43,287 bases of DNA from positions 1-43,287 of IMG/VR virus record IMGVR_UViG_3300044997_001403, one strand, 5' to 3'. The notes under the pieces are model-generated. The model did not search any database, was not told the origin of the DNA, and was given only the letters and a program-made list of their open reading frames with translations. The translations under genes were made by a program, and so were the position numbers. Source of the DNA: a virus. This document shows positions 1 to 43,287 of this stretch, piece after piece. Numbering within the stretch: position 1 is the stretch's first letter; every line of letters begins with the position of its first letter.

Positions 1-62
<62 letters not shown>

Positions 63-112
63 CACTCACCCCCCCCTTTTTTGTAGCAAGGAGAGTAGGA
101 AGATCATGTTCC
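63..112. repeat. Left arm of imperfect terminal inverted repeat
   Basis: The 50 nt match the reverse complement of 43166-43215 at about 39 positions without gaps. The outer 27 nt match at 24, including TTTTGTAGCAA at 79-89. The inner CATGTTCC at 105-112 matches 43166-43173, with the same 15-nt spacing in both arms. If the ends are joined, the arms would flank the A-tract and could form a large cruciform. Confidence 0.6.
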
Positions 113-176
113 TCGGGAAAAGAGAAAGACAAAAACAGAAAGATAGGTGGCAAAGAGGGTGGACTAAAGCGAATCT

Positions 177-207
177 CCAGTTTAGGTTAATCATTAACCT
201 AGACTGG
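177..207. promoter_or_regulatory. Palindrome site 1 (GGTTAATCATTAACC core)
   Basis: This is a 31-bp imperfect palindrome with outer CCAG/CTGG and inner TAGGTTAAT/ATTAACCTA arms. It lies in noncoding DNA 12 bp from palindrome site 2. Its dyad form and pairing suggest a binding site for a dimeric protein, such as an origin, replication or regulatory factor. The ligand is unknown. Confidence 0.55.
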
Positions 208-218
208 AAGCTCAGCCC

Positions 219-247
219 TAGTTTAGGTTAATCGTTAACCTAAACTA
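219..247. promoter_or_regulatory. Palindrome site 2 (GGTTAATCGTTAACC core)
   Basis: Two perfect 13-bp arms, TAGTTTAGGTTAA and its reverse complement, surround a TCG centre. It shares the AGGTTAATCNTTAACCT core with site 1. Related copies lie inside coding sequence at 15910-15930 and 28245-28276. It is too short-looped and lacks a U-tract, so a protein-binding dyad is more likely than a terminator. Confidence 0.6.
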
Positions 248-457
248 AAAGAGAAAAAGGAAAAAGATTTGTGTTAGCTTGAGTGTTATTTTGGGTGACG
301 CGCCATTCAGGAAAGGTGGGTGTCGAGCCGGGTGTTGGGTTGGGTTTTTTAGGTTAGCCTGGATGGAGTGCAGGAGAGACAGACAGACAGAATGAGGAAA
401 AAAAACAGACAAAAGAAAACTCCCTCTCTTTCGAGAGGGAGTCTCTTGTTGCTCTGT
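248..457. other. Noncoding stretch at left end
   Basis: No convincing ORF was found here. The stretch contains purine-rich sequence, a half-palindrome-like AGGTTAGCCT at 351-360, and the terminator hairpin at 420-441 that belongs to the leftward gene ending at 458. Confidence 0.5.
405..441 (-). terminator. Terminator after the 458-721 gene
   Basis: Read leftward, CTCCCTCTC, a GAAA tetraloop and GAGAGGGAG form a perfect 9-bp stem at about 420-441. It is followed by a T-rich tract (TTTTCTTTT). This is a classic intrinsic terminator for leftward transcription. Confidence 0.75.
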
Positions 458-721
458 CTATTCCAATTCTTCCAAAAAGCTGTCGCGCAGGTGCTTTGCC
501 GCGCTTCGTTTGAAGATTAGATACGTGCTGTTCTCGAAATCAGGATGCCGGTGGAATTCCCACCACATCCAATCTCTCTCTTTGGAAACCATGCTTCCCA
601 TGTGCAGTTCGTATGCACTCGGCCATTTTTCCGTGCCATGCCGTGCATTCAGAATCGTCTCAAAGTCGGCGATGTTGTTTTCCAGTTCGTATATCTTTGC
701 ATGTCTTTCTTCGTTCGTCAT
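458..721 (-). CDS. Small hypothetical protein, paralog of 819-1088
   Basis: An 87-residue protein is predicted from the ATG at 721; an upstream in-frame start at 760 exists but the ATG aligns with its paralog. The neighbouring protein (819-1088) has the same length and a clearly related sequence: both begin MT(N/D)E(E/D), share WP(S/T)xxEL near the middle, an HP pair, LIF, and an LE-EL ending. Function is not recognised. It is mainly helical, charged and without membrane segments. It sits in a leftward early-type cluster, is preceded by hairpins (about 755-811) plus a purine-rich leader, and is followed by a terminator. A host-takeover role is possible but there is no direct evidence. Confidence 0.7.
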   Translation of the reverse strand: MTNEERHAKIYELENNIADFETILNARHGTEKWPSAYELHMGSMVSKERDWMWWEFHRHPDFENSTYLIFKRSAAKHLRDSFLEELE

Positions 722-753
722 ATGTTTTTCTTTCTTTCTTCTCTTGCTCTGTG

Positions 754-811
754 CTCTCAAATTGTATGAGAGAACAGAAAGGAGAAGAAAGCCTCCCCTT
801 TGCAGGGGAGG
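754..811 (-). promoter_or_regulatory. Tandem-hairpin leader of the 458-721 gene
   Basis: Read leftward, GCCTCCCC-TGCAA-GGGGAGGC (about 790-811) is followed by a second stem CTCTCA/TGAGAG (about 754-775) and then a purine-rich spacer up to the ATG at 721. The first hairpin is followed by TTTCTTC, so it may also terminate or attenuate transcription from the gene upstream. The arrangement resembles the leaders at 32308-32352, 37142-37196 and 39602-39652. Confidence 0.5.
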
Positions 812-818
812 CTCCTTG

Positions 819-1088
819 TTATATCAAACCAAGCTCGTCTTCCAACAACGAACGCTTTGTTGCAAGCGCGGCGAATTGGAAGATCAAGTCGATCCCTGCA
901 TCCCGTTTGGGATGCTGCATAAAGCGCAAGTAAATGTCCTCGCGCTCAATGCTGTTCGGACAAAGACAATCAAGCTCAAATGGCGTCGGCCAGTTGAAAC
1001 GGCCAAACATTTCATTCAGCTCGTTGCATTTTCGCATGATGTCGCGAGTGAGATTGTGAATCTCTTGTCGTTTATCTTCGTCTGTCAT
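819..1088 (-). CDS. Small hypothetical protein, paralog of 458-721
   Basis: An 89-residue protein is predicted from the ATG at 1088. This start is favoured over 1145 because AAAGGAAACA just upstream is one of the few Shine-Dalgarno-like sites in the window and because the N-terminus then aligns with the 458-721 protein. The two proteins look like products of a tandem duplication. No domain is recognised. It is acidic, soluble and probably helical. The gene has its own hairpin leader (about 1106-1190) and a hairpin after its stop. Confidence 0.7.
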   Translation of the reverse strand: MTDEDKRQEIHNLTRDIMRKCNELNEMFGRFNWPTPFELDCLCPNSIEREDIYLRFMQHPKRDAGIDLIFQFAALATKRSLLEDELGLI

Positions 1089-1105
1089 TGTTTCCTTTCT
1101 GTTTT

Positions 1106-1190
1106 GTTTCGCTATTTCCAACACCACGTTGGCGATAGCGTACAAAAAAGAAAGATGAGAGAGGGAGGGGAGTTTCCTCCCCTCCCCCCC
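1106..1190 (-). promoter_or_regulatory. Tandem-hairpin leader of the 819-1088 gene
   Basis: Read leftward, GGGAGGGGAG, a GAAA-type loop and CTCCCCTCCC form a 10-bp stem. A second stem follows, with outer CGCTAT/ATAGCG and inner CCAAC/GTTGG pairing, then an A-rich stretch ending in the AAAGGA ribosome-binding sequence. The first stem could also end transcription of the upstream gene. Confidence 0.5.
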
Positions 1191-1257
1191 TGTTATCCTC
1201 TAAAACGTCCCCAAACGAGAACGGTCAAGAGGAGCAGCGGAACGATTAGAACGAAGA

Positions 1258-1596
1258 TCACAAGTCGATATCGTCGGAAGCCGCTTCCCGAATATACGGT
1301 AGAATCTGCTCTTTCTTCAAGAGCTGGAACAGTGCTGAAGCGTTGAGAATGGGCATAATGCCAGAAGCCCAACGTTTCTTATCCTCTGGTGTCAGAATGC
1401 CCTCACGAGCAGCCATGACAACAGGGAGTTGCAATGCCTTCGTTTCAAAGGCAACAACGATCTTCGAATGAAGCTCTTGCGAGCCTTTCGTGATCTTGCT
1501 GACGTCCAGCGGTTTGAACAATTCCCGAAGGAACGCAAGCCGCTCGCTCTTTGTAACGATTGGAATTTCGATTGTCTTTTCGTTATCGTTGTTCAT
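1258..1596 (-). CDS. Hypothetical small protein
   Basis: A 112-residue soluble protein with a polar N-terminus, a helical middle (residues about 15-60) and an acidic C-terminus (SDDIDL). No family is recognised. It is the first gene of the leftward left-end cluster, about 90 bp downstream of a TATAAT hexamer on the same strand. The leader contains two hairpins (1631-1655 and 1658-1682). A position next to the divergent control region fits an early gene; this is inferred from context only. Confidence 0.65.
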   Translation of the reverse strand: MNNDNEKTIEIPIVTKSERLAFLRELFKPLDVSKITKGSQELHSKIVVAFETKALQLPVVMAAREGILTPEDKKRWASGIMPILNASALFQLLKKEQILPYIREAASDDIDL

Positions 1597-1630
1597 GCTA
1601 TCTTCTTTCTAAATGCTTTCTTGTTAAAGA

Positions 1631-1682
1631 AAAGCGGGAAAGCGTATCCCGCTTTCCGAAAGGGGCGAAAGCCATCCCTTTC
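1631..1682 (-). promoter_or_regulatory. Two hairpins in the leader of the 1258-1596 gene
   Basis: Stem one is AAAGCGGGA/TCCCGCTTT at 1631-1655. Stem two is GAAAGGG/CCCTTTC at 1658-1682. Both lie between the TATAAT hexamer and the start codon at 1596. The tandem arrangement followed by an A-rich spacer repeats what is seen ahead of other leftward genes. Confidence 0.5.
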
Positions 1683-1685
1683 AAC

Positions 1686-1691
1686 ATTATA
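1686..1691 (-). promoter_or_regulatory. Candidate -10 hexamer for leftward transcription
   Basis: TATAAT is read on the minus strand. No good -35 box is visible at 17 bp, so this would be an extended, activated or coincidental site. It is suitably placed to drive the 1258-1596 gene and the genes to its left. Confidence 0.35.
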
Positions 1692-1763
1692 CGGTTCTGT
1701 CCGGAATAAGATTTCTGGCTTGTGTTTTGGTGGCAAAAAATTTTCTGCATTTGCAAAATGAAG

Positions 1764-1795
1764 TCAATTTGCCATTCAAAATTTCAATTTGCCAT
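1764..1795. promoter_or_regulatory. 12-bp direct repeat in the divergent control region
   Basis: TCAATTTGCCAT occurs at 1764-1775 and again at 1784-1795. The start-to-start distance is 20 bp, close to two helical turns, so both copies would face the same side of the DNA. The repeat lies between the leftward and rightward gene blocks, where an operator or activator site would be expected. Confidence 0.5.
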
Positions 1796-1996
1796 GCCGG
1801 GGGTTGGTTTATAGAATAGGCCAACTTCCCGGCGCAAACAAAAAACAAAATTTTTAGGGAACAAAAAGAAAGTGCGACCTAGATTTGGGAAACAAAGCTT
1901 GAGGAAAAGAAAGCTAAAGCTTGAGAATTTTAATCTACTTTCTCTTTTTTCTCTTTTGTGCTTGAAAAGGAAAAGGAAAAAAGCTAAAGCAAAGGC
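1796..1996. other. Rest of the divergent intergenic region
   Basis: A stem with one bulge is formed by CCGGGGGTTGG and CCAACTTCCCGG (about 1797-1834); its loop contains TTTATAGAAT. The remainder is AT-rich and contains AGCTAAAGC twice (about 1912 and 1982). A rightward late promoter probably lies here, but no clear consensus is visible. Confidence 0.4.
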
Positions 1997-2152
1997 ATGA
2001 GAGCAGAGATGGAGAAAAAGACAAGCAATAAAAGTGAGAGCGAAAAAATAATCAAGATTTTTTTCAAACAACTAAAAACTGATTCTTCTTCTCTAATTTT
2101 AGAACAGCTTTATGAAAAGCTGGGAAAAGCTTTGAACTTCAAATGTCAGTAA
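1997..2152 (+). CDS. Small hypothetical protein upstream of TerS
   Basis: A 51-residue ORF starts at the ATG at 1997 and overlaps the start of the next gene by 10 nt. The composition is coherent: a charged N-terminus, then amphipathic helices (KIIKIFFKQL and LILEQLYEKLGKAL). The tight overlap suggests translational coupling to the TerS candidate. No family is recognised. It could be an additional packaging or regulatory protein, or simply a leader peptide. Confidence 0.45.
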   Translation: MRAEMEKKTSNKSESEKIIKIFFKQLKTDSSSLILEQLYEKLGKALNFKCQ

Positions 2153-2847
2153 ACCGGGTTTCACCAGAAGAAGCACAAAGAACTTTGGATCTTCTTCAAC
2201 TTTCTTCGACAAAAAAGACTTTCCGTCCGCCTTCAACCCGCGAAGCTGACGCTGCTTTAGCGATTTTGTTGAAAGAGAATGAATTGACTCTAGCCCTTCA
2301 AGCTTTTGCAAATGGGTCGGATGACTTAGCTGATGTGACAGAAGAAACGTTGCTTTTGGTTAGAAGTTTGAGTCTTCAACCTTATCATCGAAAACTTTTG
2401 CAAGAGCTTTTCCAACTCGCGGTTTGGGAACAAAAAGTTGGACTTCTTTCTCTTCTTGGTTTAACTCCAGCCCAAATCGCAAATGTTAAGCAGCTGCCGC
2501 TGGTTAAAGTAGTCCGTGCTAGAGAAAACGGAGTCATTGGTCAGCTGCTTTCTACTTTAGCTGAACCTCCTTCAACTACAGAAGTAAACGAAGTTCTTGA
2601 TCACGAGGTCTTAGAAACAATTGCTTTTCTTGTGCAGATCAGAGACAACGTCAATCTTCCAATCGCAACTCGACTTCAAGCGGCGGAAAAAATCTTGCTA
2701 CACGGCATCGGCACTCCGGTTCCAGCGTCACAAAAAGGAAACAAAATTCGCGGAAGTGGAAACAAGTCGCCAGAACAAATGAGACGCCAACTCGCAGCTT
2801 TGCAAGAACAAATGGATAACACCATTGCAAAGCAGCCAAAACTCTAA
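2143..2847 (+). CDS. Putative small terminase subunit
   Basis: A 234-residue, mostly helical protein encoded directly before TerL (1 nt between stop and next ATG). The first half is acidic and helical. Residues about 100-120 (LLSLLGLTPAQIANVKQLP) could be a helix-turn-helix. The C-terminus (residues about 195-230) is polar with a coiled-coil-like segment (SPEQMRRQLAALQEQMD). Size, position and helical composition fit a DNA-recognising small terminase subunit, which would bind the packaging site and activate TerL. The sequence itself does not show a named family, so the call rests mainly on synteny. Confidence 0.55.
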   Translation: MSVNRVSPEEAQRTLDLLQLSSTKKTFRPPSTREADAALAILLKENELTLALQAFANGSDDLADVTEETLLLVRSLSLQPYHRKLLQELFQLAVWEQKVGLLSLLGLTPAQIANVKQLPLVKVVRARENGVIGQLLSTLAEPPSTTEVNEVLDHEVLETIAFLVQIRDNVNLPIATRLQAAEKILLHGIGTPVPASQKGNKIRGSGNKSPEQMRRQLAALQEQMDNTIAKQPKL

Positions 2848-2848
2848 A

Positions 2849-4399
2849 ATGTCAAACTTCACAAGAAAGTCAGACCTTCTGCTTGAAATTGACGAAGCAA
2901 ATTTGCTTCGCGAGCAGATTGGTGTTTTGCAAAAAAAGCTCGAACTTGTAAAACAATCTGGCATTTCTTTTTATAAACCCTATTCAAAACAAGAAGCTTT
3001 TCATAGACACGGAACAAAGACAAACAGGGCGTTTTTTGCCGGAAACCGAGCAGGCAAAAGCGAATGCGGAGTGGCAGAGTTGGTTTCTTTTTGCTTAGGT
3101 TATCGTCCGTTTTTTGCAGAAAATGATCCTGATTACAGATCAGGTATTCCACAAAGACCTATTAAAGCTCTTCTTATTTGTGCTGACTGGGATCAAGTGG
3201 AAAGGGTTTTTACCAACGAGTTCGGAGACAATCCCGGAAAACTTAGAAGAATGATTCCCGTCTCCGAACTCTCCGGCTTTATCAAAGGAAAGAGTGGCTA
3301 TTATGACACAGTAGTTTTCAAAAACGGCTCAATCATCGAATTCGACACAGTCAATGCGTTCAAAAAGAATCCACAATCAGCAGAATCCGCGGACTGGGAT
3401 GTTATCATGGTTGATGAACCTTGTCCAGAAGCAATGTTTATTGCTCATTCTCGTGGGCTTTCTGATAGAAATGGCAAGTGTTGGTTCAATCTTACTTCTT
3501 TGCGCGAGCCTTGGATTTTTAATCAGTTTGTAAAAGTCTCGCCAAGAGATATTGATCAGTCAAAAGCTTATGAAGCTTCACCGAATCATTGGTGTATCTT
3601 TGCTTCAGCTTTCGACAATCCTTATAATTCTCCAGAAGGTTTACAAAACTTCATCGACCGTCTGACCGCAGAAGAAAGAATTTGTCGAGTCAATGGTTTG
3701 CCGATGGCTTTTGCTGGTTTGATTTATTCCGAATGGACCCAGGAACACATTTTAACCTCCGTTCCTCCCGGTTGGACTGATTTTAATCAACCCCCAGCTG
3801 AGTATCCGGTCTGGATTCAAGTCGACCCACATCCACGAACTCCAACAGCAGTTCTTTTTGCCGTAGCTGATCCACAAGACAATGTTTATCTTTACGATGA
3901 ACTTTTTTTCAAAGGCACAGTTGATCAGTTGATTGACTGCATTGTTGAAAAAATCGGCAACCGCCCAATTGCTTCTTTCCAAATCGACCCGTCCGCGTGG
4001 AATGTTGATCAGCTTTCTGGTGTATGTTTAGTCAACGCTTTCACCGACGCTGGATTCTTTCCTTCCAAAGGTTCCAAAGACCTATCCGGCGGAATCATGA
4101 TGACCAAAAACGCTTTGGCTCTTCGTCAGTCTTTCAACAAAGACATTCCAAAATGGAGAATTTCACCTTATCTTGTTCGTTTTCAATATGAACTCGCTAG
4201 ATATGTTTGGACAAAAGATGAAAAACCCACAGACATTGATGACCACATAATGGAGTGCTTACGCCGAATGGTCATTCGTTGTCCTGTTTGGACATCTGAC
4301 AATGAAAAACATTTTTTAGATAAAAAACAAAGCATTGCTTTTGTAGGTTATAACACCACAAGAGCCAACGCGTTTGGGTTACCGATATTCAACACTTAA
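2849..4399 (+). CDS. terL: Terminase large subunit
   Basis: This is the packaging motor: an N-terminal ATPase that drives DNA into the prohead and a C-terminal nuclease that cuts concatemers. The 516-residue length is typical. The ATPase shows a Walker A variant GNRAGKS at about residues 65-71 and Walker B DVIMVDEP at about 184-191. Residues LTSLREP further on fit the coupling motif. The nuclease has acidic residues in VDPHP (about 325), QIDPSAW (about 370) and DIDDHIMECLRRM (about 462), consistent with an RNase H-like fold. The ATG at 2849 is preferred over the upstream TTG at 2825 because it avoids overlap with the preceding gene. Confidence 0.93.
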   Translation: MSNFTRKSDLLLEIDEANLLREQIGVLQKKLELVKQSGISFYKPYSKQEAFHRHGTKTNRAFFAGNRAGKSECGVAELVSFCLGYRPFFAENDPDYRSGIPQRPIKALLICADWDQVERVFTNEFGDNPGKLRRMIPVSELSGFIKGKSGYYDTVVFKNGSIIEFDTVNAFKKNPQSAESADWDVIMVDEPCPEAMFIAHSRGLSDRNGKCWFNLTSLREPWIFNQFVKVSPRDIDQSKAYEASPNHWCIFASAFDNPYNSPEGLQNFIDRLTAEERICRVNGLPMAFAGLIYSEWTQEHILTSVPPGWTDFNQPPAEYPVWIQVDPHPRTPTAVLFAVADPQDNVYLYDELFFKGTVDQLIDCIVEKIGNRPIASFQIDPSAWNVDQLSGVCLVNAFTDAGFFPSKGSKDLSGGIMMTKNALALRQSFNKDIPKWRISPYLVRFQYELARYVWTKDEKPTDIDDHIMECLRRMVIRCPVWTSDNEKHFLDKKQSIAFVGYNTTRANAFGLPIFNT

Positions 4400-4401
4400 T
4401 C

Positions 4402-5265
4402 ATGTTACACAAAAAACAATTCTCTGTTCGTTTCAATAGAGTGCCAGTTGCAAAAACGGCAACTTTTATTCAATTTTTACTTTACGGTACTGTTACCCTT
4501 AGCTGGGGAACCGATTTTTACGGAACCACTCCAGTTCTTGCAGCCGAATCTTTAGCAAGGTGTTTGAGAAATTTAGGTTTTAGCAAAAACAGTTCACATC
4601 TTGCGTTTTTACCTTTTGAAGTAAAGCAACAAGACACTGTTGTTACAATTACATTTTCAGAAGAAGTTTCAATTTTTTCAACATCAATTTTTCAAAACCA
4701 ATCAACATTTAGTGGAATTGATTTTATTACTGCTCTTTATCCCGACTTGTCTGCTGCTACAAACAGCACAGTCAGCGGCATGGGCGGGTTTGAGCTAACT
4801 TTAATAAACGCCGGATTTGAAAATCACTGGGGAAACAATACATGGCTTGGTGAAGGGCTTTCAAGTTTTAATTTAACACAAAATGTTCCATTTAACCGAA
4901 CAATTGTTTTACAAAAAATTGACTTGACAATAGACGCTGCAGCAACTTGTGTTTTTCCGTCAATTGATATTTATTTAACCCACTATACAACATCAATTGT
5001 AACTGCTTTTTCTTCCTTTACCGCAAACAGTACATCTGCGCTTGGAAGGACTGAAATTGTTTTTGCGCCTGTTAAACTAAACTTAACAGAAATTGTCTCC
5101 GGTCGTCTTTATTCTTCTGCACAAAATCTAAACATCCCTTTACCTTTTGCAACACATCTTTTTGGTGTTATCGCAAAATCAACAGGGAACGTTACAAACG
5201 GAAACTCAGGTTATGATGGCGACGCAGCAGGGGTTTATCTCCATTTCACCACAAAACCAAAATGA
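4402..5265 (+). CDS. Beta-rich hypothetical virion or tail protein
   Basis: A 287-residue protein rich in Ser, Thr, Asn, Phe and short beta-type stretches, with few charged residues and no catalytic motif. It resembles phage fibre, adsorption or decoration proteins in composition only. It begins 2 nt after TerL and its stop overlaps the next start as ATGA. The position between TerL and the lysis genes gives no firm function. A signal peptide is not evident despite a mildly hydrophobic stretch at about residues 17-35. Confidence 0.6.
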   Translation: MLHKKQFSVRFNRVPVAKTATFIQFLLYGTVTLSWGTDFYGTTPVLAAESLARCLRNLGFSKNSSHLAFLPFEVKQQDTVVTITFSEEVSIFSTSIFQNQSTFSGIDFITALYPDLSAATNSTVSGMGGFELTLINAGFENHWGNNTWLGEGLSSFNLTQNVPFNRTIVLQKIDLTIDAAATCVFPSIDIYLTHYTTSIVTAFSSFTANSTSALGRTEIVFAPVKLNLTEIVSGRLYSSAQNLNIPLPFATHLFGVIAKSTGNVTNGNSGYDGDAAGVYLHFTTKPK

Positions 5266-5507
5266 GCATTCAAGATCTGAACAAACATGGGCTTAAACTT
5301 GTAAGCACACTATTTGCAGCAATTGCGCTGCTTTATTGGGATTTGAGAACCACAACTAATTCTTTGTCCGTTTTGGTTAAAGAAACCATTCAGGAAAAGC
5401 TAGAACTTCGTGTTTCTTTGAATCGTTTGACAGAAACACTTGAAGATTTGATAAAAGACTTAAAAGAAGAACACACTTTTGCAGAGAAACTAAAAACAAA
5501 CAAATGA
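5262..5507 (+). CDS. Membrane-anchored coiled-coil protein, likely lysis protein (holin or spanin-like)
   Basis: An 81-residue protein with one hydrophobic segment (about residues 11-26, LVSTLFAAIALLYW) followed by a long charged helix predicted to be a coiled coil (about 30-77). A single membrane helix with a coiled coil is the architecture of inner-membrane spanins (Rz type) and of some small holins. The gene is coupled by ATGA overlaps to both neighbours and lies two genes before the endolysin. Spanin and holin cannot be separated from sequence alone. Confidence 0.6.
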   Translation: MSIQDLNKHGLKLVSTLFAAIALLYWDLRTTTNSLSVLVKETIQEKLELRVSLNRLTETLEDLIKDLKEEHTFAEKLKTNK

Positions 5508-5716
5508 AACCAACAACCCTAGTCCGTACAGTTACCGCAGCAGGAAAGTTTATCTCTCTCGCTTCTACCGTCGCCGCGATGCTTCCACCTCAGTGGGGGT
5601 TTTTTATCTTCGCGGCTTCTTCAATCTTCAAAGAGGTTGCACTACCAATTGCTGATTGGTTAGATGATGGAAAACGTAACAACTCAATTAAACTCCCAAA
5701 ACAAGATGAAAATTGA
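5504..5716 (+). CDS. Small membrane protein, putative holin
   Basis: A 70-residue protein with hydrophobic segments at about residues 13-28 and 32-45, separated by a PPQW turn, and a charged tail at about 52-70. The two short hydrophobic stretches and polar C-terminus fit a small holin that would release the endolysin encoded next. It overlaps the preceding gene by 4 nt and the endolysin start by 11 nt, so the three are probably translated together. Confidence 0.6.
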   Translation: MKPTTLVRTVTAAGKFISLASTVAAMLPPQWGFFIFAASSIFKEVALPIADWLDDGKRNNSIKLPKQDEN

Positions 5717-6308
5717 AACTTTTACAAACCCTATTGTTCTTTCTTTTCAGAAAAAACTCAAAGAAACTTATCTTGCTGCAAAAAATCTTGCAACAGACGG
5801 TGCTTATGGAAACGTAACACACAGAACACTTCTTTCTGTTTTGAGTGACCTAGAACAGGAAGACGTTCTTGCAAAGGTTCTTAAAGTCGCTTTGCAAGAA
5901 ATGGGAGTGCGTGAAGTTCGTGGACCAGAACATAATCCACGTATCATCGAATACCATCAAGCCGTAAGTGGTAAGTTTACTTCCGATGAAATCCCTTGGT
6001 GTTCTTCTTTTGCTAATTGGTGTGTAAAAGAAGTCGGCAACGTGAAACTTCGTCGAACCGATAACGGACTTGCACGGTCTTGGTTAACACTTGGAAAAAA
6101 AGCAGATGAGTGTCCACCAACGGACCTTAAAATGGGCTCTATTGTGGTCTTTTCGCGTGGAAAATCAAGTTACATGGGCCATGTAGCTTTTCTACTTCAC
6201 GCAACCGTGGACCGTCTACTTGTCGTTGGTGGCAATCAAAGCGACTCTGTTTGCTTAGCCACCTTCCCAGCTACATCTTTTCTAGGTTCATATTCCGGAG
6301 AAGTCTAA
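5706..6308 (+). CDS. Endolysin, CHAP/NlpC-like (TIGR02594-type) amidase or peptidase
   Basis: A 200-residue enzyme expected to cut peptidoglycan at lysis. The Cys/His signature is visible: IPWCSSFANWCVKEVG with the catalytic Cys at about residue 99, and YMGHVAFLL with the catalytic His at about 159. The TIGR02594 family has this WCxxFxxWC and GHVA pattern. Residues 1-60 form a helical N-terminal part that could bind the wall. The ATG at 5706 is chosen because the longer reading from 5664 adds 14 residues overlapping the holin gene and unlike the rest. No signal peptide is present, consistent with holin-dependent export. Confidence 0.85.
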   Translation: MKIETFTNPIVLSFQKKLKETYLAAKNLATDGAYGNVTHRTLLSVLSDLEQEDVLAKVLKVALQEMGVREVRGPEHNPRIIEYHQAVSGKFTSDEIPWCSSFANWCVKEVGNVKLRRTDNGLARSWLTLGKKADECPPTDLKMGSIVVFSRGKSSYMGHVAFLLHATVDRLLVVGGNQSDSVCLATFPATSFLGSYSGEV

Positions 6309-6315
6309 AAAAAAA

Positions 6316-8190
6316 ATGGAAAGTGTTTTGCAAAAAATTCAAGCGGCAATGATGGAGAAAATTCCTTCTCCTGATTTGCAAAAACTTTTGCTCTTTATCC
6401 AAGATAAAGTCAAAAGAGGACGCAGGAAATATTCGCAAAACTTTCCACTTTGGGACACACGAATCTGCGAGTACACCCAAGAAGGGAGTTCAAAAACAGC
6501 AGATAAAGACCAAAAGCTCCGCGAAAGAGAGAACTTAGAAACAACAAGATTACCTATTATTTTTTCACAGGTTGAGTCTTTCGTTTCTTTCGCTTTCGCG
6601 GAGCTTACAGGTAAGGATAATTTTTACGAACTTGTCGGAACAGGCAGTGAGGACCATAAAAAAGCTCCGATTGCAAATGCGGTTTTGCAACACAATTTGA
6701 ACAAAAATGCTTGGCTTTCACTTTTGCCTGAGCTTTTACGTTACACCGCGTTGCTTGGGGTTTGTATTACTAAACACTGGTGGGTAACAGAAAGGGCAAA
6801 GATTTGGAAAACCACAAAAGACGAAAACGGAATGGAATTTGCTGCGCCGGAAGAAGCAGTGGTTTATCAGGGAAACAAGATTGAAGTGATCAATCCTTTT
6901 TCATTTTTCTTTGACGATAAAGTTTCTTGGGATAAGGTGCAGATGGGAGATTTTTGTGGAAATGAATTTACACTTCCAAAGAATGAACTTTATGTAAGAG
7001 AAGGATACGTAGGTGTAGAATTCATTGAAGAAATGTCACAAGAAGTTTCTTTGGAAAGAAGAAACATTTCGAGGCTTTTAACAGATACTGAATCAAACAA
7101 CAACAGTGGCGAAAGCACGAGGACGAAGAAAGAAAAAGCCGCAGGTGCTGTTGTTCTTGATGAAATTCAAATTAAGATTAGAAAAGGAGAATTTAAGTGG
7201 GAAGAAGAGGATTTAGTGACTTCCAATCATCCAATGATTTTTGTCGTCACAATTGCGAATGATAGCAGAATTATTCAGTTTAAGGAGTGCACTTTTCCAC
7301 ACAATGGGTTTAGTTATGATGTTGGTCATCTAGGCTATTTTGCACCCACTGATGCTCTTTTGAATGTTACTGATTCAGCGTCTACAATTGCAAAGATTTG
7401 TGAATGGTTGGTGAACTCGCGGCAAACCGCTTGGACACAGTCTATCACCGGTACAACTTTTCTTGATCCGGCTGTTTTTCACACTGAAGACTTAAGAGAA
7501 GGAAACCGTGTTGTGCGTACACGCCGTGGTGCATTAACTCAGCCTATTGGTAACTACTTACACACTGTTCCTTACGCCGACTCAACTGCAAGTCATTTTT
7601 CTGACATGCAGACTTTAATGAGTTTCCTTCCCGCTGCAACGGGAGTAAGTGAGCACATGACTTCTTCCTATTCACGAGGAAGAAGGTCTGCTGAACAAAC
7701 AACAGCAGTTGTTGATGCTGCTTCTTCGCGGTCTTTGATTCGTGTTAGAGCTTTGTTTGAAAAGTTTTTTATTCCTTTGGGAATAAAACTTTTAACAAAC
7801 ATCCAACAAGGGATGGAGGTAAAACAACTTGTAAAGATTCTCGGAGAAGCTACATTGGAACAGCAGTCTCCTGATCTAACAGGAGTTGTTGCTATTCAAT
7901 CTTTTATTGAAGCTTCTGCTGACGACATTGCAGGGAATTTCAACTTTGTTCTTTCAAACCTACATGAAACAGCTTCAAAAACTGAGGCTGATTTGGCGTT
8001 AAAAGAATTGTTAGAGCTTATTTTAGCCAAACCTGAGTTGATTCCTGTTTTAGGTGTAAATGTGCCAAGATTAGTTACAACTTATTTACGTAACGCTGGA
8101 GTCAGAAATCCAGAAGCTTTTGTGTTTGCAATTCCTCCGCTACAAATGCCAATGGCGGGTCCAGTTCCACCTCAACCACCAGCCCAATGA
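6316..8190 (+). CDS. Portal protein
   Basis: The portal forms the dodecameric ring through which DNA enters and leaves the head. The 624-residue length, helical N-terminus, and pattern (early LPIIFSQVESFVSFAFAEL, then a beta-rich clip-like part, then a long helical barrel region at about residues 350-600) fit podovirus portals. The C-terminus is Pro/Gln-rich. It precedes the scaffold and capsid genes as in other tailed phages. No diagnostic catalytic motif exists for this family, so the call uses size, composition and synteny. Translation starts after a run of ten A residues with no Shine-Dalgarno. Confidence 0.85.
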   Translation: MESVLQKIQAAMMEKIPSPDLQKLLLFIQDKVKRGRRKYSQNFPLWDTRICEYTQEGSSKTADKDQKLRERENLETTRLPIIFSQVESFVSFAFAELTGKDNFYELVGTGSEDHKKAPIANAVLQHNLNKNAWLSLLPELLRYTALLGVCITKHWWVTERAKIWKTTKDENGMEFAAPEEAVVYQGNKIEVINPFSFFFDDKVSWDKVQMGDFCGNEFTLPKNELYVREGYVGVEFIEEMSQEVSLERRNISRLLTDTESNNNSGESTRTKKEKAAGAVVLDEIQIKIRKGEFKWEEEDLVTSNHPMIFVVTIANDSRIIQFKECTFPHNGFSYDVGHLGYFAPTDALLNVTDSASTIAKICEWLVNSRQTAWTQSITGTTFLDPAVFHTEDLREGNRVVRTRRGALTQPIGNYLHTVPYADSTASHFSDMQTLMSFLPAATGVSEHMTSSYSRGRRSAEQTTAVVDAASSRSLIRVRALFEKFFIPLGIKLLTNIQQGMEVKQLVKILGEATLEQQSPDLTGVVAIQSFIEASADDIAGNFNFVLSNLHETASKTEADLALKELLELILAKPELIPVLGVNVPRLVTTYLRNAGVRNPEAFVFAIPPLQMPMAGPVPPQPPAQ

Positions 8191-8429
8191 CACTTGAACA
8201 AGAATACAACTCTCTTTGTCATTTGTTGGTTAATCCAGTTTTTGCAAGAGAAATGGAAACTCTCAAAGAAACTTATGAAAACAAAATGCAATCTTTTCTT
8301 GCTCAAAAAGAACCTGACGAACATCTTCGAGGACAGCTTTCTGCTACAAATAACTTTCTAAATCTTTTTTCTTCTCTAAAAGAACAACTTAGAGAAAAAT
8401 TAGTTTTAGAAAAACAACAAAACCCATAA
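8187..8429 (+). CDS. Small helical hypothetical protein
   Basis: An 80-residue, highly charged helical protein, coupled by ATGA overlap to the portal gene. The region at about residues 10-75 could form a coiled coil. The place between portal and scaffold suggests a head-assembly accessory factor. No family is recognised. Confidence 0.65.
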   Translation: MTLEQEYNSLCHLLVNPVFAREMETLKETYENKMQSFLAQKEPDEHLRGQLSATNNFLNLFSSLKEQLREKLVLEKQQNP

Positions 8430-8431
8430 AA

Positions 8432-9271
8432 ATGCCAGCTACAACTGAACCAGAACCACAAGAAACAACACAAGACTTTGACAGTCTTTTTGATTCTTTG
8501 CCATCACAAGATGAACCGGAAACCCACAATGACTCTGATTTTGAAACGGAAACCGAACCGCAGGAACCGGGACAAAATCAGAACCGGAATCAACTTCCAG
8601 CACAAAGGGAGGTTAATCCGGACGTCATTGCTGACCGAATTGTCGAGAAATTAAAACCAACTCCAACTGAACCGCAAGAAGATCCGCAAGTTGCTGAGGC
8701 AAAATTTCGGGAAGATTTTGGTTCGCATCAGGTTGATGCTGAGTTGATTGAAACTCTTTATCACGGTGGTGACAAAGCTGTAGCTGCTTTGCAAGGTTTG
8801 CTTGATAAAACTACAGTTTTTGCTGTAAATATTGCACTTGCAAGAATGACAAATATGGTTCAAGAGCAGCTTGCTGCTTTTCAGCCTTTGCTTCAAGACC
8901 GCCAACGTGCCGTTGCAGATAGTGCGAGTGAAGAGTTTTTTACAGCTAATCCAGACTTAAACCTCGACCAACACGGTGAGCTGTTGGCCACCATCTGGGA
9001 AGGAATGAAAGCACAGAAGGTTGCTTTCAAAACAAAAGAAGAAGCTTTCAATGCAGTTGCAGCTAAAGCGCGGACGATGTTGGGTTTACCTCAGCAAAAT
9101 CGTACTGCACCTCAGCAAAGAAAACCATCTGGTGTTCCAGCTATGCCGACTTTGGCTCCTTCAAGTCCGGCGAGAACAGCAGCGACACAAAATAGAAACC
9201 CAAGAGTCCAAATAAATGCGGAACAAGCAAGACAAGACTTGCATGACGAATTATTTGGTCCTAGAAAATAA
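8432..9271 (+). CDS. Putative scaffolding protein
   Basis: A 279-residue acidic protein placed directly before the capsid gene. Residues 1-80 are disordered and rich in Glu, Thr, Pro and Gln. Residues about 85-200 are helical. The end is Pro/Arg/Ala-rich and basic (PRVQINAEQARQDLHDELFGPRK region). This mix of a disordered acidic N-terminus and a helical, basic C-terminus is typical of scaffolds that guide prohead assembly. No protease motif was seen. The call rests on composition and position. Confidence 0.7.
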   Translation: MPATTEPEPQETTQDFDSLFDSLPSQDEPETHNDSDFETETEPQEPGQNQNRNQLPAQREVNPDVIADRIVEKLKPTPTEPQEDPQVAEAKFREDFGSHQVDAELIETLYHGGDKAVAALQGLLDKTTVFAVNIALARMTNMVQEQLAAFQPLLQDRQRAVADSASEEFFTANPDLNLDQHGELLATIWEGMKAQKVAFKTKEEAFNAVAAKARTMLGLPQQNRTAPQQRKPSGVPAMPTLAPSSPARTAATQNRNPRVQINAEQARQDLHDELFGPRK

Positions 9272-9277
9272 AAAACT

Positions 9278-10684
9278 ATGCCCATCCTTGGCTTACACAC
9301 AACAGAGACACACACTTCTCAGCGAGAAACAAATTTCCGCAGAAGTGTTCAATACACCTATCCAGTAGGAAAAGCTTCGCTCACCGCGTTGCTTTCTCTT
9401 TTTGGAAGTGAAATCACAAACGATCCGCGTTTTTCGTGGTTTGAAAAACGTTTTCGTGTTATTCGTTCAAATCTTCTTGCCGCGAATACAGGTCCATTTT
9501 TTGCGACCGGTTCCACAAGTGATTTGAGTTCGCCGTATTCTTTTGCAGCAGGAACTGCCGTTCGTATGGTGGTTGCTGATGCAACGGTTTTTTCAGTTGG
9601 TCATACGGTTCTTATTCAGAATCTTTCGATCAACGGAAGTTCAACTCCGGGGAATTTGCTCGGTACTGTAACAGCTGTTTTCGCGCCTACCGCAAACGGT
9701 GGATCGGGAACTGTTGATTTTAGTGGTACACCAAAACACGCAATTACAGTTGTTCCGCGTCACGCTCTTGCTTCGGTGCTTAATACCTCTGCAAACTTGA
9801 CAGCAAATAACTCGAATTGCTTTGTTTCAATTGTCGGTCTTGAAGCAGCACAAGGACAAGTTGGTGCTTCTTTGACCAACTATCAGGTTCCGGTTGAAAT
9901 CTACAATCACACTCAAATTGCACGTAATGCAGTTCGTGTGACTGGAACGGCTCTTACAACTCCGTTGCGATATGATACAAAAGGTATTACGCCGGATTTG
10001 AAAAAAGACGCTTTGTTGGAACATATGTTGGGGCTGGAAATGTCCTTGCTATGGGGTCAGCGGAGTTCTGGTCTTGACCCAGTGACAAGCTTGCCAAAAT
10101 ATACCACTGGTGGTATTCTTTGGTATTTGAGTCAATATGAATTGACTTCTAATAATCCTTACGGACAAGCAGGTGCAACTGCGGATTCGGATTATAACAA
10201 GCGGTATATTTTGAATACTGCTGGGTCAATGACAGTTAAGACCTACGAAGACTATCTCGAACGCTTGTTTTCGTTTTGTGGTGGTAAAACAAACGAACGC
10301 CTTGTTTATTGCGGCACAGGTTTTCTCCGTGCTGTAACTGACGGGTATCGGAACTCAACTCAGTTGACTGCAAAACAAGGTTCACGTGAAGAAACTTTTG
10401 GTCTTACCGTTGTTTCTCACGTAACACCGTTTGGGATTGTGCATTATCAAACCCATCCGTTAATGTCAGAAAACCCAGCAACACGTTACTCCGCGTTGTT
10501 TCTCGATCCGGGTCAGTTGAAATACATGCATCACACTGGACGTGATACGGCTTATTTGATTGGTCGTGCGCCTAATAACGCTGACTACATTGAAGAAGAA
10601 TGGTTGTCTGAGTTTGGATTGAAGTTTCAGTTCCCTGAATCTGCAATGTACATTGCTCAGTTGACTTCACTACTCCCTGTTTAA
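9278..10684 (+). CDS. Major capsid protein (SU10/DUF5309 type)
   Basis: A 468-residue protein with the characteristic N-terminal pattern YPVGKASLTALLSLFG followed by NDPRFSWFEKRF (about residues 28-60), which resembles SU10-like major capsid proteins of the HK97 fold. A spine-helix-like segment lies at about residues 235-275. The position after the scaffold candidate supports the call. The stop overlaps the next start (TAATG). The protein would form the icosahedral shell. Confidence 0.88.
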   Translation: MPILGLHTTETHTSQRETNFRRSVQYTYPVGKASLTALLSLFGSEITNDPRFSWFEKRFRVIRSNLLAANTGPFFATGSTSDLSSPYSFAAGTAVRMVVADATVFSVGHTVLIQNLSINGSSTPGNLLGTVTAVFAPTANGGSGTVDFSGTPKHAITVVPRHALASVLNTSANLTANNSNCFVSIVGLEAAQGQVGASLTNYQVPVEIYNHTQIARNAVRVTGTALTTPLRYDTKGITPDLKKDALLEHMLGLEMSLLWGQRSSGLDPVTSLPKYTTGGILWYLSQYELTSNNPYGQAGATADSDYNKRYILNTAGSMTVKTYEDYLERLFSFCGGKTNERLVYCGTGFLRAVTDGYRNSTQLTAKQGSREETFGLTVVSHVTPFGIVHYQTHPLMSENPATRYSALFLDPGQLKYMHHTGRDTAYLIGRAPNNADYIEEEWLSEFGLKFQFPESAMYIAQLTSLLPV

Positions 10685-11025
10685 TGGCAACTGTTTCAAG
10701 TTCAAACGTAACTCGTTTGACTTATCATCGTATTGGTGGGCCGAACCAGAAATCTCTGGCTATTGCTCGTTTTGCGGTGGTGATCAACGAGGCAGGTTTC
10801 ACGGACATTCCGGCAAGTGCTTTTGGTTTTACATCTCTTGTGAATGTATCTAATGGTGCAAGTTTTGATGCTCCTTCAACCAGACGGATGGTGCTTTTTG
10901 CAATCTCTCCTGATGGTCTTTATCTATGGTCCGCCGTAGATGCAAATGCAACTGTGTTTAATGCAAACACGACAGAAGCAGCTGCACGCACTGTTTATGT
11001 CACAATCACTGGCGTGCCACGATAA
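10684..11025 (+). CDS. Small head-associated hypothetical protein
   Basis: A 113-residue, beta-rich, Ala/Thr/Val-rich protein overlapping the capsid stop by 1 nt. It is near-neutral, with no Cys. Position and composition fit a head decoration or cement protein, but no family is recognised. Tight coupling to the capsid gene suggests high expression. Confidence 0.65.
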   Translation: MATVSSSNVTRLTYHRIGGPNQKSLAIARFAVVINEAGFTDIPASAFGFTSLVNVSNGASFDAPSTRRMVLFAISPDGLYLWSAVDANATVFNANTTEAAARTVYVTITGVPR

Positions 11026-11033
11026 CTAATTCT

Positions 11034-11228
11034 ATGGAAATGCGAAAAATGAATCTGCGTACAGCAGACCCGGCTAAAACAGTAAAAGGTCATACGCCCG
11101 ACGAGAATCCTACTCTGAAAGGAATGGGAGCACTCACTGAGGCACAAAAAGACACAAACACGCCAACTCAATCTATGGTTGAGTCAAAAATGCCAAGCGA
11201 CTTAGGTGGTACTCCCTCTTACACCTAA
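11034..11228 (+). CDS. Small hydrophilic hypothetical protein
   Basis: A 64-residue, Lys/Thr/Pro-rich, probably disordered protein. An alternative start is M5. It sits between the decoration candidate and the connector gene. Nothing in the sequence indicates a function. Confidence 0.5.
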   Translation: MEMRKMNLRTADPAKTVKGHTPDENPTLKGMGALTEAQKDTNTPTQSMVESKMPSDLGGTPSYT

Positions 11229-11254
11229 GGTTTAGTTAAATTTTCACCAACACC

Positions 11255-12304
11255 ATGAGTTATTCTTCAGTTCGAAATCGCGTTTTTGCGTATCTCAATC
11301 GGCAGACTGACATCGGAACTTTAGGAGGTACCGATATGTTTGTGACTGAACTAAACGCAGCACGTCGTCTGGCACAACGTCAGCTGAATTTTGAATTGTT
11401 GAAAACTCTGGTGTTGGTGAACTTTGACTCAAATGGAGAAGCCCCCGCGAATGCTTTGGTTGATGTAAACAGCGGAGAAACTTACAATGCAAATGTTTTA
11501 CACAAAGCTTCGTTTTTGTCAGGAGGGCTACGACTTCCACTTGAAATCGGTGACGCGTCAACCAGACACGCAAGGGAAACAGCGGTTTATCAGTATAAGT
11601 TTGGTTTCATGTATCCGGTGCCTAGCTCGAGTAGTGTACAGGTTGTACCTAATGTGCCGCTTATTTATCGCAGTGGTGATAAGTTTGTTTTGTGGGCATC
11701 TCCGGCGGCTACTGCTGGAATGGGTGTCGGGAGTAAGCAAGTTTTGCTTGAAATCACTCGTTGGTTGCCTGATTATTCTGAGTCGAATTCTTTTGAAATT
11801 ACCTTTACTGCTAACAGCATCGAAAGTGGGACGCAAACTTTTACTTTTACCTTTTTTCAAAAAGGCACGGTTAATGATGCTGCGCTTTTTTATAGCGTTG
11901 CTGCGGGTTGGCATATGTTTTATGATAAAGAAACCGAAAGGTTTTATATTTCGGAAAGTCTTTACGACATTGAACTTGCCTTATATCGTTCACCAATAAT
12001 GGCGCCAAGTGGGATTTTCAAGTCTCAGGTTTATTGGGAACATATAAATTTTGTTGGACAAGAGACAAATACTTACCAAACAAGTGCTTCTGCTGCTGCT
12101 CTTGCTTTGGATGGAGACTTTTTTGTTGAAGAATTAGCAGATTGGACGGTTTTTCAAATTCTTCGGAATCTTTCACTTTTGCTGAAAGATAACATGACTG
12201 TAAATGTAACACAAGCTGTTTTGGACAGACACTGGGAATCAGTAATTCAATGGAACGGAAATATCGCTGATGCTGCCGGTGCAACACCAGTTGTAAAATT
12301 TTAA
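11255..12304 (+). CDS. Head-tail connector (adaptor) protein candidate
   Basis: A 349-residue protein. The N-terminus resembles podovirus adaptor proteins: SSVRNRVFAYLNR, then a helix with ELNAARRLAQRQLNFELLK (about residues 28-47). A long beta-rich middle follows and a helical end (about 285-340). The order capsid, adaptor, nozzle matches other short-tailed phages. It would join the portal to the tail. Residue-level confirmation is not possible by eye. Confidence 0.65.
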   Translation: MSYSSVRNRVFAYLNRQTDIGTLGGTDMFVTELNAARRLAQRQLNFELLKTLVLVNFDSNGEAPANALVDVNSGETYNANVLHKASFLSGGLRLPLEIGDASTRHARETAVYQYKFGFMYPVPSSSSVQVVPNVPLIYRSGDKFVLWASPAATAGMGVGSKQVLLEITRWLPDYSESNSFEITFTANSIESGTQTFTFTFFQKGTVNDAALFYSVAAGWHMFYDKETERFYISESLYDIELALYRSPIMAPSGIFKSQVYWEHINFVGQETNTYQTSASAAALALDGDFFVEELADWTVFQILRNLSLLLKDNMTVNVTQAVLDRHWESVIQWNGNIADAAGATPVVKF

Positions 12305-12305
12305 T

Positions 12306-12953
12306 ATGCCATACACAGGAGAAAACTTTTCAGATTTAATTACAACGGAGCCGGATAAAACCACCGAAGCTCCCTCAACTTTAGCGGATGCTTTGTTGCA
12401 GGTTAAAAGACACGCAACAATTACGTTGAGGAAAGGAAAAACAAACACTGGCCAACAAATTTGTTGCTTTGCTTCAAAAACAGTCACTGCGACAACAAAC
12501 GTCGGTTCAGGGGTTTCTTTGAATGCTTGGGTGCGGTTGCCTATTACTGGGATTGATTCACAAACAAGTGATGCAGGATCAGAGTTTACTCATGATGGAA
12601 CAAAGAATGGAATCACCGCGCCGATTGGAGTTTATTTGTTGGAAGCAGAACAAACTTTCTTTTCTACAAACTTCTCTTTGATCAGAGTTGTTGAGCTGAA
12701 TGCAAACACTGCAGCTGATACAGGTGTTACTAATTTGATAAGTCCTGTTGTTTATTCAAACACCGGTGCGGTTACTGTTGCAAGGATTGTCGGAAAACTA
12801 ACAGTCGCTTCTGCTTCTACTGTTTATGGTTTGCATTTTGCAATTTCTGACGCAAACAACACAAATGGTTTACATACTGGCGCGGGAGCCAGCGGGGTTT
12901 TTGTTGGCTTGAATGTCAAAATGACCAAACTTAGTTTAATTAAACTAGAATGA
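12306..12953 (+). CDS. Beta-rich virion structural protein
   Basis: A 215-residue protein rich in Thr, Ala, Val and Asn with a jelly-roll-like beta pattern from about residue 75 onward (ITAPIGVYLLEAEQTFF). It starts 1 nt after the connector gene and overlaps the next gene by 4 nt. It may be a tail appendage or head fibre. No family is recognised. Confidence 0.6.
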   Translation: MPYTGENFSDLITTEPDKTTEAPSTLADALLQVKRHATITLRKGKTNTGQQICCFASKTVTATTNVGSGVSLNAWVRLPITGIDSQTSDAGSEFTHDGTKNGITAPIGVYLLEAEQTFFSTNFSLIRVVELNANTAADTGVTNLISPVVYSNTGAVTVARIVGKLTVASASTVYGLHFAISDANNTNGLHTGAGASGVFVGLNVKMTKLSLIKLE

Positions 12954-14560
12954 ATGATAAGCATTTTTATTCACTCTATCTTGGTTTTGACGCAAAATCC
13001 ACGCCGCATTTATTAAAAGACGGTCATTGGCTTTCGGCACAAGATGTTTGTTTTGATTTTAATGGTGCTTATCTGAGACCAGTTCTTGGTCGTGGTTTTG
13101 CTATCGCACCGAGCGGTTCATGTGTAACTGGTCTTGCCCCTTTGCTACAAGATGCAAATGGGGTTATTTTGTTTTCACTTGCGCATGATGGGATTTTTCA
13201 GGTAAATTTTGCACGAAACACTTTTAGTGTTTCAACTCCGGGTAGTTTTGTTGTAGACACTAAAAAACAATACAGATGGACATGGACAATTGCGGCGGAT
13301 ACTGGATATGCTGCAAATTTCTTAAACTATCCTGTTAAATTTGCAACTGGAAGTGTTACATATTTAACGACTGATTTTAAGGCAAAATACATTTGCGAAT
13401 ATCAGCAGCATATGTTTTGTGCCCACTTGCAAGAAGGTTCGGATAAACACCCACTCAGGGTTCGTTGGAGCGATTATGCGGATTTTGCGGATTTCACTCC
13501 GGTGCCTGAAAACAATTCAGATTTTATTGATTTGCCGAGTGATGTGTTAACAAGTGTGAGTAGTTTGGGGATTACAGGTTTAGCTACTCTTGGAGAATTT
13601 ATCTTTGTCTTCACTGTTGGGAGTATTTTTAGAATCCAATATGTAGGATTCAATGCAGGTGTGATGCAGTATCAACGCGTTGTTTCTGATGTTGGCTCGT
13701 GGTTGCCTTATAGTGTTGTTGGATTTAATAAGGTTTTGTTTTTCATTAGCAGAGACAATATCTGGGCTTTTGATGGAGTGAGCATATCTCCAATTGGAGA
13801 TAAAGTTAGGGATTTCTTTTTCAAAGACTTAACAACAACAGCTTCGTTGAGGAACCTTACTTGGGGTTTTGTTGACACGTGCGAACAAAGAGTTTGTTGG
13901 AGATATACTTCTGTAAATGGAGAAGAATCCTGTTTGGTTTATGATCCCGTGGATTCGATTTGGACTGTTTTTAGAAACTTTAATGTTTCTGCCTTTTTGT
14001 TAAAAGGCCAGTCGGTTGTTTATACGATAAATGATTTGAGCTTTTATTATTCAACTATCAATTCGTTGGACGCGGCACATGAGACTATTAAGGATTTAGA
14101 TAAAGATACTTTAGTCACCCAGTCGCAGGGAGTTGTGGAGAATAAAACTTATGGGTTTTTTCAAAAAGCTGAACTTTCAACACATGAAATCAATGCTTCA
14201 AATGCAGAAGCAAAACCAACAGCGGTGTTAGAAACTGGGGCTTTGACTTTTGGGCATTTTAGGAAGGTTAAAACTTTACATAGAATTCGACTAGATATTT
14301 CAACATCAGCTTCACTTAGAGCTGGACACGGGATTGGGTTTTTTGGATGGAAGGTTGAAATGGCAAAGGGAGAGTTTGTTTCTTCGGAAAAAGAATGGAA
14401 GACTTTGGGAATTGTTGGAGCTAGTGGAGACACAAAAAGAGAAATTACAATTTTAGAATCTGCGGTTGTTTTTTGGTTTAGATTTACTTCTGTGGATCAG
14501 TTGGCTTCAACTTTTTTAGGTTTTACTTTAGAACTAGGAGACAGTCTTGGCGAAAAATAA
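12950..14560 (+). CDS. Tail nozzle-like beta-propeller protein
   Basis: A 536-residue, beta-rich protein with repeated short blades typical of a propeller. Segments include PLRVRWSDYADFADFTP, GLATLGEFIFVFTVGSIF and FISRDNIWAFDGVSISPIGD. These resemble phage nozzle or tail-tube B-type proteins of short-tailed phages (role as T7 gp12). It follows the connector gene and precedes the internal virion genes. It would form the distal tail channel. The assignment is by pattern and order. Confidence 0.7.
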   Translation: MNDKHFYSLYLGFDAKSTPHLLKDGHWLSAQDVCFDFNGAYLRPVLGRGFAIAPSGSCVTGLAPLLQDANGVILFSLAHDGIFQVNFARNTFSVSTPGSFVVDTKKQYRWTWTIAADTGYAANFLNYPVKFATGSVTYLTTDFKAKYICEYQQHMFCAHLQEGSDKHPLRVRWSDYADFADFTPVPENNSDFIDLPSDVLTSVSSLGITGLATLGEFIFVFTVGSIFRIQYVGFNAGVMQYQRVVSDVGSWLPYSVVGFNKVLFFISRDNIWAFDGVSISPIGDKVRDFFFKDLTTTASLRNLTWGFVDTCEQRVCWRYTSVNGEESCLVYDPVDSIWTVFRNFNVSAFLLKGQSVVYTINDLSFYYSTINSLDAAHETIKDLDKDTLVTQSQGVVENKTYGFFQKAELSTHEINASNAEAKPTAVLETGALTFGHFRKVKTLHRIRLDISTSASLRAGHGIGFFGWKVEMAKGEFVSSEKEWKTLGIVGASGDTKREITILESAVVFWFRFTSVDQLASTFLGFTLELGDSLGEK

Positions 14561-14753
14561 TACAACAAACACAAGTCCTTTACAGGCGACGAAGGAAGAG
14601 ATAAAGAAAAATCGTGCTTCTGGAGTAAGTGTAGGGGTGAATAATTCTGATTTGCAAAGAGAAGTGGTTGTTCTTTCAACAAGACTTTCTGCGCTTGAAG
14701 AAAGACTTAACCGACTCGTTGTGGATGTAAATAATTTTGTAAAAAAAGCATGA
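14547..14753 (+). CDS. Small coiled-coil protein
   Basis: A 68-residue protein that starts with TTG at 14547; no in-frame ATG exists. It overlaps the nozzle gene by 14 nt and the next gene by 4 nt (ATGA). Residues about 33-66 (LQREVVVLSTRLSALEERL) form a clear heptad-type coiled coil. It may be a minor virion or chaperone protein. Function is not recognised. Confidence 0.65.
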   Translation: MAKNNTTNTSPLQATKEEIKKNRASGVSVGVNNSDLQREVVVLSTRLSALEERLNRLVVDVNNFVKKA

Positions 14754-15193
14754 CTGTGTTTCAAATCCAACCATCAGATGTTGAAAAACTTGACAAGGAT
14801 TTTCTTACAGAAGTTTTTACAGACAGCCGTCTTTATTCTCCAATTGAGTGGGAAGAGTCTGTTTTTCTTCAAACAGTTTCTGATCGTGTTGAAACTGGTT
14901 GTTCGTGCTTCTTTCTACAAAAAGAAGGAAAAACCGTTGGGTTCATTTCGGGTGAAATGACTCGTTTACCTCATGCGGGGTTGTGCTTTTTTGCAGACGT
15001 TTTCTTTCTTAAAAACTTAGAACAAAAAGAAATAGCTTTCTTTTTAGATTCTGTTCAAGAAACCCTTTTGGCCGAGCAGATTAAAACAATCGCTTTTTTG
15101 GCTAAAAAACAAACAACCGCAGCATCGCGGTTTTTTATTCATAAGTTAGATTGTGACTCAACTTTAGCTATTTATTTGAAAAATGCCAGCTAG
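14750..15193 (+). CDS. GNAT-like acetyltransferase-fold protein
   Basis: A 147-residue protein whose layout resembles GNAT folds: EKEGKTVGFISGEMTRLP as strands beta3-beta4, ADVFFLKNLEQKEIAFFLLD-like strand-turn-helix after it, and KTIAFLAKKQTTAASRFF near the end. The acetyl-CoA loop (R/QxxGxG/A) is poorly conserved (LEQKEIA), so activity is doubtful. Several podoviruses encode a similar protein between nozzle and internal virion genes, as with T7 gp13. It could be a structural or assembly protein using the fold. ATGA coupling links it to the previous gene. Confidence 0.55.
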   Translation: MTVFQIQPSDVEKLDKDFLTEVFTDSRLYSPIEWEESVFLQTVSDRVETGCSCFFLQKEGKTVGFISGEMTRLPHAGLCFFADVFFLKNLEQKEIAFFLDSVQETLLAEQIKTIAFLAKKQTTAASRFFIHKLDCDSTLAIYLKNAS

Positions 15194-16061
15194 TCCAAAA
15201 CCATATTTAGGTGCAAGCCTCTCTGGAGGTTTTGCTTCCACGTCAACTAGTGCCGAAGAACAGGCAAGACAGGATCAAAAAAGAAAACAAAAACAAAGAG
15301 AATTTGGTTATACAGAAACTCAAATTCCTCTTTGGCAAAGACAAGCAGCTTACGGTCAATTTGGAGAAGATTCAGATGCTCAGAGATTTGGTCGTGGGGC
15401 TTTGATGGATATTATCAGATCTTTTACTGGTGAAAAAGGAACTTATAATGACAGTGCAGAAAGAGCATTTCAACGCGCAATTGCAGATGTAAGAGATCCA
15501 AATTTAGGTAGAAGTGGAACTGCGCATAAAGCTTATAGAGAAGCTGCTGCTTTACAATTTGCACATGATGCAAACGCAAAACGTGCGCAAGACGCTGCGG
15601 CGGCGTTGTTGAGTGACGCAAATCCTTTTATGGCTTTGGATTTTCTTTCTAGAGGAAACAGACAAGTAAAGTCCAATACATCTGTTTTAGACGAAATTGC
15701 AAGTGTTTTTAGTAAGAAAAACGCAACAAGTAAAGAAGATACAATGGGTCTTGGTGGTACTGGTGGTTGCTGTTTTATTTTTATGGAAGCTTTCAAAAAT
15801 GAAACATTGCCGGAAACAGTTAGAATTTGTCGTGACCTTTTTGTTACAACAGAACGCAATGCTGGCTATAGAAAAATGGCATCTTGGCTAGTTCCGATGA
15901 TGGATAAGTCTAGGTTAATCGCTAACCTAGTTAACATTTTCATGATCGCACCTTTGATTGCCTTTGGTGACTGGATTTTGAAGGGAAAAGGTTTTGGTTG
16001 GATTTTCTTTCCTTTCTTGGTTTTTTGGTTTGCTTTTTGGTCTTTAACTGGAAAAAAATAA
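15183..16061 (+). CDS. Internal virion/ejection protein candidate with CCFIF motif and membrane segments
   Basis: A 292-residue protein. Residues 1-185 are hydrophilic and helical (Gln/Arg/Ala-rich), like T7 gp14-type ejection proteins. A conserved-looking block GGCCFIFMEAF lies at about 194-204, with the paired Cys at 196-197. This is followed by ETVRICRDLF and a YRKMASWLVP segment. The end (about 240-290) has two hydrophobic segments. The block recurs in many phage proteins next to ejection genes, as far as I recall. A role in forming a membrane conduit is inferred. Palindrome site 3 lies within the gene at 15910-15930. Confidence 0.65.
   Translation: MPASPKPYLGASLSGGFASTSTSAEEQARQDQKRKQKQREFGYTETQIPLWQRQAAYGQFGEDSDAQRFGRGALMDIIRSFTGEKGTYNDSAERAFQRAIADVRDPNLGRSGTAHKAYREAAALQFAHDANAKRAQDAAAALLSDANPFMALDFLSRGNRQVKSNTSVLDEIASVFSKKNATSKEDTMGLGGTGGCCFIFMEAFKNETLPETVRICRDLFVTTERNAGYRKMASWLVPMMDKSRLIANLVNIFMIAPLIAFGDWILKGKGFGWIFFPFLVFWFAFWSLTGKK
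15910..15930. promoter_or_regulatory. Palindrome site 3, inside coding sequence
   Basis: CTAGGTTA and TAACCTAG flank ATCGC. It shares the 15-mer GTTAATCGCTAACCT exactly with site 4 (28252-28266) and closely resembles the tandem sites at 177-247. It encodes SRLIANL, so protein constraint could explain part of it. Confidence 0.4.
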
Positions 16062-16062
16062 T

Positions 16063-17379
16063 ATGCCATCAATTCCCATTCCATCTTTACCTCCTTCGGG
16101 GCTTTTTGAAATCTTTGAGTATTTTTCTCAAAGAGGAAAAAGACAACGTGAACTTGAAGCTCAAAATGCTGAGTTTGAAAGTAGACTGAATGCAGCCAAA
16201 ACCGGTGCAGCTGAACTTGAACTTCAAGATTTAGAATCAACAACTCCTGAGCGGAGAGAAGCGTTGCGGTTGTCTCCTAGGTCTATTCTTGCTGAAATTC
16301 TTCAAAAAGATGAAATCACCAGAGGACTTAAAACCGACAGGCAGCATAAAATTAACTTGCACCCGCTTGAATTAACTGCAAAAAATGAATCTATTTTAGG
16401 TACACGTGCAAACACAAACCTAACCAACGCACAGGCAAAAGGGGTTAGGAATGAAATTAATCTTTCAAGAAAGTTTGCTCCATTCAAAATGCTGGGCGAG
16501 CTTATTCCTTTTTTTAGAACTGGTGGTCGTGGTGGTTCTGCTGGCTCCGAAGGTATGGAAGGTGAAATGACTGGTCTTTCTCCTGATGCTCAGGTTATTT
16601 TTAATGCTGCAAAAGCAGGAAATCCTGTTGCAATTGAAATGGCAAGTAAAATTGTTGAGCAACTTCCGGTTACTCAGCAAATGAAGCAAGTCGAAGATTT
16701 GAAAAAATTAGATGAAATTAACAATGTTCCCGGTGAAACGGCGGGTTACGGGTTAAACATCCAAGAAAAAACAAAAGACAAAAGAAACTACATTCGACTT
16801 GACCCAGAAGGTGGATGGAATCAAATGATTTTTATCCAACGACCGGACGGTACGATTGGTTTACCCAGAACAAAAAACTGGGAATTTGATCATCCTTTTG
16901 TTGGTCTGGATGAAGCTTATTCAACCAAGTTTAATAATTGGCTGCGTGAAAACAAAGTTACTGGTTTTAAGTCAAAAGATGAAATTATTGACTGGTACAG
17001 AAAGTTTGCGGCTGAAAAAAATCAAGCAGAAGCTCAAAAGAAAAAACAAAGAGACGGTGAGCCTACGAAAAAACTCTATGTCCCTTATGATGCCAAGTTA
17101 CCGATTGATGGTCATGATCCGAAAAGAGAAAGAATTAAAATTCCAAAAGTTAATTTTTTCAAGCAAGTAGAAGAAGTGCCGATTGATCCTAAGGTTAAAG
17201 CGATCAATGAGTATGTGGATGCTCTTTTTAGTCAGGTTTTAGAAAACGAGAAAAAAGAGAAAGCTAAAAAAACACCTAAGAAAAAACAAAACAGCACTAA
17301 ACCTTCGTTTAGAGGAAATCTTGATCTTCCTCTGCCTGAAAGGGATGAAAAACTGCCTGATACTTTTGAAATTAAATAA
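16063..17379 (+). CDS. Internal virion protein candidate
   Basis: A 438-residue hydrophilic protein, helical at about residues 20-200 and Lys-rich near the C-terminus (residues about 385-425), which is probably disordered. It starts 1 nt after the preceding gene and lies between the CCFIF protein and the giant protein. This three-gene order (small, medium, giant) parallels T7 gp14-gp15-gp16, which are ejected ahead of DNA. No enzyme motif was seen. The assignment is from context. Confidence 0.6.
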   Translation: MPSIPIPSLPPSGLFEIFEYFSQRGKRQRELEAQNAEFESRLNAAKTGAAELELQDLESTTPERREALRLSPRSILAEILQKDEITRGLKTDRQHKINLHPLELTAKNESILGTRANTNLTNAQAKGVRNEINLSRKFAPFKMLGELIPFFRTGGRGGSAGSEGMEGEMTGLSPDAQVIFNAAKAGNPVAIEMASKIVEQLPVTQQMKQVEDLKKLDEINNVPGETAGYGLNIQEKTKDKRNYIRLDPEGGWNQMIFIQRPDGTIGLPRTKNWEFDHPFVGLDEAYSTKFNNWLRENKVTGFKSKDEIIDWYRKFAAEKNQAEAQKKKQRDGEPTKKLYVPYDAKLPIDGHDPKRERIKIPKVNFFKQVEEVPIDPKVKAINEYVDALFSQVLENEKKEKAKKTPKKKQNSTKPSFRGNLDLPLPERDEKLPDTFEIK

Positions 17380-17388
17380 ACAAAGTTT

Positions 17389-20300
17389 ATGTCCAAATAC
17401 GCTGATTTAGTTGAACTTTACAACAAAGTAAAAAACACTCCCTCTTTTAAGGGAATGTCCATTGAAGAGTTTCAACAAGACGTTGACCGTCTTTATGCTT
17501 CGATTGGTGAAGCACCAAGGTTTGGTGAAGCAGCAAACCCTGATAATTTCAAAGCATTTTCAAAAACCCTTACCGATCTTGTAAAAGACTCTTGGCTTGA
17601 GTCAGGCACGGGTGCGGTAGGTAGTGTTCTTGGCCGACCATTCAACCTTCAAGAAGCAGGTGAAAGAGGTGGAAAGTCTGCTGCTCGTGGATTTGTAAAC
17701 ATGGTACCAATGATTGGTGCCTCTCTTGCTTCTGGTCCAGCTGCACCTATTGTTGGTGGAGCTGGTCTTTTTGGTACTGCAGGTTTGTTTGGAAGTCAAG
17801 CTTACGAGGAAACTGGAGATATTGGAGAAGGTTTGAAATCCGCTGCAATTGCTTTAGCGGTTCCAAAAGTTATTGGAAAGATCGGTGAATCTGTGACTGG
17901 TGGTCTGCAAAGTATGTCACCCGCCACACGTGGACTTGGCTCTTCAATGCTCCAACGAACAGCAGGTGAAGCTGCTGGACAAGTTGGTGGTGGTGCTTTG
18001 TTTGAAGGTATTCATCAAATTGAAAACTATCAAAAAACAGGTGAATTTGATGTGTCACCTGATAATTTCTTTGAAAGACAGGTTTCAAACGCTGTTTATT
18101 TGCCTCTTTCTGCTCCGACTATTTTACGCAAAACTAGTTATGACAGAATGAAACAAATTGAAAAAACAGAAGGTAAAGATGCTGCGCAAAAATACGCTTC
18201 TGTTGAACGTGAACTTACAGCAAGACAAAAACAAGCTGAGGTTGATGCGGCGATTGAGAAAAAGAAAACGACTGAACAAGCAAGGTTAAATAAAGGTGCT
18301 CAACCAGCAGCTACACCTACAACAACACCTTCTGCTGCTGAAGTGCCTTTTGATGCTCCTCCGGGTGTAAAACCAAAACAAAAAGTTAGACAAAAGAAAA
18401 CAACTCCAGCTGATGAACAGTCAAAAGCTACGGATGCGTTGTTTGATGATGATACGGTTACGTTGCAACCAAAGACTGCAAGTGACACCGAAGCTTCTCC
18501 TTTTTCTCAAAAAACTGTTGAGTCTGTAAAAGAAGAACTTGCACCTAGTGGAGCAAATCAGATTCCAATTGAAAATGTACCAAAACCCACCATGATCGGT
18601 GGTGATGTTGTTAAAAATTCGCCACCGGAAGAAACTGTTCCACAGCTACAGGGAACTGTGACGACTGGAGAAGTTAAAGCCGGTATCCGTGAAGTTGTAA
18701 AAGAGCTTGAAAAAGGAACTGTTGCTGAACAAACTCAACCTGAGTTAACAGGTGTGGCTGCACCAGAAACGAATGTTGGAAAAAGTGCAATCTACATCGA
18801 AACAGGTGAAAAGCTGACTGTAATTGGACCGACAGCAAATGTGCCAGATTATTTTGACGTAAAAACTGAAGGTGGAGAACTTGTCAGTATCTCTGCCGAT
18901 GAATTTCGTTTTGAAACCAAAGAAGAGGCAAAGGCGACAAATGAGGTTAGAAATGAAGCTGTAAAAAAAGCGATTTCAGGAGTACCTGAAAATCCTTTTT
19001 ACAAAGCTGGAACTTCTGTTTGGGTTTATCCAAACAGAAACCGTGTTGGCGCTTTTACTGCAACGGTGCTTGGAGTTGAAGGGCCTGACAGCAAAATGCT
19101 TAAGGTTCAAGATAAACAAGGAAACACGTTAGTTGTACCTCAAGATAGTTTGGCTTGGATTTCGCATCCTTCTAGAACTATAACTGGAAAAGACAAACTT
19201 AAACTAGCACAAAATACTTTTCTTTCTTTTAGTGATGGTGCAAAAAAGAATTGGGTTGCCCAAACAATGGGTGACAAAATGTTTGAATCTTTCGCTAGAA
19301 ATTTAATGGAAAAAAACTCAAACATTACTGTTGATGAAATTGTTGATAAACTTGCACTTTTCATTGCAGACCGTTTGATTTTTGAGGCAAATAAATTGGA
19401 GATGAGTGTTGATGACTTCAACATCATGCTTGAAAGCATGGATACTTTTAAGGTTGAAGGTATGCGTGCGAACACTGAACCTGTTTTTCAACGTTGGCTC
19501 GCTGCGAATGAAGGTAAACTAACACATGCTTTTCAAGAATTACAAAGAATTGATTCCGCTTACGGTGCTGAAGTTCTTAGAAAACGGAACAATAATGAGT
19601 ACAGTACCGTTGAAGAGTATCGTAAAGCTTTAAGTGAATATCCATCTAAAGTTTTAGCCAGTCTTCAAAGAGAACTCACGCAAACCGAACAGGGCGCACG
19701 AGAAATTGCTGCTGAGTCTGGAAGAACTGAACAAGTTATTTACAAACTTCTTGCTCAGTATTCAAACAACATTGGGCGTCTTTTGGCGATGGATAGAGCT
19801 GAGTTAAAAAATACACTCAGAAGCTCGATGTCTAAAGCTTCGGTGGATGCGATTAGAAAAGAATCGGTTTTGATTTCTTCTAAAAAGAAGCAAACAGAAG
19901 ATCAAGTTGAAGAAATTCGTGATAAATACGAGTCAGATGAAAATGCTGATAGTGGCTATTACGTTAAATCTGTACCAAATAATAATGGCACATTTGATGT
20001 TTATGTTTATCAAAGAAGTTCACTTTCTCGTGATGCAGCTGTAGCCGAGTCTGAAGAGTACACCGGTGTTGAATCAGAAGAAGCTGTTTTTGAGCAAATG
20101 GCTGAGACTGGTAATCAGATTGCTGCAATGCAAGAGATTCACCGTACTCTTGTTCGGATGGAAACAGAAGATTTTAAGTCAGCCCAAACAATGGGTGATT
20201 ACTGGGCACAAAAACTTTCAGACTTAAAAGAGAGTATTTTTCTTACACTTCAAAACTTACCAAACAGCCGTGAGCGCGACATGCAAGCAGTTCGAGCGAT

Positions 20301-23300
20301 GGCAGTTTTGGACTTTTTTACCGACCGTCAATTTTCACTTGATCTATCACCAACAAGCGAGAAACTTGTTGGCTACTACAACGCTGCGATTTTGTCGTGG
20401 GTGAAGAAGATGATCACTTCAAGTGAGATTAAAATTTGGAAACTTCAACGTGGACTTGAAGGTGAGGCTGCGGAAAGATCACCAGAGTTTCGCAAATTTT
20501 TGTTAGATAATGAAGAAAATTTTGCCGACCGTGCTGCTAAAAAAGCACAAGAATTCATGTATGATCCACAGAAACAAGGGGATGATGTCGAAGAGGCGGT
20601 TAGGTATTTGATGAAAAAGTTGATTTTTGGACAGACTGTAAAAACTGCAACAGGATCAGAACTTAGAACTGGTGTATTAACTTCTGATGAAAAAATTCGT
20701 AGGTTTATTCAAACTGTTATTCCACGTGCAGCTGTGCGGCTTGGGTTTTTAACGGAAGGTGGTGCAGCGTATATTAAAGAACTTCGACTTAAAAATGCGT
20801 CTCCAACCGCAGAAGACTGGTTATGGCTTGATCCGTTTTCTGCTGGTGCAAAAAGAACGGCAGCTATTCTTGCTGCAAAAAGAGATGCAGCTGAGTCACG
20901 GAGCCAAAAAGCACAGATCGCACAGGATAAAATGACTGTAGAAGGTGTTCCAGACATTTCTGCACCTTTGCCTGGGTTGAGGTTTGCAGAAGTCATGCAA
21001 GTGCTTGATTCTGCTAGAGATTCAACTAGTTTTGTTAAATCAACTTTGTCTTTGTTTAGACAACTTTTTGCAAAAGAAGGTCAAGGTCCAGCTGCAAAAA
21101 TGATGGCTGAAAGGACTGATTTCATGACCCGTGTTGCTTCTGTTTTCAAAAGTGCAGATGACACTGTTGTTAGTAAAACAGATTCTGACCAGTTTTTTGG
21201 TGCAATGATGGGTAGAAAACAAGCAACAAACGGCGCGTTGCCGACTATTTTGATGCTGAATGTGAACAAGCTGAAAACTATAAACAGAAGTGCCAGAACA
21301 ATGCTGCACTCGACTGTTTTAGGTCACGAAGCTTTTGAGGTTGTATATCATAAGTACAAAAACGGCATGTTGTCTCAGGTTGAAACAGAAGCGATGACTC
21401 AGCTTTTAGCTGGTTTTGCCGCTTTGACTCCCGCAGATCGTGCGCAATACATGCGTCAGGTTGCAAATGAACTTGTGGTAAAATCAGATGTTTCAAAAAA
21501 CTTTGAATCTCAAGCTGATTTTCAAAAAATTCTTGAAAACATTATTGAGTCAACTGCTACAAGTCCAAAAGAAACTGCTGCGACAATTGCAGGTTTTTAT
21601 GCAATCGCAGCCTCTTCAAAACGTGCAGCGGAAGTGATGAAAGATGCTGCTGATGGCCTCGACACACATGTCACAAAAGTTGGACTCAGTGTTGTTGAAA
21701 ACATGAGTGATATGGCGGACATTGTTAAGTCGGCTGTGAGCAATCCTTTTCTTGCTGAGGTCTTTAAGCCAACAGAAGGTCAAAACACAATCAATCCTTT
21801 TTACGGCGAGATTGCTGGACTTTATCAAAAGTTTTCACGCACTGCGGCGGAGATTGATGCGCATATTAGTCAACTTGATCATTTAAGATCAATGAACATT
21901 GATGAATTTGTGCGAGATAAAAGTTTGCATATTTTGGACAAAGTACCAAAACAGTTTATAGAATTCGGTTTTGCTGACCTTGCTTTGGAGGGAATAAAGG
22001 TTTTGGCTCCTTCCCAACGGACTATTCATCCCGTCAATGAATGGTTAGAAGGAATGGTGACTTTGACAGAAGCGCATCCTAAATTAAAACCGATTCTTTC
22101 TGAAAGTTTGAAGTTTCAAGCGAGAGTTGAAGAAGCAGCTGAAACTTTAATTGCACCTTTTATGACAAAAACACCAACAGGTCTTATGCAGAAGCATATG
22201 GATTCTGTAAATTTTGTTATGCGTGATAAGAAGCTTTCTGATTGGTTTTCTAAGTGGACTCGAGATGAGCAGCTAAAAGATAGACTTTGGACTGCCACTG
22301 AACAAGTTGCAGCCTTTACGAAAGCAGGTTTTTCACCAGAAATTATTCAACACTTACAGACACTCAGAAAACAAATTTCTGATTCTTCTGTTCAAGGTGC
22401 AAAATTATTAAAAAATTACACACAAGAACTTGCAACGCACGTGCTTGCTCAATCATTTATGCGATATGACCCAGCAATGGGCTATGAAGCTGCACTTACA
22501 GACGCTGCTCTTGCAGTGAGGTGTAAATTGGTAACAAAGCACGGTTTGGTTGATCCTACAATGCAACCACCAGATGCTTTGGTTGCATGGGCTGGTTTGG
22601 AAAATAAATTTAGAGGAACAACAGTTGAAGCTATTTTAACGCCGAGTACTGAAAATCTGGTTGAACCTGTTGCAAATCTTCATGCACATTTAAGGGGAAG
22701 AGAGCATTTTATTACAGAAATGCGATATGGAAAGTATCAGGTTACTTACAAAAAACGAAACTCTACAACCGGACAAGAAGAAACCGGAAGAGAAAGTGCT
22801 TCAAATGAAGCTGATTTACAAGTTTTATTTGACCAAATAACAAAAGACCCTAATTATGTTGTTGATTCTTGGAACGCAGATGTTTTTGAACCTGGAACTT
22901 TACCGGGTTTTTCACAAAAAGTCGCTGATCTTTATGAAAAAGTTGAAGACCGTGCTTACAACACAGCTTTAACACACATACCAGCACCAAGTGCTGATAT
23001 TATGCGCACTCAGTATCAACCAATGGATGCGGCAAGACAGGAGATGTTTAAGCGCGGGTTGCAAAAATATACACAACCTAGGTCGTTTTCATTAGGTCGT
23101 GAAAACCTAAACATGATTGATCAGCATATTCAATATATGATGTCGATGCCCTCGGCACTTGGAAAAAATTGGATGCGCCATAGGTCAAACACTGTTTTAA
23201 TGGACCCTGTTTTTATGCAAGACGCGCAGCTTGCTGAACTTGGTAGGTCTAAGTTTGAAACAATGATGGTTTCTAGTGGTCCTGTAGAGAATGCAGTTAG

Positions 23301-25008
23301 AGCTGGAACTGTGTTTTGGTATCTTGGTGCAAACTTGTCATCGATGACAGTTGAGTTTTTTCAAGGACTACAAAACATCCCTGCAACTCTTGCAAGATAT
23401 GGTGGTGACGTTGGAGAGTCTTTTGGAATTACTCTTAATGCTTACAAAGAGGTTTTGCAAGAGTATTTTACAGGGAAGTTTACTGATCCTTTTTATCAAC
23501 AGTATATCAGTGAACTTCAATCAAGAAGAATTCTTGACAGGGGCATTGTTTCTCAGTTTGTTGACTCTTCGATGATTAACATTTTCCGTGAACAGATTAA
23601 ACAAAAAAATTATAAAGGTTTACAAGGCGTTGCCTCAAAATTTGTTGTCAGCCCTTTAATCTTTGCAGCTGGAAAATCTCGCGACATGTATGCAGTTGCA
23701 ACAGCAGCTTCAACTAGAATGTCAGCTATTGCTGGTTTGGCTTATGCTAAAAAATTAGTAACAGCCGGAAAACTGGCACCTGAAAAAGTTGCGGATTTTG
23801 TACAAGATATTGTGTTGCAGGCAAGTCCTGGTACAGGTGGAAAAGCTGTTCAACCTATTAAAATGCACAGCGGTAAAGTCCTTCCCCGTGGAGTAACCAG
23901 TGTTCTTGCTACATTGCAAAACTTCACAATGCAGATGACTTACATGATGTGTCGTCGCGCGCAAGCTGCTGTTAGAAGTGGAAGTTGGACTTCAGCAGAA
24001 TCAAAATCAGCTATGATTTTATGGGGAACTCAGTTAGTTGCAGCAGGTTTAATGGGCTTGCCAGGAGCGGGTTCTGCAATTGGGCTAATTAAACAATTCT
24101 TGCCTGGTCTGGAAATTGAAAAAAACATCAAAACCTTTATTGCTAATCTTGCCGGTGAAGACGCTGCGCTTGGACACACTTTGTCCAACACGTTTATCCA
24201 CGGTATTGTGAATCAGCTTACGGGTTTAGATATTTCATCTCGTGTTGGGTTGGGTAACATGTTTGGTGTTTCTGGTTTCGATGGTGTTTCAATTAGCTCT
24301 TTGTTGAGTGCACCTGGTGGTATTCTCGAAGGAACACTTAGAGCTAAAGAAAAAATTGACAAAGGTTATATCGCCGAAGGTGTAATAGACATGCTTCCTA
24401 TTGCACTTAGAAACATTGTCAAAATGGCCTATAACAGAGGTGCTACTTATGACAGTGCTGGCAACCTTATGCATCAAGCAAAAGGAATGGAAAACTTTGC
24501 CCAAGCAATTGGTTTCACTCCAGCTTCACTTGCGCTTTCGCGTGAACAAAACCGTATGCATGGTATTACCGAACAAGTCAGCGCGGCAAGGTTGAATGAA
24601 ACAGTTTCAGCCGCGACGAGAAAATATGCCACTGGACAGATTGCAGAAGCAAGACAAATTATCAATGATTATTTAGTCAAAAACCCTGGTGTTTCGCCGG
24701 AAAGTGTTGTTAATTCTGTTGCACGACGAGTGGTTAAACGTGAAAATGAACGACAACCAAGTGCAGGCGCATCTGCTAGAACTGCAAAAAGTAGAGGTGA
24801 GATTGCAAGAGCTTTTAACTCTGTAGGAGGAAAGGGCACTTATTTTGAACAAGCAAAAGAGACGGTTAAGGTTGCAAAGGATTTGGGTGTAAATACTAAA
24901 GACCCAGGAGCAAAATTCAAAGCTGCGGTTATGAAGGATTTTATGACTTCAAAGTTTCCTAAAAAATCAGCAGCGGAAATTGAAGACATGGTGAGGAAAA
25001 TGAAGTAA
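17389..25008 (+). CDS. Giant internal virion protein with polyvalent-protein features
   Basis: At 2539 residues this is the largest protein. Residues about 85-175 are Gly/Ala-rich and hydrophobic. About 280-460 is a Lys/Thr/Pro linker. Residues about 470-600 contain small beta modules. HSTVLGHEAFEVVYH at 1307-1321 resembles a zincin helix but reads HExxE rather than HExxH. Residues about 1960-2350 are hydrophobic and helical; GLDISSRVGLGN there resembles LPD38-type domains of large polyvalent phage proteins. The C-terminus is basic. It probably enters the host with the DNA and may help form the transfer channel. No RNA polymerase motif of N4 vRNAP type was recognised. Confidence 0.75.
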   Translation: MSKYADLVELYNKVKNTPSFKGMSIEEFQQDVDRLYASIGEAPRFGEAANPDNFKAFSKTLTDLVKDSWLESGTGAVGSVLGRPFNLQEAGERGGKSAARGFVNMVPMIGASLASGPAAPIVGGAGLFGTAGLFGSQAYEETGDIGEGLKSAAIALAVPKVIGKIGESVTGGLQSMSPATRGLGSSMLQRTAGEAAGQVGGGALFEGIHQIENYQKTGEFDVSPDNFFERQVSNAVYLPLSAPTILRKTSYDRMKQIEKTEGKDAAQKYASVERELTARQKQAEVDAAIEKKKTTEQARLNKGAQPAATPTTTPSAAEVPFDAPPGVKPKQKVRQKKTTPADEQSKATDALFDDDTVTLQPKTASDTEASPFSQKTVESVKEELAPSGANQIPIENVPKPTMIGGDVVKNSPPEETVPQLQGTVTTGEVKAGIREVVKELEKGTVAEQTQPELTGVAAPETNVGKSAIYIETGEKLTVIGPTANVPDYFDVKTEGGELVSISADEFRFETKEEAKATNEVRNEAVKKAISGVPENPFYKAGTSVWVYPNRNRVGAFTATVLGVEGPDSKMLKVQDKQGNTLVVPQDSLAWISHPSRTITGKDKLKLAQNTFLSFSDGAKKNWVAQTMGDKMFESFARNLMEKNSNITVDEIVDKLALFIADRLIFEANKLEMSVDDFNIMLESMDTFKVEGMRANTEPVFQRWLAANEGKLTHAFQELQRIDSAYGAEVLRKRNNNEYSTVEEYRKALSEYPSKVLASLQRELTQTEQGAREIAAESGRTEQVIYKLLAQYSNNIGRLLAMDRAELKNTLRSSMSKASVDAIRKESVLISSKKKQTEDQVEEIRDKYESDENADSGYYVKSVPNNNGTFDVYVYQRSSLSRDAAVAESEEYTGVESEEAVFEQMAETGNQIAAMQEIHRTLVRMETEDFKSAQTMGDYWAQKLSDLKESIFLTLQNLPNSRERDMQAVRAMAVLDFFTDRQFSLDLSPTSEKLVGYYNAAILSWVKKMITSSEIKIWKLQRGLEGEAAERSPEFRKFLLDNEENFADRAAKKAQEFMYDPQKQGDDVEEAVRYLMKKLIFGQTVKTATGSELRTGVLTSDEKIRRFIQTVIPRAAVRLGFLTEGGAAYIKELRLKNASPTAEDWLWLDPFSAGAKRTAAILAAKRDAAESRSQKAQIAQDKMTVEGVPDISAPLPGLRFAEVMQVLDSARDSTSFVKSTLSLFRQLFAKEGQGPAAKMMAERTDFMTRVASVFKSADDTVVSKTDSDQFFGAMMGRKQATNGALPTILMLNVNKLKTINRSARTMLHSTVLGHEAFEVVYHKYKNGMLSQVETEAMTQLLAGFAALTPADRAQYMRQVANELVVKSDVSKNFESQADFQKILENIIESTATSPKETAATIAGFYAIAASSKRAAEVMKDAADGLDTHVTKVGLSVVENMSDMADIVKSAVSNPFLAEVFKPTEGQNTINPFYGEIAGLYQKFSRTAAEIDAHISQLDHLRSMNIDEFVRDKSLHILDKVPKQFIEFGFADLALEGIKVLAPSQRTIHPVNEWLEGMVTLTEAHPKLKPILSESLKFQARVEEAAETLIAPFMTKTPTGLMQKHMDSVNFVMRDKKLSDWFSKWTRDEQLKDRLWTATEQVAAFTKAGFSPEIIQHLQTLRKQISDSSVQGAKLLKNYTQELATHVLAQSFMRYDPAMGYEAALTDAALAVRCKLVTKHGLVDPTMQPPDALVAWAGLENKFRGTTVEAILTPSTENLVEPVANLHAHLRGREHFITEMRYGKYQVTYKKRNSTTGQEETGRESASNEADLQVLFDQITKDPNYVVDSWNADVFEPGTLPGFSQKVADLYEKVEDRAYNTALTHIPAPSADIMRTQYQPMDAARQEMFKRGLQKYTQPRSFSLGRENLNMIDQHIQYMMSMPSALGKNWMRHRSNTVLMDPVFMQDAQLAELGRSKFETMMVSSGPVENAVRAGTVFWYLGANLSSMTVEFFQGLQNIPATLARYGGDVGESFGITLNAYKEVLQEYFTGKFTDPFYQQYISELQSRRILDRGIVSQFVDSSMINIFREQIKQKNYKGLQGVASKFVVSPLIFAAGKSRDMYAVATAASTRMSAIAGLAYAKKLVTAGKLAPEKVADFVQDIVLQASPGTGGKAVQPIKMHSGKVLPRGVTSVLATLQNFTMQMTYMMCRRAQAAVRSGSWTSAESKSAMILWGTQLVAAGLMGLPGAGSAIGLIKQFLPGLEIEKNIKTFIANLAGEDAALGHTLSNTFIHGIVNQLTGLDISSRVGLGNMFGVSGFDGVSISSLLSAPGGILEGTLRAKEKIDKGYIAEGVIDMLPIALRNIVKMAYNRGATYDSAGNLMHQAKGMENFAQAIGFTPASLALSREQNRMHGITEQVSAARLNETVSAATRKYATGQIAEARQIINDYLVKNPGVSPESVVNSVARRVVKRENERQPSAGASARTAKSRGEIARAFNSVGGKGTYFEQAKETVKVAKDLGVNTKDPGAKFKAAVMKDFMTSKFPKKSAAEIEDMVRKMK

Positions 25009-25029
25009 GAAAAAAGGTAAAAAAAAAAA

Positions 25030-25066
25030 GCCGCACATAGGAGTTTTGATCACTCCCGTGTGCGGC
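25030..25066. terminator. Bidirectional terminator between convergent blocks
   Basis: GCCGCACATAGGAGT pairs with ACTCCCGTGTGCGGC across a 7-nt loop, with one wobble and one mismatch. An A-run precedes it (25014-25029) and a T-run follows (25067-25072), so it can stop transcription from either side. It lies between the stop of the giant virion gene and the stop of the leftward block. Confidence 0.9.
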
Positions 25067-25088
25067 TTTTTTAGTCTATCTTTTTTTT

Positions 25089-26249
25089 TTATTTTTTAAG
25101 TATCAACTTGTACTTAGGTTTTGTACTCGGAATCAAAAGCAACTCTTGGCACGAAACCATATGAGCAAGAACTGCATCAAGTTCTTGTGTTGTTGCGTTT
25201 GTGAATGTTAATTTTCTGATGACATTGGCTGGCAAAGTGTGGTCATTTGCAGCACGCAAAAGGTCGATGATGATTTTACGTACACCGTTTAGAGGATTTC
25301 TTCCAACGCCTTCAAAGACTTCATTTAAGTGTTCTTCTACCTTTTTGAGAATGACATCAGCTTGGGTTAGGTATTTTACATCTAAATAAAGTTCGTTTTG
25401 TTCTGCAATACAGCAAAGCATTGCGACTTTAATTAGTTGAATATGCCTCGATTCCCACCAACCTCGAGTGTTGGGATTTTCTGGAATGGCCAAGGAGGTG
25501 TACCATTGAGAATACCAATCTAGACCTTCTTTAGTCCACTCAAACGCACCTTTGATTGTGGAGTGTAAAAACTCCAGCCTTTGAAGCATCTTCTTTTTTG
25601 CTTCGACCATTTCTGGTGTAATCATCGGCAAAGGTACTCGTGCGGCGCGGTCAGGAGTAAAGACAAAAACAGCACGCCGCGAAAAGCCACCAGAGATGAT
25701 GTCAGTGCGTAGGTTTGCTGTCATAAAGTCTGGAGTTGTACAGCCAAGAAGGTTTAGACACGGGTCTGGAATAATTTCAGTTCCACGTCTGATGGTTGAA
25801 TAAACAAACTTGCGTTCATCATAGATTGCGGTTAAAAACGAAACCATGTTTTGTTGACTTGGGCCGAGAAGTTCAGACATCTCGCCAACACAAACAAAGA
25901 CTGGTGAAGTTGTAATTTCTTCAATTGGATTGAATGGGTCGGTGATGACTCTGGGATTTGCTACCATGTCACCGATTAAAGATTCACGTGAAAGTGAATC
26001 TGAACAAAGCTTTATGTCAGTGAAATGTTTGATCAGTTCTTTAACCGTAGCAATTGCTGTTGATTTTCGTGACCCAGGTGGAGCGACAAAGACTACATAC
26101 ATGTTTGGGAAAACGTCAAAGTATCCCATTTTTGTAGCAATCTTTTTACCAACAACAGCAGCAAGGGTTGAAAGCGCACCCCATTCATGAAAAATTGGTG
26201 CAACTTCGTTTCCTTTGGTGTAGGTTTTGTACTCTTCGATAAAATTCAT
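25089..26249 (-). CDS. DUF3987-like replicative helicase/primase ATPase
   Basis: A 386-residue P-loop ATPase. Walker A is APPGSRKST (about residues 56-64) and a probable Walker B is FVCVGEMSELLG (about 116-127). The early segment HEWGALSTLAAVVG and the later GFSRRAVFVF are typical of the DUF3987/primase C-terminal helicase group found in phages. It would unwind DNA at the fork. A winged-helix-like end lies at about 330-386. It is the last gene of the leftward block, overlapping the preceding one by 4 nt, and cooperates with the polymerase encoded upstream. No primase active site is visible. Confidence 0.75.
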   Translation of the reverse strand: MNFIEEYKTYTKGNEVAPIFHEWGALSTLAAVVGKKIATKMGYFDVFPNMYVVFVAPPGSRKSTAIATVKELIKHFTDIKLCSDSLSRESLIGDMVANPRVITDPFNPIEEITTSPVFVCVGEMSELLGPSQQNMVSFLTAIYDERKFVYSTIRRGTEIIPDPCLNLLGCTTPDFMTANLRTDIISGGFSRRAVFVFTPDRAARVPLPMITPEMVEAKKKMLQRLEFLHSTIKGAFEWTKEGLDWYSQWYTSLAIPENPNTRGWWESRHIQLIKVAMLCCIAEQNELYLDVKYLTQADVILKKVEEHLNEVFEGVGRNPLNGVRKIIIDLLRAANDHTLPANVIRKLTFTNATTQELDAVLAHMVSCQELLLIPSTKPKYKLILKK

Positions 26250-26485
26250 CTGTTAAAAGCATTGGTAAGGTCTGTGACTTTTTCTTTGGCCATGTTTCTC
26301 AAGAGAATAGTTATTGCTTCCTCGGCAAGAACAGCGACGCCGGAGTTTCCTCTTGCAACTTCTTCAGCGTATTTTCTGTTTTCTGTTTGAAACAGAACTT
26401 TTGCGCCTTTTGTGTGAAGCAAGCTTGTTCCGTCTTTGTTTAGAACAACGTAGATTTTGTTACCGTTTTTTAATTTAAGTGCCAT
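26246..26485 (-). CDS. Small hypothetical protein
   Basis: A 79-residue protein with a beta-rich first half (LKNGNKIYVVLNKDG) and a helical second half. It overlaps its neighbours by 4 and 11 nt, in an operon with the helicase and polymerase genes. No family is recognised. Confidence 0.6.
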   Translation of the reverse strand: MALKLKNGNKIYVVLNKDGTSLLHTKGAKVLFQTENRKYAEEVARGNSGVAVLAEEAITILLRNMAKEKVTDLTNAFNR

Positions 26486-26762
26486 GGTTTTGATTTGGGT
26501 TTGGATTAACAGGTTTATTGATGACGACGTTTATGCAAACATAGCAATATGGTTTTTCTTTATAAAGAACAAACTCATTTTCTAGTTTTTCGACTTCACA
26601 AAAACTACAGGTTTCTGTTTTTAATTCTTTTTTCGGTGACTCATGTGGTCTTGCTTTGAACCTAGCAACGTCATAAACACTGATAAGTGTATCACAACAA
26701 GGACAGGTCATGTGGAACGATTGAATAAAGCTTGCCATTGTTTGAGTTATGTTGTGTGACAT
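26475..26762 (-). CDS. Small zinc-ribbon protein
   Basis: A 95-residue protein with CPCC (about residue 20), CSFC (about 54) and CYVC (about 74), enough for one or two zinc sites. The ATG at 26762 is preferred to the TTG at 26771. The last two pairs enclose EVEKLENEFVLYKEKPY, a compact treble-clef or ribbon spacing. It may bind nucleic acid or a replication protein. It overlaps both neighbouring genes and follows another Cys-rich protein. Confidence 0.6.
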   Translation of the reverse strand: MSHNITQTMASFIQSFHMTCPCCDTLISVYDVARFKARPHESPKKELKTETCSFCEVEKLENEFVLYKEKPYCYVCINVVINKPVNPNPNQNHGT

Positions 26763-27049
26763 TCGGGACAAAAAGTTTGGGTTTCGTCTTTTTCGTTTTT
26801 AACTCGTTTCCAACCAAGCCAGTCGTAATGCTGGATTTTGTGACAATCTTGACAAGCGATTATTATTTTTTTGTCGACTAAGTTTTCACATTTTTCACAT
26901 TCGTCTTTAAGACAAAAGTAAACGTGCATCAACTCGTCGTGGCGACTTTCTACTGAGTGGAAAAGACTAGGTTCAAAGTCTCTTCGTCCATGTTGTTCAG
27001 ATGATGCGATACGTAGTACGTTTCGGTTTGGTTTTGGTTGTGTGCTCAT
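26747..27049 (-). CDS. Cys-rich zinc-binding protein, HNH-like outline possible
   Basis: A 100-residue protein with paired cysteines CEKC, CQDC and CPEC and several His residues (QHGRRDFE, SRHDELMH, KIQHYDW). The ACQDCHKIQHYDW segment could be a metal finger as seen in HNH-type endonucleases, but the HNH triad is not clear. It overlaps the polymerase stop by 4 nt. Metal binding is likely; activity is unknown. Confidence 0.6.
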   Translation of the reverse strand: MSTQPKPNRNVLRIASSEQHGRRDFEPSLFHSVESRHDELMHVYFCLKDECEKCENLVDKKIIIACQDCHKIQHYDWLGWKRVKNEKDETQTFCPECHTT

Positions 27050-29571
27050 TTTGTTTTTACACTATGTTTTAGTTCACCCCAAGAGGGGCCATATTTAGTT
27101 TCTACTCCAATCTTGACCCGAAGGCCATTGATTTCAAAAGGTTGGTCAAATGCTTCTTTGTTTAGTTCGGTAAAGAGTTCAAGCTGATCTTTGGGAAACA
27201 TACCAAAAATTGCATCATGAATTGGAAGTCTTATGTCAACTATAAGGCTTCCATCTTTTCTTTTGTTTTTTGGGCTGTTGAAAAAATGAACTGCTGCACG
27301 ATTGGTGATCCAAGTGGTGTTGAATTGTGGAGTAGAGGCAAGACATTCTTTTAGAGTGCCAGGAACAACGCCAAATTTAGTCGGACCAGATGGGTGAATT
27401 CGATTAAAAAATGAGCGTTTAAGTCCAGAAGCATAAGTAATTTTACCTGCTGATAGAAGCTGATTTGCAAAGTGCTTTTTTCTTTCAACTACACCGGGAT
27501 AGCGTGAAGTGTAAAGATTGCGTAAAGCAGAACAAACTTTGATGTCTGTTAAAATTGCACTGCCGTTGGCTTTGTAAGTATCTCTAATAAGAAGCGACTG
27601 AACTGTAGGATCAGTCATATCGTAGTTTGTACCGTGTTGAATTCTTTTTGCAGTGATGTAAAATGGATGGTCTTTGGAAACTCTTTTTGTTGCCTCAAGT
27701 AAATCTTTTCTTGAAGCTTTTAGCCAATTTGCACCTTCTAAATAAGCAAGACATACAATTTTGGCTGGTTTTAACCCATAGGCAAAATCATCCCACATGG
27801 TTGGATCGCCAAGTAGATAACATTCTGCCGCAACGGTTACACCGTCTGCACCTTCAAGGTCGCTTTGGAAACACCATTGGTCGTCTGGGTTGTCAGGAAT
27901 GAAAATGTAACGATAACGTGGGGTTGCAGTTTGTAAGTTGTAACCTTTGTTAAGCAAAGACTTTGAACAAGATGTACGAATCGTTTCAGTGCCAGCTGGG
28001 TTAAGGCTGCAACGAATGAAACCGTCATCGTCGATTGGAGCTTCTAAGGCTTCTAGTTCAGTGTCAACTGTTCTGATGGCTAGAAGGGTTCTGAGTAAAA
28101 CCTCTTCTCCTGTTGGTTTTATTAACAGGTTTAACAAAGCAAGTTGATTGCAAGAAAGAGCAGTTTCGTCTTTATCTTTGTTGTATTGAGTCTGTTCCGG
28201 CAATCCCAAATCTTTGTACAAAAAGTCTTGCAGCTGGGCCGATGAGTTGATGTTAATCGCTAACCTTGACTGGAAGAAGATTTCACCAAAAAAGACAGTT
28301 GGTAATTTTTCACGAAGATTGGTTGTAAATAAATTTGCAAGAGTTTCAACTGCTTCTTGAAACGGTTTTTTGACACAAGAAACTAAAGCAAGCAAAGTCG
28401 TCGGACAAATGCTTTTCTTTAATCCCCAGTTTTTATGTAGCTTTTGCACTAAAGCTTTTTCAAGCGATGGGTGGTTGATAAGTTCAGCGCATTCATCACT
28501 TGTCAAAACGCCGAGAAGAAAGTAATAAAAACTTCTAAGATATCTTGCGTTTGTTACAGCTTTTTGTCTAGCTTGAGTGTTGAGTCTTATACCCTTCAAC
28601 TGAACATAGACAACAAACTCACCAACTTTCAACATAAAAGCCATGAATTTCTTTTCATCCTCACTCATCATTGCTTGTTGAGCTTTAGCGACTTGCCAAG
28701 GGTAAATTGTGTCTCGACCTGCATATTGTAGTGTGTCTGTTCCAATTTGATGTTTCCAAGGCGGAACGTTAAGCCACAAAGAAACCACAAATCCAAGATT
28801 CATTTCAAACTCTGGATAAAGCATTCGCTGTGCATACATGGTGTCCCAGTACATTCCTTGAACTGCGATGCCGTGATTAAGTAGAACAGAACAATCATAA
28901 GTGTGATTGTGCATGATTTTTTTGATCTTTGGGTTTTGCAAAACCTTTGCAGAATACAACCAAAAAGCACACTCGTCTTCAATACACATTGAAGGCATGG
29001 TGTCGTTGTTGAGTCCAACAACCACTGCACGTCGACCGTTATCACAGAGTGAAAGAACAGTCATGTTATTCACATAACCTTCTATGTCAACACAAAGTAA
29101 AACCTCTTCATCTCTTTCAGCAGCTGAGATAAGTGATTCACAATAAACAATGTACTGGTCAATCGTCGGGTTCGTCAAGACTTGCGGAACTTCACACGAA
29201 AACGGACGAAGCACTTTTGACAAGTGAGTAGACATCACGATTCGGTCAGAATAAACTTTTCTGATGTGTTCAAAGTCGTAGGTAAAAAGAACTGTGAAAT
29301 CAGCTAAAAGTGCACTTTGATTTCCTACCTCAAATTGAGTTCCAATAAAAGCTTTGGTTTGTACTTCACCTAAAGCTTTTTTTGCAAGCTTTAGACCCAA
29401 GATGATTACAAACCAATCTTTTGGATTGATTGTTTCAAAGATTTTTTTACTAAACAACAAATGTTCGTGCACAAAAATAACGTAAGTCCCAACGGGAAGT
29501 CGAGACATTACGTATTTTTTCTCTCCTTCTGACACATATTCGTCAGAGAAAACAACAACGTTTTTAGTCAT
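27046..29571 (-). CDS. DNA polymerase, family A with 3'-5' exonuclease
   Basis: The 841-residue replicative polymerase. The exonuclease shows VDIEG (D162, E164), HNHTYD (to D226) and YAGRDTIYP (D287). In the polymerase domain, NLQTATPRYRYIFIP precedes motif A (SDLEGADG, D571), motif B KRIQHGTNYDM (about 642-652) and motif C IHDA (D786). Motif C has Ala where most family members have Glu (HDE), and motif A has Asp where Glu is usual. Residues 1-140 are an extra N-terminal part that faintly resembles a uracil-DNA glycosylase C-terminal half (INPKDWFVIILGLKLAKKAL). No 5'-3' exonuclease is present. Palindrome site 4 lies inside the gene. Confidence 0.9.
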   Translation of the reverse strand: MTKNVVVFSDEYVSEGEKKYVMSRLPVGTYVIFVHEHLLFSKKIFETINPKDWFVIILGLKLAKKALGEVQTKAFIGTQFEVGNQSALLADFTVLFTYDFEHIRKVYSDRIVMSTHLSKVLRPFSCEVPQVLTNPTIDQYIVYCESLISAAERDEEVLLCVDIEGYVNNMTVLSLCDNGRRAVVVGLNNDTMPSMCIEDECAFWLYSAKVLQNPKIKKIMHNHTYDCSVLLNHGIAVQGMYWDTMYAQRMLYPEFEMNLGFVVSLWLNVPPWKHQIGTDTLQYAGRDTIYPWQVAKAQQAMMSEDEKKFMAFMLKVGEFVVYVQLKGIRLNTQARQKAVTNARYLRSFYYFLLGVLTSDECAELINHPSLEKALVQKLHKNWGLKKSICPTTLLALVSCVKKPFQEAVETLANLFTTNLREKLPTVFFGEIFFQSRLAININSSAQLQDFLYKDLGLPEQTQYNKDKDETALSCNQLALLNLLIKPTGEEVLLRTLLAIRTVDTELEALEAPIDDDGFIRCSLNPAGTETIRTSCSKSLLNKGYNLQTATPRYRYIFIPDNPDDQWCFQSDLEGADGVTVAAECYLLGDPTMWDDFAYGLKPAKIVCLAYLEGANWLKASRKDLLEATKRVSKDHPFYITAKRIQHGTNYDMTDPTVQSLLIRDTYKANGSAILTDIKVCSALRNLYTSRYPGVVERKKHFANQLLSAGKITYASGLKRSFFNRIHPSGPTKFGVVPGTLKECLASTPQFNTTWITNRAAVHFFNSPKNKRKDGSLIVDIRLPIHDAIFGMFPKDQLELFTELNKEAFDQPFEINGLRVKIGVETKYGPSWGELKHSVKTK
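28245..28276. promoter_or_regulatory. Palindrome site 4, inside the polymerase gene
   Basis: Thirty-two nt match the noncoding site 1 region (179-210) at 27 positions, including the flanking GACTGGAAG outside the dyad. The core GTTAATCGCTAAC is identical to site 3. Matching flanks make coincidence less likely. The strand encodes QSRLAININ in the polymerase. Confidence 0.45.
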
Positions 29572-29737
29572 TTGCTTTGGAATAAAATGCTGATTGAAGG
29601 TTGAAGTCTAGGTCGTGAAAAGCACAAGTGTACGTGACTTTTGGGCTTTGCACTTCGACTGGACCTAGCGGTTGGCCAAAACAAAATTTAACAGTAAAGG
29701 TAAGTACACCAATTTGAATTACAATTTTCTTTATCAT
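29564..29737 (-). CDS. Small hypothetical protein between methyltransferase and polymerase genes
   Basis: A 57-residue ORF fills what would otherwise be a 162-nt gap. Its ATG at 29737 overlaps the ParB-methyltransferase stop as ATGA, and its stop lies 8 nt inside the polymerase gene. Such precise coupling on both sides argues that it is translated. The sequence begins MIKKIVIQIGVLTFTVKF and continues with GPVEVQSPKV, suggesting beta strands. No family is recognised. Confidence 0.6.
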   Translation of the reverse strand: MIKKIVIQIGVLTFTVKFCFGQPLGPVEVQSPKVTYTCAFHDLDFNLQSAFYSKAND

Positions 29738-31287
29738 AAAACTTGATCTGACAGAAGACCAAAATCTGCTGGTTCGTGAATGACTGATTGTTTGTTTTGA
29801 ATTAGAATAAACAATTCAACCGCTTGTTGGAGTCGAAACTCTCCACGTGTATAGACATCAGGTTCGAGTTCAATACCATAGACATAAAATCCATGTTTTA
29901 TTCCGGCAAAAACTATAGACCCTGTTCCTGCAAAAGGGTCAAGGATGAAAGCGTTTTTGGAGAAAAAATTTTCCAAAATCCACTTTGAAGCATCAATAGG
30001 TTTAGAAAAAGGGTGTTCAAAGTTATTTCTTGCCTGTCCCCATTCATGTGAAGTGTAAATCGAACTCGCCATCGGTTGCATGAGCGTTGCACCGGGTTTT
30101 CTGGCAACAAGTAGAAATTCATAGTTTTTAGTCGAATTCACATTTGCTTGTTGATTTCTGGCGTTAGGTTTCACCACAATCAAAGGCCAGCGTTGGACGT
30201 TGAAACCAGCGTTAACACATTCGTTTGCTAGAAAAATAAACTTTTCAGGATCACACCATTGAATGAAAAAACCCTTTGGACGGATGACGCGAAAAGCGAG
30301 GTGAGGTAAAATCTGTAAAGTTTTCAAAGCTTTTTCCTCGTCGTGGTTTTCGAGAATAGCGTTAAAGACTTCTGAGTGGCCAGGAACTGTGTTGGTTTGA
30401 GTTATATTATCAAGATCAATGCCGTAAGGTGGGTCGGTGTAAATTCCATCAATACACTCAACTGGCAAATCCGCTAACATTTTAAGCGAATCGCCTTGGG
30501 TGTAGCGGCGACCGACTACATTCATCGCTAAAGGTGGTTTGCGTTGTTGAGATTCAGTTGGAACCAATTTTGGCTTTGGCTGAGGTGCGGGTTCACTGTC
30601 GTCTAGAATGTGGTCAACTTCTATGATTTCTGGTTGAATAAGACCTGTTGCAATTTCAGTTTTTTCTGCATTCTCAACTGCCTCTTTAAGCGCATTGTTG
30701 GTTGTGTTGTTTGCACCGGGTGTGGGTTGGTTTGACTTTCTAAGAAAAAGCAATCTTTGCTCTGCTTTTAGTTCGATTTCTGCCAACATTGCTACCGTTC
30801 CGGCAGAAATTGACTCCGCTGTTGCTGCTGGAGAGTTTGGATTTTTTTCAATGTATTCAGCAAGTGGCAGAATTTGAGAAATACGACCACGGGTTTTGCC
30901 AACCCAATTGCCAAAGGTTTCGTGGGTCCATTTTTCGCCCTTCAAAGCACAAGCTCTTTTTTTAATTTTGAAAAGGTGCAAATAGCCAAGAATTTGTTCT
31001 TGCCAAGTTAAAGGCTCTCGACAAACATTTTCATCAATCTCCATTGCAATTTTTTGCTCTGGAGTTAAATCTTCTCTCTGAACACAAACGATTTCTTCCC
31101 AAGAAAGTTCTACTGCTGCAGTGTATCGACGACCACCACAAACAACTACATTGTCAGCAGTGATAACGATGGGTTGAATTTGACCGTGTTGAACAAGGGA
31201 CTGTTTGAGGATATCTAGATTATCATAAAGTTTCCGCAGACGTGCGGAAAGCGTGAGGTCTTTAAGGCGTTTGGTAATAAGTTTCAT
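29734..31287 (-). CDS. ParB-like domain fused to beta-class DNA methyltransferase
   Basis: A 517-residue fusion. Residues about 1-110 resemble a ParB/Srx N-terminal domain (HGQIQPIVI at 34-42, GGRRYTAAVEL at 51-61) and 110-180 a helix-turn-helix region. Residues about 180-250 are a linker. The C-terminal half has the methyltransferase order motif IV DPPY (285-288) before motif I DPFAGTGS (450-457), so it is a beta-class enzyme; DPPY favours N6-adenine. It may protect phage DNA from host restriction or mark it. Target sequence cannot be read from here. Confidence 0.88.
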   Translation of the reverse strand: MKLITKRLKDLTLSARLRKLYDNLDILKQSLVQHGQIQPIVITADNVVVCGGRRYTAAVELSWEEIVCVQREDLTPEQKIAMEIDENVCREPLTWQEQILGYLHLFKIKKRACALKGEKWTHETFGNWVGKTRGRISQILPLAEYIEKNPNSPAATAESISAGTVAMLAEIELKAEQRLLFLRKSNQPTPGANNTTNNALKEAVENAEKTEIATGLIQPEIIEVDHILDDSEPAPQPKPKLVPTESQQRKPPLAMNVVGRRYTQGDSLKMLADLPVECIDGIYTDPPYGIDLDNITQTNTVPGHSEVFNAILENHDEEKALKTLQILPHLAFRVIRPKGFFIQWCDPEKFIFLANECVNAGFNVQRWPLIVVKPNARNQQANVNSTKNYEFLLVARKPGATLMQPMASSIYTSHEWGQARNNFEHPFSKPIDASKWILENFFSKNAFILDPFAGTGSIVFAGIKHGFYVYGIELEPDVYTRGEFRLQQAVELFILIQNKQSVIHEPADFGLLSDQVL

Positions 31288-31289
31288 TT

Positions 31290-31646
31290 TTATAGTTTGT
31301 TCTTTTTATTTTGTCTAAATGCTTCTAATTTTTTTTGCCATTGTGCTGGTGGCACAGTATCATGTATAAGCTGCAATTTTATTAGTAATTTTTGATAAGC
31401 TTTTGCATTTGGAAAAAAATTTTCAATTAAATTTGGACAAGACCTGTTTTCCATGTCGGGTTTGTAAAGTTTTTTTGGAATTAAACACCCAAAGGCACAT
31501 TTTTTTCCACTTTTCGTTCTGTATTGACAGGTGTTTGTTTGTTTGTCTATTGCACGTTTGTTTTGTTTTAACAAATGTGCTGCAACAAATTCAAACACCT
31601 CTAAAGGAGAAAATTTGTTAATGTTTAGCAGTGTAATTCTTTTCAT
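31290..31646 (-). CDS. Hypothetical protein of a widespread phage family (KCAFGCLIP type)
   Basis: A 118-residue protein with EVFEFVAAHLLKQ at about 16-28, CQYRTKSGKKCAFGCLIP at about 40-57 and LQLIHD near the end. The C-x-Y-R...K-C-A-x-G-C-L-I-P pattern recurs in phage proteins of unknown function as far as I recall. Three or four Cys residues might bind a metal. It starts downstream of the strong terminator at 31671-31708, so read-through or a separate promoter is needed. Confidence 0.7.
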   Translation of the reverse strand: MKRITLLNINKFSPLEVFEFVAAHLLKQNKRAIDKQTNTCQYRTKSGKKCAFGCLIPKKLYKPDMENRSCPNLIENFFPNAKAYQKLLIKLQLIHDTVPPAQWQKKLEAFRQNKKNKL

Positions 31647-31670
31647 AAAAAAAAAAACAAAAAAAAAAGA

Positions 31671-31708
31671 GGGGGCACTTTGTATTTTTAGGTTTACAAA
31701 GTGCCCCC
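31671..31708 (-). terminator. Strong terminator after the SSB-like gene
   Basis: Read leftward, GGGGGCACTTTGT and ACAAAGTGCCCCC form a perfect 13-bp stem with a 12-nt loop. It is followed by a long T-rich tract. It closes the single-gene unit 31724-32275. Confidence 0.9.
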
Positions 31709-31723
31709 CAATTAGTTTATGTT

Positions 31724-32275
31724 TTAGCCCAAGAAGCTGTCGATTTGGTTCGACTCTTCGTAACCACCTTTAGCCGGGTTCAAACGAACCTTGACTTTTG
31801 TTCTCCGACCAGCACAGTTAGGCAAAGTGGACTTGTCCAGAACAATGTTGGGGTCTTTGAACACCGCGTTGGTGAACAGCTTCAAACGCCGCAGAATCTC
31901 GTTGCGAGAATAACGCGGTGTTTCTTGAATCGACAAACGCCAAGTACCGGGTAGCTTCTCATGAAAGCGACCGCAGTCATCGGTAACGTCGATAAACGAG
32001 TAGCTGACAACCAGCATCTTGTTGCCAGTTGTTTTCGCAATGGCAATTTCAGCTTTTTCAATATCAATCATTGCGATTGAATTGTCAGGCAACAACGGAG
32101 GACGAGTGGAAACACCAGTCAAGTCGATGGTTTCACCGTCAAACACCGAAGTGATGTCGGATGAAGTGTCGTCGACTGGAGCCTCGCCGTGGTGGTTTGG
32201 CACGTCTTGTGCACCCCAATCAGGTGCTGGTGCTGGTGTTGCTTCTGTTGTTGGGTTTTTCAGTTCGTCTTGCAT
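31724..32275 (-). CDS. Putative single-stranded DNA-binding protein (DUF669-like outline)
   Basis: A 183-residue protein. Residues 1-65 are acidic and disordered; about 66-165 have a beta-rich, OB-like arrangement (AIAKTTGNKMLVVSYSFID, then TWRLSIQETP) with a helix (RRLKLFTNAVF). The end is SNQIDSFLG, which carries the tail motif shared by four other leftward proteins. Phage SSB-like proteins of the DUF669 type have a comparable size and layout. The gene has its own tandem-hairpin leader and a strong terminator, suggesting high expression, as expected for SSB. The call is tentative. Confidence 0.55.
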   Translation of the reverse strand: MQDELKNPTTEATPAPAPDWGAQDVPNHHGEAPVDDTSSDITSVFDGETIDLTGVSTRPPLLPDNSIAMIDIEKAEIAIAKTTGNKMLVVSYSFIDVTDDCGRFHEKLPGTWRLSIQETPRYSRNEILRRLKLFTNAVFKDPNIVLDKSTLPNCAGRRTKVKVRLNPAKGGYEESNQIDSFLG

Positions 32276-32352
32276 TTTGTTGTTTTGTTTTTTGTTTTGT
32301 TTTGTTTGAAGGAATATCCTTCCTACTGGAGAGAAAAAACTTTCTCTCCAGT
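32276..32352 (-). promoter_or_regulatory. Tandem-hairpin leader, copy A (before 31724-32275)
   Basis: Read leftward: hairpin one ACTGGAGAGAAAG...TTTCTCTCCAGT (32325-32352), hairpin two GAAGG/CCTTC (32308-32322), then a 32-nt A/C-rich spacer made of CAAAA-type repeats up to the ATG. It matches copies B and C in order, spacing and stem sequence. There is no Shine-Dalgarno. Confidence 0.75.
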
Positions 32353-32363
32353 TTGGAAAAAGA

Positions 32364-33131
32364 TTACGTCAAAGTGTCTTCGAGAGGAAGACCGAAGACT
32401 TGGGCTATGGTTTTATAATTAAACGTAATATCAGCTGGTACGTTTTGGTTTGTTGTACCAAGAGCTGCAAATTTATGCAACGGACGAGTACGCACTCGAT
32501 ACATCAGAGTTGGCGGCTTGCCGGGTTCTGTAGAAGGAACGTTTACGGTGTAACATTGCCAAACATTTTGAAACATTCCGCCGATGGAGTGTTTAAGTGC
32601 ACCGCTGATTCCAATTTCGATTGCATCCAAACTACCGTCCTCTTTCAAACGATGGTTTTCGTGAGCATTGACTACAAGATATTTTCCTTGCCCACGGATT
32701 AGGTTAAACAACCCACGCATGAGAACTGAAAAAGGTCGCCATGACGCTTGGTCCATGAGTTTAACTCCAGCATTAACAAGCTTGGTTGTACCGTTGATTG
32801 TTAAATGATCTTGAAGCGCATTGCCTAGTTCGGTAAGTGAATCAATGCCAATAGTTTTGATTCTCGGGTCTTTGCAAGCAGCATCAATTTTTCTCACCGC
32901 ATGTCGCCATCTTTCACTAACATCAACTGGATGGTCTTTGTCATCAGCAATGAGTCTGTCGTAAAAAAACTTTTTGTTCGGAAAGAAAGCTCTACCTGAG
33001 GAAAGTTTATCATCACAGTCGAGGATGTACAACCCTGGGAACTGCATGAGATTTACAGTTTTACCAGAAAAAGGCGGCCCTACCATGAGTAAACTAAACG
33101 GCTGAATTACTTCTTCTTTTGAGTCACGCAT
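32364..33131 (-). CDS. Sak4-like RecA-fold ATPase (AAA_24 type)
   Basis: A 255-residue P-loop protein with Walker A GPPFSGKT at 18-25 and a Walker B-like TIGIDSLTEL at about 93-102. The length and LYILDCDDK strand after Walker A fit phage AAA_24/Sak4 recombinases, which anneal or load recombination proteins with SSB. The neighbouring RecB/Cas4-like nuclease supports a two-gene recombination module (exonuclease with annealing ATPase). It starts 25 nt inside the small ORF 33107-33289. Confidence 0.78.
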   Translation of the reverse strand: MRDSKEEVIQPFSLLMVGPPFSGKTVNLMQFPGLYILDCDDKLSSGRAFFPNKKFFYDRLIADDKDHPVDVSERWRHAVRKIDAACKDPRIKTIGIDSLTELGNALQDHLTINGTTKLVNAGVKLMDQASWRPFSVLMRGLFNLIRGQGKYLVVNAHENHRLKEDGSLDAIEIGISGALKHSIGGMFQNVWQCYTVNVPSTEPGKPPTLMYRVRTRPLHKFAALGTTNQNVPADITFNYKTIAQVFGLPLEDTLT

Positions 33132-33289
33132 AGGTTGAAATGAATGGTTAGCTTGATTGTTAGTATTTGTTTGTCTTGTGGGTTTAGATTTGTTTGTTTA
33201 ACAAAGGTTAAAATGAGTGGTAAAGTTACCGAAGCGTTTTGGTTTGTTTCTACAAAAAGTTGGTATAGACTCAAAACACTTTGACTCAT
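33107..33289 (-). CDS. Small hypothetical protein coupled to the nuclease gene
   Basis: A 60-residue ORF whose ATG overlaps the stop of 33286-34383 as ATGA and which overlaps the ATPase start by 25 nt. It fills a gap of 154 nt. It is Leu/Thr/Gln-rich with a Lys tail. No family is recognised. The coupling is the main support. Confidence 0.5.
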   Translation of the reverse strand: MSQSVLSLYQLFVETNQNASVTLPLILTFVKQTNLNPQDKQILTIKLTIHFNLCVTQKKK

Positions 33290-34383
33290 AAATGAGTGTC
33301 AGTTACAAATAGATCAGGGTTGGTTATGGTTTTGAAGCTAGGGTTAGTTTTGCTGTGGCAAATTATTTTGAACTCACATTCACGTTTTCCGAATGAAGTG
33401 CATTGACTGAAATTGAGAATCGGTTCTTCGTTGAATCTGATGCGTTCAAAAAGTGCAATAAACTGTAATCTTACTAAACGAAAAGTGTTTTCAAAATAGG
33501 AATCAATTAAATGTGAAGGAACACCTAAAGAAATACCTTCAGTTTTAATTCTATCTTTCATTATAGAAATGATGTGAAGGTTAGTGCAAATGTGTTCCGG
33601 TGGGTTTGGATGCAAACCACGAACAAGTCCAGCATAACCTATTTGAGCAGGACTGTTCATGTAATCTGGCCAGACATATTCTGGTGATTTACTACTTGTT
33701 TTTATATCAAAAACATGCTTAACGCCAGGGTTTTGAGCATCTTGTACAACTGCGTCGAGTGTTCCAACATATTCAACTGGAATAAGTGTTTGAGGTTGAA
33801 CAACTTTGTTTTTTACAAAATCAAAGAAAAGGATTGATGCAAAAAGAGATTCAAGTTCCAGATCAAGTTCACTCAAAACGATAGTACCAATTTCACAAGC
33901 AAGTGAACACTCAACCATTGGTTGGTCTTTTAAGTCTCTTGCAACTTCAAAAGGTAAAACTTTGTTCAATGTACTCGCGACGCGGCAAAAAGCATGAAAG
34001 TTTTTCTTGTCATTTTCAGTTCCAATCGGAACAAATGTTCTGAAAAGAGGTTCAAGAAACTCCATGTCACTGGAAATTTGACGAAGAAAATCCGGGTCTT
34101 TTGTCCAAGATAAAGTGAAAAGCGCATGAACAGCACTGCCGAAAGCTAGGTCAATGTTAAAACCTTGCGGTCGTTTTTTGAAAATCAAAGCATTTTCAAA
34201 CTTTTGTTGACATGAAAGAGTCTCTATGTATGAGCCAGAGATTCTAAACTTTCCGTCGTAAAGAGGAATAACTGGCTTGCCGTTTAAGTCTATTACTACG
34301 TCATTAAAATGCTGATTTATTTCCTCTCTACTAATTCTAGGCGTAGTGCCGACTTCAATTTGTCTTGTAATATATTTTGACAT
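33286..34383 (-). CDS. PD-(D/E)XK nuclease, RecB/Cas4-like
   Basis: A 365-residue nuclease. GSAVHAL at 82-88 fits the conserved His motif; GTLDAVV (D210) and FDIKTSS (D226, K228) form the catalytic D...DxK set; QIGYAG at 247-252 fits the following Q/Y motif. An early CQQKF at about 58-62 resembles the N-terminal Cys of Cas4-like enzymes, but no iron-sulfur cluster quartet is evident at the C-terminus (CEF and IICH only). It probably resects DNA ends for recombination with the adjacent ATPase. Confidence 0.85.
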   Translation of the reverse strand: MSKYITRQIEVGTTPRISREEINQHFNDVVIDLNGKPVIPLYDGKFRISGSYIETLSCQQKFENALIFKKRPQGFNIDLAFGSAVHALFTLSWTKDPDFLRQISSDMEFLEPLFRTFVPIGTENDKKNFHAFCRVASTLNKVLPFEVARDLKDQPMVECSLACEIGTIVLSELDLELESLFASILFFDFVKNKVVQPQTLIPVEYVGTLDAVVQDAQNPGVKHVFDIKTSSKSPEYVWPDYMNSPAQIGYAGLVRGLHPNPPEHICTNLHIISIMKDRIKTEGISLGVPSHLIDSYFENTFRLVRLQFIALFERIRFNEEPILNFSQCTSFGKRECEFKIICHSKTNPSFKTITNPDLFVTDTHL

Positions 34384-34389
34384 AAAAAG

Positions 34390-34650
34390 CTAAAAAAGAT
34401 TGTCAATTTCAGACTCACTGATTACCAGTGTTGCTTTAGGTTTTGTTGGCTTTTCTGGCGTTTCTTGTTTTGACAATTGACTGCGAATTGCCATTGGGTT
34501 TTTGCGCAGACTCCTGAGATTTGCTACATGGCTCATTAGTTGAGCCTCGTTCATTTGGAGTATGTCTTGACTTAACATCGCTGTCAGCGGTGTTGCTGGA
34601 AGAACTAAATCCTCGTTCGAGGTTTCTGGTGATGAGTTCTCTGAATTCAC
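34390..34650 (-). CDS. Small helical protein overlapping the RHH gene; ends in shared tail motif
   Basis: An 86-residue protein that begins with GTG at 34650 inside the RHH gene, in another frame. The middle is a coherent helical segment (MNEAQLMSHVANLRSLRKNP at about 33-52), typical of small phage proteins with SQDI...LRxLRxxP. The C-terminus SESEIDNLF has the tail motif shared with the SSB-like, AAA+, 36439 and 42347 proteins. About 215 nt are open in both frames. The start is uncertain; fusion to the RHH domain by frameshifting would be an alternative. Confidence 0.65.
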   Translation of the reverse strand: MNSENSSPETSNEDLVLPATPLTAMLSQDILQMNEAQLMSHVANLRSLRKNPMAIRSQLSKQETPEKPTKPKATLVISESEIDNLF

Positions 34651-34804
34651 TTTTTGTTAAAGTGTTTGGTGTTTGGGTTGTGATGATTGTGAAAAATTCG
34701 ACACAAAGTTCTTGCATGGAAGAACGTGATCGGTCGCGAGTTTGCATTGCCATCCAGATTGGAAATGGAATGTGAACGGTGATTTTGACATCGTTGGGTG
34801 TCAT
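34436..34804 (-). CDS. Ribbon-helix-helix DNA-binding protein candidate
   Basis: A 122-residue ORF. Residues 1-45 fit a ribbon-helix-helix domain: strand VKITVHIPFPIWMAMQ, helix around DRSRSSMQELCVEFF, second helix. Its ATG overlaps the preceding stop by ATGA, which supports translation. Residues about 70-122 are Ser/Asn/Lys-rich low complexity and overlap the 34390-34650 gene, so the tail may be a by-product of that gene. It might be a transcription regulator for leftward genes. Confidence 0.6.
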   Translation of the reverse strand: MTPNDVKITVHIPFPIWMAMQTRDRSRSSMQELCVEFFTIITTQTPNTLTKSEFRELITRNLERGFSSSSNTADSDVKSRHTPNERGSTNEPCSKSQESAQKPNGNSQSIVKTRNARKANKT

Positions 34805-35316
34805 ACGAAAAAAGCAGAAGAACCTATTTTGAGTACACTCAAACCTTGTTGTTCGTATTTGGTGATTTCTTCAACTGAAATTGAAGCTGGAATCTTCAAT
34901 GGTGGAATGTTGTTGATTTGTAGTTCTTGCATTTGCAAGTAAAGTTCAACGGCTTTTTCAAATTGACTTTCACTGCCTAAAGGAAGATACATTGCAGATT
35001 CAAAAACTTTAATTTGTGGAAGTTCAAGTTGATGAACAGGTTCAGATTCTGATTTTTGAATCCTGCGGGGGCCAATTCTAACGTTGTTGCCTACTGAAGT
35101 AATTGTCAAATTACTGATAATTTGAATAGCTTCAAAGGTGAGCCAGTCGAGTTTTGGACGTTCAAAAACCAAATAATTTATTGCATTCCGCAGTGTGACT
35201 CGTGCTGTGTTGGCACTCATTTTCATTGGACGAAACACAAAATCATTTGGGTGTCGCTCGATAGCGCGCTGGATTGTGTCTGTCCAACGAGAAAGATTTT
35301 TGTCTTTGAAGTCCAT
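34801..35316 (-). CDS. Hypothetical protein
   Basis: A 171-residue soluble protein with a helical N-terminus (WTDTIQRAIERHPNDF) and mixed alpha/beta remainder. Overlaps of 4 nt and 1 nt link it with its neighbours in the operon. No family is recognised. The Arg-rich stretch around residues 80-90 (RIGPRRIQKSE) could bind nucleic acid. Confidence 0.65.
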   Translation of the reverse strand: MDFKDKNLSRWTDTIQRAIERHPNDFVFRPMKMSANTARVTLRNAINYLVFERPKLDWLTFEAIQIISNLTITSVGNNVRIGPRRIQKSESEPVHQLELPQIKVFESAMYLPLGSESQFEKAVELYLQMQELQINNIPPLKIPASISVEEITKYEQQGLSVLKIGSSAFFV

Positions 35317-36104
35317 TAGATTTCAACTGGAAACAAAGCAGCAAAAAGCTGCTCCCAGATTTTGGATAAACGGTAGAGATAGTTTTGAAGAAAAACACAA
35401 CTTACAACTGTTACAAGCTCACTGTAACTACCTTCAAATTCTTGGTTGAAAGGAAAGGTTAAATTGTGATTGAAATCTGTTTTAAGTTCATGTACATGAA
35501 GTTTAACTTCACATTCATGCCTACCGCGATTTTCATCTTCAAATACACTTGCACTTAGTTCTTCTGGTTCAGCTGCAGAAAACCAAGATGGAACTAAAGT
35601 ATAAACAAGTTTGTCTTTTGTTTGAGACAACTTACTGAAAAGAACAGAAAAAGGATAAGTTTCACCAAACCAAACATCTGTATCCGCTGCCTCACCGTTT
35701 CTAAGATTTTCTAAAAAAATAGAAACATCCATAAAAGCAGCTTCAACCGCGTCGAAAGGGTTTAGGGAGAAACAAGAAAACTCGGGTTTCCAATTTCGCC
35801 TATCAAAAACTGTAGCTTGAAACATTCCTGTTTCTTCACTGCGCCTAAGACTAAACTTAAACAAAAACGGAATTTGCAAATCAACCAAAGCTTGACCGAT
35901 TATTTGTTGAATAATCGGAGCATAAGGAAGAGTTTTGTATTCCATCATATCTTTTTCTTCTTTAGGAAGAAAAGTTGGGTCGCCTGATGGTCTATTTATA
36001 ACTTTGAAAAACTCATTATTTAATAAGTTTCTAATTACTGTATCATTATCCGCCTCGTCGAAAGCAAATTGAAACGGGTCGGTCTGACTTGTTCTGAATT
36101 TCAT
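35316..36104 (-). CDS. Hypothetical protein
   Basis: A 262-residue protein, acidic and rich in Phe and Leu. It shares a 1-nt overlap with the next gene and 4 nt with the previous one. A central segment (YPFSVLFSKLSQTKDKLVYTL) is beta-like. No motif was recognised. It belongs to the unknown group between the nuclease and the 36439 gene. Confidence 0.65.
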   Translation of the reverse strand: MKFRTSQTDPFQFAFDEADNDTVIRNLLNNEFFKVINRPSGDPTFLPKEEKDMMEYKTLPYAPIIQQIIGQALVDLQIPFLFKFSLRRSEETGMFQATVFDRRNWKPEFSCFSLNPFDAVEAAFMDVSIFLENLRNGEAADTDVWFGETYPFSVLFSKLSQTKDKLVYTLVPSWFSAAEPEELSASVFEDENRGRHECEVKLHVHELKTDFNHNLTFPFNQEFEGSYSELVTVVSCVFLQNYLYRLSKIWEQLFAALFPVEI

Positions 36105-36373
36105 TTATCTTGGGTGATGTTGGTTTGGTTTTTTGTTTGAAACAAAAGTTTGAGTAAAAGATCATCAAGGTTTTGTTGATTTTCTGATGCCCACGCAAGT
36201 GTGAGTTGCATTAACCTTGCAAAAAGCAGTGCTCTTTGTTCTGAAGTTCCTTTTTCTTCTAAGATCAACCATGTCACTTCCTCAAAGGAAAAACGCCAAA
36301 ATTCGGAGAAACTAAGTTCTGTATCACTTGCTTCTGCGAGAATTGAATGTTTTGCGATTGGAGCTAGTAACAT
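36101..36373 (-). CDS. Small hypothetical protein
   Basis: A 90-residue helical, acidic protein with a hydrophobic central part (TWLILEEKGTSEQRALLFAR) and NLDDLLLKLLF near its end. It begins downstream of the terminator at 36399-36431, so it depends on read-through or its own promoter. Function is not recognised. Confidence 0.6.
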   Translation of the reverse strand: MLLAPIAKHSILAEASDTELSFSEFWRFSFEEVTWLILEEKGTSEQRALLFARLMQLTLAWASENQQNLDDLLLKLLFQTKNQTNITQDK

Positions 36374-36389
36374 GGCTGGGGTTAGAGTA

Positions 36390-36431
36390 AAAAGAAAAAG
36401 CAGAGAGTGGAGGGTTAGTCCACTCTCTGCT
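36390..36431 (-). terminator. Strong terminator after the 36439-37107 gene
   Basis: AGCAGAGAGTGGA and TCCACTCTCTGCT form a perfect 13-bp stem (36399-36431) with a 7-nt loop. Read leftward it is followed by TTTTTCTTTTT. It closes the single-gene unit. Confidence 0.92.
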
Positions 36432-36438
36432 AAGTTTG

Positions 36439-37107
36439 TTAGTCGGTCAGGCTGTCGAGCAATGCAGCCTCGCGTTGGAGTTTCTCAATGTGCCATTGGT
36501 TGAGCTTGGACGCGATTTCGTCCGCAGACCAAGGATTTCCAGCAGGATTGAGTGCACCGGCCTTGACACAGAATTTTGCCAAACGAGTCTCGTCATCCAG
36601 CACAAGTTGTGCATGGTTTCTGAAGACTTGCGGCACTTCGGATTTCCGAGGCTGACGCAATGCTTCGACCCGGAAGCAAACTTCTTCCGCGCCGTCGGCC
36701 ATGAACTTGGCGAGTGCTGGTGCGAAGTACTGAATTGTAACTTCAGTACCGTTGTTTTGTTCTGTCAATTGTGCAAGAACACGGTTGATGTACTCTTGCG
36801 GCTTCTCCGTGTATTTAATTACGGGTTGACCGTCGCGACCGGTTTTGCCGGTCGGAGTCGAAAGCCGTTTGATGCCGGTTTCTGACTCAATAGTTTCGAT
36901 AACAACGTTGCGAGCGTCGTTGAGTACAGAGTGATAGACGGTTTTATCAACCGCTGCACTCAAGATTGGAGAAAAACCCGTTTCCGGGTCTTTTTTGTGT
37001 CCTCCCAATTCGTTGAAATAGTCCTCTGTGGACGGCACTCTGACATTCCAGTCTATTCCAAAGACTGAGTATGACAGAATGATTGATGTTGCGTGTACTA
37101 ATGGCAT
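36439..37107 (-). CDS. Probably highly expressed hypothetical protein with shared tail motif
   Basis: A 222-residue soluble protein with mixed alpha/beta sequence. It contains FNELGGHKKDPETGFSPILS at about 31-50 and ends REAALLDSLTD, which matches the tail motif. It has its own tandem-hairpin leader (37142-37196) and a strong terminator, the same arrangement as the SSB-like gene, which suggests an abundant protein. Codons here look somewhat more GC-rich than in the neighbouring unknown genes. Its function is not recognised; a DNA-binding or structural role in replication is one possibility. Confidence 0.7.
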   Translation of the reverse strand: MPLVHATSIILSYSVFGIDWNVRVPSTEDYFNELGGHKKDPETGFSPILSAAVDKTVYHSVLNDARNVVIETIESETGIKRLSTPTGKTGRDGQPVIKYTEKPQEYINRVLAQLTEQNNGTEVTIQYFAPALAKFMADGAEEVCFRVEALRQPRKSEVPQVFRNHAQLVLDDETRLAKFCVKAGALNPAGNPWSADEIASKLNQWHIEKLQREAALLDSLTD

Positions 37108-37196
37108 GTTGTTTTTTGTTTTGTTTTGTTGTTTTGTTAATGGAGTTAAAACTCCCTGCTGGAGAGAAAGGAAGTTGAGTTTTTCTTTCTCCCCAG
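37108..37196 (-). promoter_or_regulatory. Tandem-hairpin leader, copy B (before 36439-37107)
   Basis: Read leftward: hairpin one CTGGGGAGAAAG...CTTTCTCTCCAG (37159-37196), hairpin two GGAGTT/AACTCC (37142-37155), then an A/C-rich spacer of CAAAA-type repeats to the ATG. The G-G-A-G-T-T palindrome of hairpin two resembles copy C. Confidence 0.75.
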
Positions 37197-37380
37197 AGTG
37201 GGAATTTTATGGATGTTTCATGTTTTTTGTTCCTTTCCAACGCTTTACGGATGGCCCCGGAACAAGAAAGTGAGAGTTGAGGTTATTAGAAAAATAAGCT
37301 AATGAATTTACTTAAAGTTAGAAGTAAAGATATACTTAAAACTGTGAAAAACAAACAAACCAAAAAGTGGTAAATTGTTT
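37197..37380. other. AT-rich intergenic stretch
   Basis: No ORF is supported here. TACTTAAA occurs twice, 24 bp apart (37309 and 37333). Read leftward, CATAAAAT just ahead of hairpin copy B could serve as a -10 element. It separates the 37381-38655 gene from the 36439-37107 unit and probably carries a promoter. Confidence 0.4.
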
Positions 37381-38655
37381 TCACGGCATTTTGACAAAGT
37401 CTAACTTTAAGCAATGTGGCGGTTCGATTACAGGTTTGTCTGGACCTGCATCAAAACGATAGTCGGTTTGAAACTCAAACATCGCATAAGCGAACAAAAG
37501 CATTGCAACCGAAGGTGGAAATTCAGCGTAGTATTCTGAAGTTGGGTTTACTGTTTTTTGCAAATAAGCAATAAACAACAAGCTTTGCCATGAAACTGTA
37601 CTAACAGTTATGTGGATGTTTTTGTTAAAAAACGCAAAGGCTTTTGGTGACAACGCACCATGATTAGTTGTGCAAGTGTGACAGAAAAGGGCAAATGCTG
37701 TAAAGAATGTTGTCATTCCACGTTTGGTTTCTTCAGTCACAGTTTCTCGCGAGCCGGTGAGAATTGCATTTAGCTTTTCAATCTCGTCGTCGGTCAAATT
37801 GTTGTCTGGTTTCCAAGTTGGTTTCATCATTTTGTCCAAAACTGAACAAAAAGCAAGAACACTTGTTGAACGTTTTGCCACATAAAACGGTGACCAATGA
37901 AAAAACGTAGTCGGTGCGACACTAAAAAATAAAGATTCTTCGTGTAGGTTTAATGAATGAATAAATTCTTCATTAGGAACTTTTTGTGCGACTTCGTGAG
38001 TTATTGTTGAACGAAGTTTCTCCGGAACTTGTAGTGCAATTTCCATTTTCACTAACGTTGCTGTGATCAAAGCCTCAATCCCGTCACGCACGGTTGTTGC
38101 TAAAGTTCTTTTCAGCACCATTTCAGGGTCGCCGAAAAAATAAAGCAAAAGAGCGTGAGAAAACAAAAGAACCGCAGGTCCACCTGGGAACATGCCGATT
38201 TCTTTGCCATCTAAATAAAGTGCTGGATCAGCGTCAACTAAAATATCCAGCATTACCGCAATGTCACGCGGTGAAGGCTGGACAGAGTTTTGAGCGTAGT
38301 GGTCCAAGTGTGGAAGAATCAGGTTGTTGAAGGTTTCAACCATTTCGCACTTGATCAATGGATTTTTTATATTCTGTGAATAATTACTAAAAATCTCAAC
38401 AACATCACGCCAGTTGCTTTCGCAGTCGTGGTTGATGTATTTCAAAACCACAGTTGCTTCATTTGCAATGCGGTCGAAAAAACCACAAGCGGGAACCGGC
38501 GCAATGAAGTCGTTTGTTGTTTCGAGTAAAAGCTGAGTTGCTGTTTGCAGCAACGCGCTAAAACTTTTCACACGTTTAATTGAAGGTTGCTCGGGGTGAG
38601 CAGGGATACTTTGTCGCTGTATTTGCGAAAGAGTTTTACTTGAATGTATGGTCAT
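37381..38655 (-). CDS. Hypothetical protein
   Basis: A 424-residue protein, mostly helical, rich in Phe, Leu and Ala, without recognised motifs. Residues about 160-185 (GPAVLLFSHALLLYFFG) and 345-365 are hydrophobic but not clearly membrane-spanning. It follows the three small paralogs in one run and starts right after a poly(A) stretch. No function can be given. Confidence 0.65.
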   Translation of the reverse strand: MTIHSSKTLSQIQRQSIPAHPEQPSIKRVKSFSALLQTATQLLLETTNDFIAPVPACGFFDRIANEATVVLKYINHDCESNWRDVVEIFSNYSQNIKNPLIKCEMVETFNNLILPHLDHYAQNSVQPSPRDIAVMLDILVDADPALYLDGKEIGMFPGGPAVLLFSHALLLYFFGDPEMVLKRTLATTVRDGIEALITATLVKMEIALQVPEKLRSTITHEVAQKVPNEEFIHSLNLHEESLFFSVAPTTFFHWSPFYVAKRSTSVLAFCSVLDKMMKPTWKPDNNLTDDEIEKLNAILTGSRETVTEETKRGMTTFFTAFALFCHTCTTNHGALSPKAFAFFNKNIHITVSTVSWQSLLFIAYLQKTVNPTSEYYAEFPPSVAMLLFAYAMFEFQTDYRFDAGPDKPVIEPPHCLKLDFVKMP

Positions 38656-38663
38656 TTTTTTTT

Positions 38664-38948
38664 TTATTTTTGTTGTCTTGATTGTTTAACTGCTGAGGCC
38701 ATAAGAACTACCAATGCAGATTCAAAAGCCTCTTGGAAGTCAGTGTAAATTAAATTTTCAAACGGTGTCGTTGGTTTTTCAGGGTTTTCAATGACAAAAA
38801 ATAATTTATTGTCAACTTCAGCTGAATAGATGTTACAAATTACATTTACTTTGTCTTTTGAAAAAACTGACAAAGTTTTATATGCTTTGCCTTGTTGGAT
38901 GATTTGAGAGGCAAAAAAACCAGCAAGTTTTTGGTCAATTTCCAGCAT
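38664..38948 (-). CDS. Small protein of the three-paralog family, member 3
   Basis: A 94-residue protein with beta strands (VNVICNIYSAEV, KLFFVIENP) and a final helix (DFQEAFESALVVLMAS). The FFVIxxP strand and A/F-rich helix align with 39303-39566 (AFFVITHP and ALSAAFKALQS) and more weakly with 38964-39287. It lies in a row with these genes, pointing to tandem duplication. Function unknown. Confidence 0.65.
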   Translation of the reverse strand: MLEIDQKLAGFFASQIIQQGKAYKTLSVFSKDKVNVICNIYSAEVDNKLFFVIENPEKPTTPFENLIYTDFQEAFESALVVLMASAVKQSRQQK

Positions 38949-38963
38949 TGTAAATAATTTTTT

Positions 38964-39287
38964 TTAGAGTTGGACGTTATCTTCGTTAAGTTCTTCTTCG
39001 GTGTAGTGTTCAGTTTTATTTAATTGTTCTTCGATTTTTTTATAAATCAAAGCTTGTGCGGCTTGGTAGACTTCGACTAATGAGTTGTAAACTTTCCCGT
39101 CAAGACTAAGGGAAATTAAACCAAAACCATTAGCAAATGCATAAAAAGCGGTAACGCCGGTGACTATAACTTTGACATGACATGCAAAGTTGATTTTTAC
39201 ATCGTCGAGTGTGACACAAACTTGACCGATGAGGTCGCCTTTGGTGCAGATGTAATTTGCGAAGTCTCGTTCTTGTTGTGGGTTCAT
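38964..39287 (-). CDS. Small protein of the three-paralog family, member 2
   Basis: A 107-residue protein with strand-rich core (GQVCVTLDDVKINFACHVKV, TAFYAFANG) and a helix (EVYQAAQALIYKKIEEQL). The order of strands and closing helix follows its two neighbours, but identity is low. The acidic tail is unique. Leader: poly(A) before the ATG. Function unknown. Confidence 0.6.
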   Translation of the reverse strand: MNPQQERDFANYICTKGDLIGQVCVTLDDVKINFACHVKVIVTGVTAFYAFANGFGLISLSLDGKVYNSLVEVYQAAQALIYKKIEEQLNKTEHYTEEELNEDNVQL

Positions 39288-39302
39288 TTTTTTTTTAATT
39301 TT

Positions 39303-39566
39303 TTAGTGAATCAAACCTTCAGTACTTTGCAAAGCTTTGAACGCGGCGGAAAGTGCGTCTTCAGGATGCAAGAACAATTCTGGCACAAGCATTTCATTTT
39401 CGTCAAAAGGATGGGTAATGACGAAAAAAGCGGTTTTGTAAAAATAAGCAATTTTAATTTTAACAACATGTCGCGTTTCTTCTTCTTTGGTGAGAATGAT
39501 TTCACCATAGGTTGTGCCTTCTGCAATGACTGTAGAAGTGAGGACTTGGATGGCTGTAGGTTTCAT
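39303..39566 (-). CDS. Small protein of the three-paralog family, member 1
   Basis: An 87-residue protein with strands (TTYGEIILT, HVVKIKIAYFYKTAFFVIT) and a helix (PEDALSAAFKALQSTEG). It is the first of three related genes and has tandem-hairpin leader copy C. The leader suggests that the three-gene run, and maybe 37381-38655, is one transcription unit. Function unknown. Confidence 0.65.
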   Translation of the reverse strand: MKPTAIQVLTSTVIAEGTTYGEIILTKEEETRHVVKIKIAYFYKTAFFVITHPFDENEMLVPELFLHPEDALSAAFKALQSTEGLIH

Positions 39567-39652
39567 GTTTTTTTTTTTCTTGGGTTTTTGTTTTTTTAAG
39601 TGGAGATAAACTCTCCCTACTGGAGAGAAACTTTTATTTGTTTCTCTCCAGT
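39567..39652 (-). promoter_or_regulatory. Tandem-hairpin leader, copy C (before 39303-39566)
   Basis: Read leftward: hairpin one ACTGGAGAGAAAC...GTTTCTCTCCAGT (39619-39652), hairpin two GGAGA/TCTCC (39602-39616), then an A-rich spacer of about 35 nt to the ATG. It begins 10 nt after the stop of 39663-40223. Confidence 0.75.
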
Positions 39653-39662
39653 TTGGGAAAAC

Positions 39663-40223
39663 TTAGATTTTCACCAAAGCAAAATACTTTGCTTGTTCGT
39701 ATTTGGAATAATAGTTTGAAGTACCAACACCTTCATAAACAACGTCGCAGGTTGAAAGAAAGTTTTCATGTGCTTCAAAAGTGTCAAACAAATAAAGTTC
39801 AAGTACATTGGGATCAAAAATTAACCAATGTAAAACTTTTACACCATCTGTTTGTTTTTGTTCGCGAAGAAAAACCGCACCAAAACCTTGGCTCCTTAAA
39901 CCGTGAATCTGATTTGGAGTCAACATTGCTGTTGTTTTATTATCAACAACAAGTCGAAGTAGAACGTTGTCGATTGTTTCCCACCATTTTGGAATTTCTT
40001 GAGGAAAGATTGTGGTTGGGATTGACCACGGAAATTCAGAACGAGTTTTGATTTTGGTCAAATCGTGGTTTTCAATTTCAACAAGAAAGAAATCAATAAC
40101 AATTAAAGGTTTTTCCGGATCGGTTGTTAAACGATTGGAAAGATAGGTTCTTTTTGTTTCAAGAACTTTACAATGTTTAAGTACTTCAGTCGAAGGATTC
40201 TGCAACCAGATTATAGTTTTCAT
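39663..40223 (-). CDS. Hypothetical protein
   Basis: A 186-residue protein with a strand-rich N-terminus (PLIVIDFFLVEIENHD at about 39-54) and NQIHGLRSQGFGAVFLREQK around 103-122. The N-terminus and C-terminus (KYFALVKI) are hydrophobic. It follows the VWA-like gene by 8 nt. No family is recognised; an association with the AAA+/VWA pair is possible from position only. Confidence 0.6.
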   Translation of the reverse strand: MKTIIWLQNPSTEVLKHCKVLETKRTYLSNRLTTDPEKPLIVIDFFLVEIENHDLTKIKTRSEFPWSIPTTIFPQEIPKWWETIDNVLLRLVVDNKTTAMLTPNQIHGLRSQGFGAVFLREQKQTDGVKVLHWLIFDPNVLELYLFDTFEAHENFLSTCDVVYEGVGTSNYYSKYEQAKYFALVKI

Positions 40224-40231
40224 TTTTTTTT

Positions 40232-41071
40232 TTACTTTTTAATTTGTTTAACAATTCCAAGTTTGTACAATTGTTCCTCGAAGAAAGAATCGTTTTCTGT
40301 TTTGTTTCTACCGTAAAGTGCACCAGCGATTTGCTGTGCATCTTTGGGAAGAAGTTCTGGCGGAGTGTTCACTGGCACGCCGAAGCATCGGTCGTTCCAC
40401 CATTCAAATTTGTCGTAAGAGTGTAGAAGTGGTGAAAAAAAGAACGGTACACGAGAAGCAGTGACCGAGCCAAGCCACCATGCCATTTGACGTGGAGAAA
40501 GCGGGTCTTGGTAATTTTTCACCATAGTCTGTGAAACAAGATAACGTTCACTTGAACGCGTACGTGCACAAAAAGCTATGGTGATTTTACAACGAATTTT
40601 GTGCAACTGAATGATATCAATCAAAGTCATAAGCTTGATTGCACTATCACGAATAGTTGAAGAATCGTTGGAACAACTCATTGCACGGTCGATATAGAAG
40701 TGGACCATTTTGTTTCCACCTTTTTCTCGCCGAGAATCACAAACCTTAAAATAAGGTTCAGCGTCGTTGTCAATAACTCTGCCAACATCATACAAATCTT
40801 GTGCCTCGTCGGTGAAAACGTATTTTTTTGCCATTCCGAATTTTTTCTTGGCATCGAGAGTGAACGAAGTATTTGTCGGTAACTCCATCCCTTTGATTGC
40901 TTGGGCTTCAAAAGAGTCGATTGTGGCAGTTTCGAGAAAACTTTCACTTCCAAGCATGAACAAATTTTGACTAATACGTTTTTCTTCGCGCATTAGACCG
41001 ATAAGATGAGTGCGAGAACGGAATTCAATCCGTTCAAAAGTTTTTTCGTTTTTGTAAAATTCGGTGAACAT
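40232..41071 (-). CDS. VWA-like (CobT-type) partner of the AAA+ ATPase
   Basis: A 279-residue protein. Residues about 120-180 resemble a von Willebrand A core: strand VHFYIDRAMSCSND (128-136 in place of the MIDAS DxSxS, here DxAxS), helix with KLMTLIDIIQLHKI, then strand CKITIAFCART. Phages often encode such proteins beside MoxR/CobS-type ATPases. The gene begins 5 nt after the AAA+ gene. By analogy the ATPase would remodel a target delivered by the VWA partner. The target is unknown. Confidence 0.6.
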   Translation of the reverse strand: MFTEFYKNEKTFERIEFRSRTHLIGLMREEKRISQNLFMLGSESFLETATIDSFEAQAIKGMELPTNTSFTLDAKKKFGMAKKYVFTDEAQDLYDVGRVIDNDAEPYFKVCDSRREKGGNKMVHFYIDRAMSCSNDSSTIRDSAIKLMTLIDIIQLHKIRCKITIAFCARTRSSERYLVSQTMVKNYQDPLSPRQMAWWLGSVTASRVPFFFSPLLHSYDKFEWWNDRCFGVPVNTPPELLPKDAQQIAGALYGRNKTENDSFFEEQLYKLGIVKQIKK

Positions 41072-41076
41072 AAAAG

Positions 41077-42312
41077 TTAGCCTAGAAGTGAATCAAGGTT
41101 GACGTTGTTGCCGCGTTTGCTTTTTTCCGGCGGACGCGGTGGATTTTGATAAGCAGGTTCATTGTAACGATTGGATGTAGGTTGAACCACAGGTGTCGGT
41201 GATTGATTAACACCAAGTACAACTAAAAACTGATTCAACTCTTTCGTTAAAGCTTTCCAATCATCATCACAAGTGCCGCGACGGATGAAAATGTTAAGCA
41301 TCCAAGACAAAGGAAGGTCGGCGCAAAGCTTTGCACCGGCGATTGCGGCGCGAGGTGTGATGAGAATGCGAAGTTGAAGTCTTTGTGCTTCCTCCATGAG
41401 AAAGTGAACTATTTCAGTCCACTCTTCAGCATTAACTTTTTTGCCGGTGATATCTAAGATGTTCTTTTTGTCTTGCCGATATTTTCCGGTGGTTAAGAAC
41501 CACGTCAAACCGTAGTCATAAGGCCAAGCTAAGTAGCCAAAGCGATCAAGCGTAGCAGCGTCGAGTTGTTGTGAACCAACATATTGTGCGTCGGCGCCGT
41601 TGCCGTCGGTGTTGCCACCGGCGATGAAACGAAAGTTTGGGTGCTTTCTCACCTGACGGTCAGGGAATTCACAAAGTTCACCAGCTAGGGCTGAGTTGAA
41701 AACTGCCACAACACCTGCTCCGCCTTTGTCGAGTTCGTCGGCGAGGTAGATGCCACCATGCTCCCAACATGAGCGAAAGCCGGAAGGTCGATATTCTCCT
41801 GATGGTGGAAGAACACCAAGAATATCGGATTTGGAAGTTTGGTCGCAAACAGAAAGAAAACGAAATTGAACTCCCATTTCTTTGGCCAATTTTTCGCTGA
41901 CGGTGGTTTTGCCACCACCAGCTGGACCGACGAGGTAGACGTTTTGTTTTTTTGCGAGCAAAATTCTCACCACAGGGGTGAGAAAATGTTCTGGAGCTTT
42001 TTGTTCAACCTCGATTTGTTTTTCCACTTTCTCCGGCTCAGGAAGTTGAACAGAAGCGTTGACTTCTTTGTTCATGCGGTGCTTCACCGTCGCGGTGCGC
42101 AACAGCGCGCGGATTTGTGCGGCGGTGAGGTTTTTGATCTGGTCTGGATGCAGGTCAACCCATTTTCTGGAGACATAAAATTGAAGATGGTCGACGAGAG
42201 AAAAATAGGAAGTGTTTCCTACTTTAGTCACCGTGCTCAACGCAAGCACTTCAATCATTGCCACCCCAGTTGTAGTGCCGGGGATGATTTCAATTGAGAT
42301 TTCTTTAGACAT
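41077..42312 (-). CDS. MoxR/CobS-like AAA+ ATPase
   Basis: A 411-residue ATPase from the ATG at 42312; the longer reading from 42372 adds 20 residues that overlap the previous gene. Residues 1-100 are a separate N-terminal part with a WVDLHPDQIKNLTAAQIRAL helix. Walker A is GPAGGGKT (129-136), Walker B GGIYLADELDK (186-196), and FRFIAGGNTDG fits sensor 1, with DAATLDRF as the arginine-finger region. These match the CobS/MoxR class. The C-terminal end is Pro/Asn/Arg-rich and finishes NVNLDSLLG, the shared tail motif. Confidence 0.85.
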   Translation of the reverse strand: MSKEISIEIIPGTTTGVAMIEVLALSTVTKVGNTSYFSLVDHLQFYVSRKWVDLHPDQIKNLTAAQIRALLRTATVKHRMNKEVNASVQLPEPEKVEKQIEVEQKAPEHFLTPVVRILLAKKQNVYLVGPAGGGKTTVSEKLAKEMGVQFRFLSVCDQTSKSDILGVLPPSGEYRPSGFRSCWEHGGIYLADELDKGGAGVVAVFNSALAGELCEFPDRQVRKHPNFRFIAGGNTDGNGADAQYVGSQQLDAATLDRFGYLAWPYDYGLTWFLTTGKYRQDKKNILDITGKKVNAEEWTEIVHFLMEEAQRLQLRILITPRAAIAGAKLCADLPLSWMLNIFIRRGTCDDDWKALTKELNQFLVVLGVNQSPTPVVQPTSNRYNEPAYQNPPRPPEKSKRGNNVNLDSLLG

Positions 42313-42346
42313 GATGGATTTTCTTTCTTTTGGTTTTTTTTTTGTT

Positions 42347-43018
42347 TTAGTCAAACAAAGCATCAAGATCAATTGATTGTTCTGGCTTTGCAGTCAACTT
42401 TGGCGAAGACTTGGATTTCGCCTTCGGCGCTGATTTTGTTTCTTTCTCAGGTTTTTCTTCTTCACAAATAGGTTCAAGGCTGCCATTGGACACAACTTCC
42501 CAGCGATCGCAAGCTGGAAAATGCACGAAAGAATGAATGTCGGATTCGAGATATTGAACCGCGGTGCCAAGCTTTAGCATTGAGTTAACCTGCATCGCCC
42601 TAAGCGATCCAACTCGCCATAGATGGCGTGGGGCGTAAGTTTGAAATTTGAATTGCCCCAACAAAAGGTCGACATTGATCTCGCCGCCGGCGTGGATGAA
42701 AGAGTTCAAAGACGAGGTTTTTGTTTCACTTGAACTTCTCAGAGGAAGATAGGAAAAACTAAGATGAATTTCTGCTCCCCAGAAGGTGACGGCGTTGGCG
42801 AAAGTTTCATCTTCCCAAGCTGCAAAAAGAGAAGCTTCAAAGTCGATGTTTTCGATGCCGAAAGAAGTGGGAGAAGCCTTCCACTTTACAGGGATTTCCA
42901 AAAGTTTGGGCTTTTCAATTGGAAAAGCTGAAGAAAAATTGGCAAGAAAAGATTGCATTCTCTTTTTGCAAAGCTCAGCAACAAGTGGATTTTCACGTGA
43001 TAAGTAGAATTCATTCAT
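42347..43018 (-). CDS. Hypothetical protein with disordered end and tail motif
   Basis: A 223-residue protein. Residues 1-175 are an ordered alpha/beta part (FEASLFAAWEDETFANAVTF region, then beta strands). Residues about 185-215 are Lys/Ser/Pro/Glu-rich and disordered. The end SIDLDALFD fits the shared tail motif. It is first in the leftward run and precedes the AAA+ gene by 34 nt. Its leader has CAAAA-type repeats. The disordered linker followed by a short hydrophobic tail resembles how SSB proteins display a recruitment peptide. Confidence 0.65.
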   Translation of the reverse strand: MNEFYLSRENPLVAELCKKRMQSFLANFSSAFPIEKPKLLEIPVKWKASPTSFGIENIDFEASLFAAWEDETFANAVTFWGAEIHLSFSYLPLRSSSETKTSSLNSFIHAGGEINVDLLLGQFKFQTYAPRHLWRVGSLRAMQVNSMLKLGTAVQYLESDIHSFVHFPACDRWEVVSNGSLEPICEEEKPEKETKSAPKAKSKSSPKLTAKPEQSIDLDALFD

Positions 43019-43165
43019 AATGGTTTTGTTTTGGTTTTGGTTTCTTTCTGAGTGGAAAGCGTTCTCGCTTCGCGAGGCTGTTTTCCGAGGCTATACGAAA
43101 GAGGCTGGAATAAGGAAGTGGAAGTTTGGGTTAACTGCGAAAACAAAGAACGCCTTTGGCGTTGG
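43019..43165. other. Leader of the 42347-43018 gene and right-end noncoding DNA
   Basis: Next to the start codon is an A/C-rich spacer like those of leader copies A and B. Upstream is a stem CTCGC/GCGAG (about 43065-43077) that may extend outward. At 43149-43163 AACGCC-AAA-GGCGTT forms a short hairpin followed on the minus strand by CTTTGTTTT, a possible weak terminator for transcription entering across the junction. Confidence 0.45.
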
Positions 43166-43215
43166 GGAACATGGAAGCTCTACTGTCATTGCTACAAAAT
43201 GGGGGGGGGTGGGTG
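43166..43215. repeat. Right arm of imperfect terminal inverted repeat
   Basis: Reverse complement of 63-112 at about 39 of 50 positions, including TTGCTACAAAA at 43189-43199 and GGAACATG at 43166-43173. The G-run at 43201-43209 pairs with the C-run of the left arm. Confidence 0.6.
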
Positions 43216-43287
43216 TATAGTATATAAATAAAAAAAAAAAAAAAAAAATAAATTACTGGGGGGGGGGGGGGCGCGGGGGGGGGTGGA
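43216..43287. repeat. Right terminal homopolymer element
   Basis: A TATA-rich stretch (TATAGTATATAAATA), an A-tract of about 18, TAAATTACT, a long G-run, GCGC and more G. The first part resembles 1-51 in direct orientation. The closing G-run could be a sequencing artefact because the left copy has a C-run at this point. Confidence 0.5.

Follow-up and report, generated by a model that had tools for sequence, protein, structure and literature searches.

The NorQ/NorD system of Paracoccus denitrificans and Jhaorihella thermophila (PDB 9qh4-9qhg) combines AAA+ and VWA-type genes, as does the locus described here. In the available excerpts of the NorQD studies (PMC9976466, PMC13036017), MIDAS mutants keep NorQ binding but cannot act on the target, and remodelling requires the finger; NorD, as described there, is a protein of ~70 kDa with an N-terminal domain, a linker and an intact MIDAS, whereas DUF7192 proteins, at ~280 aa, lack these features. 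In CobS/CobT of aerobic cobaltochelatase and phage cobST, the CobS-like phrog_249 ATPase is shared with our locus. CobT, however, carries a MIDAS, and in 12 of 14 loci its gene precedes that of CobS, while the partner studied here is short, MIDAS-less and encoded downstream of its ATPase. Rea1/midasin (MDN1) likewise joins an AAA+ ring and a VWA domain. Rea1 is one giant chain with an intact MIDAS and acts in ribosome assembly. Among viruses, the p618/p892 proteins of ATV also form a MoxR and VWA pair, likened here by description, which, according to excerpts of PMC4124505, involves a virion protein of an archaeal virus, unlike our pair.

The window analyzed here is the whole 43,287-nt stretch of the IMG/VR virus record IMGVR_UViG_3300044997_001403. 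On its minus strand, a MoxR-class ATPase gene is followed after 5 nt by the gene of a VWA-like partner (Table 1), both ORFs lying where the first-pass annotation had placed them. The ATPase length of 411 aa follows from an ATG start; counted from a mechanical TTG start, the protein would have 431 aa. The pair had also been put at the start of the leftward block. It does belong to this block, together with polymerase, primase and Sak4-like genes, but as its second and third genes, with 42347-43018 upstream; the structural genes occupy the rightward block. A 13-nt palindrome within the ATPase gene was the sole inverted repeat found, and PADLOC defence profiles gave only weak P-loop matches for the ATPase and nothing for the partner. 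Because IMG/VR searches with the window proteins alone returned no relative, and tblastn with the partner failed to retrieve any phage record at a threshold as loose as E 0.1, relatives were gathered via ATPase and DUF7192 alignments. We lean towards reading the pair as a MIDAS-less, ATP-driven remodelling module of the NorQD/CobST type, and not as a cobaltochelatase.

Table 1. Features of the ATPase–partner locus and of the shared C-terminal tails in the window.
Feature	Coordinates	Strand	Basis
CobS/NorQ-like (phrog_249, MoxR-class) AAA+ ATPase, 411 aa	41077..42312	-	PHROGs, Pfam, PDB phmmer, AF2 model
AAA+ core of ATPase, residues 105-365	41218..42000	-	Model confidence; VIA-align range 105-364
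Walker A GPAGGGKT, residues 129-136	41905..41928	-	Sequence; G129, G132, G134, K135 invariant in 13 ATPases
Walker B IYLADEL, residues 188-194	41731..41751	-	D192, E193 invariant in 13 and in 49 ATPases
Pro-rich low-confidence C-terminal linker of ATPase, residues 366-403	41104..41217	-	pLDDT mostly <55
Tail VNLDSLLG of ATPase	41080..41103	-	Motif at exact C-terminus
Divergent DUF7192 (phrog_1909-type) partner, 279 aa, VWA-like without conserved MIDAS	40232..41071	-	Pfam, PHROGs, AF2, Foldseek
VWA-like core of partner, residues 122-275	40247..40708	-	VIA-align rows span 116-275
Finger-equivalent segment of partner, residues 88-108	40748..40810	-	Most conserved block of the family
Degenerate MIDAS position D128-R-A130-M-S132	40676..40690	-	Sequence
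Tail LDALFD of 42347-43018, upstream of ATPase	42350..42367	-	Motif at exact C-terminus
Tail LDSLTD of 36439-37107	36442..36459	-	Motif at exact C-terminus
Tail IDSFLG of 31724-32275	31727..31744	-	Motif at exact C-terminus

The ATPase is a member of phrog_249 and of the MoxR class, with Walker A and B motifs and a NorQ/CbbQ-like AAA+ core. It matched the phrog_249 PHROGs profile over residues 74-329 (E 5.3e-40) and scored above the Pfam AAA_5 cut-off (39.4 bits vs 22), and the solved structures closest to it are midasin, CobS, NorQ and CbbQ (PDB phmmer E 6e-20 for midasin and 4e-7 for CobS). Its AF2 model (pLDDT 74.8, core mostly >85) aligned in VIA-align with CbbQ2 at Z 21.2 and with NorQ at Z 20.9, the ten top CbbQ/NorQ entries ranging from Z 21.2 to 17.9; MCM and CobS are absent from this list, an absence that carries no evidence since only the top Foldseek chains are aligned. 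The site of H2i (the beta-hairpin insert of helix 2) is occupied by a conserved L-x-G ... G-x-Y ... F segment, with no clear hairpin in the DSSP assignment of the model.

The partner had no VWA family match in Pfam, PHROGs or NCBIfam. It was recognized by PF23822 (DUF7192) at E 5.3e-5 and 23.1 bits, below the Pfam cut-off of 27, and by phrog_1909 at E 0.012. The protein is 13-19% identical to its DUF7192 relatives and deviates at three of their most conserved positions, with Q for G91, N for G102 and A for P104; it retains D95, G97, R98, E105 and R207. D-V-G-R, E105 and R207 are common to it and to PF23822, phrog_1909, phrog_35469 and phrog_7005, which it also resembles in length, place after the ATPase and predicted fold. 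The first-pass annotation had made its reading depend on a VWA fold in this protein. The best PDB neighbours of the AF2 model (pLDDT 80.2, pTM 0.78) are indeed VWA domains, NorD first, although the match is weak: Foldseek ranks 1-3 are all NorD VWA domains from NorQD complexes (prob 0.95-0.99; first E 3.4e-3), with no PDB match at E <=0.001, a TMq of 0.28 and an rmsd of 6.4. In VIA-align, NorD took ranks 1-5 (Z 7.5-6.6), followed by the Rea1 MIDAS domain (Z 5.7); other VWA/I-domains and NorD fill the list at Z of at most 7.5, and a Z of 7.5 with an rmsd of 6 falls in the range where, according to the tool, models usually score when they have no clear match. The top BFVD hit was DUF7192 (E 8e-16, prob 1.00), a partly dependent result, as the model was built with DUF7192 rows. 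NorQ and NorD each match at or near the top, so the models of the ATPase and the partner find two subunits of one solved complex. By sequence, the DUF7192 profile found no solved structure (best E 0.38), whereas its profile–profile alignment with CobT (hhalign P 9e-4, probability 23%) stays in register over a stretch that starts with the R-x-x-x-G-D segment, takes in the MIDAS position and reaches strand 2; single CobT sequences matched the DUF7192 profile weakly (probability 0.3 and 6.3). A NorD-like hydrophobic C-terminal contact motif was matched in 31 of 146 cases and is not general.

The two-gene module of a MoxR/CobS-class ATPase and a VWA-type partner, as suggested in the first-pass annotation, proved to be conserved. 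Of 80 phage contigs found by the ATPase alone, 77 contain the partner, downstream in 75, and the three without it stop 1, 17 and 53 nt past the ATPase gene. In bacterial loci found via DUF7192, the ATPase is encoded upstream in 9/9, and the order ATPase then DUF7192 recurs in 10 annotated phages, with two small genes between them in one. LeBron gp128 belongs to the same ATPase family, with gp127 as the partner. No other neighbour of the pair is recurrent, the next commonest family being seen in 4 groups vs 67. Being self-contained, the module could act on phage structural proteins as a virion-assembly chaperone, akin to ATV p618/p892 in tail development; in excerpts of PMC4124505, the two ATV proteins interact and p892 raises the ATPase activity of p618. 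We consider this unlikely, given that the pair lies in the leftward block with polymerase, primase and Sak4-like genes and not in the structural block, and that no structural genes recur beside it in other contigs.

The partner had been credited with a D-x-A-x-S MIDAS. The letters are present (D128-R-A130-M-S132), but they do not read as a MIDAS: the complete D-x-S-x-S is found in 0/102 DUF7192 relatives, the first position being mostly Asn (N 49/102, D 12/102), whereas D-x-S-G-S is found in 16/16 phage CobT domains. Since no relative carries the complete motif, metal-dependent gripping is not indicated, nor is the metal insertion that had been put forward earlier. D128 and S132, both retained in the window protein, may still provide a partial metal site, and D-x-[SGTA]-x-S is seen in 7 of the 102 relatives; an ordinary MIDAS-dependent VWA adaptor with a functional reduced MIDAS is nevertheless distinctly improbable, as the later MIDAS loop of CobT, [ST]DG, occurs in 3/102 relatives vs 16/16 CobT domains, and the most conserved block of DUF7192 sits elsewhere. 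This block, residues 88-108, has a mean information of 2.43 bits, vs 1.55 for strand 1 and the MIDAS position, and across the 102 relatives it holds G91 in 102, G102 in 100, P104 in 98 and E105 in 89. It is in register with R-L-T-A-G-D just ahead of the CobT MIDAS, and the pore-inserted finger of NorD occupies the same place, ahead of strand 1.

Many phages carry a pair of this kind, for which the usual label is that of a vitamin-B12 enzyme: phrog_249 carries the name porphyrin biosynthesis, and available excerpts of published work read phage cobS as a B12 gene (PMC8651126, PMC9983427, PMC11705849, PMC11288001), the last three terming it auxiliary and the first describing a cobST cluster widespread in tailed viruses and suggested to hijack host CobN. 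A cobaltochelatase helper of this sort, in which phage CobST joins host CobN and raises cobalamin supply, is very unlikely here. The ATPase scored 20.4 bits against a cut-off of 558.55 for TIGR01650, the CobS equivalog of NCBIfam, and in the ATPase tree the CobT-linked ATPases (4 rows) group in a clade of their own with 100/100 support. CobN (PF02514) was not found in the window and was found in 0/50 pair-bearing phage records, as was a cobalamin-dependent RNR above cut-off, though many of these records may be fragments. The lack of a MIDAS in DUF7192 relatives argues in the same direction, as does the occurrence of the pair in a Staphylococcus phage; S. aureus is not known to make cobalamin. 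MCM and MoxR-class proteins both belong to clade 7 of the AAA+ ATPases. A replicative helicase or DNA-unwinding motor, proposed for LeBron gp128 via HHpred and MCM6 likeness alongside a >3-log growth loss upon overexpression (excerpts of PMC13148394), is equally far from probable, since the ATPase is constantly paired with a VWA-like protein and has CbbQ/NorQ as its best structural neighbours, and the toxicity weighs little because 38/122 LeBron genes were toxic in the same screen, the partner gene 127 being absent from its toxic-gene table.

A shared tail had been said to link the ATPase to SSB-like and other proteins. The motif [IL]Dx[LF][LFTI][GD], defined after the tails had been seen, occurs five times in the 39 predicted window proteins, four times exactly at the C-terminus (the ATPase ends in NVNLDSLLG), with no further match in 1,443 gene calls. 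This exact-C-terminus count is a stronger test than the 8-residue BLOSUM score, by which the window tails are moderately unusual (random draws reached the score of the best pair in 13.5% of cases and that of the third pair in 0.15%). The sharing by four window proteins thus stands, but the 'SSB-like' label of 31724-32275 found no confirmation; this protein has no meaningful family match and was so labelled because it adjoins the Sak4-like 32364-33131. Most related ATPases stop shortly past the AAA+ lid, and the tail is missing in nearly all of them. The Kayvirus G1 ATPase has a linker and tail too (DFDTIMDKLGLE), and no other Kayvirus G1 protein clearly shares it. Judged from these sequences, the shared tail is real but a feature of the window phage, not of the ATPase family. 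Endings of SSB type were also observed on two ATPases (L023, L053), and a third (L074) had a shorter SLPF ending.

As a MIDAS-less remodelling module, the pair could work as follows. The ATPase would form a ring of the MoxR/CobS class, onto which one copy of the DUF7192-type protein would be seated, with the segment ahead of its first strand inserted in the pore, and ATP turnover would twist the partner against a client. Because DUF7192 proteins lack an intact MIDAS, unlike NorD and CobT, the client would be gripped via another surface and not via a metal ion; it may be a protein of the host or one encoded by the phage at an unlinked site. The linker and LDxLL-type tail of the ATPase, common to three other leftward-block proteins, would probably dock it to the same hub as these three. 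Neither CobN nor any other gene is linked to the module, which is thus self-contained and probably no chelatase. A bolder idea, which we regard as possible but doubtful, is that phrog_249 and DUF7192 make up a separate, phage-specialised AAA+/VWA class, in which the metal grip has been abandoned, the VWA domain acts solely as a lever driven from the pore, and clients are chosen by variable surfaces and ATPase tails; the window tail would then put the motor on a replication/recombination hub.

Together, the evidence distinguishes two types of phage pair, one with CobT and the other with a MIDAS-less DUF7192 protein, and for the latter it speaks against a chelatase. The vitamin-B12 enzyme label is probably wrong for this pair, because the partner no longer carries the metal site with which its known relatives hold their targets. 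If the DUF7192-paired type is indeed a separate phage AAA+/VWA class, many 'cobS/porphyrin biosynthesis' B12 annotations in phages would be wrong. Our results also provide a function-class proposal for DUF7192, a domain of unknown function on which our literature search found no paper, and they make the published LeBron toxicity testable, by asking whether the partner gp127 tames the ATPase gp128.

The two genes lie in the leftward block at the right end of the 43,287-base virus record, both on the minus strand and 5 nt apart, so the ATPase–partner pairing at 40232-42312 proposed by the first-pass annotation was borne out. The ATPase matched phrog_249 (E 5.3e-40) and AAA_5 (39.4 bits against a cut-off of 22), and its closest solved chains by sequence were midasin (E 6e-20) and CobS (E 4e-7). 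The partner's only Pfam match was PF23822 (DUF7192), at E 5.3e-5 and under the family cut-off, accompanied by phrog_1909 at E 0.012. As the following analysis indicates, the window carries a divergent version of a module that is widespread in phages.

Genes of the window discussed in the text
Feature	Position	Strand	Remark
Uncharacterised protein	42347-43018		Upstream of ATPase; tail motif at C-terminus
ATPase	41077-42312	minus	Second gene of leftward block; tail motif at C-terminus
Partner, 279 aa	40232-41071	minus	Third gene of leftward block
Three small adjacent genes	38664-39566	minus	94, 107 and 87 aa; similar pattern by eye
Uncharacterised protein	36439-37107		Tail motif at C-terminus
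Tail-bearing protein	31724-32275		Adjoins Sak4-like gene; tail motif at C-terminus
ParB-type N-terminal domain and N6/N4 DNA methyltransferase	29734-31287	minus	One protein
Family A DNA polymerase	27046-29571	minus	With 3'-5' exonuclease
Single ORF, 2,539 aa	17389-25008	plus	Closes rightward block

The ATPase tail, described earlier as shared, is indeed so: the exact motif [IL]Dx[LF][LFTI][GD] ends four window proteins, the ATPase included, and its sole other match among 39 proteins is internal. It was absent from the gene calls of all other loci (4 of 1,443, all from the window), although the motif was picked after the tails had been seen and these counts are descriptive. Since most relatives' ATPases end after the lid domain, the tail is an add-on. 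The SSB-like label of the protein adjoining the Sak4-like gene was not confirmed, no meaningful PHROGs or Pfam match being found. Tips resembling the SSB type occur in three related ATPases on other contigs (L023 4476-6128, DDPFDF; L053 887-1906, EEDVLPW; L074 4269-5927, GSLPF). Elsewhere in the window, the three small genes may be tandem paralogues, and the closest phage records to the polymerase, Bacteriophage sp. (Manatee Spring), Caulobacter phage Kuura and Polaromonas phage Tiera, are about 25% identical. Long C and T homopolymers at 43200-43287 may be an assembly artefact, and the genuine genome end may be missing from the record.

To assess the distribution of the pair, tblastn was run with the ATPase, returning 428 phage records when the limit was E 1e-5 and 441 when it was relaxed to E 1e-3; 12 were inspected. 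A DUF7192 gene lay 3' of the ATPase in 10 of these (adjacent in nine and separated by two small genes in the tenth), and all 10 partners passed the Pfam cut-off. The phages infect Mycobacterium (two), Gordonia, Staphylococcus, Listeria, Acinetobacter and Rhizobium, or are crAss-like (two) or an environmental podovirus (one). Rhizobium phage RHph_Y2_11 and Pseudomonas phage phiK7B1 instead carry a long upstream protein with a CobT-type VWA domain. Scanning IMG/VR with the ATPase alignment yielded 80 loci, 77 of them with a DUF7192 gene, 75 downstream within a wide limit (-210 to 1,400 nt; gap ≤50 nt in 55) and two upstream; the three remaining contigs stop 1, 17 and 53 nt past the ATPase. Among bacterial genomes, the DUF7192 scan gave nine loci, all with the ATPase just upstream. 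The family is otherwise uncommon in such genomes: in 81 from one genus and 198 from the phylum to which it belongs, the sole positive was the genome chosen as centre, and 14 control genomes gave no match. The pair was also seen, possibly within prophages, on contigs of Actinomycetota genomes (L162-L169; Streptomyces, Actinomadura, Saccharopolyspora, Trebonia), high-GC DNA in which mechanical gene calls choose wrong frames. An ATPase followed by two DUF7192 genes occurs on a Spirosoma sordidisoli contig (L170) and in an IMG/VR record (L073/L139), both listed at 54,027, and phage records of about 76-78 kb (L098-L102) have a second DUF7192 gene some 3.1 kb from the first.

Gene-family clustering of 1,443 gene calls from the 80 IMG/VR loci, ten phages and the window found the ATPase family in 67 locus groups and the DUF7192 family likewise in 67; the next-commonest family reached only four, so the pair has no regular third companion gene. 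CobN was found neither in the window nor in any of 50 pair-bearing records, and a cobalamin-dependent ribonucleotide reductase reached cut-off in none of the 50 (sub-cut-off matches in four); these absences are counts rather than proof, as many IMG/VR records may be fragments. The same CobN search was positive in 5 of 14 control genomes. Published work reports that many tailed viruses carry a cobST cluster and proposes that they hijack host CobN (PMC8651126), or assigns phage cobS to the B12 genes (PMC9983427, PMC11705849, PMC11288001), two of them calling its role speculative or uncertain (PMC11705849, PMC11288001).

CobT-linked ATPases are a separate type. In a tree of 93 rows, the four CobT-associated ATPases formed a single clade apart from all others (support 100/100), and across 144 loci and the window CobT VWA domains occurred only in loci L009 and L013. 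None of 14 CobT loci contained DUF7192. Gene order differs as well: CobS followed the CobT match in 12 of the 14 (before it in one, not found in one), whereas the DUF7192 partner is mostly downstream of its ATPase (75/80).

The AlphaFold2 model of the partner (65 rows; pLDDT 80.2, pTM 0.78) retrieved NorD VWA chains of NorQ-NorD complexes at Foldseek ranks 1-3 against the PDB (probability 0.95-0.99, best E 3.4e-3), with no match at E 0.001 and an rmsd of about 6. In VIA-align, five NorD entries led (Z 7.5-6.6), and the alignment of one of the top two spanned residues 1-275; the tool also gives top Z values of 7-8 for many models without a clear match. The Rea1 MIDAS domain (Z 5.7) and many VWA/I-domains came after NorD. 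Among viral models, DUF7192 proteins were the best named matches and CobT proteins the next. Because the match is weak in absolute terms, the predicted VWA fold is graded as likely rather than shown. For the ATPase, a model with pLDDT 74.8 (mostly >85 in the core) matched CbbQ2 first (Z 21.2) and NorQ second (20.9), so that two separately made models point to the two subunits of one solved machine. By inference, the module would work like NorQD/CobST, but it does not pass as a cobaltochelatase in the tests applied. MoxR/VWA pairs are described in a Bacillus phage and archaeal viruses (PMC2147016, PMC7911831, PMC4124505).

A published screen offers a ready test of the pair. Mycobacteriophage LeBron gp128 belongs to the ATPase family (E 1.5e-102) and gp127 to the DUF7192 family (4.6e-75); in that screen, gp128 caused a >3-log growth loss, gp127 is absent from the toxic-gene table, and the authors propose a helicase for gp128 (PMC13148394). 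As 38 of 122 LeBron genes were toxic (PMC13148394), this toxicity is weak evidence on mechanism.

The first-pass annotation erred in one detail, the metal site, and that is where the interest lies. The window protein does contain D128-R-A130-M-S132, but in an alignment with 102 distinct relatives the complete D-x-S-x-S was present in none and D-x-[SGTA]-x-S in seven; position 128 is N in 49, D in 12, G in nine and S in nine. Counted without alignment, any D-x-S-x-S occurred in 13/102 and [ST]DG in 3/102, as against D-x-S-G-S and SDG both in 16/16 phage CobT domains, six of these rows being close kin of L013. Profile comparison of DUF7192 with CobT (P 9e-4, probability 23%) aligned the two without a shift in register: R98 falls opposite the R of CobT RLTAGD and D128 opposite the first MIDAS aspartate, followed by helix 1 and strand 2. 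The families therefore look homologous, with the DUF7192 branch having either lost the metal site or never acquired it. We found no open-access paper naming DUF7192, nor, in the accessible portions of that literature, any account of phage CobS with a VWA partner that lacks a MIDAS.

Conservation peaks instead at residues 88-108, directly before strand 1 (mean information 2.43 bits, versus 1.55 bits across strand 1 plus the MIDAS position), with G91 in 102, G102 in 100, P104 in 98, E105 in 89 and D95 in 86 of the 102 relatives; R207 (99/102) is the other near-fixed residue. The window protein retains D95, G97, R98, E105 and R207 and is a deviant member even here, since Q replaces G91, N replaces G102 and A replaces P104. 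The NorD finger (residues 403-448) extends into the NorQ pore (PMC13036017), and NorD MIDAS mutants keep NorQ binding and give no active enzyme (PMC9976466). We infer that this finger corresponds to the DUF7192 block. If DUF7192 acts like NorD, the motor-contacting part would have been kept and the client-contacting part changed.
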